Positions 1-53,033 of a stretch of DNA of 53,033 bases are shown one piece after another. Position numbers and translations under genes: made by a program. The stretch covers positions 1-53,033 of the forward strand of contig CAMDED010000039.1 in NCBI GenBank assembly GCA_945893365.1. The letters are read 5' to 3'. The stretch comes from Candidatus Sulfopaludibacter sp. SbA3 (GTDB lineage Bacteria; Acidobacteriota; Terriglobia; Bryobacterales; Bryobacteraceae). A model generated the notes under the pieces. The model was not told the DNA's origin and ran no database searches. It was given only the letters and a program-made list of their open reading frames with translations. Position 1 is the stretch's first letter. Every line of letters starts with the position of its first letter.

Positions 1-309
1 ACGTTCCTGGAATCGGAGTTCGGCCGCACGCTGCAGCCGAGCGGCAGCGGCAGCGATCACGGATGGGGGAGCCATTTCCTGGTGCTGGGCGGCGCGGTGA
101 AGGGCGGCGACATTTACGGCAAGTTTCCGGATCTGTCGCTTGGCGGACCGGATGACAGCGGCACGCGCGGGGCGCTGCTGCCCTCGACGGGACTTGATCA
201 ATACGGTGCGACGCTCGCGAAGTGGTTCGGCGTGCCGGATGCGAATCTGGATGCGATATTTCCGAATTTGAAGAATCTTGGCGTGCGGGATATGGGGTTC
301 ATGGCGTAG
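1..309 (+). CDS. DUF1501 family protein, C-terminal part
   Basis: The reading frame is open from the first base of the window to a TAG stop, so only the last 102 residues are present. They contain FGRT (residues 7-10) and DHGWGSH (about 19-25), followed by a run ending in GGAVKGGDIYG. These match the conserved C-terminal part of DUF1501 proteins, the sulfatase-fold exported proteins that are abundant in Acidobacteriota and Planctomycetes and usually sit next to a DUF1800 gene. The molecular function of the family is not settled. The upstream part of the gene, with any Tat leader, lies outside the window. Nothing downstream on the same strand appears to be co-transcribed. Confidence 0.8.
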   Translation, partial: TFLESEFGRTLQPSGSGSDHGWGSHFLVLGGAVKGGDIYGKFPDLSLGGPDDSGTRGALLPSTGLDQYGATLAKWFGVPDANLDAIFPNLKNLGVRDMGFMA

Positions 310-390
310 GGGAGGAAGGGGCCGTCGCTCTATCAGGCCGCTGGGGGCCACTTCGAGGCTGCAACTTGGCGCCCTTCGATCTCTGTAGTC

Positions 391-894
391 TCATTCACTC
401 ACGGATTCCCAGCTCAGTTGCTTCACGCCGGCATCTGACCCGGTGCTGAATCGAAGAAACAGGGCGTGCGTGTAGTTAAGCTGGCTTCGCAGTGCCTGGA
501 GCTTCTGGAGATCTTTGGCGCTGTCACCCGAATCCTTCTTGATCTCGATCGCCAGGTGATTGCTGGTCTCGCCGCGATTATGGACGATGATGTCCGGGTA
601 CACCGTCGTGCCCTCCACGTCGTCTAACTCAACGCTCTCGGGGTTGAGATTCAGTCTCTTCGGATCAATTTCGTCCCGGTTGTATTCGCAGTCGACGTCC
701 CAGTCTGGGAATTCTTGCTCCAGATATAACGCAAGACGATGAGAAATGGAGCGCTCGTTCGCGTTGACCCTCAGCAAGTAGAGATCCTTTTTGAATAGCA
801 GCGCAACTGCGGCGGCCACATGTCCGGCCAAACTTTGATCCGGAGCGTGTTCCATCAGCGCTATCGTCCAGTTGTTTCCAGCGACTTCTATCAT
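391..894 (-). CDS. PD-(D/E)XK nuclease-like protein
   Basis: A 167-residue protein that I read as a restriction-endonuclease-fold protein of unknown target. Numbering from the ATG at 894, the helix with NERSISHRLALYLEQ (about 46-60) is followed by a YNRD segment, then YPDIIVHNRG (99-108) and LAIEIKK (114-120). PD followed by E-x-K is the usual active-site signature of this fold. The frame stays open upstream to an ATG at 1083, but the extra 63 residues are basic and low in recognisable structure, so the shorter form is preferred; an ATG at 855 is also possible. It lies upstream of the DUF1501 tail in the opposite orientation and next to a YefM/YoeB pair, a typical accessory setting. A role in defence or DNA processing is only inference. 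Confidence 0.6.
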   Translation of the reverse strand: MIEVAGNNWTIALMEHAPDQSLAGHVAAAVALLFKKDLYLLRVNANERSISHRLALYLEQEFPDWDVDCEYNRDEIDPKRLNLNPESVELDDVEGTTVYPDIIVHNRGETSNHLAIEIKKDSGDSAKDLQKLQALRSQLNYTHALFLRFSTGSDAGVKQLSWESVSE

Positions 895-1167
895 GCCAAG
901 CCTGTTCCCTCGCCAGTAAGCATATCGTACGTGAGGTTTTGCGCCAGACGCGATTGATTCGCAGCCATCGCGCCGCCCGTTGGCGAAATGCCCAATCGAA
1001 TTTTGAATCTCTTCGATACGCTTGGTTTCTTGCCTCCCCGACTCCCGGGACCCGCGCCGACAGGCAATCGTGTTGCCTCCCACAATCCGAATGCTCGGAT
1101 ACGCTGTCCACCGGCCGCAACGGTCGCCGTGACGATCTCAGGGAACTCAGCTCCGCAAACAGATTAA

Positions 1168-1425
1168 TCAGTAATGGAATCGGCAAGCCAGAATCCGTAT
1201 CTTGTCCGTCAATACCTGATAAACAAGCCGGTGCTCCTGATTGATGCGCCGCGACCAACACCCAGAAAGTGCGTGTTTCAACGGCTCAGGCTTGCCAAGG
1301 CCGGAGAATGGTTCCCGCTGGATTTCACGAACAAGCCGAATGATCCGAAGTGCCTGGGCGCGATCCTGCTCGACCCACCAGGCGAGATCCTCGAAGGCGG
1401 ACGAATCAAATTCCAAGCTTCTCAA
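1168..1425 (-). CDS. yoeB: YoeB-type ribosome-dependent mRNA interferase toxin
   Basis: An 85-residue protein of the Txe/YoeB family, about the normal length for these RelE-fold toxins, which cut mRNA in the ribosomal A site. The sequence has the expected WWVEQDR helix near the N-terminus, PEPLKHALSGCWSRRI (about 46-61) with the conserved acidic and arginine residues, HRLVYQ in the next strand, and the family-typical C-terminal CRFHY, whose His and Tyr are catalytic in YoeB. The start lies 20 bases inside the antitoxin gene, so the two are translationally coupled. All catalytic positions appear to be present, suggesting an active toxin. Regulation is expected through autorepression by the antitoxin or complex, which is known for the family but not visible here. 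Confidence 0.9.
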   Translation of the reverse strand: MRSLEFDSSAFEDLAWWVEQDRAQALRIIRLVREIQREPFSGLGKPEPLKHALSGCWSRRINQEHRLVYQVLTDKIRILACRFHY

Positions 1426-1615
1426 CTACTGCCTCGAGGGAAGGCCCTTCCTCGCGTAGTTTCGCAGCGAGGAGGCGTTGCATCATCGTCTCCGACTTGA
1501 GCAGATGCGCCGTTTCCCGCTCGGATTGGATCTCCCGCCAGAGATCGATCGGAACGATTACCGCGGTTGGCTCACCGGCCTCGTTGGAAACGATCTGAAT
1601 CTCCGTGCCTAACAT
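1406..1615 (-). CDS. yefM: YefM/Phd-type antitoxin
   Basis: A 69-residue protein encoded directly upstream of the toxin gene and overlapping it by 20 bases. The N-terminus EIQIVSNEAGEPTAVIVPID has the short beta-rich pattern of Phd/YefM DNA-binding domains, and the C-terminal half, rich in Glu, Lys and Leu, is the likely toxin-wrapping helix. The gene order antitoxin-toxin fits a type II module that neutralises YoeB and represses its own promoter. It is shorter than E. coli YefM (about 83 residues), mostly at the N-terminus, so an unannotated upstream start is possible, though the ATG at 1615 is the clearest candidate. Confidence 0.85.
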   Translation of the reverse strand: MLGTEIQIVSNEAGEPTAVIVPIDLWREIQSERETAHLLKSETMMQRLLAAKLREEGPSLEAVVEKLGI

Positions 1616-1974
1616 GACTTCAGTGTACCTCCACCAGCCGCGGACGAGCTAAGCGCGGAATCGCACGATTACGAGGGCGCCCGCAGTCCGCCCGGCGAGG
1701 GTGAAGACCCCTTTCGCAATGCGACCTGCGGGGTCCGCCATGACCTATCCCTCCAGTAGCTCCTAACTTCGTCTTCTGGGGCTCAAACGGAGTCGGTTTC
1801 GCTATGACCCCGATGCACCACTCCTTTCCCGTTATGGACGCTTCCGGAGAACTTCCTTCTCAATGTAATCCGTGAAGCCGCTCCTGACGCACCAAGGATG
1901 CCCCTACCCGTCACTCCATCTCCGGGCTCATACAGCACAAGCGTGCGCGGGCGTGGCGGCTCCGGAACGGCGCC
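1616..1974. other. Intergenic stretch without recognisable gene
   Basis: About 360 bases between the antitoxin start and the HAD gene stop. Short open frames exist on both strands but none has a ribosome-binding site together with a recognisable protein. The composition is ordinary GC-rich sequence with no strong hairpin followed by T residues. The promoter of the YefM/YoeB pair must lie in its left part, but I cannot identify it with confidence. Confidence 0.4.
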
Positions 1975-2754
1975 CTACGCCCCCAGTTTCTCGGCGAGGT
2001 CGACGAAATCCGCCGCGCTCACGTCGCACGACGCATCCGGCTTTAGGTCCGCCTTGCCGCCGGCGCCGAACTCGCCGGGGCGCGCCACGAATGCCGTCTT
2101 CAGCCCCGCTGCCTTCGCTGCCCGCAGGTCGCCGAGATGCGCCGCGACCATCATTGTTTCGTCAGGCCGCAGCCCCAACAGATCCGCCGCCATGAGATAC
2201 ACTTCGCGGTCCGGCTTATAGTGCTTCGAAAGCTCCGCCGAAAGCACGCAGTCCCAGGGCAGACCGCCGAACTTTCCCATGTTCACGAGCAGCGACGTGT
2301 TGCCGTTCGAAAGCGTCGAGATAACGTAGCGCTTCTTGAGGCGCGTGAGGCCCGCGACCGAATCCGGCCACGGCGTCAGGCGATGCCAGACACGATTGAA
2401 GTCGTCGATCTCCGATTCCGTCAATCCCTCGATACGGAATTCTTTGAGGAGAAGGTCGAGCGTCATGCGATGCAGGGCGTCGATGCGGGTCCACGGCATT
2501 TCGCCTTTGCGCACTTTGTCCATCGAGGGTCCATAACCCGCGCGCCAGGCGTCGGCGAAGCGCGCCCAATCGACGTTGAGTTTCTTCGATGCGCTTAGTT
2601 TATTGCCGTCGCGAATCACCGAAGACCGCCAATCGACGACGGTTCCGAAGACGTCGAAGACCAGCGCCCGCACACCGGCCAGAGTTCCCGCAGCGCTCGC
2701 GGGAGCGGCCAGAGCCGCCGCGCCGGCTTGGAGTAAATGTCGTCTCTTGAGCAT
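1975..2754 (-). CDS. Exported haloacid dehalogenase type II-like hydrolase
   Basis: A 259-residue HAD-superfamily hydrolase. The start at 2754 is chosen because GAGGAAAT lies just before it and because it opens with MLKRRHLLQAGAAALAAP, a twin-arginine-like leader. The frame continues upstream to 3147, but that part is antisense to the next gene. The nucleophile motif VFDVFGTVVDW places the catalytic Asp at residue 34. STLSNGN supplies the motif II Ser, KHYKPD the motif III Lys, and the C-terminal half has the family's HLGDLRAAKAAGLKTAFVAR run. The HLGDL sequence resembles the HxxDL of L-2-haloacid dehalogenases. It diverges from the dehydratase gene across only 42 bases, so the two may share a control region. 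An exported HAD enzyme could act as a phosphatase or dehalogenase; the substrate is unknown. Confidence 0.8.
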   Translation of the reverse strand: MLKRRHLLQAGAAALAAPASAAGTLAGVRALVFDVFGTVVDWRSSVIRDGNKLSASKKLNVDWARFADAWRAGYGPSMDKVRKGEMPWTRIDALHRMTLDLLLKEFRIEGLTESEIDDFNRVWHRLTPWPDSVAGLTRLKKRYVISTLSNGNTSLLVNMGKFGGLPWDCVLSAELSKHYKPDREVYLMAADLLGLRPDETMMVAAHLGDLRAAKAAGLKTAFVARPGEFGAGGKADLKPDASCDVSAADFVDLAEKLGA

Positions 2755-2796
2755 GATTTCCTCAGTATCGCCCAACTTCGATATAATCGGCCCACT

Positions 2797-4041
2797 ATGA
2801 ACCGCAGAGACTTCCTGAATCTGGCCGCTACGGCCTCCATCACGCTTCCCGCTCTGCCTTTCCAGGCTGAAAAGAGCAAACTCAAAATCACCGGCGTACG
2901 TCTTGTCAAGACCAAGCCCCGCAGGCCGATGATCGCCTACAAGCCCGCGCCGGGGTCCTGGTCGACTGGCGGCGTCGAAGTCGCGAACCCCATGTCGATC
3001 TATCCGGAGTACAAGGCGACGCGGTCGCTGTTCCAGCCGAATCCGGGCAGCTCGGTTGGCGGCTTCACCGTCGCGATCACGACCGACAAGGGCATTACAG
3101 GCTACGGACAGGGCGGACCCGCCGGCGGCTTGGTCGTCGAGGGGCACTTCAAAAAATTGCTGATGGGCGAAGATCCGTTCAACGTCGAGCGCATCTGGGA
3201 TATTCTATGGCGTTCCTCGATGTCCTATGGACGCATGGGCGTGGTGGTCAACGCGATCAGCGGATGCGACCTCGCGATCTGGGACATCGTCGGCAAGGCA
3301 ACCGGACTTCCCGTGTACAAGCTGCTCGGCGGCGAGACGAAGCCCCGCGTGCCCTCCTACTGTACGGGAAACGACCTCGAGCAGCACATCGAATTCGGAT
3401 ACAAGCGTCTGAAGCTGGCGATCCCGCACGGTCCCGCCGATGGCCGCGACGGCATGAAAAAGAATGCTGCGCTGGTGAAGCGCACGCGGGAATTGCTCGG
3501 CCCGGATGGCGACATCATGCTCGATTGCTGGATGGCATGGACGGAACGCTACACGATCGAGATGTGCGAGATGCTCGAGCCCTACCGCGTGTACTGGGTG
3601 GAGGAGGTGCTTCAGCCGCACGATTACGAGGGTTTCGGGAGGCTCGCGGCGGCGATCAAATCCACGCGCATCGCGACGGGCGAGCACGAATACACGCGCT
3701 ACGGGTTCCGGCAGTTGCTCGAGAAGCGCGGGGCGGCGATCTGGCAGCCCGACATTCACTGGTGTGGCGGCATGACCGAGCTGCGCCGCATTGGCGCGCT
3801 TGCGGCGGCTTACGACATTCCCGTGATTCCGCACGGCGGCGGCTCTTATGACTCCATGCACTTCATTCTGGCGACCACGAATTCTCCCTGGGCTGAATTG
3901 TTTCTGCCCGCGCCGGGCGGTCCGCCCGAGGTGTATAAGCGTTTCGAGGAAGATCATTTCATCACGCGCGGCCCCGAGGGCATTTATACACGGCCTTCGG
4001 AAAAGCCGGGTCTAGGCGCGGACATCGAAGTCTCATCATGA
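2797..4041 (+). CDS. Enolase-superfamily dehydratase, L-rhamnonate dehydratase-like, Tat-exported
   Basis: A 414-residue member of the mandelate racemase/muconate lactonising group. The start at 2797 gives MNRRDFLNLAATASITLPAL, a good twin-arginine leader; the in-frame ATG at 2737 would bury it. The barrel domain carries the three metal ligands expected in the family: Asp243 in LDCW, Glu269 in WVEE and Glu296 in GEHE. His346 in PHGGG is the likely catalytic base. The surrounding TGNDLEQHIEFGYKRLKLA and GPADGRDGMKKN segments resemble L-rhamnonate dehydratases, which convert rhamnonate-type acids to 2-keto-3-deoxy sugars. The stop overlaps the sulfatase start in an ATGA, so the two are coupled. 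The exact acid sugar is uncertain, and export is unusual for the biochemically studied members. Confidence 0.8.
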   Translation: MNRRDFLNLAATASITLPALPFQAEKSKLKITGVRLVKTKPRRPMIAYKPAPGSWSTGGVEVANPMSIYPEYKATRSLFQPNPGSSVGGFTVAITTDKGITGYGQGGPAGGLVVEGHFKKLLMGEDPFNVERIWDILWRSSMSYGRMGVVVNAISGCDLAIWDIVGKATGLPVYKLLGGETKPRVPSYCTGNDLEQHIEFGYKRLKLAIPHGPADGRDGMKKNAALVKRTRELLGPDGDIMLDCWMAWTERYTIEMCEMLEPYRVYWVEEVLQPHDYEGFGRLAAAIKSTRIATGEHEYTRYGFRQLLEKRGAAIWQPDIHWCGGMTELRRIGALAAAYDIPVIPHGGGSYDSMHFILATTNSPWAELFLPAPGGPPEVYKRFEEDHFITRGPEGIYTRPSEKPGLGADIEVSS

Positions 4042-5513
4042 ACCGGCGCGCTTTTCTAGAGCGCACGACCGGAAGCATCGCCGCGGCGGCGCTACCTCAG
4101 GCGCTGCCGCAGGCGTTGGCGCAATCGGCATCCGCGGCGAAGCGGCCCAACATTCTGTTCGCGCTGGCCGACGACTGGATGTGGCCGCTCGCCTCGATTG
4201 CCGGCGACCGCGTCGTGAAGACGCCCACCTTCGACCGCGTGGCCCGGAGCGGGGTGATGTTCACGAACGCCTATGTGGCGGCGCCCTCATGCTCCCCGTC
4301 GCGCGCCGCCATGCTCACGGGGCAGTGGCACTGGCGGCTCGAACAGGGCGCGAACCTGAACACGACGCTGCCCGCGAAGTTTCGAACGTATCCGGATTTG
4401 CTTGAGGAATCCGGGTACCATGCGGGTTTCACGCGCAAGGGCTGGGGACCCGGCAATGAAACCTCCGGCGGACGGAAGCGCAATCCCGCCGGTGCGCGTT
4501 ATGCGGATTTCGCCGCGTTTGTCGCCGCGCGCCCCAAGGATAAGCCATTCTGTTTCTGGTTCGGCAGCCAGGATCCGCATCGCCCTTATGAATGGGAGAG
4601 CGGCTTCAAGAGCGGCATGAAGCTCGAAGACGTCCACGTTCCGCCTTACCTCCCGGACAACGAAACGGTACGCAAAGACATCTGCGATTACTACTGGAAG
4701 GTCCAGCGGTACGACCGCGAAACCGGAGAGTTGCTCCGCGCACTCGAGAGCATGGGCGAGTTGGATAATACGATTGTCGTGATGTCGGGCGACAACGGGT
4801 GGCCGTTCCCGCGATCGAAGGCCACCGTGTATGAAACCGGCACGCACGTGCCCCTCGCGATCTCATGGCCTGGGCATTTTCCCGGTGGGCGCGTGGTGGA
4901 GGACTTTGTCAGCTTGACGGACCTCGCGCCCACCTTCCTCGAAGCGGCGGGACTGATTCCCGGCCAACAGGTGACCGGCCGCAGCCTGATGCCGATTCTC
5001 CGCTCGCGCAAGTCCGGGCAAGTGGAGCGGCGGCGCGATCACGTCCTGACCGGGATGGAACGTCACGTACCCTGCCGCGGCGAGATCAAGGGCGGATATC
5101 CCCAGCGCGCTCTGCGCAATCGGCAGTTTCACTACATGCGAAATTTCAAGCCGGAGCGTTGGCCGGCGGGCGATCCGGGCACGGAGCCATCCACGTATGA
5201 ACAGCTTGCGGCAAGTACGTTCCGGACGTACGCGGATATCGATGCGGGTCCGAGCAAGGCGTGGATCGTCTCGCACGGTGAGGAGGCGGCCGCGAAGCCG
5301 TTCCTCGAACGATGCGCGGGCAAGCGGTCCGAACGGGAATTGTACGACCTGAAGAAGGACCCGTATCAATTGAAGAACGTGGCATCCGATCCAAAATACG
5401 CGGCTGTCGTGAAACGCCTGGACGCGCAATTGACGGCCGAACTTCGGGCGACGGGGGACCCGCGCGCGGTGGGCGATGGGGATGTGTTCGACCGCTATCG
5501 GACGGGGTCGTAG
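4038..5513 (+). CDS. Tat-exported sulfatase
   Basis: A 491-residue type I sulfatase. It begins MNRRAFLERTTG, a twin-arginine leader, followed by the PNILFALADDW metal-binding segment (about 37-47). SCSPSRAAMLTG (84-95) contains the C-x-P-S-R consensus, so Cys85 should be converted to formylglycine by a separate maturase. VVMSGDNG later in the chain supplies more metal ligands, and the C-terminus has the usual ELYDLKKDPYQLKNVA motif. The length and layout fit sulfatases acting on sulfated polysaccharides. The start codon overlaps the preceding stop by four bases, implying that desulfation and sugar-acid dehydration work on the same periplasmic substrate; that link is inference. The stop comes one base before the convergent tadA stop. 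Confidence 0.92.
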   Translation: MNRRAFLERTTGSIAAAALPQALPQALAQSASAAKRPNILFALADDWMWPLASIAGDRVVKTPTFDRVARSGVMFTNAYVAAPSCSPSRAAMLTGQWHWRLEQGANLNTTLPAKFRTYPDLLEESGYHAGFTRKGWGPGNETSGGRKRNPAGARYADFAAFVAARPKDKPFCFWFGSQDPHRPYEWESGFKSGMKLEDVHVPPYLPDNETVRKDICDYYWKVQRYDRETGELLRALESMGELDNTIVVMSGDNGWPFPRSKATVYETGTHVPLAISWPGHFPGGRVVEDFVSLTDLAPTFLEAAGLIPGQQVTGRSLMPILRSRKSGQVERRRDHVLTGMERHVPCRGEIKGGYPQRALRNRQFHYMRNFKPERWPAGDPGTEPSTYEQLAASTFRTYADIDAGPSKAWIVSHGEEAAAKPFLERCAGKRSERELYDLKKDPYQLKNVASDPKYAAVVKRLDAQLTAELRATGDPRAVGDGDVFDRYRTGS

Positions 5514-5514
5514 T

Positions 5515-5958
5515 CTACCGCCGCTCGCGGAAGAACCGCTGCAGCAGCTCCACGCAGTCCGCGGCGAGCACGCCTTCCACAACTTCCACGCGGTGGTTCA
5601 GCAACTCCGAATCGGCCACGCGGAATTTACTGCGCACGCCTCCGAACCGCAGATCGCGCGATCCGAAGACGAGGCGCTTCACGCGCGACGTAACCAGCGC
5701 GCCCGCGCACATCACGCACGGCTCAAGCGTTACATATAAGGTTGCGGCTTCAAGGCGATAGTTCCCCGCCGCGGAAGCGGCTTCGCGAAGCGCCAGAATT
5801 TCGGCGTGCGCGGTCGGGTCGCAGCGGCCAACCGGGGAGTTGCGGCCGCGTCCAAGCACGTCGCCATCGACAACGACCACAGCTCCAACCGGAACCTCAC
5901 CCGCGGCTTCGGCGTCGCGCGCAAGCCTCAGCGCTTCGCGCATGAATTCTTCGTCCAT
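5515..5958 (-). CDS. tadA: tRNA-specific adenosine deaminase
   Basis: A 147-residue cytidine/adenosine deaminase-fold protein. The zinc site is complete: HAEILALRE starts at His51 with Glu53 as proton shuttle, and LEPCVMCAGAL provides Cys81 and Cys84. EVPVGAVVV (21-29) and the R-V-K-R-L-V-F-G-S-R-D segment after the zinc site are typical of TadA, which converts A34 to inosine in tRNA-Arg(ACG). The length is normal. It converges with the sulfatase with a single base between the stops and diverges from the ABC permease gene across 22 bases, so the promoters of both must be compact. A guanine deaminase is a less likely alternative because the PCVMCAGA and FG(S/A)RD patterns favour TadA. Confidence 0.92.
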   Translation of the reverse strand: MDEEFMREALRLARDAEAAGEVPVGAVVVVDGDVLGRGRNSPVGRCDPTAHAEILALREAASAAGNYRLEAATLYVTLEPCVMCAGALVTSRVKRLVFGSRDLRFGGVRSKFRVADSELLNHRVEVVEGVLAADCVELLQRFFRERR

Positions 5959-5980
5959 ACGGTAGAATGAGGGAATCCTT

Positions 5981-7141
5981 ATGTTCCGTTATCTGCCGCT
6001 CGTGGTCAAGAACTGCTGGCGCAACCGCCGGCGCACGACGTTGACGATTATCAGTATCGGCGCGTCCCTCTGTTTGCTCGGCGTGCTGATGGCCATCTAC
6101 CACGCGTTTTACTTCAGCGACCCGCCGCCCGAGCAGGCTCTACGGCTGGTCACGCGGAACCGCGTGTCGCTTACCTTCCAGATGCCGCAGGCCTATCGCG
6201 AGCAGATCAAGCAGATCCCCGGCGTGCGAGAAGTCATGATTTCGCAGTGGTTCGGCGGAACGTACAAGGACCGCCGTCCGGAAAACATGTTCGCCCGCTT
6301 CGCCTCTGAACCGGATCGCCTTTTCACGATCCACGGCGAGATGAGGGTCCCGGAAAATCAGAAGAAGGCGTTTCAACGGGAGCGCTCCGCGTGCCTGGTG
6401 GGCAAAGCGCTGGCCGATAAATACGGTTGGAAGCTCGGCGACCGGATCACGATCGTGGGGGACATTTTTCCGCTTAACCTCGAACTGACGCTTCGCGCCA
6501 TCTACGAGGCGGACCTGAACAACGAGACCCTCTACTTCAATCGCGAATACCTTGAGGAGAGCCTGTCGGAAAGGCGCCGGGGCAACGCGGGGACGTTCAA
6601 CATTCTCGCCGACAGCCCGGAATCGGTGCCTCGCATCGCGGCCGCCGTCGACACGAAATTTCGAAACTCCTCGGCGGCCGAGACCAAGACGGAAGCGGAG
6701 CAGGCATTTCAGTTGGGATTCATCTCCGCGATGGGCAACGTGAAGCTGTTCCTGCTAAGCATCTGCGGGGCGGTGACGTTTACGATCATGCTGGTGTCGG
6801 CGAACACCATGGCGATGTCGGTGCGCGAGCGCGTCAGGGAGGTCGGCGTGCTGCGCACGCTCGGGTTCACGCCGGCGGCGATCATGGGTATGATCCTCGG
6901 CGAGGCCGTGGCGATTTCGATCATCGGCGGAGTAATCGGTTGCGGTCTCGCTTCGCTGCTTTGCGGCGTAGTGCGGAGCGCGCCGGCGTTCATCCTGCAA
7001 TTGAAAACGTTGTCGATTACGCCGCCGGTCGCGGCGGCATGTATCGGCGTGGCGGCCTTCATCGGGCTTGTGAGCTCGGCCGTGCCGGCCTGGAGCGCCT
7101 CGCGCACGCCGATTGTCGAAGCGCTGCGCGCATCCGACTAG
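5981..7141 (+). CDS. ABC transporter permease, MacB/FtsX type
   Basis: A 386-residue integral membrane protein. The first helix is near residues 20-40 ([20 protein letters not shown]), then a periplasmic domain of about 200 residues, then three helices in the C-terminal third, with [20 protein letters not shown] between the second and third, the classical FtsX/MacB coupling motif. GAGGGAAT precedes the ATG at suitable distance. The gene opens a four-gene operon of two permeases, a fusion protein and an ATPase, which is a complete lipoprotein- or antibiotic-type exporter. Unlike the one-gene MacB, here the ATPase is separate. The natural substrate cannot be told from sequence. Confidence 0.88.
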
Positions 7142-7167
7142 GCCCGTACGGAACTTGGATTAGAAAA

Positions 7168-8334
7168 ATGGCGATCCCCCTTTCCTATAACTTCCGGAAC
7201 CTCATCGTCAGAAAGACCACCACGATCATGACGGCGCTCGGCATCGCGCTTACGGTGGCGGTGCTGCTCTCGATTCTGGCGCTTGTCGATGGACTTCGCA
7301 CCGCGTTCACGGCGTCGGGAAATCCGCTGCATGTGCTCGTGATGCGGAAAGGCTCGGATTCGGAACTTACCAGCAACTTCACGCGTACCGGATATCAGGA
7401 CCTGAAGTTCAAGGCCGGTATCGCCAGGAACAAGGCGGGCGAGCCGATGGCGTCCCTCGAGATCGTGACCGTGATCAATCTGCCCAGCGTGACAAATCCG
7501 GATGGCAGTAACGTTACGCTTCGGGGCCTTTCGCCGGTGGGGATCGAGATGCGCGAGGTTTTACGGATTTCGGCTGGCCGCTGGTTTGAAACCGGCAAGC
7601 GCGAGGTCGTGGTTGGCCGTTCCATCGCCGCGCGCTTCCCGTCGGCTGCTCTGGGACAGCGGCTGAGATTCGGGCGCGGTGAATGGGATGTGGTGGGGAT
7701 CATGGACGCGGGAAAGTCCGCGAATAACAGCGAGATTTTCGCCGACCTCAACCAGGTGAGCTCCGATTTCCAGCGAACGGAGGTGCTGAGCTCGGCCCTG
7801 GTGCGCGCCGTCGACCCGGTTGCGGCCGCCGCGCTTGTCAACGACATCAACAACGACCAGCGTCTCAACACGGGAGCGCGCACCGAAGCGGAGTACTACG
7901 AATCGCAAACCAGCTCCGCCGTGCCTATTCAGTTTCTTGGGATGTTCATCTCCGCGATCATGGCCGTGGGCAGCAGTTTCGCCGCCATGAACACCATGTA
8001 CGCCGCGGTCGCCCGCCGCGCGCGCGAGATCGGCACCTTGCGGGTGTTGGGGTTTTCGCGGGGCAGCATTCTGTTCAGCTTCTTCGTGGAATCCGTTCTG
8101 CTGGCCTTGCTCGGCGGCATCCTCGGATGTCTGCTCGTGCTGCCCTTGAATGGCGTGACGACGGGGATGTCGAACTTCGTGACGTTCAGCGAGATCGCGT
8201 TCGACTTCAGCATCGGGCCTTCGATCATGGCGACCGGAGTAGCCTTCGCGGTGGTGCTAGGCGCCCTTGGCGGCTTTTTTCCCGCGCGCATGGCTGCAAA
8301 AAAGGAAATCCTCGTGGCACTACGCGAAGTCTAA
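7168..8334 (+). CDS. ABC transporter permease, MacB/FtsX type
   Basis: A 388-residue paralogue of the preceding permease, separated from it by 26 bases. The ATG at 7168 is preferred over in-frame codons inside the upstream gene because it starts [19 protein letters not shown], a normal N-terminus for this family, directly before the first helix. A periplasmic domain follows, and the last third has helices around [20 protein letters not shown], the cytoplasmic coupling segment. Two different permeases encoded side by side suggest a heterodimeric channel, as in LolCE-type systems. Function depends on the downstream ATPase and fusion protein. Confidence 0.87.
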
Positions 8335-8340
8335 TCCCCC

Positions 8341-9684
8341 ATGAGCGCCGATTTAAAAGACCTCAGAATCGACCGGACCAGGAAGCGCTCGCCCGAGCCC
8401 TCGCGATGGGCAACGCGCTGGATCGTGGGCGGCGTGCTCCTGTTCGCGGCGCTGGGAGCGGGACGTTTCGTGTATGGCAAGCTGAATGCCCCGATAGAGG
8501 TGGAAGTAATGCGGGTCCAGGCCGCGAGCGCCGGCGGTTCGGGGACGGAGCCGGGCGTGATACTGAATGCCACAGGCTACATTGTGGCGCATCACAAGAT
8601 TCAGGTTGCGTCGAAGGTGCTTGGCAAGGTGGCTTGGATCGGCGTCGATAAAGCCGACAAAGTCAAGGAAGGGCAGATCATCGTGCGGCTCGAGGACGAC
8701 GAGTATCGCGCCCAGCTTCAGCAGGCGACCGGGCAGTTGGCGAACCTCGAGGCCCGTCTCAAGGAATTGCTAAGCGGGTCGAGACCCGAAGAGATCGCGG
8801 TCGCCGAGGCGAATCTCAACCAGGCCAAGGCGGATCTCGAGAACAGCCGCATCGGCCTCGCGCGAACGGAAAAGCTTGTAGCGGCCACGGTGTCGCCTCA
8901 ACAGCAGCTTGACGATGCGAAGGCGCGGCACGATTCCGCCGTGGCCCGCGTCCGTTCGCTCGAACGAACGCATGAGTTGGCGCGAATCGGTCCCCGCGCC
9001 GAGCAGATCGAAGCCGTGCGCGGGCAGATCGAACAGGCGCGCGGCTCCGTCGCGTTCTACCAGACGCAGCTCAACAACACCGTCATCCGCGCCCCCAGTG
9101 CGGGCACCATTCTCGAGCGCGCCGTCGAGAAGGGCGAGTTTGTCACCACCAGTTTCGTGGGGGAACGCGGCGCCAAGGGTTATGTCGTCTCGCTCGCCGA
9201 TCTCAACGATTTGCAAGTGGAGCTGGATATCAGCCAGAACGATTTCGCGCGGCTGAAATCGAACCAGCGCGGCATCATTACCACGGACGCTTTTCCCGAC
9301 AGAAAGTACCAAGGCGTAATTAACGAGATATCGCCTGAAGCGAATCGTCAAAAGGCGACGGTGCAGGTCAAGGTGAAAGTGGAGAATCCGGATTCCTATC
9401 TGCGGCCCGAAATGAATGCGAGCGTGGCGTTTCTATCCGATGAAAAGCCCGCCGCGGGGGGTACGCCACTGAAGGCTGTCCTGACGATACCGGCTTCGGC
9501 GGTGCGCGGCGACGCCGTTTTCGTTCTGCTTGGCGGCAAGGCCGTGCGCCGCGTCATAAAGGCGGGATCGACGACGAGTCAAGGTGTACGCGTGGAGGAA
9601 GGGCTGATCGGAGGCGAGGATTTGATCGTCGCTCCGCCGGCAAACCTCAAAGAGGGAGACGCCGTCCAGCGGAGGAAGAGTTGA
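8341..9684 (+). CDS. Periplasmic adaptor (membrane-fusion protein) of ABC exporter
   Basis: A 447-residue HlyD/MacA-type adaptor. A single N-terminal membrane anchor (about 25-45, [20 protein letters not shown]) is followed by a lipoyl-like half motif, a long helical hairpin rich in Ala, Gln, Glu and Arg (roughly 115-235), the second lipoyl half ([20 protein letters not shown]) and a beta-barrel with a C-terminal membrane-proximal domain. Adaptors of this kind bridge the inner-membrane pump to an outer-membrane channel. No outer-membrane TolC-like gene is linked here, so a shared one must be used. It starts six bases after the permease stop and its own stop overlaps the ATPase start. Confidence 0.88.
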
Positions 9685-10385
9685 CCACGGAAGAAACGGT
9701 AATTCAGGCACGAGCTCTCACGAAGGAATTCGTGCGCGATGAGTTTCACGTAATCGCGCTTCAAGACGTGGATATCGATATCCATAAGGGGGAGTTCGTG
9801 GCGTTAATGGGGCCGTCGGGATCGGGAAAATCGACGCTCCTGCACCTGATCGCGGCCATGGACTACGCGACGGGGGGAGAAATCCGGGTTCTGGGCGAGA
9901 ATCTTCGCGCCATGAGCGACGGCGAGATCGCGCGCTGGCGCAACCACAACGTAGGCTTCATTTTCCAGCAGTTCAATCTGATTCCGGTGCTTACTGCGCT
10001 CGAGAACGTGGAACTGCCGCTCAAACTGACGAATTTGAACAAGCAGGAGCGTAACGACCACGCGACCACGGCGCTCAAGCTTGTGGGGCTCGGAGACAGA
10101 CTCGGGCACTTTCCGCGCCAGCTTTCGGGCGGGCAGGAGCAGCGTGTGGCCATTGCGCGCGCGATCGTGACCGACCCGGCGCTGATCCTCGCCGACGAGC
10201 CGACCGGCAATCTGGACGCGGCCTCGGCTCAGGAAGTTTTGAGTATACTTTCCAGGCTGAATAAGGAGTACGGTAAGACGATCGTCATGGTGACGCACGA
10301 TGCGCACGCCGCCCGCTCGGCCACCAAAGTCAGGCATCTGGAGAAGGGCGCGCTGTTACCGGAAGGGCAGCTTCCGGCGGACTGA
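9681..10385 (+). CDS. ABC transporter ATP-binding protein, LolD/MacB class
   Basis: A 234-residue ATPase. The start is a TTG at 9681, overlapping the adaptor stop (TTGA) and preceded by a strong GGAGGAAG ribosome-binding site inside the end of the upstream gene, so it is translationally coupled. Walker A is GPSGSGKST (44-52), the Q-loop is in [10 protein letters not shown], the signature is [14 protein letters not shown] and Walker B is [12 protein letters not shown], with a switch His in VTHDAHAA. The [10 protein letters not shown] and GNLD wording is characteristic of the LolD/MacB group that powers mechanotransmission-type exporters. It is the last gene of the four-gene unit and points toward the convergent GGDEF gene. 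Confidence 0.93.
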
Positions 10386-10703
10386 TGCCGGGTACCGCGG
10401 AACTTGAGATCCCATTCCGGCAAGCCCGGTCACAACCATTTTCTTCGGAAAATATTCGATCGGGGCGGCCTTCCCTTGCTCCGAAAAGCGCGCCCCGGTC
10501 ATGGGATGACCGCAAGGGAACTCGTAAGAGCGTTGTTTACAACGATTGTCGCGCGAGTTACGTCAACACGACCGGGAACTCCCGCTTTTCCGCAAATTGG
10601 CGGCTCGGCCTAGGGTCGATTCCTACGCGAAGATTCCCGTTGGGGTTCCGTGAGCGGTCCATGTAAGTCCTTATAGCACGTTACCGGCAGGGACGGGCTC
10701 GGT
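10386..10703. other. Convergent intergenic region
   Basis: About 320 bases between the ends of two convergent genes. No protein is recognisable in either direction. A possible stem pairs CGGGGCG at 10461-10467 with CGCCCCG at 10491-10497 around a 23-base loop, but there is no T-run, so I do not call it a terminator. The remainder holds nothing I can identify. Confidence 0.4.
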
Positions 10704-11630
10704 TCACACGCTGAGGCGTCTCGCGACAAAGTCATCGATTTTAGCCACGAGATCGGCCGGGTCGGGAGTGGCGCTCGACATCGAGACGGAGACGCACTTG
10801 ATGGGAAGATGGACCGCGCGGGCGCCTTTGAGAACGGTCGCTTCAAACCGTTTCAAACCGATTCCCCTCACCATCGATCGTACTTCCGTGGCTGGCCCTG
10901 GGCGCACGATCAAACCGGCAAGGGTTTCCGCACTCCACCGGAAGAACCGGTCCTGAGGAAGGAATCCAGGCTTGAGTTCATGGCAAAGAACCTGCAGGGC
11001 GTGATCGGCAGCCTCGGGTCCATGGCAGCGGTTGAAGGCCTGATATCCGTCCATCATGAACACCACCGCATAGAGATGCGTCCGCTCTCCGCCGTAGTCG
11101 GCGATTGCATCCACGGCGCTCTGGCGCCACATGAGTCCCGTCACCGAATCGTGCCCCTCGCGCCCTCGAGGCGCTTCCCTTATCGGACTCGCCTTGACCG
11201 GCTCCGCTTCTACTGCCGGCTCCGCTTCGGCGACCTTGAGCGCCTCAGGCGCCTTCGTGACGGGCACGCCATCCCGCCGCGCGGCCCGAACGGCTATCAC
11301 CTTCAACTCATCGAGCTCCGAAACGGCCTCCGATACCGTATCCATAATGGCGGCAAATTCGCTTCCCCGACCCGAATCCGCCCCGTTAGTCCGCTCCCGG
11401 TGCCTTTGGAGTACACGCGTGAAGGCTTGCGCGATAGGCATAAGCTCCGCGGCGGACCGGCACGGCTCAAGCCGAGCGTGAAGGGCGGCCATATCGGAGA
11501 TCAGCTTGTCATAGGCGAAACCACCGCTCTCGTCCGTCTGCAGAGCCGTGGTTCGCAGCAGCAGGCGGGAGAGCAATAGATACGCGTCCGCGCGACGCGC
11601 CGTTTCGTCTCTTTCGAAGTACTTGATCAT
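10704..11630 (-). CDS. Degenerate GGDEF-domain protein
   Basis: A 308-residue cytoplasmic protein. Residues 1-110 are helical and unrecognised. Residues about 115-158 form an Ala/Glu/Pro-rich linker. From residue 160 the sequence reads as a diguanylate cyclase domain: DSVTGLMWRQSAVDAIADYG corresponds to the D-x-L-T-G-L-x-N-R start, VVFMMDGYQAFNRCHG to the D-x-D-x-F-K-x-x-N-D strand, and the hairpin that should hold GGDEF reads RWSAETLAGL (231-240). The signature is therefore lost, so cyclase activity is very unlikely; a binding or scaffold role is more plausible. It stands alone and is transcribed away from the small secreted protein gene. Confidence 0.72.
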   Translation of the reverse strand: MIKYFERDETARRADAYLLLSRLLLRTTALQTDESGGFAYDKLISDMAALHARLEPCRSAAELMPIAQAFTRVLQRHRERTNGADSGRGSEFAAIMDTVSEAVSELDELKVIAVRAARRDGVPVTKAPEALKVAEAEPAVEAEPVKASPIREAPRGREGHDSVTGLMWRQSAVDAIADYGGERTHLYAVVFMMDGYQAFNRCHGPEAADHALQVLCHELKPGFLPQDRFFRWSAETLAGLIVRPGPATEVRSMVRGIGLKRFEATVLKGARAVHLPIKCVSVSMSSATPDPADLVAKIDDFVARRLSV

Positions 11631-11801
11631 GGGACATCCTTTCCGCGACGGCAGCTAGCAATTTTCGGCCCGGTATCCGCGACTGGCCTCAATTATTTAT
11701 CGGCCGGACGCGCGGTTTCGATAGGGGCATAATTGAAAAAGTTTAATCGTGTGCCGGGGTTCCCACCGGCGTTGGATTACAATGGTCTTTCTGGAGGACG
11801 T

Positions 11802-12116
11802 ATGAAGCGTATTTTCACGACGGTTCTATTTACGGCTGGCGTCTCGCTCGCGGGAACCTGGAGCGGCACCCTGGTGGATGTGATGTGCAAAGGCAAGGAC
11901 TTGGCCAGCCATACCGCCAAATGCGGCGTTGCCTGTGCGAAGAGCGGATTCGGCCTCGTGCTTGCGGACGGAAAGTTCGTCAAGTTCGACGAAAGCGGCA
12001 ACGCCAAGGCGCTCGCCGCACTGAAATCCACCAGCAAGGAAAAGGACCTCAAGGCCAAGGTCAGCGGCGAGCTTGATGGAGAAACCGTCAAGGTTACGTC
12101 GATCGAACTTCAGTAG
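11802..12116 (+). CDS. Small secreted cysteine-containing protein
   Basis: A 104-residue protein of unknown function. The ATG at 11802 is chosen over an in-frame TTG at 11733 because GGAGG lies seven bases before it and because it starts a clean signal peptide, MKRIFTTVLFTAGVSLAGTW. The mature part has three Cys (29, 41, 45), the last two in AKCGVACAKSG, and a beta-rich C-terminal half ending in EIQ-like strands. A possible metal or haem site is suggested only by the cysteine spacing. A TACAAT hexamer at 11778-11783 could be a -10 element, without an obvious -35. I do not recognise the family by name, though similar short exported proteins are common in Acidobacteriota. Confidence 0.65.
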   Translation: MKRIFTTVLFTAGVSLAGTWSGTLVDVMCKGKDLASHTAKCGVACAKSGFGLVLADGKFVKFDESGNAKALAALKSTSKEKDLKAKVSGELDGETVKVTSIELQ

Positions 12117-12137
12117 GCGGCAGGCTCTCGGACGGGC

Positions 12138-12629
12138 TCAGCGGGCGGGGCTTGCATCCGTGGACAGAGTTCCGCGCCGCAGCCTCGCCCAAACGGGAAA
12201 TACCGGTGGATTCTCGAGCCACACGAGCATCCACTCGGACATCTCGGCCTTCAGGCGGCGCTTGTCCTCAGTGGCCTTTGCGTTTTTCGAAGCGAAGCGC
12301 GCCCGCCTGCGCGCCTCGATCACGACGCGCCGGCAGTGGAGCGCCGTCTCCCGGTCGCCGCAGCCGATCGCCTGCGTGTAGACCCGCTCCATCTCGACCA
12401 GCGAGTCCTCCAGTTCCCCGAGCGACTTCTGCCGGACTCCAGCGAACGGCTGCGCCACGCGCAATCCGGCCTCGTTCAATAAACCGCTCAGATAGCCCTC
12501 CGAGATGGGATGGAGCAGAGCGACCAGTTCGCGCCACTCAGCGCGCTCGACCGCGGCGGGCCGGCTTTCGTTGAGACGCCTCTGTTCGAGGTATGCCGCG
12601 AGCTGTCGCTTTCTCGACTGCCTTGCCAT
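12138..12629 (-). CDS. Conserved hypothetical helical protein
   Basis: About 163 residues from the ATG at 12629; ATGs at 12662 and 12719 are also in frame. The sequence is mostly charged helices: a basic N-terminus (MARQSRKRQLAAYLEQRR), a leucine-rich middle, and a stretch of Arg/Lys/Glu before a Trp-containing C-terminus. No domain is recognised. The 5' part overlaps the end of mltG by at least 92 bases on the same strand, which is long for a coupled gene and suggests either a re-initiation arrangement or that the last part of mltG is not under strong selection. It is the last gene of the ruvX-mltG group. Confidence 0.55.
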   Translation of the reverse strand: MARQSRKRQLAAYLEQRRLNESRPAAVERAEWRELVALLHPISEGYLSGLLNEAGLRVAQPFAGVRQKSLGELEDSLVEMERVYTQAIGCGDRETALHCRRVVIEARRRARFASKNAKATEDKRRLKAEMSEWMLVWLENPPVFPVWARLRRGTLSTDASPAR

Positions 12630-13599
12630 TGGCGCGGCGATATTGTTTCGTCGCGGCTCCATGTTTTTCGATCGATTCGGAAAACCGGTGGCGGCCCGAT
12701 CCGTCGGCGCGGGCCACAAAATAAAGATAACCGGTTTCAGCCGGCTTCAGCGCGGCTTCGAGCGACGCCAGGCCCGGATTCGCGATCGGTCCCGGTGGAA
12801 GCCCAGCGTGCCGGTACGTGTTGTAAGGATGTTTGCTTTCGAGATCGGACCGATGAATGACGCCGGTGTAACGGCCGGAGAGCATGGCTGCGTAGATCGT
12901 GGTCGGATCGCAATCGAGCTTCATGCCGAGCCTCAGGCGGTTTCGAAAAACCGAGGCCACCAGAGGACGTTCCCCGGCGACTCCGGTCTCCTTCTCAATC
13001 AGCGAGGCGAGTGTCGCCGCCGCGTGTACATCGTTGCCTCCCAGCTGTCCCCAGACCTGCCGGAAGCGGGCCGTCATCTTCCGGCAGAGATCGGCAGGCG
13101 TCGTCCGGCGCGCCAGCCGGTACGTGTCGGGAAACAGGTAGCCTTCAAGCGACGGAGCGCGGGGTGAGAGATCGCGAATGAGCGCGGGGTCGCGGGCGGC
13201 GGCCAGGAAATCCGCGGCGGAAAACAGGCCGAGCTTCCCGGCCGCGGCTCCAATCTGGAACACGTTCCAGCCTTCGGGCACGGCCAATTCGTGGTAGAAA
13301 GAATCGCCCCTTGCGATGCGGCTGAGGATGTCCCGGGGCGACGCCGGTTTCTCGAAACGATACTCCCCGGCATGCAACACCCGCCGCGAATCGACCAGCC
13401 TCACCGCCGGGAACAGCCATTCGTAACGCACCACGCCTTTAGCGGAGAGTGCGGCCGCCATCTGGCGAGCGCTCGCCCCGCGGGGAATCTCAACGAACGT
13501 CTCACCCTCGAAACCCGCGTATGGCCGGTTGAGGAGAAACCACGGAATTCCGGCGGCGAATACCAGAACAGCGGCCACTGCCAGGATCGCCCGCCGCAT
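12538..13599 (-). CDS. mltG: Endolytic murein transglycosylase MltG
   Basis: A 353-residue YceG-like lytic transglycosylase that cleaves nascent glycan strands at the inner membrane and so sets chain length. One N-terminal helix (residues 4-23) anchors it; a LysM-like region follows. The catalytic Glu is Glu202 in SLIEKETG, and the rest of the active-site region (SVFRNRL, LDCDPTTIYA, HPYNTYRHAGLPPGPIANPG) is intact. The ATG at 13599 shares one base with the ruvX stop (TGATG); a TTG one codon earlier is also in frame. After the normal end of the domain (about residue 316) there is an extra tail of some 37 basic residues that overlaps the downstream gene. Confidence 0.93.
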   Translation of the reverse strand: MRRAILAVAAVLVFAAGIPWFLLNRPYAGFEGETFVEIPRGASARQMAAALSAKGVVRYEWLFPAVRLVDSRRVLHAGEYRFEKPASPRDILSRIARGDSFYHELAVPEGWNVFQIGAAAGKLGLFSAADFLAAARDPALIRDLSPRAPSLEGYLFPDTYRLARRTTPADLCRKMTARFRQVWGQLGGNDVHAAATLASLIEKETGVAGERPLVASVFRNRLRLGMKLDCDPTTIYAAMLSGRYTGVIHRSDLESKHPYNTYRHAGLPPGPIANPGLASLEAALKPAETGYLYFVARADGSGRHRFSESIEKHGAATKQYRRANGKAVEKATARGIPRTEASQRKPARRGRAR

Positions 13600-14024
13600 C
13601 AATAATCCAGCGAATCCAAATAGCTTTGCAGCAGGATTACCGCTGAAAGCCGGTCGACGGCGCGCGCCCGCTTCTCAATGCTGATTCCGCTTGAGCGAAG
13701 CACGCGCGACGCTTCCACTGTCGTCAGCCGCTCATCCCAGAGTTTCACCGCGAGTCCCGTTTTCTCCTCAAGGGTGGCGGCGAATTCGCGCACCCACGCC
13801 GTCTGACGCCCCTCCTTGCCGCTCATGTGCAGCGGATTCCCGATGAGGATCGAGGTGATGCCGCGCTCATCGATCACGCGCTTCAATTCGCCGATGTCGG
13901 TCCGCATGTTCGACCGCTGCAGCGTGTGAATCCCCTGAGCCGTCATTCCGAGCTCGTCGCTGACGGCCAGTCCGATGCGCCGCTTCCCTAAATCGAGCGC
14001 CAGAATTCTGCCTTGAACCTGCAC
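13599..14024 (-). CDS. ruvX: Putative pre-16S rRNA nuclease / Holliday junction resolvase-like RuvX
   Basis: A 141-residue YqgF/RuvX protein with an RNase H-like fold. The N-terminus has GRILALDLGKRRIGLAVSD with the first catalytic Asp, followed by IGNPLHMSG, then LWDERLTTVEA with the second acidic cluster, and ARAVDRLSAVILLQSYLD with the final Asp. These are the conserved positions of the family, which trims 16S rRNA 5' ends. The start is a GTG at 14024. It is coupled to mltG by a one-base overlap. The gene is divergent from the AI-2E family gene with 51 bases between. Confidence 0.92.
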   Translation of the reverse strand: MQVQGRILALDLGKRRIGLAVSDELGMTAQGIHTLQRSNMRTDIGELKRVIDERGITSILIGNPLHMSGKEGRQTAWVREFAATLEEKTGLAVKLWDERLTTVEASRVLRSSGISIEKRARAVDRLSAVILLQSYLDSLDY

Positions 14025-14075
14025 GAAGATCCATTATACGGCGCGGCATGCTAAAGTGACGAATACCGGCCCGCC

Positions 14076-15251
14076 ATGTCGATGCTTTCTCGATCGCTAA
14101 GAGACGAAGTTGCATCCGCCGACATGCGGCACCGCGCCGCAACGCTCGTGGCCGGGGGGGCCATCGTCGCGCTGCTCTATTGGGCCCGTATTCTCTTCAT
14201 CACCCTGCTCGCGGCGATGGTGATTGCGTTCATTCTCGAGCCTTTCGTCGGGCTGCTGATGCGTATTCGATTCCCGCGCGCCGTGGCCAGTTTCGTGGTT
14301 TGCAGTCTTGCGTTGTTCGCCGTCTATCTCATGGGGCTGGGACTGTACACCCAAATCGCGGTGCTGGCCGACGACCTGCCGAACTACACGCGGCGGATTG
14401 GAGAGATCGCCGAGGCGACGCGGAAGAAGATGGACGATTCGGAGAAAGCCGTTTCGCGGGTGATACTACCTCAGAAGCAGATCGTTCAACAGCAGGTACA
14501 GGAGCAGGCCGCTCAGGCCAAGAAGAGCCGGAAAAAGGCCGCCGAGGCGGCAGTTCAAGCCGCTCCGGTCCCGCCGGCGATCCAGGAAGTACGCATCCAT
14601 TCCGACTCCAGCCCGGTGACGGACTACATCTACGCGAGCGCGAGCGGGCTCTATCAGGTCGTACTGATGGGCTCTTTCGTTCCGTTTCTGGTCTACTTCA
14701 TGCTGAGCTGGCGGGACCACCTTCACCGCAGCTTCCTTCAGTTCTTCCACGGGGAGGACCGGGTGATTGCGGCGAAGAGTTTGCAGGGTATCGGCGAGAT
14801 GGTGCGTGGATTCGTGGTCGGGAACTTTGTGCTGGGTCTGATTCTCGCGGCGGCAAGTTCGGCCACGTTCTGGAAACTCGGCGTTCCGTACCCGCTGTTG
14901 GTCGGCCCGTTGAGCGGCTTCCTGAGTCTGGTGCCGTATGTAGGCCTGCCTGTGGCGATGATTCCGCCGCTGCTGGTGTCGCTGACGGCGCATTCGGAGT
15001 TGTCGTTCTACGTTCTCGTAATCGCGGTTGTATCGGCGTTTCACGTACTCGCGATGAATATGCTGTATCCGAAAGTAGTCGGATCGCGCGTGCATCTGAA
15101 CCCGCTGGTGGTTACGATCGCTCTAATGGTCTGGGGGTTTCTCTGGGACGCGGCCGGACTTGTCCTGGCCATTCCTCTCACGGCGGGAATCAAGGCGGTC
15201 TGCGACAACGTAAAGGAATTGCGGCCCTACGGGAAGTTCCTGGGAGACTAA
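14076..15251 (+). CDS. AI-2E family transporter (PerM-like)
   Basis: A 391-residue membrane protein with the PerM/TqsA layout: two or three helices at the N-terminus (about 27-85), a cytoplasmic or periplasmic helical segment (about 95-195) containing an Ala/Lys/Gln-rich insertion (QQQVQEQAAQAKKSRKKAAE), then a C-terminal block of helices with PLLVGPLSGFLSLVPYVGLP and the final LAIPLTAGIKAVCDN, which is very typical. The name refers to autoinducer export in one member; others act as sodium/proton antiporters or are uncharacterised, so no substrate is given. The Lys/Gln-rich insertion is longer than usual. It is transcribed alone. Confidence 0.88.
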   Translation: MSMLSRSLRDEVASADMRHRAATLVAGGAIVALLYWARILFITLLAAMVIAFILEPFVGLLMRIRFPRAVASFVVCSLALFAVYLMGLGLYTQIAVLADDLPNYTRRIGEIAEATRKKMDDSEKAVSRVILPQKQIVQQQVQEQAAQAKKSRKKAAEAAVQAAPVPPAIQEVRIHSDSSPVTDYIYASASGLYQVVLMGSFVPFLVYFMLSWRDHLHRSFLQFFHGEDRVIAAKSLQGIGEMVRGFVVGNFVLGLILAAASSATFWKLGVPYPLLVGPLSGFLSLVPYVGLPVAMIPPLLVSLTAHSELSFYVLVIAVVSAFHVLAMNMLYPKVVGSRVHLNPLVVTIALMVWGFLWDAAGLVLAIPLTAGIKAVCDNVKELRPYGKFLGD

Positions 15252-15631
15252 TGGCGCGGGCGGCTGCGCTCACTCCGGAAATCGGGGAGCGGCCGGGGCT
15301 CCGTTTCGGCAAGGCGCGCCCTCAATTCCGGTTGAGCTAAGTTGGCCGAGGGCGCGGAGGCTTACCGGTCAAAAATCGAACCTGCCGCGCCTTCGACCGA
15401 ACATTACAGCTCGGGAAAATAATCGGACCGCTCCCAAACATGCCATCACGCCATCGCTCGATCTTCGCCTGCAACTCAATGCCTTGGGCTCGTTTCGGAG
15501 CCTCATCGATTCGCTGCGAACCGATTCGAACCTCACGGCGTTCGCGACCCTTGGGTTCGGCATGAGCGCGAACGCGTGCAGCGTATTTGTAAGGCTGCCC
15601 CCGTATCACTGCCCCAGGTTGCTCTACAACA
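15252..15631. other. Intergenic region between convergent genes
   Basis: About 380 bases between the AI-2E gene and the PEP-CTERM gene, which converge. Open frames on both strands show no signal for translation and no known family. No hairpin plus T-run was found. I see nothing that can be named. Confidence 0.4.
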
Positions 15632-16279
15632 TTAGTGGCGGCGGAAGCTCTTACGGCGCAACAGACCGAGACCTAAGAGGACGCCGCCTGCCAAGACAAG
15701 TGTCGCCGGCTCGGGGACGTCAGTGGAAGTGACATCTCCCTCAACGGTCGTGCGTCCGGGAGGAATGCCTGAATTGGGAGCGACGATCAGAGTGCCGGTA
15801 ATAGTGAAAATTGTCGTGCCGAAACTGCCGCTCGCCGCACCGGATGTATTCGGTCCGAGTTGCAGCGGCGACCACTCGATCTCCATTGAGCTGAGATCGC
15901 TAAAGATCTGACCACCCGTTGAGGAGCCGACAAAAGTCCCGACCGCGCCGTCGGTCACGTCCGTTAAGACCAAGTTGAACGTGAAAGGGTTGAAAAACGC
16001 GCCCGTGCCGCCGGCTTGTGTCGTACAAGTGACACACAGGAGAGTGAAGCTTCCGTAATTGATGTTGGACGGAACGCCGACGGTGCTGTTTCCGTTGTCT
16101 AAGTACGCCAGCACCGCAATGGCGCCCGACGAGCTGTTTAGTGTGTTGCTGACGCCGCCGTTGAAGCCCGTACCCGGGGCGTTCGTGTTGTAGGTGATGG
16201 TGGCGGCGCTGGCGCCGGCAGCCATAAAGAGCGCAAGGCACGTTGTCAACGCAGCTTGCATAAGCCGTCTGATTTTCAT
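15632..16279 (-). CDS. PEP-CTERM sorting-domain protein
   Basis: A 215-residue exported protein. The start at 16279 gives MKIRRLMQAALTTCLALFMA followed by an ALA-type cleavage region (GASAATITY). The mature domain is rich in Thr, Gly, Ser and Asn and has CVTCTT and no recognised catalytic motif. The C-terminus from residue 188 is VPEPATLVLAGG, then a hydrophobic stretch and the basic end RRKSFRRH, which is the PEP-CTERM signal for processing by an exosortase. Such proteins are surface or exopolysaccharide associated. No exosortase gene is seen in the window. It stands alone; the upstream 300 bases must hold its promoter. Confidence 0.87.
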   Translation of the reverse strand: MKIRRLMQAALTTCLALFMAAGASAATITYNTNAPGTGFNGGVSNTLNSSSGAIAVLAYLDNGNSTVGVPSNINYGSFTLLCVTCTTQAGGTGAFFNPFTFNLVLTDVTDGAVGTFVGSSTGGQIFSDLSSMEIEWSPLQLGPNTSGAASGSFGTTIFTITGTLIVAPNSGIPPGRTTVEGDVTSTDVPEPATLVLAGGVLLGLGLLRRKSFRRH

Positions 16280-16607
16280 TCTCTGTTTTCTCCGAAGGTG
16301 GTTTTTGTGAGCGTGGGAACCGAAGCAGGCCTCCACACCTCTCTTTTCGCAAGTTTAGGTCCATGCGATCTTGCAGGCGGGCTCCGAATCGCTCTATCCT
16401 ACTAACGCTGCTAGACTTATGGGGAGCACTCGCCTGCGAATGGAGCCGCTACCGCGGTGGACTGCCAACGGCGGATGGTAACCAATGACGAAATATGGTT
16501 AATTTGTAGGCTGCAACACGAGCGCCGCTTGCAGCGAAAAGGCGGGAAATTGCGACCCGCTCGGTGAAATGCGCTACGCTGCGCACCCGATGGCGGCGGC
16601 CCGGCCG
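16280..16607. other. Upstream region of PEP-CTERM gene, no gene seen
   Basis: Some 330 bases between the PEP-CTERM start and the stop of the GMC small subunit gene, both on the minus strand. It must carry the PEP-CTERM promoter and the end of the preceding transcript. I find no confident -35/-10 pair and no terminator with a T-run. The stretch around 16480-16510 is AT-richer than its surroundings. Confidence 0.4.
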
Positions 16608-17177
16608 CTATCCGTGATGTTCCGGATGCCCGCAAACCGGAAACTGCGAGAGCACGGTGTTCCCCTTGTACCCCAGTTCCCGCACGAGGCCGATTCGCGA
16701 CGTGTAATATCCGTCCGCCGTCATATTCTTGACCGCAAGGAAGAATCGCTGCGGCGGCGTCTTTACACGGTTCTCGTCGACGGCCTTGCTCAACGGCGTG
16801 AGCAGGGCGATCTGAGCGGCCTCGCTCCGTTTCAGAAATTTCTTCGACTCGAGCCAGCGTAATCCCTCACGGAAAAGGCCCTGGTGGCGCTCGTTGGAGG
16901 CGGCCACGGAGTCGATATAGGCCGGAACGCCGGCCTCGACCGCGCCCGGCGTATCGGTTTTCGGAATGATGAGATCGGCCACGCGCGAGATCACCGCAAA
17001 CTCGCCTTCCGAAAAGAACTTCGGCGTGTAGGGAGCGGACGCGGCGTCATTGGCCGCCGTGGGAACGGCTGCCGGCGCGTGCGCGTGCTGGCCGTATAAC
17101 TCGTCCGCGCCGAATGGAAACGCGCAGGTCGTCCCGATCGCTCCGATAATCTTCAACGTGTCTCGCCTGGAGTCCAT
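16608..17177 (-). CDS. Gluconate 2-dehydrogenase subunit 3 family protein, Tat-exported
   Basis: A 189-residue small subunit. It opens MDSRRDTLKIIGAIGTTCAF, a twin-arginine leader, and continues with a helical domain starting at FFSEGEFAVISRVADLIIPKTDTPGAVEAG, the hallmark of the family, in which I-P-x-T-D-T-P-G is conserved. The subunit escorts and anchors the flavin subunit, which has no leader of its own, through the Tat system. The ATG directly follows the stop of the GMC gene with no spacer, so the two are co-translated. It ends in FPVCGHPEHHG; the Cys/His-rich end could bind a metal but this is speculation. Confidence 0.88.
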   Translation of the reverse strand: MDSRRDTLKIIGAIGTTCAFPFGADELYGQHAHAPAAVPTAANDAASAPYTPKFFSEGEFAVISRVADLIIPKTDTPGAVEAGVPAYIDSVAASNERHQGLFREGLRWLESKKFLKRSEAAQIALLTPLSKAVDENRVKTPPQRFFLAVKNMTADGYYTSRIGLVRELGYKGNTVLSQFPVCGHPEHHG

Positions 17178-18740
17178 TTACATTTCTCCTTTGCGCAACG
17201 TTTCGGCGATGCGATCCGCCGTCCGCGCGGCGAGCGCCATGATGGTGTGGGTCGGGTTCTTCTCCGAAGCCGACGGAAACACGCTGCCATCGACGACGTA
17301 GAGATTCCGCACGTCGTGCGAGCGGCAGTTGGCGTCCACCACGGAGGTTCGCGCGTCGTCCCCCATCCGGCAGCCGCCCAGCTCATGGTTCGTCGCGGGC
17401 TTGTCGTAAACCGTCAGGATCTCGGCGTTCGCCGCTTTCAGAATCTCCACGGACCAACGCTGCATGTCGCGGAAAATCTTCATGTCGTTCTCGCCATAGG
17501 CCACGTGGCGGCGCGCCATCGGGAGACCGTACGCGTCTTTCTTTTCCGTGTCGAGATCGATGAACGTGTCCACCTTGGGCAGCATCTCGCCGTAGGGCGA
17601 GAACGTCAGGAACGCCGGATAGCGCTCCTTCACCGACTGCTTGTACGCCTTTCCGAAACCGGGCATGGACCGTGCCCATCCGACGGCGCGCCGGTTCTGG
17701 TAATTGAACTGGACGCCGAAGCTGCGCGCGTAGTCGCGTTTCCGGGCATGCATGAAAGACGGGATATAGGCGTGGTCGAGAAAGCCTTCGTCGTTTTCGG
17801 CGGGCTTCCCGATCAGGTCCCGCAGAAAGCACTGCACGCCGCCCGTGAAGTGGGGAATGAAGTTCCGTCCAAGCTCGCCGCTCGCATTCGCAAGGCCCGT
17901 GGGGTAGCGCGACGATTTCGACATCAGCAGCAACGCGATCGACTGCACGCAGCCGCACGAAACCACCACGGAGCGCGCCCGCACCTCCCCCTCGGAAAGC
18001 GTATTGCGGTTCAGAAACTTCACGCCAGTGACCTTGTTTTCATCCGACAGCGGGACCTCGCGCGCGATCGAATCGGAGAAAACCTGCAAGCGGCCGGTCT
18101 TCATCGCGGGCACGATGTGGACATCCGCCGAGTTGTACTTCGCCACCACGTCGCAGCCCGCCATGCAGTTGCCGCAGAAGTGACAGGCGGGGCGCGTCGC
18201 CGAGGGCGTGCTCCGGGTGGCCTTTCGAACGTGGATGACTTTCACCCCGAGCTTGCCCGCTCCGCGCTGGACAATCGTGTCGCTGCACTTCATGGGGACG
18301 GGCGGCAGAAAAATGCCGTCGGGCAAGTCTTCCAGGCCATCGAGATTGCCGCAGACGCCCACTTCGCGCTCGATCGCGTCGTAGTAGGGCGCAAGGTCGG
18401 CGTAGTCGATCGGCCAATCCTCGCCTGCGCCGTCGATCGAGCGGCCCTTGAAATCGCGATGACTCTGACGCCAGGCGACGGCGTTCCACGTCTGCGTCTT
18501 GCCGCCGACGCCCCGGCTTCGTTCGGAATCGAAACCCGCCACGCCCGGACGCATCACCGGAATGTGCCGGTTCGGAAAGTCGAACGGCATCGCATGCGTG
18601 TTGAAGGCGGTGCGGGTGTCGATGCGCGGGCCGCCTTCCACGAGCGCTACGTCCACTCCCTTGTGGGCGAGATGCGCGGCCAGAACGCCGCCCGCCGCTC
18701 CGGAGCCGACAATACAGACGTCAAAAATCTTCCCGGGCAT
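17178..18740 (-). CDS. GMC-family FAD-dependent dehydrogenase (gluconate dehydrogenase-like large subunit)
   Basis: A 520-residue GMC oxidoreductase. The dinucleotide-binding motif is VGSGAAGGVLAAHLA (11-25), followed by VALVEGG. GVGGKTQTWNAVAW is the second FAD-contact segment. CHFCGNCMAGC (about residue 187) is the cysteine cluster seen in membrane-bound sugar dehydrogenases. NHELGGCRMG and NPTHTIMALAART near the end hold the catalytic His pair. The enzyme should oxidise a sugar or sugar alcohol in the periplasm after export with its small subunit. In characterised three-subunit enzymes a multihaem cytochrome c accepts the electrons; none is encoded beside it here. Substrate unknown. Confidence 0.88.
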   Translation of the reverse strand: MPGKIFDVCIVGSGAAGGVLAAHLAHKGVDVALVEGGPRIDTRTAFNTHAMPFDFPNRHIPVMRPGVAGFDSERSRGVGGKTQTWNAVAWRQSHRDFKGRSIDGAGEDWPIDYADLAPYYDAIEREVGVCGNLDGLEDLPDGIFLPPVPMKCSDTIVQRGAGKLGVKVIHVRKATRSTPSATRPACHFCGNCMAGCDVVAKYNSADVHIVPAMKTGRLQVFSDSIAREVPLSDENKVTGVKFLNRNTLSEGEVRARSVVVSCGCVQSIALLLMSKSSRYPTGLANASGELGRNFIPHFTGGVQCFLRDLIGKPAENDEGFLDHAYIPSFMHARKRDYARSFGVQFNYQNRRAVGWARSMPGFGKAYKQSVKERYPAFLTFSPYGEMLPKVDTFIDLDTEKKDAYGLPMARRHVAYGENDMKIFRDMQRWSVEILKAANAEILTVYDKPATNHELGGCRMGDDARTSVVDANCRSHDVRNLYVVDGSVFPSASEKNPTHTIMALAARTADRIAETLRKGEM

Positions 18741-18764
18741 TTCGAACCACAGCCTGTGCGGCGG

Positions 18765-19097
18765 CTATCCCTTGGTCTTTGGCGCGACGTAGTCCGGCGG
18801 AAGAGCAGCGCCTTCGCCGAAGAAGTAATCGTCCATCTGCTTCAGCAGAAACTCCTGCGCTTCCGCCGTCCCAAGGTTGAGACGATACTCGTTCATGAGC
18901 ATCTTCATGTGCTCGACCCAAAGTTTCCAGGCGTCCTTCGAGACGTTCTCGTAGATCTTCTGCCCAAGCGGATGGCCTTCGAAAGGAATTTCGTCCAGAC
19001 CGCCGAGCTCGCGCTGAAACTTCACACAGAACACTTTACGTCCGCCCAGTTTTATCTGCTCGAATACCGGAGCGCCCGCGCCACTTCCGCAACCCAT
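18765..19097 (-). CDS. Probable Fe(II)-trafficking protein, YggX-like
   Basis: About 110 residues. The ATG at 19097 is preferred because GAGGAG lies just before it; an upstream ATG at 19115 is part of the same sequence. The core KVFCVKFQRELGGLDEIPF, followed by GQKIYENVSKDAWKLWVEH and MLMNEYRLNLGTAEAQEFL, follows YggX closely, including the conserved Cys of the C-x-x-x-x-R-E motif. YggX protects iron-sulfur enzymes from oxidative damage and is linked to labile iron. The protein has an extra N-terminal stretch (MGCGSGAGAPVFEQIKLGGR) and a longer C-terminus compared with E. coli YggX (about 91 residues). The gene lies 24 bases upstream of the GMC gene on the same strand and may be co-transcribed. 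Confidence 0.82.
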   Translation of the reverse strand: MGCGSGAGAPVFEQIKLGGRKVFCVKFQRELGGLDEIPFEGHPLGQKIYENVSKDAWKLWVEHMKMLMNEYRLNLGTAEAQEFLLKQMDDYFFGEGAALPPDYVAPKTKG

Positions 19098-19239
19098 TAG
19101 AATCTCCTCATTCACTCAGAATACACCAGTGGGGCTGACCCTCGTTTTTTCGTGGTCCGCCAAGGGCTTGGCTGGCGCCGGACTCATGGCAGACGACAAA
19201 AAACGATCGTCCGCCCCACGACAAGAATCCACAATTCGG

Positions 19240-20658
19240 TCAAGCGTCCGCCCCGCTACCGAGATGCAGCTCTTCGTGAACGGCGCGGACCGCTTTTTCC
19301 AACCCATCGCGCCGCACCACGATGGCGATCGTCAACTCGCTTGACCCCTGCGCGATCGCAATAATATTCACTTCCGCCCGCGAGATTGCCGTGAAGATCC
19401 GGCCGGCAAGACCCGGTGTGCCGCGCATTCCCTCGCCCACCACGGCGAGCAGGCCCACGTTCTCGTCGACTTCCATTGGTTTCAGGTACTCGTGCGCGAG
19501 TTCGAGAGCGAGCGCCGCTTCCAGGCTTTCCATCGCCGCCCGAAGCTCCTCCCCGCGAACCAGGAAACAGAAGTTCTGCCGGTAACTCGAACTTGAAAGC
19601 GTCAGCACCTCGACGTTCGCGCGCGCCATCGCTCCGAGCGCACGCGCCATCACCTGTATGCCGCTCATGGTTGCGCCCGCGGCTTCCATGCTGACAAGCG
19701 CCACCCGCGCCATCGACGTCACGGCTCTCGTCCGGCAGCCGTCCGCGAGCTTCGCCACAATCTTCGTTCCCGGTTTCTCCGGCGCGAAGCTGTTCTTGCT
19801 CCACACAGGAATGCTCTTGTCCACAAGCGGCGCGAGCGTGCGCGGATGCAGCACTTTCGCGCCGTTGTAGGCGAGCTCCGCGGCTTCGTTATAAGTAATC
19901 TCGTCGAGCACGATGGCGCTCGGAACCAGACGCGGGTCGGCCGACATGATGCCGTCCACGTCGGTCCAGATCCACAACTCCGCCGCGTCGAGCACGGCCG
20001 CGAGAATCGACGCGGAGAAGTCCGAACCGCCGCGGCCGAGCGTTGTCGGCCGTCCGTCCGCCGTCGCGCCGTTGAAGCCCGTGACCACAGGCACCAGTCC
20101 TTTCTTGATCGAGGGCCCCAGTACGGACCATGCCTTCTCTCGCGTGGGCTCGATGATGGGAGAGGCGTTGCCGAACAACGCATCCGTCACGATCACCCGC
20201 GCCGCGTTCACGGCGGCCGCGGGCGTGCCTTGGGAGTTCAGGAAGGCTGCGATTAACAGCGCTGCCAGGCGTTCACCGATCGCGACCGCTTCGTCCACCG
20301 ATCGCGGCGGCCTCTCGGCGAGCATCAGAATGCCGCCCGCGATCCTCTCGAATTCGGCGATCAACTCGCCGATTTCCGCAATCGCCGCTTCCTGGAATTC
20401 GGCCGGAAGCAGTTCGCGGCATGTTTCCAGATGCCGGGCGCGCAACGCGCGGACGTTTTCCTCGACCCCCGGGCGGTCGCCTCCTTCGGCGTGGCGCAGC
20501 GTGTCGAGCAGCAGATCCGTCACTTTCGACATGGCTGAAACCACAATCAGCACAGGCCGCTTGCGCCTCTCCTCGATCACGATTCCGGCGGCGGCGCGCA
20601 TTCGCTCAGCCGAGCCGACGCTCGTACCGCCGAACTTCATCACTAACAATTCGCTCAC
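19240..20658 (-). CDS. lysC: Aspartate kinase
   Basis: A 472-residue aspartokinase, the first step to lysine, threonine and methionine. The N-terminus MKFGGTSVGSAERM is diagnostic. Other kinase motifs are VVTGFNGATADGRPTTLGRGGSDFSA, the conserved ATP/aspartate region, and WTDVDGIMSADPRLVPSA. After about residue 310 come two ACT domains (VALVSMEAAGATMSG; LLAVVGEGMRGTPGLAGRIF), the allosteric part. The length fits the monofunctional, ThrA/LysC-type kinase. The start is a GTG whose four bases GTGA overlap the cmk stop. Grouping with cmk and a ferredoxin is unusual and probably reflects co-transcription rather than pathway. Confidence 0.94.
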   Translation of the reverse strand: MSELLVMKFGGTSVGSAERMRAAAGIVIEERRKRPVLIVVSAMSKVTDLLLDTLRHAEGGDRPGVEENVRALRARHLETCRELLPAEFQEAAIAEIGELIAEFERIAGGILMLAERPPRSVDEAVAIGERLAALLIAAFLNSQGTPAAAVNAARVIVTDALFGNASPIIEPTREKAWSVLGPSIKKGLVPVVTGFNGATADGRPTTLGRGGSDFSASILAAVLDAAELWIWTDVDGIMSADPRLVPSAIVLDEITYNEAAELAYNGAKVLHPRTLAPLVDKSIPVWSKNSFAPEKPGTKIVAKLADGCRTRAVTSMARVALVSMEAAGATMSGIQVMARALGAMARANVEVLTLSSSSYRQNFCFLVRGEELRAAMESLEAALALELAHEYLKPMEVDENVGLLAVVGEGMRGTPGLAGRIFTAISRAEVNIIAIAQGSSELTIAIVVRRDGLEKAVRAVHEELHLGSGADA

Positions 20659-21329
20659 TGGTATTCCTTCCCGTTCGACATGCGGGCGCGCACCAGTTTG
20701 AGGATGGCCTCTTCCACTTCGTCCTGCGATAGCGCGGTTGAATCGAGATAGACGGCGTCCGGCGCCTGCACCAGGGGCGACTCGGGCCGGGTGCGGTCGC
20801 GCTGGTCGCGCTCGCCGATCTGCGCGGCGATAGCGTCCCGGTCTCCCTCGCCCGTTTGTTCCACGCGGCGGCGGGCGCGCTCATCGGGATGGGCGTCGAG
20901 AAATACCTTCACGGCCGCGTTCGGAAAAACGACCGAGCCGATGTCGCGCCCCTCCATCACCACGTTCCCCTCCTCCCCCATCTTGCGCTGCGTTTCGACC
21001 AGCGCCCGCCGGACGCCCGGTATTGCCGAGACGATCGATGCCGCGTTTGAGACGCCAAGCGTGCGGATAGCCGCCGTCACGTCCTCTCCGTTCAGCCTCA
21101 CAGACGAGGAGCCGGGCTCGAACTCGATCGCCGCCGCCTTTGCCAATTCCTCCATGTGCCGCGTTCCCGCCGGATCCAGTTTTTCACGGATGGCCCAAAG
21201 CGCGACTGCCCGGTACATGGCGCCGCTATCGATATAAGTGAAGCCAAGCCGCTCCGCCACACGCCGCGCGATCGTGCTCTTGCCGGCGCCCGCGGGGCCG
21301 TCGATCGCGATGATGATGCGCCGGTCCAT
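20655..21329 (-). CDS. cmk: Cytidylate kinase
   Basis: A 224-residue CMP/dCMP kinase. The P-loop is GPAGAGKST (11-19), followed by FTYIDSGAMYRAVALWA, the family's start of the CMP-binding domain. VVMEGRDIGSVVFPNA contains the GRDIG motif, and RARRRVEQTGEGD plus ERDQRDRTRPESPL the lid region with R-x-x-x-D. The ATG at 21329 shares a base with the ferredoxin stop (TGATG); the end overlaps lysC by four bases. The frame reads through upstream as far as 21611, but the P-loop position and the overlap fix the start. Housekeeping function. Confidence 0.95.
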   Translation of the reverse strand: MDRRIIIAIDGPAGAGKSTIARRVAERLGFTYIDSGAMYRAVALWAIREKLDPAGTRHMEELAKAAAIEFEPGSSSVRLNGEDVTAAIRTLGVSNAASIVSAIPGVRRALVETQRKMGEEGNVVMEGRDIGSVVFPNAAVKVFLDAHPDERARRRVEQTGEGDRDAIAAQIGERDQRDRTRPESPLVQAPDAVYLDSTALSQDEVEEAILKLVRARMSNGKEYQ

Positions 21330-21706
21330 CAGCGCCCGGCGTTTGGAAGCGGGTTCGACGCAATCGCAAACTCGCTCACAGGAGCGCCGTGAATCAGGTG
21401 CTCCTGAATGATTCTCTCGATCGCTTCCGGCGTCACCGAGTGGTACCACGTGCCTTCCGGATAAACCACCGCGACGGGGCCGCCCTCGCAAATGCGCAGG
21501 CAGTTGGCCTTCGTGCGGTACACACAGGGATCTGCCGCCATGAGGCCCAGTTCCGTCAGGCGTTTCTTCAGGTAATCCCAGGTGGCGGTGCTCTCTTCGC
21601 GCGAAGAGCACTTCGGATTCGTCTGGTCGGCGCAGAGGAAAATATGACGTCCGATCTTCCCGATGCCGAGGTTGGCCGCGAGTCCGGCCAGCCGTTCACA
21701 GTCCAT
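21329..21706 (-). CDS. Thioredoxin-like [2Fe-2S] ferredoxin
   Basis: A 125-residue protein of the (2Fe-2S) ferredoxin family with a thioredoxin fold. Four cysteines with the spacing of the family are at 25 and 33 ([10 protein letters not shown]) and at 69 and 73 (CLRIC), with CVYRTK between. Similar proteins are found with cobalamin or Nqo2-like chains and with NADH-dependent enzymes. No partner redox enzyme is next to it. The start at 21706 ([10 protein letters not shown]) is taken because it lies just after the stop of the upstream gene region and fits the family length; the frame is open farther upstream only as antisense. One-base coupling to cmk. Confidence 0.85.
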
Positions 21707-21723
21707 GCATACCAGGATACCGC

Positions 21724-22938
21724 TTACTTCCGCAGGTCGAACGCCGCCAGTGTTTTTGTGTCGCGGACGTACAACCGTCCTTCCGCGATCGCGGGATAGG
21801 CGCGGATGGTACCGGGAAGCAATTGGGCTTTGGCCACTACGCGGAGCTCTTTCGGGCTCGCCTGCGCGACCGCCAATTCCCCGTTCTCCCGCACCACGAT
21901 CAAACGGTCTCCGGCGAGCGTGACCGTACCCGCGCCATAGCGGTCGGCGCTCCATTGCACTTTGCCCGTCTTCAGCTCAATTGAGCGGAGGCTCTGCCCT
22001 TCCTCCTGGCGTCCGTGAAATCCATAAAGGTAGCCGTCGCGCAGCACAGTGGTCGAGTAGTGGTTCGAAATGGCGTCGTCCGAAGTCCAGACCTGCTTCG
22101 GGCCGGACGGCTGTATCTGAAGCAGCACAGCGCCGGTTCCATAGCTCGCCGAGAGGAACACCAGATCGCCCGAAACAATCGGTGTTGCCGCATTCACGGT
22201 CGCGTGCGAACGCGAGCGCCACGGAAACTGAAATCGCACTTTGCCGGATGCGGGCTCGATATCGGTGAGCCCGGCACGGTTGAAGAACAGGGCGTGGCGC
22301 GCGCCCGCAATCGTTGCAATCGTGGGCGATCCGTATCCGGCTTCGTCGCTTGTAGCCGTCCAGAGCGGTTTGCCGGTGTCCTTGTGGAACGCCACGATGC
22401 CGGCGCCGTTTGCCCCTCCGACGCTGACGAGGACAGCGTTGCCCTCCACCAGCGGCGAACAGACCGCCCCGAAAAACCCCTTGCGAAACTCGAACTTCTG
22501 GCGCGTGTCGACGGACCAAAGCCGCTTCCCCGTAGCAAGATCGAGGGCTTGGACGACGCCATCCGCGCCATGCGTGTAGACGCGGCCCCCGGCAACCGCC
22601 GGCGTCGCCCGGGGACCTTCGTCGAAGCCAAAATCGTCGCGGTAGGCAGTGGGGGAATCGGTTGCCCAAATCCGTTTTCCGGTTGCCGGATCGAATGCCT
22701 CGACCGTCTCTTTGTTGCCGTTCCTGTGAAACAGCAGCAACTTTCCCTCCGCCACCACGGGAGCGCTGAAACCTTGTCCAACGTCCTTTTTCCAGAGCAA
22801 AGCGGGTTTGGGTGACGGGGCGATGTCGCCGCCGGAGTAAACGCCGTCGCGAGTGGGGCCCAGGAATTGCGGCCAGTCGGCTGCGGAAACGGTAAGGGAG
22901 GCGAGGGTAGTAAGAACGAATACGGCGAGCGGGGTCAT
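21724..22938 (-). CDS. Secreted PQQ-type beta-propeller protein
   Basis: A 404-residue exported protein. The start at 22938 gives a signal peptide [21 protein letters not shown] followed by [12 protein letters not shown], a motif common at the N-terminus of outer-membrane-assembly-like pyrrolo-quinoline-quinone repeat proteins. Repeats with the pattern A-F-D-P-A-T-G-K-x-I-W recur: [42 protein letters not shown] and [12 protein letters not shown], forming the blades of a propeller. There is no sign of catalytic PQQ-dehydrogenase residues, so a binding or scaffold role, as in BamB, is likely. It lies 18 bases upstream of the ferredoxin gene on the same strand. Confidence 0.85.
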
Positions 22939-22988
22939 CGCCTGACCTTTATACCGCGTTCCGGCGCCACGCCGCGAACGTCGGGATT

Positions 22989-23399
22989 TCAGGCGGGCGT
23001 GAGCGTACTTGAAAGCTCGTCGAGCGCGATCCTCAGCCGGTCGAGTTCGATTGAGAACTGCGGCAGCATCACGATGCAGGCGGAAGCGTCCCCGTTCAAG
23101 GCCGAGAGTTCCGCGCTCCGGAACAACTCCGCGATCGCGACCGCGCCTACATTCCCGCATGCGCCTTTGGCGGAATGAGCCACCGCTGCGCACCGCTTGA
23201 AGTCGGATACGGCCAGCGCTTTGGCAAGAAGCGCAATCTGGGCCGCGGTATCCACCATGACAGCGTCCGCGATCTCCCGAATCAAATCGGAATCCCCTGC
23301 CGTCACGTCAAAAAGCTGCTCTTTATCGATTACGGCCGTCACGTCTTCTGCCTCACCCTGCAAGTGTGCCACGAACGGAGAAAAATGAAAATCCGTCAA
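22989..23399 (-). CDS. Stand-alone HPt phosphotransfer protein
   Basis: A 136-residue helical protein whose centre is a histidine phosphotransfer domain. The phosphorylated His is His75 in AVAHSAKGACGNVGA, which matches the H-x-x-K-G-x-x-x-x-x-G consensus. The domain is a four-helix bundle from about residue 33 to 130. The start is a TTG at 23399 with AAGGAG about 14 bases upstream, longer than ideal, so the true start may differ. There is no histidine kinase or response regulator beside it, so the partners must be elsewhere. The gap to the propeller gene is 50 bases; co-transcription is possible. Confidence 0.82.
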   Translation of the reverse strand: MTDFHFSPFVAHLQGEAEDVTAVIDKEQLFDVTAGDSDLIREIADAVMVDTAAQIALLAKALAVSDFKRCAAVAHSAKGACGNVGAVAIAELFRSAELSALNGDASACIVMLPQFSIELDRLRIALDELSSTLTPA

Positions 23400-23558
23400 A
23401 TGCCCTAGGTCTCCTTAGCTGCGGGTAGTACGGAAGCGCCGCGCGGCTCGGTTGCCTGGCCGGACATCCGCCGCTTGCGAGTAGCAAGGCGTACGTTCCT
23501 ATCGTTTCTGCGCGCGGCGCCTGCACAAGTGAGATGGAGCTTGTACCGTTTCCCGATC

Positions 23559-23578
23559 GCGGCGCCGTATAGCGCCGC
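23559..23578. promoter_or_regulatory. Perfect hairpin between HPt and Oar genes
   Basis: GCGGCGC at 23559-23565 pairs perfectly with GCGCCGC at 23572-23578 around a 6-base loop. It lies between divergent genes and has no T-run on either strand, so a factor-independent terminator is unlikely. It could be a regulatory site in the leader of either gene, but this is not demonstrated. Confidence 0.35.
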
Positions 23579-23618
23579 TGGGCTGCGAGTTCATTTGCCC
23601 TCAGTCCTCCGCGTAACG

Positions 23619-23646
23619 TTGACACGTCTTACTGTGGGGTGATAGT
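23619..23646 (+). promoter_or_regulatory. Candidate sigma-70 promoter of the Oar-like receptor gene
   Basis: TTGACA at 23619-23624 is a consensus -35 hexamer. Sixteen bases later GATAGT at 23641-23646 is an acceptable -10. Predicted transcription would start around 23653, giving a leader of about 15 bases before the ATG at 23668. The -35 is exact; the spacing is one below optimum. Confidence 0.5.
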
Positions 23647-23667
23647 CTCCCATACGAGAACATACCC

Positions 23668-26600
23668 ATGCGACCACGACGCTTCGTTGCAGCACTACTC
23701 TTTCTCCTCGCCGCCCCCGCCGTATTCGCCCAAACGTCCGGTGAGATTACCGGGACGGTCTCCGATTCCACCGGCGCCGTTGTCGCCGCCGCCACCGTAA
23801 AAGTGACAAACACCGGCACCAGTCAGACTCGCGAAGCCGTGACGAATGAAACGGGCAACTACACCATCCCGTTCCTCGCGCCCGGCGTTTACAGGGTTCG
23901 AGTGGAGAAGGAGGGCTTCAAAGCGGCCACGCGCAGCGACGTCCGGCTCCAGGTTGCGGATTCCGTGCGCGTCAACTTCGCCGTCGAGGTTGGCAGCGTC
24001 TCCGAGTCGATCGAAGTCCAGGGCGGCGCTACTCTGCTGACGACCGAGAACGGCACGGTCGGCACCGTCATCGACAACCGCAGGATCGTCGAGCTGCCGC
24101 TGAACGGGCGGAACTACCTGCAAATGGTGGCGCTCAGTCCGAACGTCTCGGCCGAGCAGGGCGCGGGCGGCGAGGCTGCGGCGCGGAAGGGCGGCACGCG
24201 CACCGAGAAGTCGCTCTCGGTCGCCGGCGCGCGGAACCAGTTCAATCACTATACGCTCGACGGTCTGGAAAACACCGACATGAGCTACAACATCTACGCT
24301 CTCCAGCCTTCGATCGACGCCCTCCAGGAATTCAAGATTGAGACGGGCGTCTACTCCGCGGAGTTCGGCCGCGGCGCGGTGCAGATCAACGTCGCCACCA
24401 AGCCCGGGTCGAACGAGTTTCACGGAACCGTATTCGAATTCATTCGCAGCGAATCCATGGATGCGCGCGAATACCGGCAGGTAGGCAACAGGAACCCGTT
24501 CCTGCGAAATCAGTTCGGTTATACGCTGGGTGGACGCATCATCCGCGACAAACTGTTTTTCCTCTCGAACTTCGAGACGTTGCGCGAAACCAAAACCCTC
24601 CAGGGCCTCTCCAACGTGGCTCCGGACCGTATGCGGGCCGGCGACTTCAGCGCTTCCGGCCGCAGCATCTTCGATCCCGCCACCCGCACCTTTTCCACCG
24701 ACGCGGCGGGCAACCTCCGCGCCGCTTCCGCGCTGCCGTTTCCGAACAACCAGATTCCCGCCGCCCGTTTTAATCCGATTTCGCTGAAGATGCTTGAGTT
24801 TTATCCGCGCGCCACAACCCCGGGCGACAACATTCTCTCGAACTTTGTGCGCCAGCGCGAACGTCCCATTACCTGGGAACAGCTTAATCAGAGGATCGAC
24901 TACACGGAGAACTTGAAGTCCACCTGGTATGGACGCTTCAGCTGGAGCGACGAAGACTACAAGGAGATCGCCTCGTTCCAGGACCAGGAAGCGAATATTC
25001 TTACCAAGACCCGGCAGGCGCTGGCGACCAACATCCGCACGTTCAGCCCCACGGTGGTGAACGAGTTTCGATTCGGCCTGACGGAGTTCCACAACGATCA
25101 GAAGCGCTTCTATGCGTTCAAGCGCGACGTCACGGGCGAGCTGGGAATCCGCGGATTGAACTCACCCGTCGAGCTTTCCTATGGCACGCCCTCGATCGGT
25201 CTCGGCCTCGGTCTTACCGGATTCGGCGAGCAGGGCAATGGGCCTTTCGTCGGCCGAACCGCGATTTTTCAGTGGATCGACAACATGTCCATCATCCGCG
25301 GAAAGCATTCCATCCGCTTCGGGGCCGAGATTCGCCGCGACCGCTACAACGAGACGGGCAACGCCTTCACGCGCGGCAGCTTCGGCTTCGACGTAAATGC
25401 GACGCAGGATCCAACGCGGCGCGGCGTCACCGGCCATCCCTTCGCGGATTACATGCTGGGCGAGACGTTCACGCCGACTCGCGCCCGAGCCTTTTCGAAC
25501 GGACTGTTTCGCGCCACTATCTTCGCCGGCTACGTTCAGGACACCGTGAAGATCACTCCCAAACTAACCGCCGAGTTCGGCCTTCGCTACGAGTTCACCC
25601 CGCCCTACCACGACAAGTACCGCGGCATCATGAATGTCATCGTGTACGACTCGGGCGTTTTTAATGGCGACGTTATTCCCGGAGCGAAGACGCCGGTCAT
25701 GATCCGGCCCGGGAAGGGGGACTTTCACGAAGGTTTATCGTTCCGCTTCAACGACGGCGTGCCCACCGCCACAGGCGATGACCAGCTGGGCCGGGAAACC
25801 GTGAAGCGCGATAAGAACGATTTTGCGCCCCGCGTGAGCTTTGCCTACCGCCCTTCGGAAAAATGGACGGTGCGCACCGGACTCGGCGTTTACTTCGTGC
25901 AGGACATCGTCGAGGCGCGCTTCGACCTCTCCCGGAACGTAGGCGGACGCTCGCAGTTTACCGCCGACTCCGAGCGGCCAAATGCCAATTTCAGCGATCC
26001 GTGGCGGTTCGAAGGCGGCACGTGCGCCAATTTTTCGGGCCCCTGCCAGGGTCCCACCTTCACTCTGGCCAATAATACCAACCGCCGCACGCCCTACATG
26101 ATGCAGTGGATCTTCAACGTGCAGCGCCAGCTCGGCTCGGACACCGTGGTCGAGGCCGGTTATATCGGAAGCGGCGGACACAAGCTCGAACTGCTCCGCG
26201 TGTGGAACCAGCCGGTCCTGCGCAAGGGCACGAACGATTCCCGCACACTCCTGCAGCGCTCTCCGTTTCCCGCCTATGGACTGATCCAGACGCTCGATGG
26301 TCACGGCAACTCCAATTACCACGGACTCGGTCTGAAGGCGCAGAGGCGCTTTTCGAAAGGCCTGACCTATCTGGCCGGATTCACCTGGGCCAAATCGACC
26401 GATGGCGGCAGTACGGTCCGCAATAACACGGGTGAAAATCAGTTCGCCACCGACAACTACAACCTGCGCCGCGAGCACGCGCTCTCGCAATTCCACAACG
26501 GCCACCGCTTCGTGACGTCGCTTCTTTACGAGCTGCCGTTCGGGAAGGGGAAACGGTTCCTGAATACCGGCGGCGTCGCGAATTTCCTGATCGGCGGGTG

Positions 26601-27039
26601 GCAGGCAGGAACGATCCTGACGCTCTCCGACGGCACCCCAATTAATGTGGGGCAGATCGGCGATCCGCTGCTGATCGGAACACCGAACGTGCCGGACGCG
26701 ACGGGCATCAGCCCGATCCCGCCGGATCGCTCGCCCGATAAGTTCTGGAATGCGGCCGCGTTCAACGCCACCAATCCCGAGCTCCTCTACCGGTACGGCA
26801 ACACCGGCCGCAATCTTCTGACCACGCCCGGACTGAAGCAGTGGGATTTCTCGCTGAGCAAGGATATCCAAATTCGCGAAAAACACAAAGTGGAGTTTCG
26901 CTTCGAGGCGTTCAATTTCGCCAACCATCCGAACTTCAACGCTCCGGCGGCGGACGTCCGCACGCCTGCGACGTTTGGGAGAATCACGACGGCACGCACG
27001 ATGCGTGAAATGCAGTTCGGCTTCAAATACATTTTCTAA
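23668..27039 (+). CDS. Oar-like TonB-dependent receptor with carboxypeptidase-regulatory domain
   Basis: A 1123-residue outer-membrane protein. A signal peptide (MRPRRFVAALLFLLAAPAVF, then AQ) precedes a carboxypeptidase-regulatory beta-sandwich (about 25-105: ITGTVSDSTGAVVAAATVKV, then NYTIPFLAPGVYRVRVEKEGF). The plug domain starts near residue 115 with TVIDNRRIVELPLNGRNYLQ, and DFTL-like VAGARNQFNHYTLDG follows. The remaining 800 residues are alternating strands of a large barrel ending in an aromatic residue (MQFGFKYIF), as required for Bam-mediated insertion. Acidobacteriota encode dozens of such proteins; they may take up polymers, but the ligand cannot be inferred. TonB box not clear. 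It is preceded by a good promoter and stands alone. Confidence 0.93.
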   Translation: MRPRRFVAALLFLLAAPAVFAQTSGEITGTVSDSTGAVVAAATVKVTNTGTSQTREAVTNETGNYTIPFLAPGVYRVRVEKEGFKAATRSDVRLQVADSVRVNFAVEVGSVSESIEVQGGATLLTTENGTVGTVIDNRRIVELPLNGRNYLQMVALSPNVSAEQGAGGEAAARKGGTRTEKSLSVAGARNQFNHYTLDGLENTDMSYNIYALQPSIDALQEFKIETGVYSAEFGRGAVQINVATKPGSNEFHGTVFEFIRSESMDAREYRQVGNRNPFLRNQFGYTLGGRIIRDKLFFLSNFETLRETKTLQGLSNVAPDRMRAGDFSASGRSIFDPATRTFSTDAAGNLRAASALPFPNNQIPAARFNPISLKMLEFYPRATTPGDNILSNFVRQRERPITWEQLNQRIDYTENLKSTWYGRFSWSDEDYKEIASFQDQEANILTKTRQALATNIRTFSPTVVNEFRFGLTEFHNDQKRFYAFKRDVTGELGIRGLNSPVELSYGTPSIGLGLGLTGFGEQGNGPFVGRTAIFQWIDNMSIIRGKHSIRFGAEIRRDRYNETGNAFTRGSFGFDVNATQDPTRRGVTGHPFADYMLGETFTPTRARAFSNGLFRATIFAGYVQDTVKITPKLTAEFGLRYEFTPPYHDKYRGIMNVIVYDSGVFNGDVIPGAKTPVMIRPGKGDFHEGLSFRFNDGVPTATGDDQLGRETVKRDKNDFAPRVSFAYRPSEKWTVRTGLGVYFVQDIVEARFDLSRNVGGRSQFTADSERPNANFSDPWRFEGGTCANFSGPCQGPTFTLANNTNRRTPYMMQWIFNVQRQLGSDTVVEAGYIGSGGHKLELLRVWNQPVLRKGTNDSRTLLQRSPFPAYGLIQTLDGHGNSNYHGLGLKAQRRFSKGLTYLAGFTWAKSTDGGSTVRNNTGENQFATDNYNLRREHALSQFHNGHRFVTSLLYELPFGKGKRFLNTGGVANFLIGGWQAGTILTLSDGTPINVGQIGDPLLIGTPNVPDATGISPIPPDRSPDKFWNAAAFNATNPELLYRYGNTGRNLLTTPGLKQWDFSLSKDIQIREKHKVEFRFEAFNFANHPNFNAPAADVRTPATFGRITTARTMREMQFGFKYIF

Positions 27040-27387
27040 AGCCTGTGAAAAACGGCGCGAACCGGCGAAACCCGGGACGCGGAAAGCTACCACAAGATTC
27101 TCGACCGGCTCGAAGCTGCCGAAGCGATTCGACTTGGCGTCGCAGCGGCTGAGGAAGGCCGGGTCAAGCCCGGAAGCGAAGCGGATCGCACCGCCTGGAA
27201 ATACGAGCCAAGCGACGCGACTGGCGGAACAACACTGGCGGACGCCGAGGCCTGCGTTCGCTTCTTCCGCGATAGCTTGCGGTCAACTGCGCCTCGTCGG
27301 GCCGGTCGGGCGGAAGGGCTTGCTCGCAATGGGAGAACCGCGTAAAATATTGAGTGCCGGGAGCTGCAGGTTTCGACGGATCTTCAG
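27040..27387. other. Intergenic DNA with a decayed open frame
   Basis: Between the receptor and the FkbM gene. The + frame ending in a TAA at 27340-27342 is open from just after a TGA at about 27048 and contains YHKILDRLEAAEAIRLGVAA and EEGRVKPGSEA, which loosely resemble an antitoxin-like helix, but there is no start codon with a ribosome-binding site. I regard it as a possible remnant only. AAAATATTGAG near 27345 is AT-rich and may belong to the FkbM promoter. Confidence 0.3.
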
Positions 27388-28215
27388 ATGTCTCCGCGGG
27401 GGTTTCCGATTAAACCGACACTCACACGTTTGCTCAGGGCCGCGCAACACCTGGACCGAGTGCCGGAGATCATTCGTTGCCGGCGCCATACGCACCAGTG
27501 GCTTAGACTCACGACTGCGTATGTCGGTCTGAACGGAAGCCTGCCGTTTGAGATCGACTTTCCTTCAGGACGCTTTGAATTCCTGGAGCGAGGCGATGTT
27601 GCCACATTCTGGCAGATTTTTTATCGGGGGGTCTACCCGGTCAGGTCTTCAGACCGCGTCATCGTCGACGCTGGGGCAAACATCGGCGCGTTCAGCCTGT
27701 ACGCCCTTCAGAACGCCCCGCAGGCCACCCTGATCGCCATCGAACCGGCGCCCGACAGCTGCAAAAGACTTAGATCCATGCTTCGCGCCAATGGACTGGA
27801 ATCTCGCTATACGCTCTATGAAGCCGCTCTGGGAGAACGCCAGGGAGAGACGACGATCCAGCTCGCCGGAGTAGGAAGCCAGTTTCGACGTACCGGAGTT
27901 TCCGGCCAGCGCGTCGCGATGGAAACGCTTGACAGCGTGATTCCCCCGGACACGGTTGTGGACCTCTTGAAAATTGATATCGAGGGAGCGGAATACGGCG
28001 TGTTGAATTCCGTCTCTCCCGGCACGTTGCGCCGCATCCGGCGAATCGTCCTGGAATTCCACCCGCAAGCTCCTGCAAAGGCCGCAATCGATCCACTGAC
28101 ATCCAACGGTTTTAAGCTAACGCGTTATCACGACGACGGCGAGGGATACGGCGTCGCATGGCTGGAGCGAAGCGAAGGTGGCGGCGCGACTTCAGGTCGG
28201 CCTACCGCGGAATAG
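27388..28215 (+). CDS. FkbM-family S-adenosylmethionine methyltransferase
   Basis: A 275-residue class I methyltransferase of the FkbM group, which methylates hydroxyls of sugars or polyketides. Motif I is VIVDAGANIGAFSL (91-104), then LIAIEPAPDS (115-124) binds the ribose, and LLKIDIEGAEYG (193-204) is the family's signature. The N-terminal 60 residues are a variable substrate part. The ATG at 27388 follows a weakly purine-rich leader. No glycosyltransferase cluster is adjacent; instead the gene is flanked by apparently decayed DNA on both sides, including a transposase remnant 60 bases after its stop. This fits a gene carried in by transfer, though composition was not measured. Confidence 0.85.
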   Translation: MSPRGFPIKPTLTRLLRAAQHLDRVPEIIRCRRHTHQWLRLTTAYVGLNGSLPFEIDFPSGRFEFLERGDVATFWQIFYRGVYPVRSSDRVIVDAGANIGAFSLYALQNAPQATLIAIEPAPDSCKRLRSMLRANGLESRYTLYEAALGERQGETTIQLAGVGSQFRRTGVSGQRVAMETLDSVIPPDTVVDLLKIDIEGAEYGVLNSVSPGTLRRIRRIVLEFHPQAPAKAAIDPLTSNGFKLTRYHDDGEGYGVAWLERSEGGGATSGRPTAE

Positions 28216-28275
28216 TATAGTGGACCCCGGATTTCAGACCAGGCAATAAGTTAGAATTTCGGCGGAGTCGTACCC

Positions 28276-28379
28276 TGATCTACAAGTCGCGGTGGCGGGT
28301 GGAACTCTTCTTCAAATGGATCGGGCGGCGCCTCAGAATCAAGTCCTACCACGGCGCCATCGCCGATGCGGTACCATAG
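28276..28379 (+). pseudogene. IS4-family transposase C-terminal fragment
   Basis: The frame LIYKSRWRVELFFKWIGRRL followed by RIKSYHGAIADAV and a TAG at 28377-28379 matches the Y-(K/R)-x-R-W-x-V-E-L-F-F-K-W-I motif around the last catalytic Glu of IS4/IS5-type DDE transposases. Only about 33 residues remain and neither the N-terminal DDE part nor terminal inverted repeats are seen. The rest of 28216-28549 holds nothing recognisable. This is a scar of an old insertion, next to the FkbM gene. Confidence 0.75.
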
Positions 28380-28549
28380 ACTTGGAGCCTACTACAAAGC
28401 AGGTGACTGATTCCTATTTTTGATCCAACAATCAAAGATAGGGAGTCCTACTCGATCATGCGTCCGTGTGCCAGCTCCCGCGGTCCGAAAAGGCCGCGAT
28501 GGAGACGCCTAAAGGCGCTCGGGGGACGCCCGCCCTAGTACTATTGGGG

Positions 28550-29866
28550 TCAAACCGGGAATCGGAACGGCCCAGCGGTTCGCTCCATTACCTCCAAAGC
28601 TACCGCCAGCGCCTCCTCCGGCGACCGCACCCTGCCCTCGAGCTGCGCATCCTCGACCGCGGCCAGCGCCTGCTTAAACGCCGGACATGGGCTGTATCCC
28701 GCAGCTAACAGATCGTCTCCCGTCAGCAGCGGAGGCGGTTTCAAGACCTCTGGCGGGGTCCGCTCCCAGCGCGCCTTCATCGCCTCGTAGTGATCGAGGC
28801 GACCGTGGCTCGCAAGGCAGTCGAGCCGGTGCAGTTCCAGATGCTCCTCAAAATGCGGCAATCGCAGGAACCGCAGAATGGTGCTCTCCCGCATTTTGTC
28901 CACGTCTTTGAACCGCATGTGGTTCGCTACCAGATCGTCGACGCGCCGCATCTCCTCTTTCGAGCAGCGCAGTCGCGTGAGAATGTCCGTCGAGATTTCG
29001 CGGCCCAGCTCCACATGCCCATCGAACCGGATGCGCTCCGCGATACGAAACGTTCCAGGTTTCCCCACATCATGCAGCACTACGCCGAAAGCCAGCGCCG
29101 GAGACGGTTCCCTCATTGCGCCCAACATCAGGAGGACGTGCGTCCAGACGTCGCCTTCCGGATGAAACTCCGGCGGCTGGGCGACTCCCTTGAACGCGGC
29201 GACTTCCGGAAGAATCACAGGGAGCAGTCCACACTCGTCCAGCAGTTCGAAGCCCCGCCGCGCGGCGCCCTCGGTCAGAATCCTCACCAACTCGTCGCGG
29301 GTACGCTCGGCGGAGACGTCGCGCGCCAGGCCGCTCAGCCGGCGGATCGCGGCGGAGGTTTCAGGTTCGATCTCGAAGCCTAGCCGCGCCGCGAACCTGA
29401 CAGCGCGCAGCATCCTCAGGCGATCTTCGCGAAACCTGGCGTCAGGGTCCCCAATCGCCCGCACCAGACCGAGGCGTAAGTCTTCGCGGCCGCCCACATA
29501 GTCGAAAACCTCGCCGCTCTCGGCGTCCATAAGCAGGGCGTTGATGGTGAAATCTCGCCGCGCCACGTCCTTTCGCACGTCGGTCTCAAACGCCACATAG
29601 TCGGGATGCCGCCCATCGGAGTAGTTCCGTTCGCTACGAAACGTCGCCACCTCGACGCCGTCCACAAGCGCCACGCCAAAGTGAGCGCCAACCACCGCCG
29701 CGCCGGGAAAAAGCTCGATCACCTGTTCCGGACGCGCGCTCGTCGCGACGTCGTAATCGGAAGGCTCGCGGCCGAGCAGCAGGTCCCGGACGCACCCGCC
29801 CACCAGGTAGGCATAGTACCCGTTTTCCTTGAGTCTCCCAGTAATTTGCCTCGCGCGCTGGTTCAT
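28550..29866 (-). CDS. cca: CCA tRNA nucleotidyltransferase with HD domain
   Basis: A 438-residue class II nucleotidyltransferase. The catalytic core has LVGGCVRDLLLG (21-32), SDYDVATSA (36-44) with the metal-binding Asp37 and Asp39, and RRDFTINALLMD. The neck and RNA-binding part follow (RFREDRLRMLRAVRFAARLGF). An HD-type domain with VVLHDVGKP (about 263-271) and a second helical part make up the C-terminal half, as in cca genes that carry phosphohydrolase activity. Poly(A) polymerase is an alternative reading, but the separate PcnB-type features are missing. The end reaches close to the IS4 scar; no damage to the gene is visible. Confidence 0.9.
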   Translation of the reverse strand: MNQRARQITGRLKENGYYAYLVGGCVRDLLLGREPSDYDVATSARPEQVIELFPGAAVVGAHFGVALVDGVEVATFRSERNYSDGRHPDYVAFETDVRKDVARRDFTINALLMDAESGEVFDYVGGREDLRLGLVRAIGDPDARFREDRLRMLRAVRFAARLGFEIEPETSAAIRRLSGLARDVSAERTRDELVRILTEGAARRGFELLDECGLLPVILPEVAAFKGVAQPPEFHPEGDVWTHVLLMLGAMREPSPALAFGVVLHDVGKPGTFRIAERIRFDGHVELGREISTDILTRLRCSKEEMRRVDDLVANHMRFKDVDKMRESTILRFLRLPHFEEHLELHRLDCLASHGRLDHYEAMKARWERTPPEVLKPPPLLTGDDLLAAGYSPCPAFKQALAAVEDAQLEGRVRSPEEALAVALEVMERTAGPFRFPV

Positions 29867-29879
29867 GGTTCCAGTCTAT

Positions 29880-29909
29880 GTTATACTTCAGAAATGAAAT
29901 TGTAACCAA
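29880..29909 (-). promoter_or_regulatory. Candidate promoter of cca
   Basis: On the minus strand TTGGTT (29909-29904) and TATAAC (29885-29880) are separated by 18 bases. Transcription from this pair would begin around 29873, only about seven bases before the ATG at 29866, so the leader would be very short and lack a normal ribosome-binding site. The assignment is tentative. Confidence 0.4.
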
Positions 29910-30004
29910 CTCCCCGTCCTGTCCTCGTTAGGTGTTTGTTTGTAACGGTTTAGCAGTATCCCCCTTGTACTGTTTTTTCAACAGAAAGCCACTATAGGAG
30001 TCAT

Positions 30005-30478
30005 ATGCGAAAACTGTTTTCAAATGGATTGGCCCTTTTTGCGGGCGTGGTTTCGACCCCTGTCGCGACCATCAGTCTGGAGCTTCGACACCTCCCAGGC
30101 GAGCTCCGTCAGGACCCCAGGCTCGACCGCCTGCGCCGCTTCTTTCGCAAAGCCGCCCCGAAGCTTGAGTCGTACTCCGCCACCTTCATCGCCGCGTCGG
30201 AGGAAAACTGTCTGGATTGGACGCTCCTCCCGAGTCTCACCATCATCGAATCCGGCGGAAACGGCAACCGTAACAACAACCTGCTTGGTTGGAACAACGG
30301 GAAAACCCCCTTCCTCTCCGTTGCGCACGGAATACAGTCGGTCGGCAGGCGCTTGGCAATCTCTCCGATTTACCGCAACAAGAACATCGACCAGATTCTC
30401 GCGTCGTACAACACCGATCCGAACTACGCGGTGGCGGTGAAAAGGGTGATGCGCAGGATGCGGGCGTACGGCAAGTAG
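30005..30478 (+). CDS. Secreted lysozyme/glucosaminidase-like protein
   Basis: A 157-residue protein with a hydrophobic N-terminus (MRKLFSNGLALFAGVVSTPV) that should serve as a signal peptide or anchor. From residue 55 the sequence resembles a small transglycosylase/glucosaminidase domain: NCLDWTLLPSLTIIESGGN places the likely catalytic Glu at 82, followed by NNLLGWNNGK, then FLSVAHGIQSVGRRLA and ILASYNTDPNYAVAVKRVMR. The pattern I-I-E-S-G-G-N, then N-N-x-x-G-W, is that of peptidoglycan-cleaving enzymes of the lysozyme superfamily. A strong AGGAG lies before the ATG at 30005. A role in local wall remodelling is inferred. It lies upstream of the adaptor gene by 143 bases. Confidence 0.7.
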   Translation: MRKLFSNGLALFAGVVSTPVATISLELRHLPGELRQDPRLDRLRRFFRKAAPKLESYSATFIAASEENCLDWTLLPSLTIIESGGNGNRNNNLLGWNNGKTPFLSVAHGIQSVGRRLAISPIYRNKNIDQILASYNTDPNYAVAVKRVMRRMRAYGK

Positions 30479-30621
30479 CCATTTTCGGAACACCTGTCCC
30501 ACAAACGGACAGATCGCTGTGTGCCGCCCATCCCCCCGGGCTCTTCATTCATTGCAGATTCAATAACTTGGGGTCGTTTTGCGTTCTGGCAGCGGGCGTG
30601 CCCTTCAATGTTTGAGCAATA

Positions 30622-31875
30622 ATGGACATCCAACGCAAGGGCGCGGCAAAAAGCCGGTTGATCCGCCGTATTACCTATTCGTCGCTCACCCTCATCGCCA
30701 CGCTGATTGCGGGCATCGGTGTTTGGCGCCTCAAACCCGCTCCTGTAAGCGTCGAGCGCGGAACTCTCTGGTTTGGCACGGTCAAGCGCGGACCCATGAT
30801 CCGGAACGTGCGGGGACTTGGTACGCTGGTCCCGGAAGACATCCTGCTGATCCCCGCGGGCACCGACGGCCGCGTCGATAAGATCATCCTGCGCCCGGGA
30901 GCGCAAGTGAGATCCGATACCGTATTGCTCGAACTCAGCAATCCCCAACTGGAGAACGACGCCCTCGACGCCCTCTATCAATTGAAGGCGGCTGAAGCGG
31001 GGCTTATCCAGCTTCGGGTTACGCTCGAGAGCACGAAATTGCAGCAGCAGGCTTCAACCGCGCAGGTGCAGTCGGACTTCGTGCAGGCCCGCATCCAGGC
31101 TGAGCGGGATGAGCAGTTGTCCAAGGAAGGCTTGGGAGCGGAGATCGTGGCGAAGCTCTCGCGGGCGAAGTCGGACGAGTTGTCGAACCGTACGAGGATC
31201 GAAGAAAAGCGGCTTTCCATCAGTGACGATTCGATCAAGGCGCAAATGGATGCGCAACAGGTGCAGATCGATAAACTGAAGGCGCTCTACGGTTTACGGA
31301 AGACCCAGGTGGATCAGCTAAAGGTTCGCGCGGGTGCGGACGGCATCCTCCAGCAGTTGCCGGTCGAGGTGGGCCAGCGCGTACCGGCGGGGACGGTACT
31401 GGCGAAGGTGGCCGAGCCGAGGAAACTGAAGGCCGAGCTGAAGATTGCCGAAACGCAAGCCAAAGACATTGTGCTGGGCCAGGTCGCCGAGATCGATACA
31501 CGAAACGGATTCATTCCCGGGCGCGTCTCGCGCATTGATCCGGCGTCGGTGAACGGGACCGTTACCGTCGACGTGCGTCTAACGGGGGAGTTGCCGCAAG
31601 GCGCGAGGCCCGATCTAAGTGTCGACGGAACCGTGGAACTTGAGCGGCTAAACGACGTACTGTATATGGAACGGCCCGTGTTCGGGCAGCCGAACAGCCC
31701 TGTCCAGTTGTTCAAGGTCGACCCGAACGGCAAGGATGCCGCCAAGGTGCAGGTGAAATTGGGCCGCGGCTCGGTGACCGCGATCGAAGTGCTGGACGGA
31801 TTGAAAATCGGGGATCAAGTGGTTCTATCGGATATGTCGGCCTGGGATGCGCACGACAGGATTCGGATGAATTGA
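30622..31875 (+). CDS. HlyD-family periplasmic adaptor
   Basis: A 417-residue membrane-fusion protein. An N-terminal transmembrane helix (about 18-38, RITYSSLTLIATLIAGIGVW) precedes a lipoyl half motif (LLIPAGTDGRVDKIILRPGAQV), a long coiled-coil hairpin (about 105-215, rich in Gln, Glu, Lys and Ala), the second lipoyl half (LKVRAGADGILQQLPVEVGQ), a barrel domain and a C-terminal part. The layout is close to the adaptor at 8341 but with little wording in common, so the two are separate lineages. It is followed immediately by an ATPase, but no permease gene is linked. The final few bases overlap a possible alternative TTG start of the ATPase gene. Confidence 0.87.
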   Translation: MDIQRKGAAKSRLIRRITYSSLTLIATLIAGIGVWRLKPAPVSVERGTLWFGTVKRGPMIRNVRGLGTLVPEDILLIPAGTDGRVDKIILRPGAQVRSDTVLLELSNPQLENDALDALYQLKAAEAGLIQLRVTLESTKLQQQASTAQVQSDFVQARIQAERDEQLSKEGLGAEIVAKLSRAKSDELSNRTRIEEKRLSISDDSIKAQMDAQQVQIDKLKALYGLRKTQVDQLKVRAGADGILQQLPVEVGQRVPAGTVLAKVAEPRKLKAELKIAETQAKDIVLGQVAEIDTRNGFIPGRVSRIDPASVNGTVTVDVRLTGELPQGARPDLSVDGTVELERLNDVLYMERPVFGQPNSPVQLFKVDPNGKDAAKVQVKLGRGSVTAIEVLDGLKIGDQVVLSDMSAWDAHDRIRMN

Positions 31876-31889
31876 GAACGGGAGAAACG

Positions 31890-32591
31890 ATGAACGAAGG
31901 CTTGCAAGCAATGATCCATCTGGATGGCGTGACAAAGGTATTTCTCACCGACGAAGTGGAAACGCATGCGCTCGCGGGGATTCACCTGGAGGTCCGAAAG
32001 GGCGAGTACGTGGCGATTTCGGGACCGTCCGGCTGCGGGAAATCCACGCTCCTGGCCATTCTGGGGCTGCTCGATTCACCGTCGAACGGACAGTACGTGC
32101 TGAATGGAAAGCCGGTGGAAAACCTGAAGCTCTCCGAACGCGCGCGAATCCGCAACCGTGAGATCGGGTTCATCTTTCAGGCCTTCAACCTGATTGGCGA
32201 TCTGACGGTTTACGAGAATGTCGAGCTGCCCCTGACGTATCGCGGGATGCCGGGGGACGAGCGGAAGCGCCGCGTGCAGGAGGCGCTCGAGAAGGTGGGG
32301 ATGGCGCACCGCGTGAAACATTATCCGTCGCAACTGTCGGGTGGCCAGCAGCAGCGCGTGGCAGTGGCGCGGGCACTTGCCGGCGAGCCTTCCGTGTTGC
32401 TTGCGGACGAGCCCACGGGCAACCTCGATTCGGCGAACGGGGAAGCCGTGATGGATCTGTTGCGCGAGTTGCACCGCAACGGCGCTACCATTTGTATGGT
32501 GACGCACGATCCCCGATACGCGAAGTTCGCGGATCGGAGCGTACACTTGTTCGATGGGAGGATTGTAGAGGAGAGCATGGAGGCGGCGTGA
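31890..32591 (+). CDS. ABC transporter ATP-binding protein, MacB/LolD class
   Basis: A 233-residue ATPase. The ATG at 31890 is preferred because GGGAGA precedes it; a TTG at 31872 overlapping the adaptor stop is also in frame. Walker A is SGPSGCGKSTL (44-54), the Q-loop is FIFQAFNLIG, the signature LSGGQQQRVAVARAL and Walker [17 protein letters not shown], with VTHDPRYAKF as the switch region. It belongs to the MacB/LolD group. Its stop shares a base with the next gene (TGATG), so adaptor, ATPase and the DUF4097-like protein form one unit. The permeases that it would drive are not in the window. Confidence 0.92.
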   Translation: MNEGLQAMIHLDGVTKVFLTDEVETHALAGIHLEVRKGEYVAISGPSGCGKSTLLAILGLLDSPSNGQYVLNGKPVENLKLSERARIRNREIGFIFQAFNLIGDLTVYENVELPLTYRGMPGDERKRRVQEALEKVGMAHRVKHYPSQLSGGQQQRVAVARALAGEPSVLLADEPTGNLDSANGEAVMDLLRELHRNGATICMVTHDPRYAKFADRSVHLFDGRIVEESMEAA

Positions 32592-33325
32592 TGAGAGGCG
32601 ATGCGATCGGGAGAAGAATCTCAGTTTTAGCGATAGGGCTGGGCGCTTTGGCGTTGGCCGCCCAGGCGCGCGACGACAAACATAAGGTGGAAATCGCTTC
32701 GACGGAGACGATTTCATTCGAATCGGGCGGCAGAATTCGGATCAGCAACTCGATCGGCGAGGTCAAAGTCGAAGGATGGGACCGGCCGGAGGTTGAAGTG
32801 ACCGTGATCCGGGCGACGAATCGGGACTATGCTCCGCAAAACCAGGCCGCCGCGCGCCGCGATCTGGAAGACGTAACGGTTCGCGTGGTGAAGGAATCGC
32901 GCGAAAAGTTGCGAATCGAGACGGTCTTCCCAAAGCGCGACCTGTTTTCGCCTTTTCGAGGCAAGACCAATGTCCACGTAAGGTACAGGATCAAGGCTCC
33001 GGCGAACACGTCGCTATGGATCGATCACGAAGTGGGCGAGGTTGATGTGAGCGGCGTGAAGGCGGATATTGAGATCAGGAACCGCATCGGAGAGGTGAAC
33101 GTGAAACTGCCGCGGGGAGCGTACCGGGCAAATGCGAAGGTCCGCCTGGGTGAAGTGAATTCGGACCTGCTGGGGACGTCGCGCCGCAGGTTCCTGAGCC
33201 ATGAGTTCGTCTCGGACGAACGGCAGGATGGGCGCAGGTTGCTCCTGCGTGTCGGGATCGGAGAGATCAACGTGCGGTGCGAAGGCGGCAGGGAAGAGAA
33301 GGGATCTCCCGAGCGGATTATCTGA
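32591..33325 (+). CDS. Exported DUF4097-like beta-rich protein
   Basis: A 244-residue protein with a signal peptide (MRGDAIGRRISVLAIGLGAL, then ALAAQA). The mature part shows repeated short strands of the type I-x-x-x-x-I-G-E-V-x-V: RISNSIGEVKVEGWD, WIDHEVGEVDVSGV, IRNRIGEVNVKLP and KVRLGEVNSDL, as in the beta-solenoid DUF4097/DUF4098 adhesin-like family. No catalytic motif is evident. The ATG at 32591 overlaps the ATPase stop by one base, so it is translationally linked to an exporter ATPase and may be its substrate or accessory. Function unknown. The longer frame starting at 32492 lies inside the ATPase gene and is not chosen. Confidence 0.75.
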   Translation: MRGDAIGRRISVLAIGLGALALAAQARDDKHKVEIASTETISFESGGRIRISNSIGEVKVEGWDRPEVEVTVIRATNRDYAPQNQAAARRDLEDVTVRVVKESREKLRIETVFPKRDLFSPFRGKTNVHVRYRIKAPANTSLWIDHEVGEVDVSGVKADIEIRNRIGEVNVKLPRGAYRANAKVRLGEVNSDLLGTSRRRFLSHEFVSDERQDGRRLLLRVGIGEINVRCEGGREEKGSPERII

Positions 33326-33420
33326 CGCACTGCCACGGCTGAAAGGCGCTCAAGCCGGCCTTCTCGCTCCGGAGGCGGTGCAAAGTCAGCGGCGTTGGTT
33401 CAATGGAAAACTTGGCGTGA

Positions 33421-33864
33421 TCATTCCAGTTGCTCCAGGTCCGCCATATCCTTGGATCTTCCGCTCATTCTCTTGTTCACCTTCAAATCCTCGAAGCAGA
33501 TCAAGTTCACCTGCACGCCGTCTATGTTCACGTGCACGCGTCTTGGGAAGGCTTGCGAAAACTCAACTCCGGATACCGAAGTCAGAATTTCAATTCGCAG
33601 TGGTGGAACGCCCATTCGAACTACTTTGCGCGGCTCGCGAAACATCTTCGCTTCGGCCTCCGCGAACCCGAAAGCTTGCAATACGGCAGCCACCTTCTCC
33701 GCGTTGCCTGGATCGATACCGACCCAAACATCCATATCAACCGTGGCGCGCGGATAACCGTAGTAGTTTACGGCGTAACCACCGATCAGGAGATAGTCGG
33801 CTTTACTCGAGTTCAACAACCTCAAGAACTCTTTGAAGTCGGGTGGTAGCAGGATCGTAGCCAT
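33421..33864 (-). CDS. Nucleotidyltransferase, probable toxin of a toxin-antitoxin pair
   Basis: A 147-residue DNA polymerase beta-like nucleotidyltransferase. YLLIGGYAVNYYGYPRATVD holds the Gly-Gly of the phosphate-binding loop (28-29), and DMD (43-45) supplies the catalytic acids. The third acidic residue probably lies in RIEILTS further on. The C-terminal helix contains CFEDLKVNKRMSGRSKDMAD, the D-L-x-x-x-K-x-x-x-G-R-x-K-D-x-x-D motif typical of AbiEii-like and other small nucleotidyltransferase toxins. The start falls 62 bases inside a short upstream gene on the same strand, a hallmark of two-gene toxin modules. Its target (tRNA or other RNA) is unknown. Confidence 0.8.
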   Translation of the reverse strand: MATILLPPDFKEFLRLLNSSKADYLLIGGYAVNYYGYPRATVDMDVWVGIDPGNAEKVAAVLQAFGFAEAEAKMFREPRKVVRMGVPPLRIEILTSVSGVEFSQAFPRRVHVNIDGVQVNLICFEDLKVNKRMSGRSKDMADLEQLE

Positions 33865-34009
33865 AAATGATCTGCCGCATGAGCTCGAGGGCTTCCAGCC
33901 GCTCCAGTGGCGTTCTGGACCTCCAGTACGCTTTCTCGTCGGGCTCGTCTGAAAGGGACCGGACGCTAAAGGCGCTTCGGTCCATGCGAACGAAGTCCAC
34001 GACCTTCAT
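33803..34009 (-). CDS. Small partner of the nucleotidyltransferase, probable antitoxin
   Basis: A 68-residue protein encoded directly upstream of the nucleotidyltransferase and overlapping it by 62 bases. The middle section, AYWRSRTPLERLEALELMRQ followed by IIYGYDPATTRLQRVLEVVE, is a helical motif often seen beside nucleotidyltransferase or related PIN-like genes in soil bacteria. It has no DNA-binding motif that I can name. From order, size and overlap I infer an antitoxin or obligate partner. The ATG at 34009 lies after a weak purine-rich leader. Confidence 0.65.
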   Translation of the reverse strand: MKVVDFVRMDRSAFSVRSLSDEPDEKAYWRSRTPLERLEALELMRQIIYGYDPATTRLQRVLEVVELE

Positions 34010-34178
34010 GAACTCATCTTACTCCTTTTCACCGGTCTCTCCGCGGTGATCGCTCCTTCCGCCGGCTTCGTCAATATATACTGGCAGGTGGGGCGGAAGA
34101 TGGCGAAATGAATTCGGATTTGCAAGGGATTCCGCGGCCAAGGCGCCGGCCCGCGCCGGGATCGTCTGACGGATTCGC

Positions 34179-35246
34179 GTGACCGCCATTTTGCGTGCTT
34201 TCGGATGGGACGAAGCTTTCGAGGCGAGTTATGCCTCCTGCGCCGGCGTCCACGGCCGCATGGCTCAAGCTCAAAACGAGCCGGGGCGCGTTGTCTCGCA
34301 ACATAAGGGCGAATATCGCGTCGTCACCGCTCACGGGGAGATCGCCGCGGAGCCCGCCGGACGCATGCGGTACGAGGATGCCGGGATGCCCGCGGTGGGC
34401 GACTGGGTGGTCCTGCGGGGTCCTCTGATTCAACTTGTTCTGCCGCGGAAAAGTAAATTCTCCCGGCAAGCCGCGGGTACGAAGACGGAAGAGCAGGTGG
34501 TCGCCGCGAACGTCGACATCGTATTCCTGGTCTCCGGACTCGACTGCGATTTCAATCCCCGCCGTATCGAACGCTATCTGGCCATGGCTTACGAGAGCGG
34601 CGCCCAGCCCGTCCTGGTGTTGAACAAGACCGATGCCGCGGGCGAACGCTTGCCGGAGTTTCTGCGGGACGCGGAACGGGCCGCTCCCGGTGTGGCCGTG
34701 ATTGCCGTGAGCGCGGCGCGCGACCCGGAGCTTGAGGCTTTCGCGCCTTACCTCGCGCCGGGCCGGACGCTCGCGCTGCTTGGTTCCTCGGGCGTGGGGA
34801 AGTCCACGCTGATCAATCGTCTGGCCGGCGCTGAAATATTTAAGACGCAGGCCGTCCGCGAGAGCGATAGTCACGGACGCCATACGACGTCGGCCCGGCA
34901 ATTGATCGTGCTTCCATCGGGCGCGCTGATGCTCGACACACCGGGCATGCGCGAGCTGCAATTGTGGGGCGGCGACGAGGGAATTCATCAGACTTTCGAG
35001 GATATCGAGGCGGCTGCCCGCCAATGCTACTACGGCGATTGCACGCATGCCTCCGAGCCTGGCTGCGCGGTCGCCAAGGCTTTGCTCGACGGATCGATCT
35101 CCGCCGCACGGTTTGAGAATTACCTCAAGTTGCAGCGCGAAGCCCGCAGGCAGCGTCTCCGCGCCGACCAGCATGCGGCCCAGGCCGAGAAGAAAAAGCT
35201 GAAACAAATGTTTCGCAACTTTGACCGCGGCAAGCACCGCTGGTGA
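34179..35246 (+). CDS. rsgA: Ribosome small subunit-dependent GTPase A
   Basis: A 355-residue circularly permuted GTPase that acts late in 30S assembly. The N-terminal OB fold (about 20-100) contains GDWVVLR. The GTPase motifs occur in the permuted order NKTD (149-152, G4), GSSGVGKSTLIN (202-213, G1) and DTPGMREL (253-260, G3), with HTTS as the switch region. The zinc knuckle has Cys283, Cys288, His290 and Cys296 in CYYGDCTHASEPGC. The start is a GTG at 34179. An extra N-terminal segment and a C-terminal basic tail (KKLKQMFRNFDRG) are normal for the long form. Stand-alone gene. Confidence 0.95.
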   Translation: MTAILRAFGWDEAFEASYASCAGVHGRMAQAQNEPGRVVSQHKGEYRVVTAHGEIAAEPAGRMRYEDAGMPAVGDWVVLRGPLIQLVLPRKSKFSRQAAGTKTEEQVVAANVDIVFLVSGLDCDFNPRRIERYLAMAYESGAQPVLVLNKTDAAGERLPEFLRDAERAAPGVAVIAVSAARDPELEAFAPYLAPGRTLALLGSSGVGKSTLINRLAGAEIFKTQAVRESDSHGRHTTSARQLIVLPSGALMLDTPGMRELQLWGGDEGIHQTFEDIEAAARQCYYGDCTHASEPGCAVAKALLDGSISAARFENYLKLQREARRQRLRADQHAAQAEKKKLKQMFRNFDRGKHRW

Positions 35247-35306
35247 GAGGTAAAATCGGCCGCGCTTGCCAACGGAGACACGCTTGCGTCACACTGAACG
35301 TAGTTC

Positions 35307-35939
35307 ATGCCTGAATTCTGTACTTGCGGCGCCCAGTTGCCGCCCGACGCGCGTTTCTGCCATCGCTGCGGCAAGCCGCAGCGGGAGGAGATTGTAGAGG
35401 CCCCCGCCGAGACCGCTCCGGTTCACCCGGTCAGGGCGATTGCCGAAGCGGCGGTCCTGCTTGCTCCCCTTGCACCGAGTTTCCACAATCCGGTCGCGGT
35501 GCGCGTGGGATTCTTCGCAGCCAGCCTGGCGTCGCTGCTTTCGTCGCTCCCGCTGCTGAATCTGGGATTCATCATCTGGTGGCTCTCGGCGGGATTCTTC
35601 TCGGTTCACTTGTATCGGAAACGCACGGGTCAGTCGCTTTCGGTGAAGAGCGGCGCGCGGCTCGGCTGGATCACAGGGGTGCTCACGTTTGTCATCTTCA
35701 CCGTTGTGTTTACCATCAGTATCGTCACGGACGATTTCCCCGCGGCGTATCGCGCGAGGCTGAATAGCATGCCCGTGCAGAATCAGGACATGCAGCAGGC
35801 GATGGATCTGCTTCAGACTCCGGCCGGGCTCGCGTTCTTCCTGATTTTTGTGCTGCTGTTTCTCTTCATGCTGGTTACCTCGATGTGCACCGCGGGCGGC
35901 GCGCTCGGCGCCAAGATACTCGAGAAGGAAACGCGGTAA
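35307..35939 (+). CDS. Zinc-ribbon membrane protein
   Basis: A 210-residue protein with a double-CxxC-like zinc ribbon at the N-terminus: Cys5, Cys7, Cys18 and Cys21 in FCTCGAQLPPDARFCHRCG. A proline/glutamate-rich linker follows, then hydrophobic helices near 65-80, 82-105, 128-150 and 180-202. The layout is that of the many small bacterial zinc-ribbon proteins with membrane segments, whose function is generally unknown. The first Cys pair has C-x-C spacing rather than C-x-x-C. It lies 60 bases downstream of rsgA on the same strand, and could be co-transcribed. Confidence 0.75.
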   Translation: MPEFCTCGAQLPPDARFCHRCGKPQREEIVEAPAETAPVHPVRAIAEAAVLLAPLAPSFHNPVAVRVGFFAASLASLLSSLPLLNLGFIIWWLSAGFFSVHLYRKRTGQSLSVKSGARLGWITGVLTFVIFTVVFTISIVTDDFPAAYRARLNSMPVQNQDMQQAMDLLQTPAGLAFFLIFVLLFLFMLVTSMCTAGGALGAKILEKETR

Positions 35940-36075
35940 GAATACGGGGCCCGCCGCTCGTTCAAATATTCCACGATAAGCGTGTCGATTTGGCGGTTCT
36001 TCGTTCGTCGTAATAATAGAGCCAGGTTCGGTTGCCCCGAGAGCCCTGGCTTCGATAAATCCAAAGGAGACAACA

Positions 36076-36513
36076 ATGCGAGTGATGGTAATCGTGAAAG
36101 CCAACAAGAACTCGGAGGCCGGCGTCATGCCGAGCGAGAAACTGCTCACGGACATGGGGAATTTCAACGAGGAGCTGGTGAAAGCCGGCGTGCTGCTCGC
36201 GGGCGAAGGCCTGCACCCAAGCGCGAAGGGCGCGCGCGTCGCGTTTTCGGGAGAAAAGCGCACCGTGGTTGACGGACCCTTCACCGAGACGAAGGAGTTG
36301 ATTGCCGGCTTCTGGCTCTGGCAGGTAAGGTCGATGGAAGAGGCGATTGAATGGGTGAGGCGCTGCCCTAATCCTCATCTCGGGGATTCCGAAATCGAGA
36401 TTCGCCCCGTGTTCGAAGCGGCGGACTTCGGCGCGGAGTTCACGCCCGAGCTCAGGGAGCAGGAAGATCGAATTCGCGCGGAAGCCGAAAAGATCAATGC
36501 CAGGACGTCTTGA
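36076..36513 (+). CDS. YciI/DGPF-domain protein
   Basis: A 145-residue dimeric alpha-beta barrel protein of the YCII/DGPF family. The motif VVDGPFTETKELIAGFWLWQ lies at 64-83 and AIEWVRRCPN follows, both typical for the group found beside ECF sigma factors. AAAGGAGA precedes the ATG at 36076. Function of the family is not established; the conserved linkage with ECF42 sigma factors points to a signalling or regulatory partner. Here the sigma gene starts 52 bases downstream. A C-terminal acidic helix (PELREQEDRIRAEAEKINAR) is an addition over the basic YciI fold. Confidence 0.88.
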   Translation: MRVMVIVKANKNSEAGVMPSEKLLTDMGNFNEELVKAGVLLAGEGLHPSAKGARVAFSGEKRTVVDGPFTETKELIAGFWLWQVRSMEEAIEWVRRCPNPHLGDSEIEIRPVFEAADFGAEFTPELREQEDRIRAEAEKINARTS

Positions 36514-36565
36514 GGGGACAGCGGCGCTTTACGTGAAGGGCTGAAGAATGGTGTGATCGGTTGGA

Positions 36566-37828
36566 GTGATCTCGACCGGTACACACAGCGCGATAGAAGC
36601 GGTCTGGAGAATGGAGTCCGCGCGGCTCATCGCGGGGCTCGCGCGGGTGGTGCGGGATGTCGGTCTGGCTGAGGAGCTGGCGCAGGATGCGCTGGTTGCC
36701 GCGCTCGAACAATGGCCGGGCTCCGGCGTCCCGTGCAACCCTGGCGCGTGGCTCATGACCGCGGCGAAGCGTCGCGCCTTCGATGTCTTGCGCCGGAACA
36801 AGATGATCGGGCGAAAGCACGAGGAACTCGGCTACGAGCTTCAAGCCCGTCAAGAGAGGGCCGCGGTGGACACGCAATTCAATGGCTCCCTGGACGACGA
36901 CCTTCTGCGCCTCATCTTCGCGGCCTGCCATCCGGTTCTCTCCAGGGAGGCGCGCGTTGCGCTTACCCTTCGCGTCGTTGGCGGACTGACGGCAGGGGAG
37001 ATTGCACGCGCTTTCCTCGCCGCGGAGCCGGCCGTGGCCCAGCGAATTGTCCGGGCGAAGCGAGCACTCGCTGAAAAGCGCGTCCCCTTCGAGGTTCCAG
37101 GACCGGCCGAGTTTGCCGGCCGTCTGTCGTCCGTGCTTGAAGTCGTTTATCTGATCTTCAACGAGGGTTACTCCGCGACCGGCGGTGAAGACTGGATGCG
37201 GCCGGCGCTCTGTGAGGAAGCGCTGCGTCTCGGCCGCATCCTGGCCGAACTCACTCCAAAGGAGCCGGAGGTCCACGGTCTCGTCGCGCTGATGGAGATC
37301 CAAGCTTCGCGCGCAAGGGCGCGTGCCGGCCCGGCGGGGCGGATTGTCCGGCTATTCGATCAAAACCGCGCGCGCTGGGATCAACTACTCATCCGACGCG
37401 GTCTCGCCGCTCTTGAAAAAGCGAACGGCCTCATCGATGCGCCCGGTCCTTACGCGCTACAGGCGGCGATCGCCGCCTGTCATGCGCGCGCACGCACTCC
37501 CGAGGAGACCGACTGGTTGGCGATCGTTCGGCTCTACGGGGAGCTTGCCAAATCCACGCCATCCCCGGTCGTCGAGCTGAATCGAGCGGTGGCGGTCTCG
37601 ATGGCCTTTGGTCCACAAGCCGGACTCGACCTTGTCGACTCGTTGGCCTCGGAGCCATCCCTTCAGCGCTACCATTTCTTGCCAAGCGTCCGGGGCGACC
37701 TGCTTGCCAAACTCGGCCGCGCCGATGAAGCGCGTAAGGAATTTGAGCGCGCGGCGTCGCTCACGAGCAACGTCCGCGAGCGCGAGTTCCTCACCGGGCG
37801 AGCACGGGCAACGATACGCGCCGGATGA
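36566..37828 (+). CDS. ECF42-group RNA polymerase sigma factor
   Basis: A 420-residue extracytoplasmic-function sigma factor of the type with an extra C-terminal domain. Region 2 starts with AVWRMESARLIAGLARVVRD and continues with AEELAQDALVAALEQWP and NPGAWLMTAAKRRAFDVLRR. Region 4 is around LTLRVVGGLTAGEIARAFLA. After residue 170 comes the DUF6596/TPR-like extension (VVYLIFNEGYSATGGEDWMR), ending in a helical repeat (LLAKLGRADEARKEFERA). ECF42 members are known to need this extension and to neighbour DGPF genes, as here. No anti-sigma factor is present, which is also usual for the group. The GTG at 36566 is chosen because the helix before ESARL belongs to the fold. Confidence 0.92.
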   Translation: MISTGTHSAIEAVWRMESARLIAGLARVVRDVGLAEELAQDALVAALEQWPGSGVPCNPGAWLMTAAKRRAFDVLRRNKMIGRKHEELGYELQARQERAAVDTQFNGSLDDDLLRLIFAACHPVLSREARVALTLRVVGGLTAGEIARAFLAAEPAVAQRIVRAKRALAEKRVPFEVPGPAEFAGRLSSVLEVVYLIFNEGYSATGGEDWMRPALCEEALRLGRILAELTPKEPEVHGLVALMEIQASRARARAGPAGRIVRLFDQNRARWDQLLIRRGLAALEKANGLIDAPGPYALQAAIAACHARARTPEETDWLAIVRLYGELAKSTPSPVVELNRAVAVSMAFGPQAGLDLVDSLASEPSLQRYHFLPSVRGDLLAKLGRADEARKEFERAASLTSNVREREFLTGRARATIRAG

Positions 37829-38071
37829 CCGGGCGCCCGACAGCCCGACCGTCACTACGGGAAGGGGCCACATCGACATCACGAGGATCACAATCGGCTG
37901 GTGGTTGTTTCGAAGCTTCCGTTCGAGCATTGCAAGTGGACGCACAGCACGATCTCCAAACAGCGGGCTTGGCGGGGGAAATGCTCCGCGTGATCACGGG
38001 CACGGCTCTGCGGCTCGGCGTAGCTACACTGGCTCGTTGACGAGCCGACGGCCTTCAATTCAATAGGCCGC
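37829..38071. other. Intergenic DNA downstream of the sigma gene
   Basis: Several open frames overlap here but none has a supported start or a recognised protein. The + frame ending at 38040 contains a helix-like run (LQVDAQHDLQTAGLAGEML) without known relatives to me. I read the stretch as remnant DNA leading into the mobile-element debris that follows. Confidence 0.3.
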
Positions 38072-38260
38072 TTAGACGCGCCGGGCTGAGGGCGCTGTTC
38101 GGACGATAAAACAATCTCCACTCATGACGAGCGGGGTAACCAATCCGCTGCGTATCGTGGAAGTGGATTTCGTTCGGCACTTCCGGCGCCGGACGGCGGC
38201 CAGAGCGGCAAGACCGAGGAACGACAGAGCAACCGTGGACGGTTCTGGAATCTGGGAGTC
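38072..38260 (-). pseudogene. PEP-CTERM protein, truncated C-terminal remnant
   Basis: On the minus strand from about 38257, SQIPEPSTVALSFLGLAALA followed by AVRRRKCRTK is a clear PEP-CTERM tail (Pro-Glu-Pro, hydrophobic helix, basic cluster). Upstream of it (higher coordinates) the frame runs into the opposite-strand transposase remnant, so the N-terminal part of the gene is gone. After the basic cluster the frame runs on for about 30 residues instead of stopping, suggesting a lost stop or a frameshift. The fragment is a scar of a surface protein gene cut by an insertion. Confidence 0.65.
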
Positions 38261-38782
38261 CAGATATCGACCGACGTGCTGGCATTCGATACAACCAACT
38301 TTGACACGCCCATCGCGACCACCACACCGGGAGAACTGGCGCGGCGAGGTCGTGCCAAAAGCAAGCGAAGCGATCTGCGCGTGGTGGGACTGGCGGCTCT
38401 GGTAAGCGAGACCGGAAATGTGCCGTTGCTGCACCGCACCTACCCCGGCAACGGATCGGACCGGACGGTGCTCGCTGAGTGTCTGAACGCACTGGGCAAA
38501 CTGTACGATGCTTCGGACAATGCCGAGGAGCGCACCCGGCCGTCCTGCCGCACTTTGGTGCGCGACGGCGGATCGTGGAGCGAACAATTGGAACTCGATC
38601 TGGGTGTCGCAGGCTGCTATACCCTGATCTCGCTGCCTTTGAGTCATAGCGCCTCGTAGTTAGCGCTGGAGCCGGCAGCGCGGCGAGGAGCGATGAAGTC
38701 TCTGGGAGGGAAGTTGGAACAGGTCCGTGCGGCACGGGTGAGGACGCGGGTGGGCGAACTGGACCGCACCCTCGCGAGCTAA
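38258..38782 (+). pseudogene. IS1634/IS4-type transposase remnant with in-frame stop
   Basis: The frame from LGVQISTDVLAFDTTNFDT onwards contains FDTTNFDT, the first catalytic-Asp motif of IS4/IS1634-type DDE transposases, then LARRGRAKSKRSDLRVVGLA, LLHRTYPGNGSD and LVRDGGSWSEQLELDL. It is stopped by a TAG at 38657-38659 after SLPLSHSAS, and the same frame continues with LALEPAARRGAMKSLGGKLE and ends at a TAA at 38780-38782. The continuity of the frame argues for a point nonsense mutation. The 5' end joins the PEP-CTERM remnant and no inverted repeat is seen. The copy cannot make an active transposase. Confidence 0.75.
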
Positions 38783-38805
38783 CCATAGTAAGACTATGGT
38801 AGTCT
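38782..38805. promoter_or_regulatory. Palindromic operator upstream of padR
   Basis: Two overlapping inverted repeats lie just before padR: ACCATAG-5 bases-CTATGGT at 38782-38800, and AGACTA-TGG-TAGTCT at 38791-38805. The pair ends 10 bases before the ATG at 38816. PadR regulators bind palindromes of this size and usually repress their own gene; the position, overlapping the expected promoter, fits autorepression. Binding is inferred. Confidence 0.65.
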
Positions 38806-38815
38806 AACTATACGA

Positions 38816-39142
38816 ATGCGAACCGAAATCCCTCCCGGCACTCTGTACATGCTAATCCTCAAGTCGCTCGCGCTTCTGGGCGCGCAGCACGGCTATGGTA
38901 TCGCCCTGCACATCCAGCAAGTCACAGGGGACGTCCTGCAGGTGGAGGAAGGTTCGCTCTACCCGGCCTTGCAGCGCATGCTGCTTAAAGGATGGGTAAA
39001 AGCGGAATGGCGGCAGACGGAGAACAAACGCCGGGCGAGGTACTACACGCTCACGCCCGCGGGCCGCAAACAACTGGTCGCGGAGGTTCGCGAGTTCGAG
39101 CGGGCGATGGCCGCGATCCGCCGTGTGATTCAACCCGTATAG
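38816..39142 (+). CDS. PadR-family transcriptional regulator
   Basis: A 108-residue winged-helix protein. PPGTLYMLILKSLALLGAQH followed by GYGIALHIQQ is the start of the PadR winged helix, EEGSLYPALQRMLLKGWVKA is the recognition part, and RARYYTLTPAGRKQLVAEV the wing. The protein is of the small PadR class, with a short C-terminal dimerisation helix. Its promoter carries the palindrome at 38782-38805. In Acidobacteriota these regulators usually precede an orphan duplicated permease (ADOP) gene; here that gene is broken, so the regulator may now control only itself or distant targets. Confidence 0.92.
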   Translation: MRTEIPPGTLYMLILKSLALLGAQHGYGIALHIQQVTGDVLQVEEGSLYPALQRMLLKGWVKAEWRQTENKRRARYYTLTPAGRKQLVAEVREFERAMAAIRRVIQPV

Positions 39143-39145
39143 GAG

Positions 39146-39480
39146 GGAACAACGGCTGAATTGTTGAGGAACCGGCGGGGCTGCTTCGTCGCGACGATAT
39201 CGGCTCCGGCTTGCACGAAGAGATCGAAGCCCATCTCGAAATGAAGGCTTCGGCGACGAACGATCCGCACGCCGCGCGCCGCCAATTTGGAAACACGGCT
39301 CTGCTGCCCGAAGGTGCGCGGGCGGCGTAGGGATGGCCGCGAATCGAGGCGTGGCGGCGACGTCGGTCTGGCGCCGCGCGCGCCGCGCGGTGAGACGGAA
39401 CGCGAGCTGGGAACGACTTTGCTCGGCTGCCGCTCCATGCCCGTGCTGGTGGCTCGTCGCGAGCGAAATGATCGCCGTGA
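39146..39480 (+). pseudogene. ADOP-type macrolide-export permease remnant
   Basis: The frame starting at 39181 (LLRRDDIGSGLHEEIEAHLE, then MKASATNDPHAARRQFGNTA) matches the N-terminal cytoplasmic domain of acidobacterial duplicated orphan permeases, with the E-x-x-x-H-L-E-M and R-R-x-F-G-N-x elements. A TAG at 39328-39330 interrupts it, and the same frame continues GWPRIEAW, which fits the W-G-W-x-x-I-E motif of the family, so the TAG probably replaced a TGG. No proper start codon is found and an earlier frame change near 39160-39180 is likely. The membrane domains are missing. The end coordinate is approximate. Confidence 0.6.
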
Positions 39481-39554
39481 ATCTCAACGACGAGGCCCGC
39501 GCTACTCAGTTCCGTTCGGATTCCAGCGACCGATCGACAAAGAATACGGCGCCA

Positions 39555-40208
39555 TCAGGCGGCTTCGCAGCGGATGGCTTCTTCGATCTCACCGATCTCC
39601 AAACGGAAGTCCTGCGCCAGATCCGCGGCCGAATCGCCGGCCTTATATCGCTCGTAGATGGATGAAACCGGTATTCCGGTTCCATCGATCACGGGCCGGC
39701 CGAAGGAAATCGCCGGATTCATGACTGCGACGCGGGGGTCAGTCGCCGGAGCCGCCTCCGTCTGCGTGTCCCGAGTGAAAGGATAAAGCTTGACGGGGAG
39801 CCCCTTCGCGTCCCGTTCGATTCGCTTGAGGTAAACGCCGATGATTTCCTTCATCGCTCGCTGGCCCTCCAGAGAGGCGTTGATCAGGTCGCCATCGCGC
39901 TCCACGAAAAGGTCCAGACCGTCTGTCTGGAAGGATTGATCGATGAGTGGATGTTCGACCCGAAACTGGCGATGCACGCAGTCGAGCGCGCGGCGGACCG
40001 TCGGAAGCTTCACGCCGTGGCGGCGGCGAATCGCCGCGAGGACATGTGCCTCTACGAGTTTATGAAGGACAAATACTTCCTTTCGGAATCGTCCAGATTG
40101 ATCGGCGGCCCAGACCGTTTCGACTGTCCAACGACCGGGTACAGCGGCCTGCGACCAACTGCGCGGGGTTCCTTCCGGCATGCGCAGATAATGGGCAGCT
40201 TCAGCCAC
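39555..40208 (-). CDS. DUF433-domain antitoxin-like protein, frame-disrupted
   Basis: A 217-residue frame, one continuous ORF. The N-terminus (AEAAHYLRMPEGTPRSW) is a helix-turn-helix, and the end (VMNPAISFGRPVIDGTGIPV, then SSIYERYKAGDSAADLAQDF) is a typical DUF433 antitoxin domain. The part between about residues 21 and 50 does not look like the family, whereas the overlapping frame over 40058-40150 reads PLYPVVGQSKRSGPPINLDD and then SERKYLSFIN, which leads smoothly into LVEAHVLAAIRRRHGVKLP of the main frame. I infer two compensating frameshifts. The GTG start also lies late; an older start is probably around 40270. No toxin gene (for example DUF5615) is next to it. Confidence 0.65.
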   Translation of the reverse strand: MAEAAHYLRMPEGTPRSWSQAAVPGRWTVETVWAADQSGRFRKEVFVLHKLVEAHVLAAIRRRHGVKLPTVRRALDCVHRQFRVEHPLIDQSFQTDGLDLFVERDGDLINASLEGQRAMKEIIGVYLKRIERDAKGLPVKLYPFTRDTQTEAAPATDPRVAVMNPAISFGRPVIDGTGIPVSSIYERYKAGDSAADLAQDFRLEIGEIEEAIRCEAA

Positions 40209-40494
40209 CGAGTAGGCTGGCGCCAGACGGAGATCTCCAGTGGCCTTGAAGCCATTTCTTTTCTTTCAAACATTATCGATCTACCTTCCTGGGTAAACAA
40301 GCCGAATCTTTGAACTACTCCACGAGGGTCGTCGCCGGTGCGGTGCTACGCGGCACATCCCGAAGCGACCGGCGTTTACCGGGAGTAATCTGTCGTGAGC
40401 GGTTGCGAGACTCCAATTCCCGAACGACTTGGGGATCGCCGCGCCCGAAACTGAGTTGCCGAGTATGCCGTTCATCAGGCAAACGTCTCCGGCC

Positions 40495-42180
40495 TCACCG
40501 CCGATTCTTCTCGCGCGAGATCCCCTTCCCCTCCACGACCGTAATGAACGCGTTTGCCTTCACACCCGTCAAGGTCTCCTTCGCTCCGCTCGGCCACTCG
40601 ATGTCCAAGCGGTCCACCAACTGCCCTTGTCCCAGCCCGAAGTGCAGGCGCAAATCGCTCTGTGACATAAACGTCGAACCCGATCGAACCTCGTCGACCA
40701 GCGTCCGCCCACCCACAGCCGCTTTCACCCGCGCGCCGATTGCGCTGCGATTCGACTTCGTGCCCACCAGCCGCACGTTCAAGAACCGGTTCCGATTCCC
40801 ACCCTCGTTGCGGAGCAGGCTGGGACGGTCGTTCATGTTCATGATCGCCAGATCCACGTCTCCGTCGTTGTCGCAATCCCCGGCCGCCAGACCCCGCCCC
40901 GAATGTTCCGCGCTCACGCCGCCGCCGCTCGTCAGCGACACGTTCTCAAATCGCCGTCCATCGCGGTTGCGGAACAGCAGCCGCCGCTGGTTGAATCCCG
41001 CGTCCTTCACGTTCGGATAGACGTGGCCGTTTACCAGAAAAAGGTCCGGCCTCGTATCGTTGTCGTAATCGATAAACGCGGCTCCCCAACCGAGAAAACG
41101 CGTCACCGCCCCCAGTCCGGCAGACCCAGTCATCTCCGTGAAACTTCCGTCGCCATTGTTCCGGTAAAGGTTCGGCGTGTCGTCGATGAAGTTCGTCTTG
41201 GCCAAATCCAGGCGTCCGTCACCGTCGTAATCGCCGGCGCTCGTGCCCATGCCGGCCTGTTCGCGCCCGTCTTCGCTGTAGGCGACACCCGCCTCAACGC
41301 CGGTGTCGGTGAACGTGCCGTCACCATTGTTGTGGTAGAGAATGCTCGCTTGCGAATCGACAGCCACGTAGAGATCGGGCCAGCCGTCATGGTCGTAGTC
41401 GAGCGTCGTCACCGACAGCGAGTAGCGTTCTCCCGGCGCCGTGATTCCCGAGGCTTCCGATACGTCCGTAAATTTCACGCGGCCGGCCGCGGAATCGTTC
41501 CGCCAGAGCCGGTTCACGCCGCCCTTCAATCCCCGCGGTCCGCACATTACCGGCTGGTCCTTCCACTTGCACGCGTTCGGCATGCCGGGCGTTGGCGTGT
41601 TCTGCCGGTCGAACTGCACATAGTTCGATACGAATAGATCCAGCTTGCCGTCGCGGTTGTAGTCGGTGAATGCGCAGCCCGTCCCCCAGCGAACGCTGTT
41701 ACGGGACATTCCCGCGGCGGCTGTTACGTCCTCAAAGGAACCCTTACCGGTGTTCCTGTAGAGCACGTCATGTCCCCAGTAAGTGACGAATAGATCCGTG
41801 AATCCGTCATTGTCGATATCGCCCGCGCACACGCCCTGTCCCCAGCCTGTTCGCGTCAGCCCGGACTCGCGGGTTACATCCTTGAAAGTCCCGTGGCCTT
41901 CATTGCGGTAGAGGTGATTGGTTGGCTCCTCTCCCTTGGGGAATCCTTCCAGCCTCGACCCGTTCACCACAAACAAATCCAGGTTGCCGTCGTTATCGTA
42001 GTCGATGAACGCAACGCCCGAGCCTAACGTTTCGACTATGTAGTTCTTCGTGCGCTCGTTGCCGCAGTAAACGACGTCCTTGATGCCCGCTTCAACCGCC
42101 ACATCGAGGTATTGCACGGCATCCGGAGTTTGCGCGAACAGCGCCCCGATAACCAGAAGCGCGGTGTGAGCGGGACGCAT
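40495..42180 (-). CDS. FG-GAP/VCBS repeat protein with ASPIC/UnbV domain (CRTAC1-type)
   Basis: A 561-residue exported protein, with signal peptide MRPAHTALLVIGALFAQ. From about residue 50 it is a string of FG-GAP/VCBS repeats, each with a calcium-binding loop of the type D-Y-D-N-D-G-x-x-D-L: AFIDYDNDGNLDLF, AGDIDNDGFTDLF, AFTDYNRDGKLDLF, TLDYDHDGWPDLY, AGDYDGDGRLDLA and AGDCDNDGDVDLA. The C-terminal 100 residues form an ASPIC/UnbV domain (VRLVGTKSNRSAIGARVKAA, then EVRSGSTFMSQSD and LDIEWPSG). These proteins are probably surface-exposed and bind calcium and perhaps polymers; function is not known. It starts directly after the stop of its paralogue at 42181. Confidence 0.9.
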   Translation of the reverse strand: MRPAHTALLVIGALFAQTPDAVQYLDVAVEAGIKDVVYCGNERTKNYIVETLGSGVAFIDYDNDGNLDLFVVNGSRLEGFPKGEEPTNHLYRNEGHGTFKDVTRESGLTRTGWGQGVCAGDIDNDGFTDLFVTYWGHDVLYRNTGKGSFEDVTAAAGMSRNSVRWGTGCAFTDYNRDGKLDLFVSNYVQFDRQNTPTPGMPNACKWKDQPVMCGPRGLKGGVNRLWRNDSAAGRVKFTDVSEASGITAPGERYSLSVTTLDYDHDGWPDLYVAVDSQASILYHNNGDGTFTDTGVEAGVAYSEDGREQAGMGTSAGDYDGDGRLDLAKTNFIDDTPNLYRNNGDGSFTEMTGSAGLGAVTRFLGWGAAFIDYDNDTRPDLFLVNGHVYPNVKDAGFNQRRLLFRNRDGRRFENVSLTSGGGVSAEHSGRGLAAGDCDNDGDVDLAIMNMNDRPSLLRNEGGNRNRFLNVRLVGTKSNRSAIGARVKAAVGGRTLVDEVRSGSTFMSQSDLRLHFGLGQGQLVDRLDIEWPSGAKETLTGVKANAFITVVEGKGISREKNRR

Positions 42181-43866
42181 CTATTCCGCCGGCTCCCGCA
42201 CGACGAGATTCCGGTCCGCTTTCACGCGGGCCAAGGTTTGGACACGCCCGCCGGGCCAGCGGATCTCAATCCGCGGGACGACCGCCTCCGCGCCCAATCC
42301 AGCCAGCACCCGGCGGTCGCTTGCCGACAAATACCCCGACGCCGTCTGTACCTCGTAGAACTGAGACTTACCCGAAGCCATCGTCAATTTCACTCGGCAG
42401 CCGATGCCGTCGCGATTTGCGCGCTTCCCTTCGAATCTCATCGACAGCCAGTGATTCGGCTGGCGTGCCGTATTCCTGCGGGTCATGTTACGAAGTATGG
42501 TGGGCGCTTCGCCGATGTTCGAGGTCACGGCGTCAATCGCCCCGTCATTGTCCAAGTCCCCGAACGCCGCGCCCCGTCCGGCCTTTTCGGATCCGAACGA
42601 AGGCCCGGCTTCCGCGGGTGGCACGCGGACGAAATTTCCTTTGTTATTGCGCAGCAGCAGCGGGGGTTGAAGGTACTTGAGGTTGGGGGCAGTCAGCCCG
42701 ATGGTATCGAGCACGTGCCCCTGCGCGACGAAGATATCCTTCCAGCCGTCGTTATCGTAATCGACGAATTTCGTGCTCCACCCCGAATAGGGAAACGTGG
42801 CGTGGCCGACCCCAGTCCGATTCGTCGCATATTGAAAGCTGCCGTCTCCCGCATTCCGGTAGAGAGCGTAGGTTTCCTGTGACAGGTTCGTGACGAAAAT
42901 GTCGGGCAGGCCGTCGTTGTCGTAATCCGCGAAGTCCACGCCCATGCCGGCGAAGGGCTTGCCGTCGTCGTTATAGCCGGCGCCCGCCGCGAGCGCCACC
43001 TCCTCGAAGGTCCCGTCGCCCCTGTTGTGGTAGAGGAAGCACATGACGGAGTCGTGCGCGGCGTAGATGTCAGTCCAACCGTCGCCGTCATAGTCCGCAA
43101 AGGCCACGCCGAGCGCCTTGCCAGCCGGGTTCGAGACGCCTGCTTCGAACGAGACGTCCGAGAAGGCGTCGCCGTTGTTGCGGAAGAGGACGTTGCCGGC
43201 GCCCTTGAAGTTGTCTGGATGGCAGTAGGCCCGCTCGCCGGGCTTTCGCTCGCCGCAGTGAATGTTTTTCTCGAAGGTCCAATCGAGATAGCGGCAGACG
43301 AACAGGTCGAGCTTGCCGTCATTGTTGTAGTCGAAGAAACCGGCGCTCGAACTCCAGCCGGAGGCCGCGACGCCCGCCTTCGCGGTTACGTTCTCAAAAG
43401 TGCCGTCCCCCCGATTCCGGTAAAGCGCGTTTCCGTCGATCGTAGTCAGGTATACGTCTTGAAAGCCGTCGTTGTCATAGTCGCCGACGGCGGCGCCCAT
43501 GCCGTATCCCGTCCCGCTCCCGGACAAGCCGGCCTTCCCGGTTACGTCCGTAAATTTCCAGTTGCCATCGTTCCGGTAGAGACGGTTCCAATACTTCGGG
43601 TCGAGCTTTTCCGGCTTTTTTCCGGGGAGCATAGGGTCGTCAATCTTTGCGCCGTTCGTAAAATAGATATCGAGATCGCCGTCACTATCGAAGTCGAACA
43701 GCGCCACGCCGCCACCCATCGTCTCCGGCAGGTATTTGTTGGTGGTGGGTGAGTTCCGATGAAGGAAGCGGATGCCTGCGGGGGCGTTGGCTTCTTCGAA
43801 AACGGCGAACGGGACCGCCATGAGGATGCCCACCGGACAGACGGCAATGATCGCTCGAACGGCCAA
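42181..43866 (-). CDS. FG-GAP/VCBS repeat protein with ASPIC/UnbV domain (CRTAC1-type), paralogue
   Basis: A second 561-residue protein of the same design, with loops ALFDFDSDGDLDIY, VGDYDNDGFQDVY, GFFDYNNDGKLDLF, AFADYDGDGWTDIY, DFADYDNDGLPDIF and AFGDLDNDGAIDAV, and an ASPIC end (LSMRFEGKRANRDGIGCRVK; VQTASGYLSASDRRV; IEIRWPGG). The two proteins have equal length but differ in most residues, so the duplication is old. The start is a TTG at 43866; an in-frame ATG 15 codons in (ILMAVPFAVFEEAN) also gives a usable signal sequence. It follows the GH51 gene by 18 bases and abuts the next gene with no spacer, indicating one transcript. Confidence 0.88.
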   Translation of the reverse strand: MAVRAIIAVCPVGILMAVPFAVFEEANAPAGIRFLHRNSPTTNKYLPETMGGGVALFDFDSDGDLDIYFTNGAKIDDPMLPGKKPEKLDPKYWNRLYRNDGNWKFTDVTGKAGLSGSGTGYGMGAAVGDYDNDGFQDVYLTTIDGNALYRNRGDGTFENVTAKAGVAASGWSSSAGFFDYNNDGKLDLFVCRYLDWTFEKNIHCGERKPGERAYCHPDNFKGAGNVLFRNNGDAFSDVSFEAGVSNPAGKALGVAFADYDGDGWTDIYAAHDSVMCFLYHNRGDGTFEEVALAAGAGYNDDGKPFAGMGVDFADYDNDGLPDIFVTNLSQETYALYRNAGDGSFQYATNRTGVGHATFPYSGWSTKFVDYDNDGWKDIFVAQGHVLDTIGLTAPNLKYLQPPLLLRNNKGNFVRVPPAEAGPSFGSEKAGRGAAFGDLDNDGAIDAVTSNIGEAPTILRNMTRRNTARQPNHWLSMRFEGKRANRDGIGCRVKLTMASGKSQFYEVQTASGYLSASDRRVLAGLGAEAVVPRIEIRWPGGRVQTLARVKADRNLVVREPAE

Positions 43867-43884
43867 TTGACGGGACCCCCCGGA

Positions 43885-45444
43885 TCAGACCGTAATCTTC
43901 AGTATGGTCAATGAATGCTTGGGGAACGTGTAGGTGATCCCCTTGCCGCTGGCTGCCGCGGGCGCCTTCCTGACGGCCGGCCGCGTCTTGCGGTCGTCGC
44001 CAAACGTGTGGACGGCTTTCAAATCCGAATGGCTCATCTCCCACACGTCCAGGCTGCTCGCGATCTTACCCTCGGCGCTTTCAATCTGCGTCGTGATGTC
44101 CATTTTCTCGCTACGGTTCAACACGTTCAGATAAACGGCGCGGGTCTTCGGATCATAAGTCGCGGAGGTGTCCAGATAGGGTAACGGTCCGCGCGCGCCG
44201 GACTTATAAGTCGCGGACGACACCCAGAGATTGAGCGCCATATTGCCCCGCTGCTTCGCGTACTCCGCGATGGGGAAGTAAATGGGTTGCAGAAACAGGC
44301 CGTCTTTATTGGTGAAAATCGGCGCGATCACGTTGACGATCTGCGCCAGGTTCGCCATCTTCACGCTGTTCGCGTGGCGGATGAAGGAGTTGAAGAACAT
44401 GCCCATCGCGAGAGCGTCCTCGAAGTTGTAAATCTCCTCGAGGCGAGTGGCGCCGGTGGCGAACTCGCTCGATCCTCGCGCTCTGTACCACACGTTCCAC
44501 TCGTCGTAGGCAATGTAAATCGGCCGCGGACTTGCCATACCGGATTGCGCCGCTTTGATCAGCCCCTCCACCACCTCGATCCGGTGGTCGATATCATACG
44601 AAGCGGCGAGAAACTCTTCGAAGTTATTCCCGCGGTTCCCGATATAAGTGTGCAAAGAGATGTAGTCGATTTCGGTTTTCAAGCTATCGAGAACCGCCCG
44701 GTTCCAGCCGATCCAGTCCCAACCCGGTCGGAAGTTGCTTGAGCCGCTGGCGATCAGCTTGATCGACGAATCCGCCCGGCGCATCGCTTTCGCCGCTTCG
44801 AGGGCGAACTTCGTGTAGTCCTGGGCATTCTTGTGCCCGAGCTGCCACGGCCCGTCGATTTCGTTTCCCAGGCCCCAATACTTCACGCCGTAAGGCTTGT
44901 CGCGCCCGTTTTTGCGGCGCCGCTGCGCCCAGTAGGTGTCGCGCGATTCGTTCACGTATTCCACCCACTGCCGCGCGTCCTCAACCGAGCCCAATCCCGC
45001 GTTGATGCAAATGTAGGGCTCGACTCCCGTTTTCTCCGCGTACTTTAGAAACTCGTCGGTGCCGAAAGTATTGGGCTCAACCCCTCCCCACGCGCCTTCA
45101 GGTCGGACGGGCCGAAGACTCTTCGGTCCAATGCCGTCCTGCCAGTTGTAGCCGGAGGCGAAATTGCCGCCGGGCCAGCGCAGCATGGTCACGCCGAGGC
45201 CCTTCATCGCTTCCATCACATCCTTGCGGAATCCGTCGGCGTCCGATAGCTTGCTGCCCTCCTCGTACAAGCCGCCGTAGATGCAGCGGCCCAGATGCTC
45301 CGCGAAGTTACCGAAAACCAGCGGATCGACCTGCCCGATCACACGGTCGGTATCGATCTTGATACGGGCCGCGGGCGCCTGGGCGAAGCCGTACGGGGCA
45401 AGCGATAGCATCGCGGCTAAAAAAGGGAAACAGAGTTTTTGCAT
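43885..45444 (-). CDS. Exported alpha-L-arabinofuranosidase, GH51 family
   Basis: A 519-residue glycoside hydrolase that removes arabinose from arabinan or arabinoxylan. A signal peptide ([20 protein letters not shown], then AQA) is followed by the family's start [20 protein letters not shown] and [20 protein letters not shown]. The acid/base Glu is in [14 protein letters not shown] (about residue 195) and the nucleophile Glu in YDEWNVWYR (about residue 314). A beta-sandwich ends the protein. The gene opens the leftward run that includes the two CRTAC1-type proteins, so a joint role in plant polysaccharide breakdown is inferred. Substrate preference within GH51 is not visible. Confidence 0.93.
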
Positions 45445-46121
45445 TCAGCCTCCTGTTCGACAAGGAATCGCATCTTCACCGGCGAAGACAGACTTGAATT
45501 GTATTGGAACGCCGCCGGACACGCAAGCGCCGCCGACAGGTTTTCCGATTAGCCCGCCGGCGTCGAAGGACCAATCGGCGCCCCCGCTTGCGCATCACCG
45601 CGCCGCGTGTCGCGACGCCTCGGCGCGCTGCTGCTAACTCTTCGCGGAGTCCTTCGATCTCCCGCGGCAAGCGCTCATTTTCGCGATGCAGTTGCTCCCG
45701 GCTGGGCTGGTCGGAGTGCCGATGGCTATACGCCGCCGCCGCTCCCGGTTGCCTTGCGCCGGGCGCTGCTTTCGCACTCATCCACCATCCTGTAAACGAC
45801 TCCAGCGGATTTGTCCAGCAAAAACGCCAGGGTACGTGAATTGTTACGTGGTGGCGCAGTAGCGGCGACCAGGGGGCGGCCAGGGCGCGCCCGCCGGTAA
45901 GGAAAGCCTGCGTGTTCCTTGGGCCGCACGTCGCGGAATGCGATATCCGCGCCCAAGTTGTAGCTCGCCGATTCGCGCGCAATGTCCCATCCTGGAGGAG
46001 TTACAAGCATGACCAGCGAGGTAGCCGCGTTTTTCGGGACCTTTGACCACGGCCGAGGCGCTCGACACCATGTATCCTCGTATCCTCTTTTGGCGTGAAA
46101 AAGGATGGATACCAAGCGTTA
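45445..46121. other. Intergenic DNA with decayed reading frames
   Basis: Nearly 680 bases without a supported gene. A minus-strand frame (45726-46115, 129 residues; from an ATG at 46008 about 94) begins MLVTPPGWDIARESASYNLG in its inner part and is the best coding candidate, but I do not recognise it and see no ribosome-binding site. At about 45600-45700 a minus-strand frame shows REQLHRENERLPREIEGLRE, a coiled coil vaguely like the start of IS66-type transposases. Both are treated as possible remnants. Confidence 0.35.
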
Positions 46122-47408
46122 TTAAGGCTGCTTCAGCGCTTCGTCAATGCGCTCCGAGAGCATGTCGACAAAACGGTCTGGCAGAAAACCGTTCAGCCTG
46201 CTTACGATTTCGCCGTTCCGGCCTACGACGATGGTGGTGGGAATCGACGAAATCTGAAGATTCCGCGAAAGCCCGTCCTCGAAATAGACTCTGTGATTCC
46301 AGTTGTTTTCCTTCAGGAACGGCGCTACGCGCTCGCGCTCTTCGTCCGTGCTGATCGCGAGAAATACCACCTCGGGCCGGGACTTGAAGCGCTCCTTCAC
46401 CTTCTCGTAAAGCGGATACTGCACGCGGCAGGGACCGCACCACGTGGCCCAGAAGTCGAGAACCAGCGTCTTGCCTTTGAACGATGAGAGCGCGATCTTC
46501 TCGCCGCCCGGGCTCGCCAGCGTGAAGTCGAGAACCTTCGTCGCACTGGCGTTGGGGTCTTTCGCGGCGAAACTCGCGCGCTGCTTTTCAAGAAGCGCGC
46601 TGTTGCGGTCGTAAGCTTCGAGGATCGCGTCGCCGAGACCCGTCTCGGAGCCTTGATGGAGCTGGCGGTAGAGTTCACCGAGCCTGAGGCGATCGTTCGC
46701 GCGCTCGGCGTCGGTCGCCCGAGGATCGGGAATCGTGAAAGCGTCCGCGAAGCGCCGGATAGCCTCGTCGCGGCGGCCCGTCTTCGCAAGCCATTTGCCG
46801 GCTTCGCGGGCGGAGGCGGCGTTGGGATATGTCGCGAAGCTCTTTTCCGCGAGCGCGATGGCGTCGCCGTGCTGGTCGAGAACACCGCTCGCCCGCGCCT
46901 GAAATCGGAGGGCATTGCCGACGCCGCGCTCAACTCCATCCTGCCACGTAGCCTCCGAAATACGGCCCGGCGATTTCTCCGCGCGCAATCCGCCGACCAG
47001 CTTCTCGTAGTGACGCGCGTGTTTCAACGCTTTCTCCGCGAAGTCTTTCGGCGGGTCGCCGGCGAGCAGCGCGCGAACCAGGCCTTCGACCAGCACAACG
47101 TCGTCCGGATTGCGCTCGACCACGCGCTCGCCATAGATCACAAGCCGCCGAGTGTCGCCGTTGTCGAGCACGGCTTTCGCCAGAGCCCGTTCGAGCTCGG
47201 CAGTCTTGGACGACTTTGGATACTTGACCAGGTGCGCTTCAAGCGCGCGTATGAATTCGAGAGGGCTGTTGTTGGTCTGGCTCAGAGCGTCGTTGAGATC
47301 GTTCTGCTCAGCCTCCGCGGGGCCGGCCTGAGCGAATGCCGAGGCGCCGCACCCGGCCGAAATGCACGCGGCCAAAGTGAACGCTGCTGCAAGGCGCGGC
47401 GTTTTCAT
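46122..47408 (-). CDS. TlpA-like thioredoxin-fold lipoprotein or periplasmic protein
   Basis: A 428-residue protein. The N-terminus [20 protein letters not shown], then GASAFAQA, is a signal peptide; the Cys at 20 could be lipidated but the lipobox is not ideal. Residues 40-270 are helical and resemble TPR-like repeats. The last 150 residues are a TlpA/AhpC-type thioredoxin domain, with LVLDFWATWCGPCRVQYPLY carrying the redox-active C-G-P-C at about 322-325 and the cis-Pro in ISSIPTTIVVG. It should act as a periplasmic thiol-disulphide reductant. The start at 47408 is fixed by a four-base overlap with the upstream gene stop. The frame continues far upstream only as an out-of-frame shadow. Confidence 0.88.
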   Translation of the reverse strand: MKTPRLAAAFTLAACISAGCGASAFAQAGPAEAEQNDLNDALSQTNNSPLEFIRALEAHLVKYPKSSKTAELERALAKAVLDNGDTRRLVIYGERVVERNPDDVVLVEGLVRALLAGDPPKDFAEKALKHARHYEKLVGGLRAEKSPGRISEATWQDGVERGVGNALRFQARASGVLDQHGDAIALAEKSFATYPNAASAREAGKWLAKTGRRDEAIRRFADAFTIPDPRATDAERANDRLRLGELYRQLHQGSETGLGDAILEAYDRNSALLEKQRASFAAKDPNASATKVLDFTLASPGGEKIALSSFKGKTLVLDFWATWCGPCRVQYPLYEKVKERFKSRPEVVFLAISTDEERERVAPFLKENNWNHRVYFEDGLSRNLQISSIPTTIVVGRNGEIVSRLNGFLPDRFVDMLSERIDEALKQP

Positions 47409-48016
47409 TTCTGCGCCCGAAAGGCTTCGGCGAGACCCGCGGCTCGGGACCGGGCCATGTTTAAGTAGCTGTCGTTCCGCGCCACCCGGTCGAGTAGCGG
47501 AAGAAACTGCTCGGGCGCAATCAGACGTTTGCGGTCGATCGTCACTTGAAGCTGAAGAATAGCGGCGTTGACGCCGAGTTTGTCGTATTTGACCGCCCGC
47601 TCCAGATTGATAAAGTGCTGTTCGGTTTCCGAGATGCGCTCGAACCAGTCCTGAAGCGCGCGTGCGTCCAGGTCCTCGGAATAGTTGAATTTCACTTCGC
47701 GCCGTTCGTCGCCCTCTTCGATGCGGAATGTCTTGATGCCCATCATGGCGACTTTCAGCCCCGATTCGAGCGGACGTTTGAAGCGATCCAGTTTCGCCGC
47801 GAGCGCGAACATCTCCGCGGCGTCGGATTCGGTCATCCGGAACCGGAGCGGATTCTCGTCGTTCGGCTCTTCCTTGTACAGGGATTCGCCGTTCTTCTCG
47901 ACCGTGATACCGCACCACGCGGGCTTGCTCCCCGGGAAAGACTTCGAATAGACGAGGCGCGGACCCGCGTCGGCCAAAAGCGTTGAGGCGGCGAGCAGTA
48001 TCGGAACGAGTTTCAT
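47405..48016 (-). CDS. Secreted hypothetical protein
   Basis: A 203-residue exported protein with signal peptide [20 protein letters not shown]. The mature part has a beta-rich first half ([20 protein letters not shown], then [14 protein letters not shown]) and a helical second half ([20 protein letters not shown]). No known motif is recognised. It overlaps ruvC by four bases upstream and the TlpA-like gene by four bases downstream, so it is locked in the same translation unit. A single Cys at about residue 35 might be a substrate for the TlpA-like partner; this is only a suggestion. Confidence 0.75.
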
Positions 48017-48516
48017 GCGATAGACCTTGCCAGGAGGCGCGCGGTGGACGCCCGATTCGCGTGGCAGACCGCGACCGCGAGCGCGTCGCTTGCATCTTCC
48101 GAAAACCGCTCGGCGCCATCCAGCGCAAGCAGGGAGCGAATCATGGCCTGCACCTGAAACTTCTCGGCGCGTCCGAACCCCACGACGCTCATCTTCACCT
48201 CAAGGGCCGAGTATTCGCCGAATTCAAGTCCCGCTTCGGCCACCGTCAGCAAGGCCGCGCCGCGCGCATGGGCCAGCTTCAAAGACGATTTTACGTTCGT
48301 GGCGTGGAACACTTCCTCGGCCGCCGCGGCCTCCGGGCGGTGCTCCCCTATCACCGCGCGCAATCCTGCCGCAATTTCGAGTAAGCGGCGCTCTAATGGC
48401 GATCTCTGGGATGTCGAGATGACGCCGGCCGCCACCAGCCGGTGCGTTCGTCCATCGCTCTCGATCACGCCGTAGCCGGTGCGTTGGGTGCCGCAGTCGA
48501 TTCCGAGGACGCGCAT
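48013..48516 (-). CDS. ruvC: Holliday junction resolvase RuvC
   Basis: A 167-residue crossover junction endonuclease. The catalytic acidic residues are Asp7 in [16 protein letters not shown], Glu67 in [11 protein letters not shown], and Asp141 and Asp144 in [30 protein letters not shown] and [20 protein letters not shown] are family landmarks. It lies three bases after yebC and overlaps the next gene by four. The ruvAB genes are not linked. In many bacteria yebC-ruvC is a conserved pair, as here. Confidence 0.95.
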
Positions 48517-48519
48517 GGG

Positions 48520-49263
48520 CTACTCCATCGCTTCCATTTCGTCTTCGTCGACGTCGAAGTTGGAATACACATTCTGCACGTCGTCGTGCTCTTCGAGAGA
48601 GTCGGTGAGGCGAATCATGGCGCTCGCATGCTTGCCTTCAACCTTGACGAGATTCTTCGGGATCATGCCAACTTCAGCGGAAAGAGTTTCGATCTTCGCC
48701 TTTGTCAGCGCTTCGACCACCTTCTCATGGGCTTCGGGCGGAGAGATCACTTCCCAGTTCGTGCCGTCGTTACGAAGATCGTCCGCGCCTGCGTCGAGCA
48801 CTAACGCCATCAGATCGTCTTCATTCGATTTTTCGAGCGCGATAATAATCTGACTCTTGCGCTCGAACATCCACGCAACGCTGCCCTGCTCGCCGAGGTT
48901 GCCGCCGTTCTTCCCGAACATGTGGCGGATCTCGGCTACCGTGCGATTGCGGTTGTCCGTAGCGACGTTCACAAGCACCGCCGCGCCGCCGGGACCGTAG
49001 CCTTCGAACATAACTTCTTCAATCTGTCCGCCTTCAAGTTCCCCGGTGCCGCGCATGATGGCTTTCTTGATGTTGTCGGCGGGCATGCTCACGTTTTTAG
49101 CCGCAAGGACTGCCGTTCGGAGCCGTGGATTCATGTCCGGGTCCCCCCCGTTGCGGGCCGCAATCATGATTTCCTTGATAAGGCGTGTGAACGTTTTGCC
49201 GCGCTTGGCGTCGAGGGCGGCCTTCTTGTGCTTAATCGTCGCCCATTTTGAATGTCCTGACAT
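48520..49263 (-). CDS. yebC: YebC/PmpR-type protein
   Basis: A 247-residue YebC-family protein. It opens MSGHSKWATIKHKKAALDAK, the universal start of the family, and continues with RLIKEIMIAARNGGDPDMNP, NVSMPADNIKKAIMRGTGEL and FEGYGPGGAAVLVNVATDNR, NRTVAEIRHMFGKNGGNLGE. The family was described as transcriptional regulators and more recently as ribosome-associated factors relieving stalling at proline stretches. The ATG is preceded by GAGG. First gene of the yebC-ruvC-secreted-TlpA operon. The end is strongly acidic (DVDEDEMEAME). Confidence 0.95.
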   Translation of the reverse strand: MSGHSKWATIKHKKAALDAKRGKTFTRLIKEIMIAARNGGDPDMNPRLRTAVLAAKNVSMPADNIKKAIMRGTGELEGGQIEEVMFEGYGPGGAAVLVNVATDNRNRTVAEIRHMFGKNGGNLGEQGSVAWMFERKSQIIIALEKSNEDDLMALVLDAGADDLRNDGTNWEVISPPEAHEKVVEALTKAKIETLSAEVGMIPKNLVKVEGKHASAMIRLTDSLEEHDDVQNVYSNFDVDEDEMEAME

Positions 49264-49282
49264 TTCAACCTCTTAGGTAGGC

Positions 49283-49302
49283 GCCCGATTTCAAAACCGG
49301 GC
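49283..49302 (-). promoter_or_regulatory. Hairpin in the yebC leader
   Basis: GCCCG at 49283-49287 can pair with CGGGC at 49298-49302 around a 10-base loop, 20 bases upstream of the yebC ATG. I checked it as a possible tRNA anticodon arm because the loop contains TTTCAAAA, but no D, T or acceptor stems are present. It may affect yebC translation; the role is unknown. Confidence 0.3.
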
Positions 49303-49391
49303 TTCGCAATCCGCGGAATCCAACTAAAAAGAATAGCACAGCGTGCTCCGGCGGCGCGTCGTTCGACGCCTTCGGGTGCTACAATAACCAA

Positions 49392-50459
49392 TTGCCGCAG
49401 ACGTTCGTTGAACTCGCCGCGCAGTGGTTTCGGGACTCGGGGATACAGGAACCGGCGGGGGGCGTGGCGCGCTACTATCTCGCGGACCGGAAGAGGAATC
49501 TGCCGGTTTCAACCGAAATCACGGGCTACGCAATCAGTACCCTCCTCTACCTCCATTCACTCACCGGCGACGCTGCGGCGCTCGAATCGGCGGTCAGGGC
49601 CGGCCGTTTCCTCAACCGATCCGCCTGGATCGCGCCGCTCGCCCTATTCCCGTTTGAACTCGAGCAGCCCTTCGCCTATTTCTTCGACTGCGGAATCGTC
49701 GTTCGCGGACTGCTTGCCCTCCACCGCGCGACCGGGGACCAGGAATGCCTTGATATTGCCGCCGCCTGCGGCCGCACCATGGCCAGGGATTTTATCGCGC
49801 CGGGCGGCGACATCCACCCGATTCTCCAACTGCCTTCGAGGCAACCGATGGCCCGCGAGCCGCGCTGGTCCCGCTCGCCCGGCTGTTACCACCTCAAAGC
49901 CGCCCTCGCCTGGCACGACTTGTTCGAAGTAACCGGCGACCGGGACTTCGAGACTCACTATTGCAACGCGCTCGAACAGGCCTTGGCCACGCACGATAAT
50001 TTTCTTCCCGGCCATGCCGATCGCGAACGAGTGATGGACCGGCTTCACGCGTATGCGTATTTCCTGGAGGGCATGCTTCCGCGACTGGGAGACCCGCGAT
50101 GCGCGGAAGCCCTTCGCACGGGGCTTGACCGCGCGAGCGCCCTGCTGCTTGAGATCGGGCCTGTTTTCGAACGCTCCGACGTCCGTGCCCAACTGCTTCG
50201 GATGCGTCTCTTCGGCCACGCCCTCGGCGCGGTTCCGCTCGATGAGGCTGCCGCGTCCGCGGAGGCCGTCCGCATCGCCGCCTATCAGCGGGAAGATCCC
50301 GACCACTCGATTCATGGCGGATTTTTCTTCGGGAAAGAGGGGGAGCGTCTGCTCCCTTATGTGAATCCGGTTTCAACCGGATTCTGCGTGCAGGCTCTCG
50401 CCATGTGGCGGGAACACCGGAACGGTGGCGTCAAGACATGCGCGCGGATGTTGGTCTGA
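49392..50459 (+). CDS. Alpha/alpha-toroid protein of unknown function
   Basis: A 355-residue protein, probably cytoplasmic since no signal peptide is visible. The whole chain is helical with repeated pairs, as in six-hairpin or terpenoid-cyclase-like toroids: GYAISTLLYLHSLTGDAAAL, FFDCGIVVRGLLALHRATGD, CYHLKAALAWHDLFEVTGDR, LHAYAYFLEGMLPRLGDPRC and STGFCVQALAMWREHRNGG. This is the fold of many glycoside hydrolases and epimerases, but catalytic residues cannot be assigned. The start is a TTG at 49392. It overlaps the following glycosyltransferase gene by 22 bases, so the two are probably partners in a glycan pathway. Confidence 0.7.
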   Translation: MPQTFVELAAQWFRDSGIQEPAGGVARYYLADRKRNLPVSTEITGYAISTLLYLHSLTGDAAALESAVRAGRFLNRSAWIAPLALFPFELEQPFAYFFDCGIVVRGLLALHRATGDQECLDIAAACGRTMARDFIAPGGDIHPILQLPSRQPMAREPRWSRSPGCYHLKAALAWHDLFEVTGDRDFETHYCNALEQALATHDNFLPGHADRERVMDRLHAYAYFLEGMLPRLGDPRCAEALRTGLDRASALLLEIGPVFERSDVRAQLLRMRLFGHALGAVPLDEAAASAEAVRIAAYQREDPDHSIHGGFFFGKEGERLLPYVNPVSTGFCVQALAMWREHRNGGVKTCARMLV

Positions 50460-51652
50460 GCGTATTCCGGGCGCTGATCCGCGGCGCTTGGATTCGCGCG
50501 CTCAAGACGGTCCTTCGGGCCGAACCTCCGCCGTTCGACCCTAATCCGGTTCTACCCGAGGGCATCTCGGTCGTGATTCCATCCCGCAACGGTAAGGAGT
50601 TGCTGGCGCGGCTGCTGCCCGGTGTTTTCGCGGATCTGCGGAGTCTAACCTCGCAAGCCTTCGCTTCGCAAGTGATCGTTTCCGACAATGGCTCCGACGA
50701 CGGCTCGGACGCTTTCCTCGAAGCCGAATACCCCGACTGCATCGTCGAAACGGACGCTCGGCCGCTGTCCTTCGCCGCGGCCGTGAACCGCGGCATCGCC
50801 CGCGCGCGATATTCGCACGTCTGCCTGCTGAATAACGACATGGTGATCGAACCCGGCTTCTTCGCCGCTCTCCGTGCCGCTTTCGACCGCGTCCCCGGCC
50901 TGTTCTGCTCGACGGCTCAGATTTTCCTTCCGCCGGGCGCGCGCCGCGAGGAGACGGGAAAGGCCGTGATGTCCGCGACCGATCCCAGAGACTTTCCCAT
51001 CCGCTGCGAGCTTCCTTTTGAAGGCGAGGACCTCAGTTACGTGCTTTACGGAAGCGGCGGCTGCTCGCTTTACAACGCGGCAAAGCTGCGCGCGCTGGGC
51101 TCCGTCGATGAGATCTACGCGCCCGCCTACGTGGAGGATCTCGATCTGGGGTATCGCGCCTGGGCGCTCGGCTGGCCGACGATATTTGCGTCAAACGCGC
51201 GGGTCGAACACCGGCATCGCTCGACCACGTCGCGCTACTACTCGGAAGAGGAGCTGGAAACGATTCTCGAAATCAACTATCTTCGATTCCTTGCGCGCGC
51301 GGTATCTTCGCCTCAGGTTTTCTGGCGCTTGTGGCGGCGGGCTATCGGCCGTCTGCGGCGTCTGGCATCGGCCGGCAGGCTGGCGGCGCGGGCGGCGTTG
51401 ACGGCGCACGTTGAGGCCCGCGCCGCTCCCGCGGTGGTCGACGAGAGCCGCTTCCTCGCCTTGACGGCGGGCAAGGTCGCGGTATTTCCCGGACAGGGCG
51501 ATGAGCCGGCATTGGTGGCTTGGTGCGATCGTCTCGACACGCCACCGCGCGAAGTCCTGGGCCGGCGCCGGGAAGTAGTTTTGGTGGAGCGCTCCGCGCC
51601 GCAAGGGGCCTTCGAATACGCCCTCGAACTGACTCAGCGGAAACACACCTAA
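50438..51652 (+). CDS. Glycosyltransferase family 2 protein
   Basis: A 404-residue GT-A-fold glycosyltransferase. The nucleotide-sugar-binding start is GISVVIPSRNGKELLARLLP (42-61), then VIVSDNGSDDGSDAFL (79-94), and the metal-binding acidic motif lies in CLLNNDMVIEPGFFAALR (129-146). AYVEDLDLGYRAWALGWPTI supplies the E-D catalytic motif. The domain ends near 270; a further 130 residues with a basic Arg/Ala-rich helix and a beta segment are not typical of the family. The ATG at 50438 is used; a GTG at 50405 is also in frame. The acceptor is unknown; the toroid gene upstream is the only pathway hint. Confidence 0.88.
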   Translation: MRADVGLSVFRALIRGAWIRALKTVLRAEPPPFDPNPVLPEGISVVIPSRNGKELLARLLPGVFADLRSLTSQAFASQVIVSDNGSDDGSDAFLEAEYPDCIVETDARPLSFAAAVNRGIARARYSHVCLLNNDMVIEPGFFAALRAAFDRVPGLFCSTAQIFLPPGARREETGKAVMSATDPRDFPIRCELPFEGEDLSYVLYGSGGCSLYNAAKLRALGSVDEIYAPAYVEDLDLGYRAWALGWPTIFASNARVEHRHRSTTSRYYSEEELETILEINYLRFLARAVSSPQVFWRLWRRAIGRLRRLASAGRLAARAALTAHVEARAAPAVVDESRFLALTAGKVAVFPGQGDEPALVAWCDRLDTPPREVLGRRREVVLVERSAPQGAFEYALELTQRKHT

Positions 51653-51662
51653 ACAGAGAACG

Positions 51663-51833
51663 TTGCGCCGGGGCGCGCCCCTTGCGCGGCCGTTTCCCGG
51701 CATCGTCTATCTGAATATCCTTGCCACGCGCGGTCTGCTCGATGCCGCGGCCAACGCGAGCGGCGTCTTCATTCCCGCTCAGCCGCCCTGCATCGGAGAC
51801 CTCGCTATCATAGCGGGGAGGGCGTTCCCTTGA
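51663..51833 (+). CDS. Possible small ORF after the glycosyltransferase
   Basis: An open frame of 56 residues from a TTG at 51663 to a TGA at 51831-51833, reading through GIVYLNILATRGLLDAAANA to IIAGRAFP. CAGAGAACG precedes the TTG and might act as a weak ribosome-binding site. The protein is not recognised; it could be a remnant of a longer gene. It fills the gap between the glycosyltransferase and the hydrolase and overlaps the longest form of the latter by four bases. Confidence 0.2.
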   Translation: MRRGAPLARPFPGIVYLNILATRGLLDAAANASGVFIPAQPPCIGDLAIIAGRAFP

Positions 51834-51865
51834 CTTGGTCCCGATACTTGTGGGAAAACTCCGGC

Positions 51866-52561
51866 ATGGCGTTTTCCATCTGGCGTCGTGCCTTCTGCGC
51901 TTTCATCGTAGCGCTTCCGCTCGCAGGGCTTACCTCCGCCCGGGAGCACGTATCTTTTCGAACCCAGGATGGCGGGCTCGTCCATGCCGACCTCTACGGA
52001 CAGGGTGACCGCGGCGTCGTCCTGGCCCACGGCGGCCGCTTCAACAAGGAGAGCTGGGAGAATCAGGCGCGGGAATTGGTGAAGGCTGGATTCCGCGTCC
52101 TTGCCATAGACTTCCGTGGGCGGGGCCAGTCGCGAGGCGGATCGCAAACGAGGCCGCCCGACGATGGCCTCCGCTTCGACGTTCTGGCGGCCGTGCGCTT
52201 TCTGCGATCAAAGGGCGCGAAGGCTGTGTCCATCGTCGGCGGAAGCATGGGAGGCGGGGCCGCCGCTGAGGCGTCGATTGAAGCTGAGCCCGGAGAGATC
52301 GATCGCATGGTGCTGCTGGCGCACTCGGCGATCGACAAGCCCGAGCGGATGAAGGGCAGGAAACTGTTCATCACGGCTCGCGGCGACCCGCAGGCGGACG
52401 GAAAGCCCCGGTTGATCAAAATCCGGGAACAATACGAGAAAGCCCCAGGCCCGAAGGAACTGGTGATCCTTGAGGGGACGGCGCACGCCCAGTTCATTTT
52501 CGAGACGGACCAGGGGGAGCGGCTGCTGCGCGAAATTCTGCGCTTTCTGTCAGCGCCGTAA
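51866..52561 (+). CDS. Exported alpha/beta hydrolase
   Basis: A 231-residue hydrolase. The start at 51866 gives a signal peptide (MAFSIWRRAFCAFIVALPLA, then GLTSA); a TTG at 51830 would add twelve residues. The fold is shown by GVVLAHGGRFNKESW (50-64) with the oxyanion H-G-G, RVLAIDFRGRGQSRGG, the nucleophile elbow VGGSMGGGAAAEA with Ser127, an Asp near 174 in ARGDPQADG, and His207 in GTAHAQF. The size and layout fit dienelactone-hydrolase- or esterase-like proteins. No substrate clue from neighbours. The final helix ends FETDQGERLLREILRFLSA. Confidence 0.85.
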   Translation: MAFSIWRRAFCAFIVALPLAGLTSAREHVSFRTQDGGLVHADLYGQGDRGVVLAHGGRFNKESWENQARELVKAGFRVLAIDFRGRGQSRGGSQTRPPDDGLRFDVLAAVRFLRSKGAKAVSIVGGSMGGGAAAEASIEAEPGEIDRMVLLAHSAIDKPERMKGRKLFITARGDPQADGKPRLIKIREQYEKAPGPKELVILEGTAHAQFIFETDQGERLLREILRFLSAP

Positions 52562-52822
52562 GCACGGCGCGCACGGCGTCGCGGTTCATGCCTTGCTGGG
52601 ACCAGCACTTGGTGCTCCCGCCAGCCAACCGAGCCGATGCGCCCCGGGCCTGGGACCGAATCTCGGCTCGACCAGACAAATTCTAAAGAGCCGCGTCCTG
52701 ACGGCGACCGCCACCAGAGAGTTCCGATTTCTTGGCAACCCGCCGCGTCGCATCGGCCTCGGGCGTCCGCTCGGGCGCGACCCCTCGCAGACCCTCCAAG
52801 TTAACACCTCCTCGCAAATGTT
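52562..52822. other. Intergenic DNA downstream of the hydrolase
   Basis: No supported gene. Overlapping short frames occur on both strands; a minus-strand stretch reading SKCWSQQGMNRDAVRAVL-like sequence was considered but is not matched to any family. With the adjoining 52823-53033 it makes 470 bases lacking a recognised gene before the window ends. Confidence 0.3.
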
Positions 52823-52865
52823 GGACACTTCCAATTGGCGGAGAATCGGACATTTCCATTTGGCG
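52823..52865. repeat. Two imperfect 18-bp direct repeats, possible insertion-sequence end
   Basis: GGACACTTCCAATTGGCG at 52823-52840 and GGACATTTCCATTTGGCG at 52848-52865 match at 16 of 18 positions and are set 25 bases apart. Repeats of about 20 bases near an element end are transposase-binding sites in IS21-type elements. No istA/istB coding sequence is seen in the window, so it would be a relic or the edge of an element continuing to the right. Confidence 0.45.
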
Positions 52866-52963
52866 CCGGCAATCGCTGAAGTGGCAAGTATATTCCAATC
52901 GAAGAATGAGCCTGAAGGAGGAAGGGAGCGAACAGCCGCGGGGCCTCCTTTCTTGAGTTGAGA

Positions 52964-53033
52964 ATGACCAAAAACTGCCCATACGCCGTACAATCTCCGG
53001 GGCCGACCAACGGGAGGTGGGACACCGCCCCCG
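52964..53033 (+). CDS. Possible start of an ORF cut by the window edge
   Basis: An ATG at 52964 opens a frame reading MTKNCPYAVQSPGPTNGRWD that is still open at the last base. AAGGAGG at 52915-52921 is too far upstream to serve it. It pairs with CCTCCTT at 52944-52950 in a long-loop stem. Too short to identify; it may not be a gene. Confidence 0.2.
   Translation, partial: MTKNCPYAVQSPGPTNGRWDTAP

Follow-up and report, generated by a model that had tools for sequence, protein, structure and literature searches.

PadR regulators of the acidobacterial family TIGR03433 usually have an ADOP permease (TIGR03434) as their neighbour. Among other described PadR proteins, those of the LmrR and LftR type repress transporter genes; autorepression has been reported for LftR, LltR and LstR (PMC6624303), and for PadR/LmrR the motif in print is ATGT/ACAT, its halves separated by about 8–10 nt (PMC3506622), according to the accessible portions of these two sources. 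A search made mostly outside subscription journals found no paper on the operators of the PadR–ADOP family.

Here we describe a padR locus of Candidatus Sulfopaludibacter sp. SbA3, located in the window, by which we mean the whole 53,033-nt stretch of DNA analysed (contig C39 of a draft genome of 7.88 Mb in 299 contigs; Table 1). Like the LmrR- and LftR-type repressors, to which it is related in fold and sequence, the window PadR has a dyad at its own gene. This dyad departs from the motif given in the accessible portion of the literature source: it reads ATAG-N5-CTAT, is arranged in tandem and, in relatives, often overlaps the start codon. The window PadR is a member of TIGR03433 and its second copy, on contig C23, has an ADOP neighbour, as in TIGR03433/TIGR03434 modules, but the window itself retains only a dead stub of the permease. 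We favour, with a probability of roughly 0.7, the reading that the locus is a truncated padR–ADOP duplicate whose PadR dimer would bind two tandem dyads, repress its own transcription and probably also bind in trans at C23.

Table 1. Coordinates of features in and around the padR block of the window
Feature	Position	Strand	Description
IS1634-family transposase remnant	38276..38659	+	49.9 bits, below curated cut-off of 100
Duplicated block	38776..39362	+	560/587 positions identical to C23:39219-39805 (-), about 95%
Candidate operator unit 1, TAG-N5-CTA	38786..38796	+	within ACCATAGT-aag-ACTATGGT, 38782-38800
Candidate operator unit 2, TAG-N5-CTA	38800..38810	+	14 bp from unit 1
padR	38816..39142	+	intact, 108 aa, member of TIGR03433 (padR_acidobact)
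Dead ADOP stub	39152..39359	+	ATG lost, 1-nt frame change, TAG at 39328-39330, then cut off
FMN-dependent dehydrogenase gene fragment	39356..39453	+	98 bp, 89% identical to part of a gene on contig C84; abuts stub

An intact regulator beside a dead permease stub

The regulator is intact, as a preliminary description of this DNA had held. It scores 138.2 bits against TIGR03433 (curated cut-off 101.8) and 67.9 bits against the Pfam PadR winged-helix domain PF03551 (cut-off 27), making it a member of both. Solved PadR proteins match it in sequence and fold, and its structure model (mean pLDDT 90.4) has helices at residues 9–21, 26–37, 45–58 and 81–105 and strands at 61–67 and 73–79. The genome holds 27 PadR matches, 18 of which have an ADOP match close behind, an assessment based on 29 of 65 ADOP matches. 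Three further PadR genes of this genome (L023, L024 and L027) look truncated, which means that the window is not alone in having a broken regulator module.

Downstream of padR, one frame reads as the N-terminus of an ADOP permease. Relative to the C23 copy, this stub has lost its ATG, carries a 1-nt frame change and has a TAG at codon 60, in place of the Trp that 72 of 76 aligned ADOPs carry. The permease is thus dead, with the stop codon at a family Trp, as had been proposed; the further proposal that the N-terminal domain survives does not hold, because homology stops at about 39356–39362, after some 69 codons, leaving a stub much shorter than that whole domain. None of the 65 TIGR03434 matches considered falls at 39150–39480, and the stub is recognized only through the C23 copy. 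With only this stub, the window padR lacks an intact ADOP neighbour. Elsewhere in the window, at 5981–10385, lies a separate MacB-like export set that is apparently complete, with two permeases of the FtsX/MacB type, an HlyD-type protein and an ABC ATPase in succession.

A duplicate cut off within a patchwork of gene pieces

Several lines of evidence support our reading. First, the block is a duplicate, about 95% identical to a C23 locus with a nearly full-length ADOP gene. The C23 copy comprises the operator, padR and ADOP matches to model positions 2–175 and 175–802 of 803; as these matches lie in two frames, the C23 permease is frame-shifted in this assembly, be it in reality or through an assembly error. 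Beyond the C23 copy, the next nearest PadR of this genome is at most 57% identical. A close copy is absent from two other genomes of the same genus, 86% and 73% complete: G061 has none, and the match with the best E-value in G106 is 52% identical.

The surroundings of the block are of mixed origin. To its left lie the IS1634-family remnant and three pieces, at 37892–38265, that are 73–88% identical to a single stretch of contig C97; to its right is the dehydrogenase fragment, whose C84 counterpart is an FMN-dependent dehydrogenase gene (PF01070, 422 bits). As the stub ends at this C84-like fragment and further gene pieces lie on the left, the permease was cut off at a junction within a patchwork of gene pieces, and it also decayed. 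The C97 counterpart of the three pieces, on the reverse strand, resembles a PEP-CTERM sorting end when judged by eye. An intact reverse-strand open reading frame at 39555–40208 has a DUF433 domain (51.4 bits) and a weak helix-turn-helix match; we take it to be antitoxin-like in look.

These boundaries bear on two other accounts of the block. The window could hold an original module that is losing its permease in place, with C23 as an independent paralogue, and the several lesions of the stub do show decay after the copy arose; we regard this as unlikely, since the 95% identity starts and stops abruptly between flanks that are unrelated on both sides, the right end abuts the dehydrogenase fragment and no other PadR of the genome comes near the similarity of the C23 copy. 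The earlier view of a module in loss survives in its intact regulator, conserved site and dead stub, but its reading as an original locus decaying where it stands is not supported. The block could also be chimeric or misplaced in the assembly, a draft of 299 contigs in which some ADOP matches are split or contain stops. With 27 differences from C23 scattered along the block, and flanks that differ on both sides, such an artefact is very improbable.

Two tandem units of one dyad before padR

Both palindromes that had been noted just before the padR start are confirmed: ACCATAGT-aag-ACTATGGT is exact (arms 8/8), and ATAGTaAGACTA-tgg-TAGTCTAACTAT, at 38785–38811, has arms matching at 11 of 12 positions. 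They had been taken for a double operator; judged by sequence, the first palindrome is one unit, and the second arises from the symmetry that a tandem pair of one candidate dyad creates between its members. The 19-bp pattern of the first palindrome (at most 2 mismatches) and the tandem pattern TAG-N5-CTA-N3-TAG-N5-CTA (at most 1 mismatch) each have one match in the window and none in 100 shuffles. Arms of 11/12 with a loop of 0–7 nt are by themselves not rare, with 4 in the 53-kb window. The most likely role of the dyad would be that of an autorepression operator.

Some features of the window count against our reading. Its operator has one mismatch that is absent from C23, where the 12-bp dyad is perfect; the padR ATG lies 5 nt beyond unit 2, so the start-codon overlap of relatives is missing; and a sigma-70 scan of 38600–39250 found no promoter. 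Neither ATGT nor ACAT, the halves of the published PadR motif, occurs in 38760–38815. The window and L050, L055, L056, L058, L060, L065 and L072 share a CTAAC(C) string whose distance upstream of the operator varies; its longer form GCTAACC occurs in the window, C23 and several relatives. The string is not a plain −35 box.

Scanning the same genome for the operator beside padR genes, as the preliminary description had suggested, returned the C23 copy, and the exact tandem form is confined to C39 and C23. A genome-wide count of the operator was rejected as evidence: it gave 2 forward and 2 reverse hits, comparable to the 1 forward and 4 reverse hits of a reversed-pattern control, and so has no power alone.

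Conservation of the dyad in related loci

Second, the dyad is conserved. From 109 loci (29 found by a DNA query that included the operator, 80 by protein), 23 duplicates and one locus with too little upstream sequence were dropped, leaving 85. TAG-N5-CTA occurs within −75 to +6 of padR in 70 of these 85 relatives, where dinucleotide shuffles predict 2.2, and in 3 of 1519 windows used as controls; by source, it is present at 26/28 DNA-query loci and 44/57 protein-found loci. The palindrome thus does recur near other padR genes. The other 15 of the 85 lack TAG-N5-CTA, which counts against our reading. Units repeat in tandem at 14 bp in L044, L045, L046, L080, L100, L108 and L130, and at 15 bp or 16 bp in other loci. 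The closest intact locus is L044, from a genome of the same family, with the same sequence around padR as L073 (Bryobacterales bacterium UBA690). The tandem pattern was also found in 22 of 150 family genomes, a count that includes hits regardless of their association with padR and is not used as evidence.

In 57 of the 85 relatives the padR ATG lies inside CTATG at the right edge of the dyad. A Shine–Dalgarno-like stretch at −14 to −4 accompanies only 2 of these 57 starts, and TTGAC at −45 to −42 accompanies 22. These features fit a leaderless or very short-leader mRNA and repression by covering the start region. A −10 box within the operator was considered and set aside: TANNNT stands at −12 to −7 in 18 of the 57 CTATG starts, but the dyad itself creates TANNNT at −10 in 34 of them, which leaves the promoter reading weak.

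An ADOP gene adjoins padR in 76 of the 80 distinct relatives whose downstream sequence reaches 600 nt or more, a frequency that we count for our reading together with those of the dyad and of CTATG. Comparison with the relatives bears out the dyad and the usual permease neighbour; the start-codon overlap of many relatives is absent from the window. Nine close relatives are in records titled Gemmatimonadetes or Gemmatimonas (L126, L131, L135, L137, L139, L145, L146, L147 and L149), all except L139 with ADOP beside padR (8/9); either the family name is too narrow, or the module crosses phyla, or the bins are mixed.

The same loci bear on the possibility that the palindromes form a hairpin in a leader RNA rather than a DNA operator. 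Their two halves could pair in RNA, but many relatives have just one short unit, which ends on its right at the start codon, the spacing of repeated units is 14, 15 or 16 bp, and Rfam has no match within the window; a hairpin is accordingly the least probable of the alternatives that we weigh.

Divergence between the two copies

Third, the copies have diverged unevenly. The padR copies differ in 8 codons, of which 5 are silent and 3 missense (Y49C, R72H and L79F). All of 9 outgroups carry the window residue at 49, 72 and 79, placing the three missense changes on the C23 side: the C23 PadR is altered at three conserved positions and the window PadR at none. Y49 lies in the recognition helix of the PadR model and L79 at the end of a wing strand, and the C23 PadR looks impaired. 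The silent changes can be placed in part, with those in codons 59 and 63 looking derived in the window. The chance of zero missense changes on the window side is 0.06–0.09 for 2 changes and 0.001–0.002 for 5; with 2 to 5 silent changes on that side, these values make a weak case for selection on the window padR, a point that we count against our reading. Operator and padR together differ from C23 at 9/367 sites and the stub at 17/213 (Fisher p 0.003), a count that leaves out six differences at the two edges of the block. This contrast and the placement of the missense changes count for our reading, and they suggest, weakly, that the window regulator is being kept.

It is nonetheless quite possible, if below even odds, that the entire window copy is dead and that the intact look of padR and operator is due only to the copy's young age. 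There are few changes to judge from, and the local target gene is gone; set against this are the divergence of the stub, about three times that of operator and padR, and the lack of any missense change on the window side.

Residue 44 and the half-site

Among the 15 relatives without TAG-N5-CTA, 11 carry TCG-N5-CGA instead. Residue 44, which directly precedes helix 45–58 in the PadR model, is Glu in 70/70 TAG rows and Gly in 11/11 TCG rows of the set of 85; in that set, residue 46 and several other columns covary almost equally well, and the tree needs only 2 operator changes. We extended the comparison to distant paralogues, taking 120 of the 304 TIGR03433 matches in 8 genomes (9 to 83 per genome) together with this genome's own; two had no match and 143 rows were usable. 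TAG-N5-CTA occurs in 28 of these 143 (3.2 expected) and TCG-N5-CGA in 17 (3.0 expected), so the majority of distant paralogues carry neither core.

In the resulting 230 rows, 102 with neither core were set aside and 128 have exactly one. Here Gly or Ser at residue 44 goes with TCG in 24/24 rows and other residues with TAG in 100/104, the discordant rows being L231, L258, L265 and L267. A palindrome caller that uses no motif called 68 of the 230 rows, with Glu44 accompanying A in 31/39 and Gly44 accompanying C in 14/14; among the Glu misses, at least L022 reflects the symmetry across a pair of tandem units. The tree of this test needs 7 operator changes and 4 residue-44 changes. With only about four changes at residue 44, shared descent could explain much of the association. 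When independent pairs are drawn on supported branches, the medians are 2.5 concordant, 0 opposite and 2.5 without difference, numbers at which a sign test cannot reach 0.05. The correspondence between residue 44 and the middle half-site base is thus a lead that falls short of a demonstration.

Proposed mechanism and implications

Under our preferred reading of a truncated duplicate, a PadR dimer on the tandem dyads, just before its own start codon, would shut the padR promoter. In a full module, such as the C23 copy, which we presume to be of the parental type, this operator would govern both padR and the permease that follows, and by analogy with the PadR family the permease would stay silent until a ligand releases PadR. 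In the window, the permease has been cut at the junction with unrelated DNA and has decayed beyond that, with little change in regulator and operator. Since the operators of C23 and the window are almost identical, binding of the window PadR to the C23 site in trans is probable; the window copy, with no permease of its own to control, may supply repressor to that site or may be a young leftover.

The PadR–ADOP family is large, and a conserved operator next to or over the start codon would allow direct prediction of repressor targets. The duplicate is a natural experiment on whether a regulator can persist after the loss of its local target by acting on a second copy, and the link with residue 44 offers a one-residue, one-base-pair test of PadR specificity. 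A broader proposal, possible but doubtful at present, is that the acidobacterial PadR family shares a common 13-bp dyad, with an inner half-site of TAG or TCG around five bases, in which residue 44 sets the middle base (C for Gly or Ser; A for Glu, Lys or Pro) and the outer bases separate paralogues. Such a dyad would often be fused to the padR start codon, with a leader too short for a ribosome site. If true, evolution would have produced a readable code of specificity for many repressors working in parallel, and C39 and C23 would be a live case of one code shared by two copies, of which one has lost its permease and the other has a regulator that is drifting.
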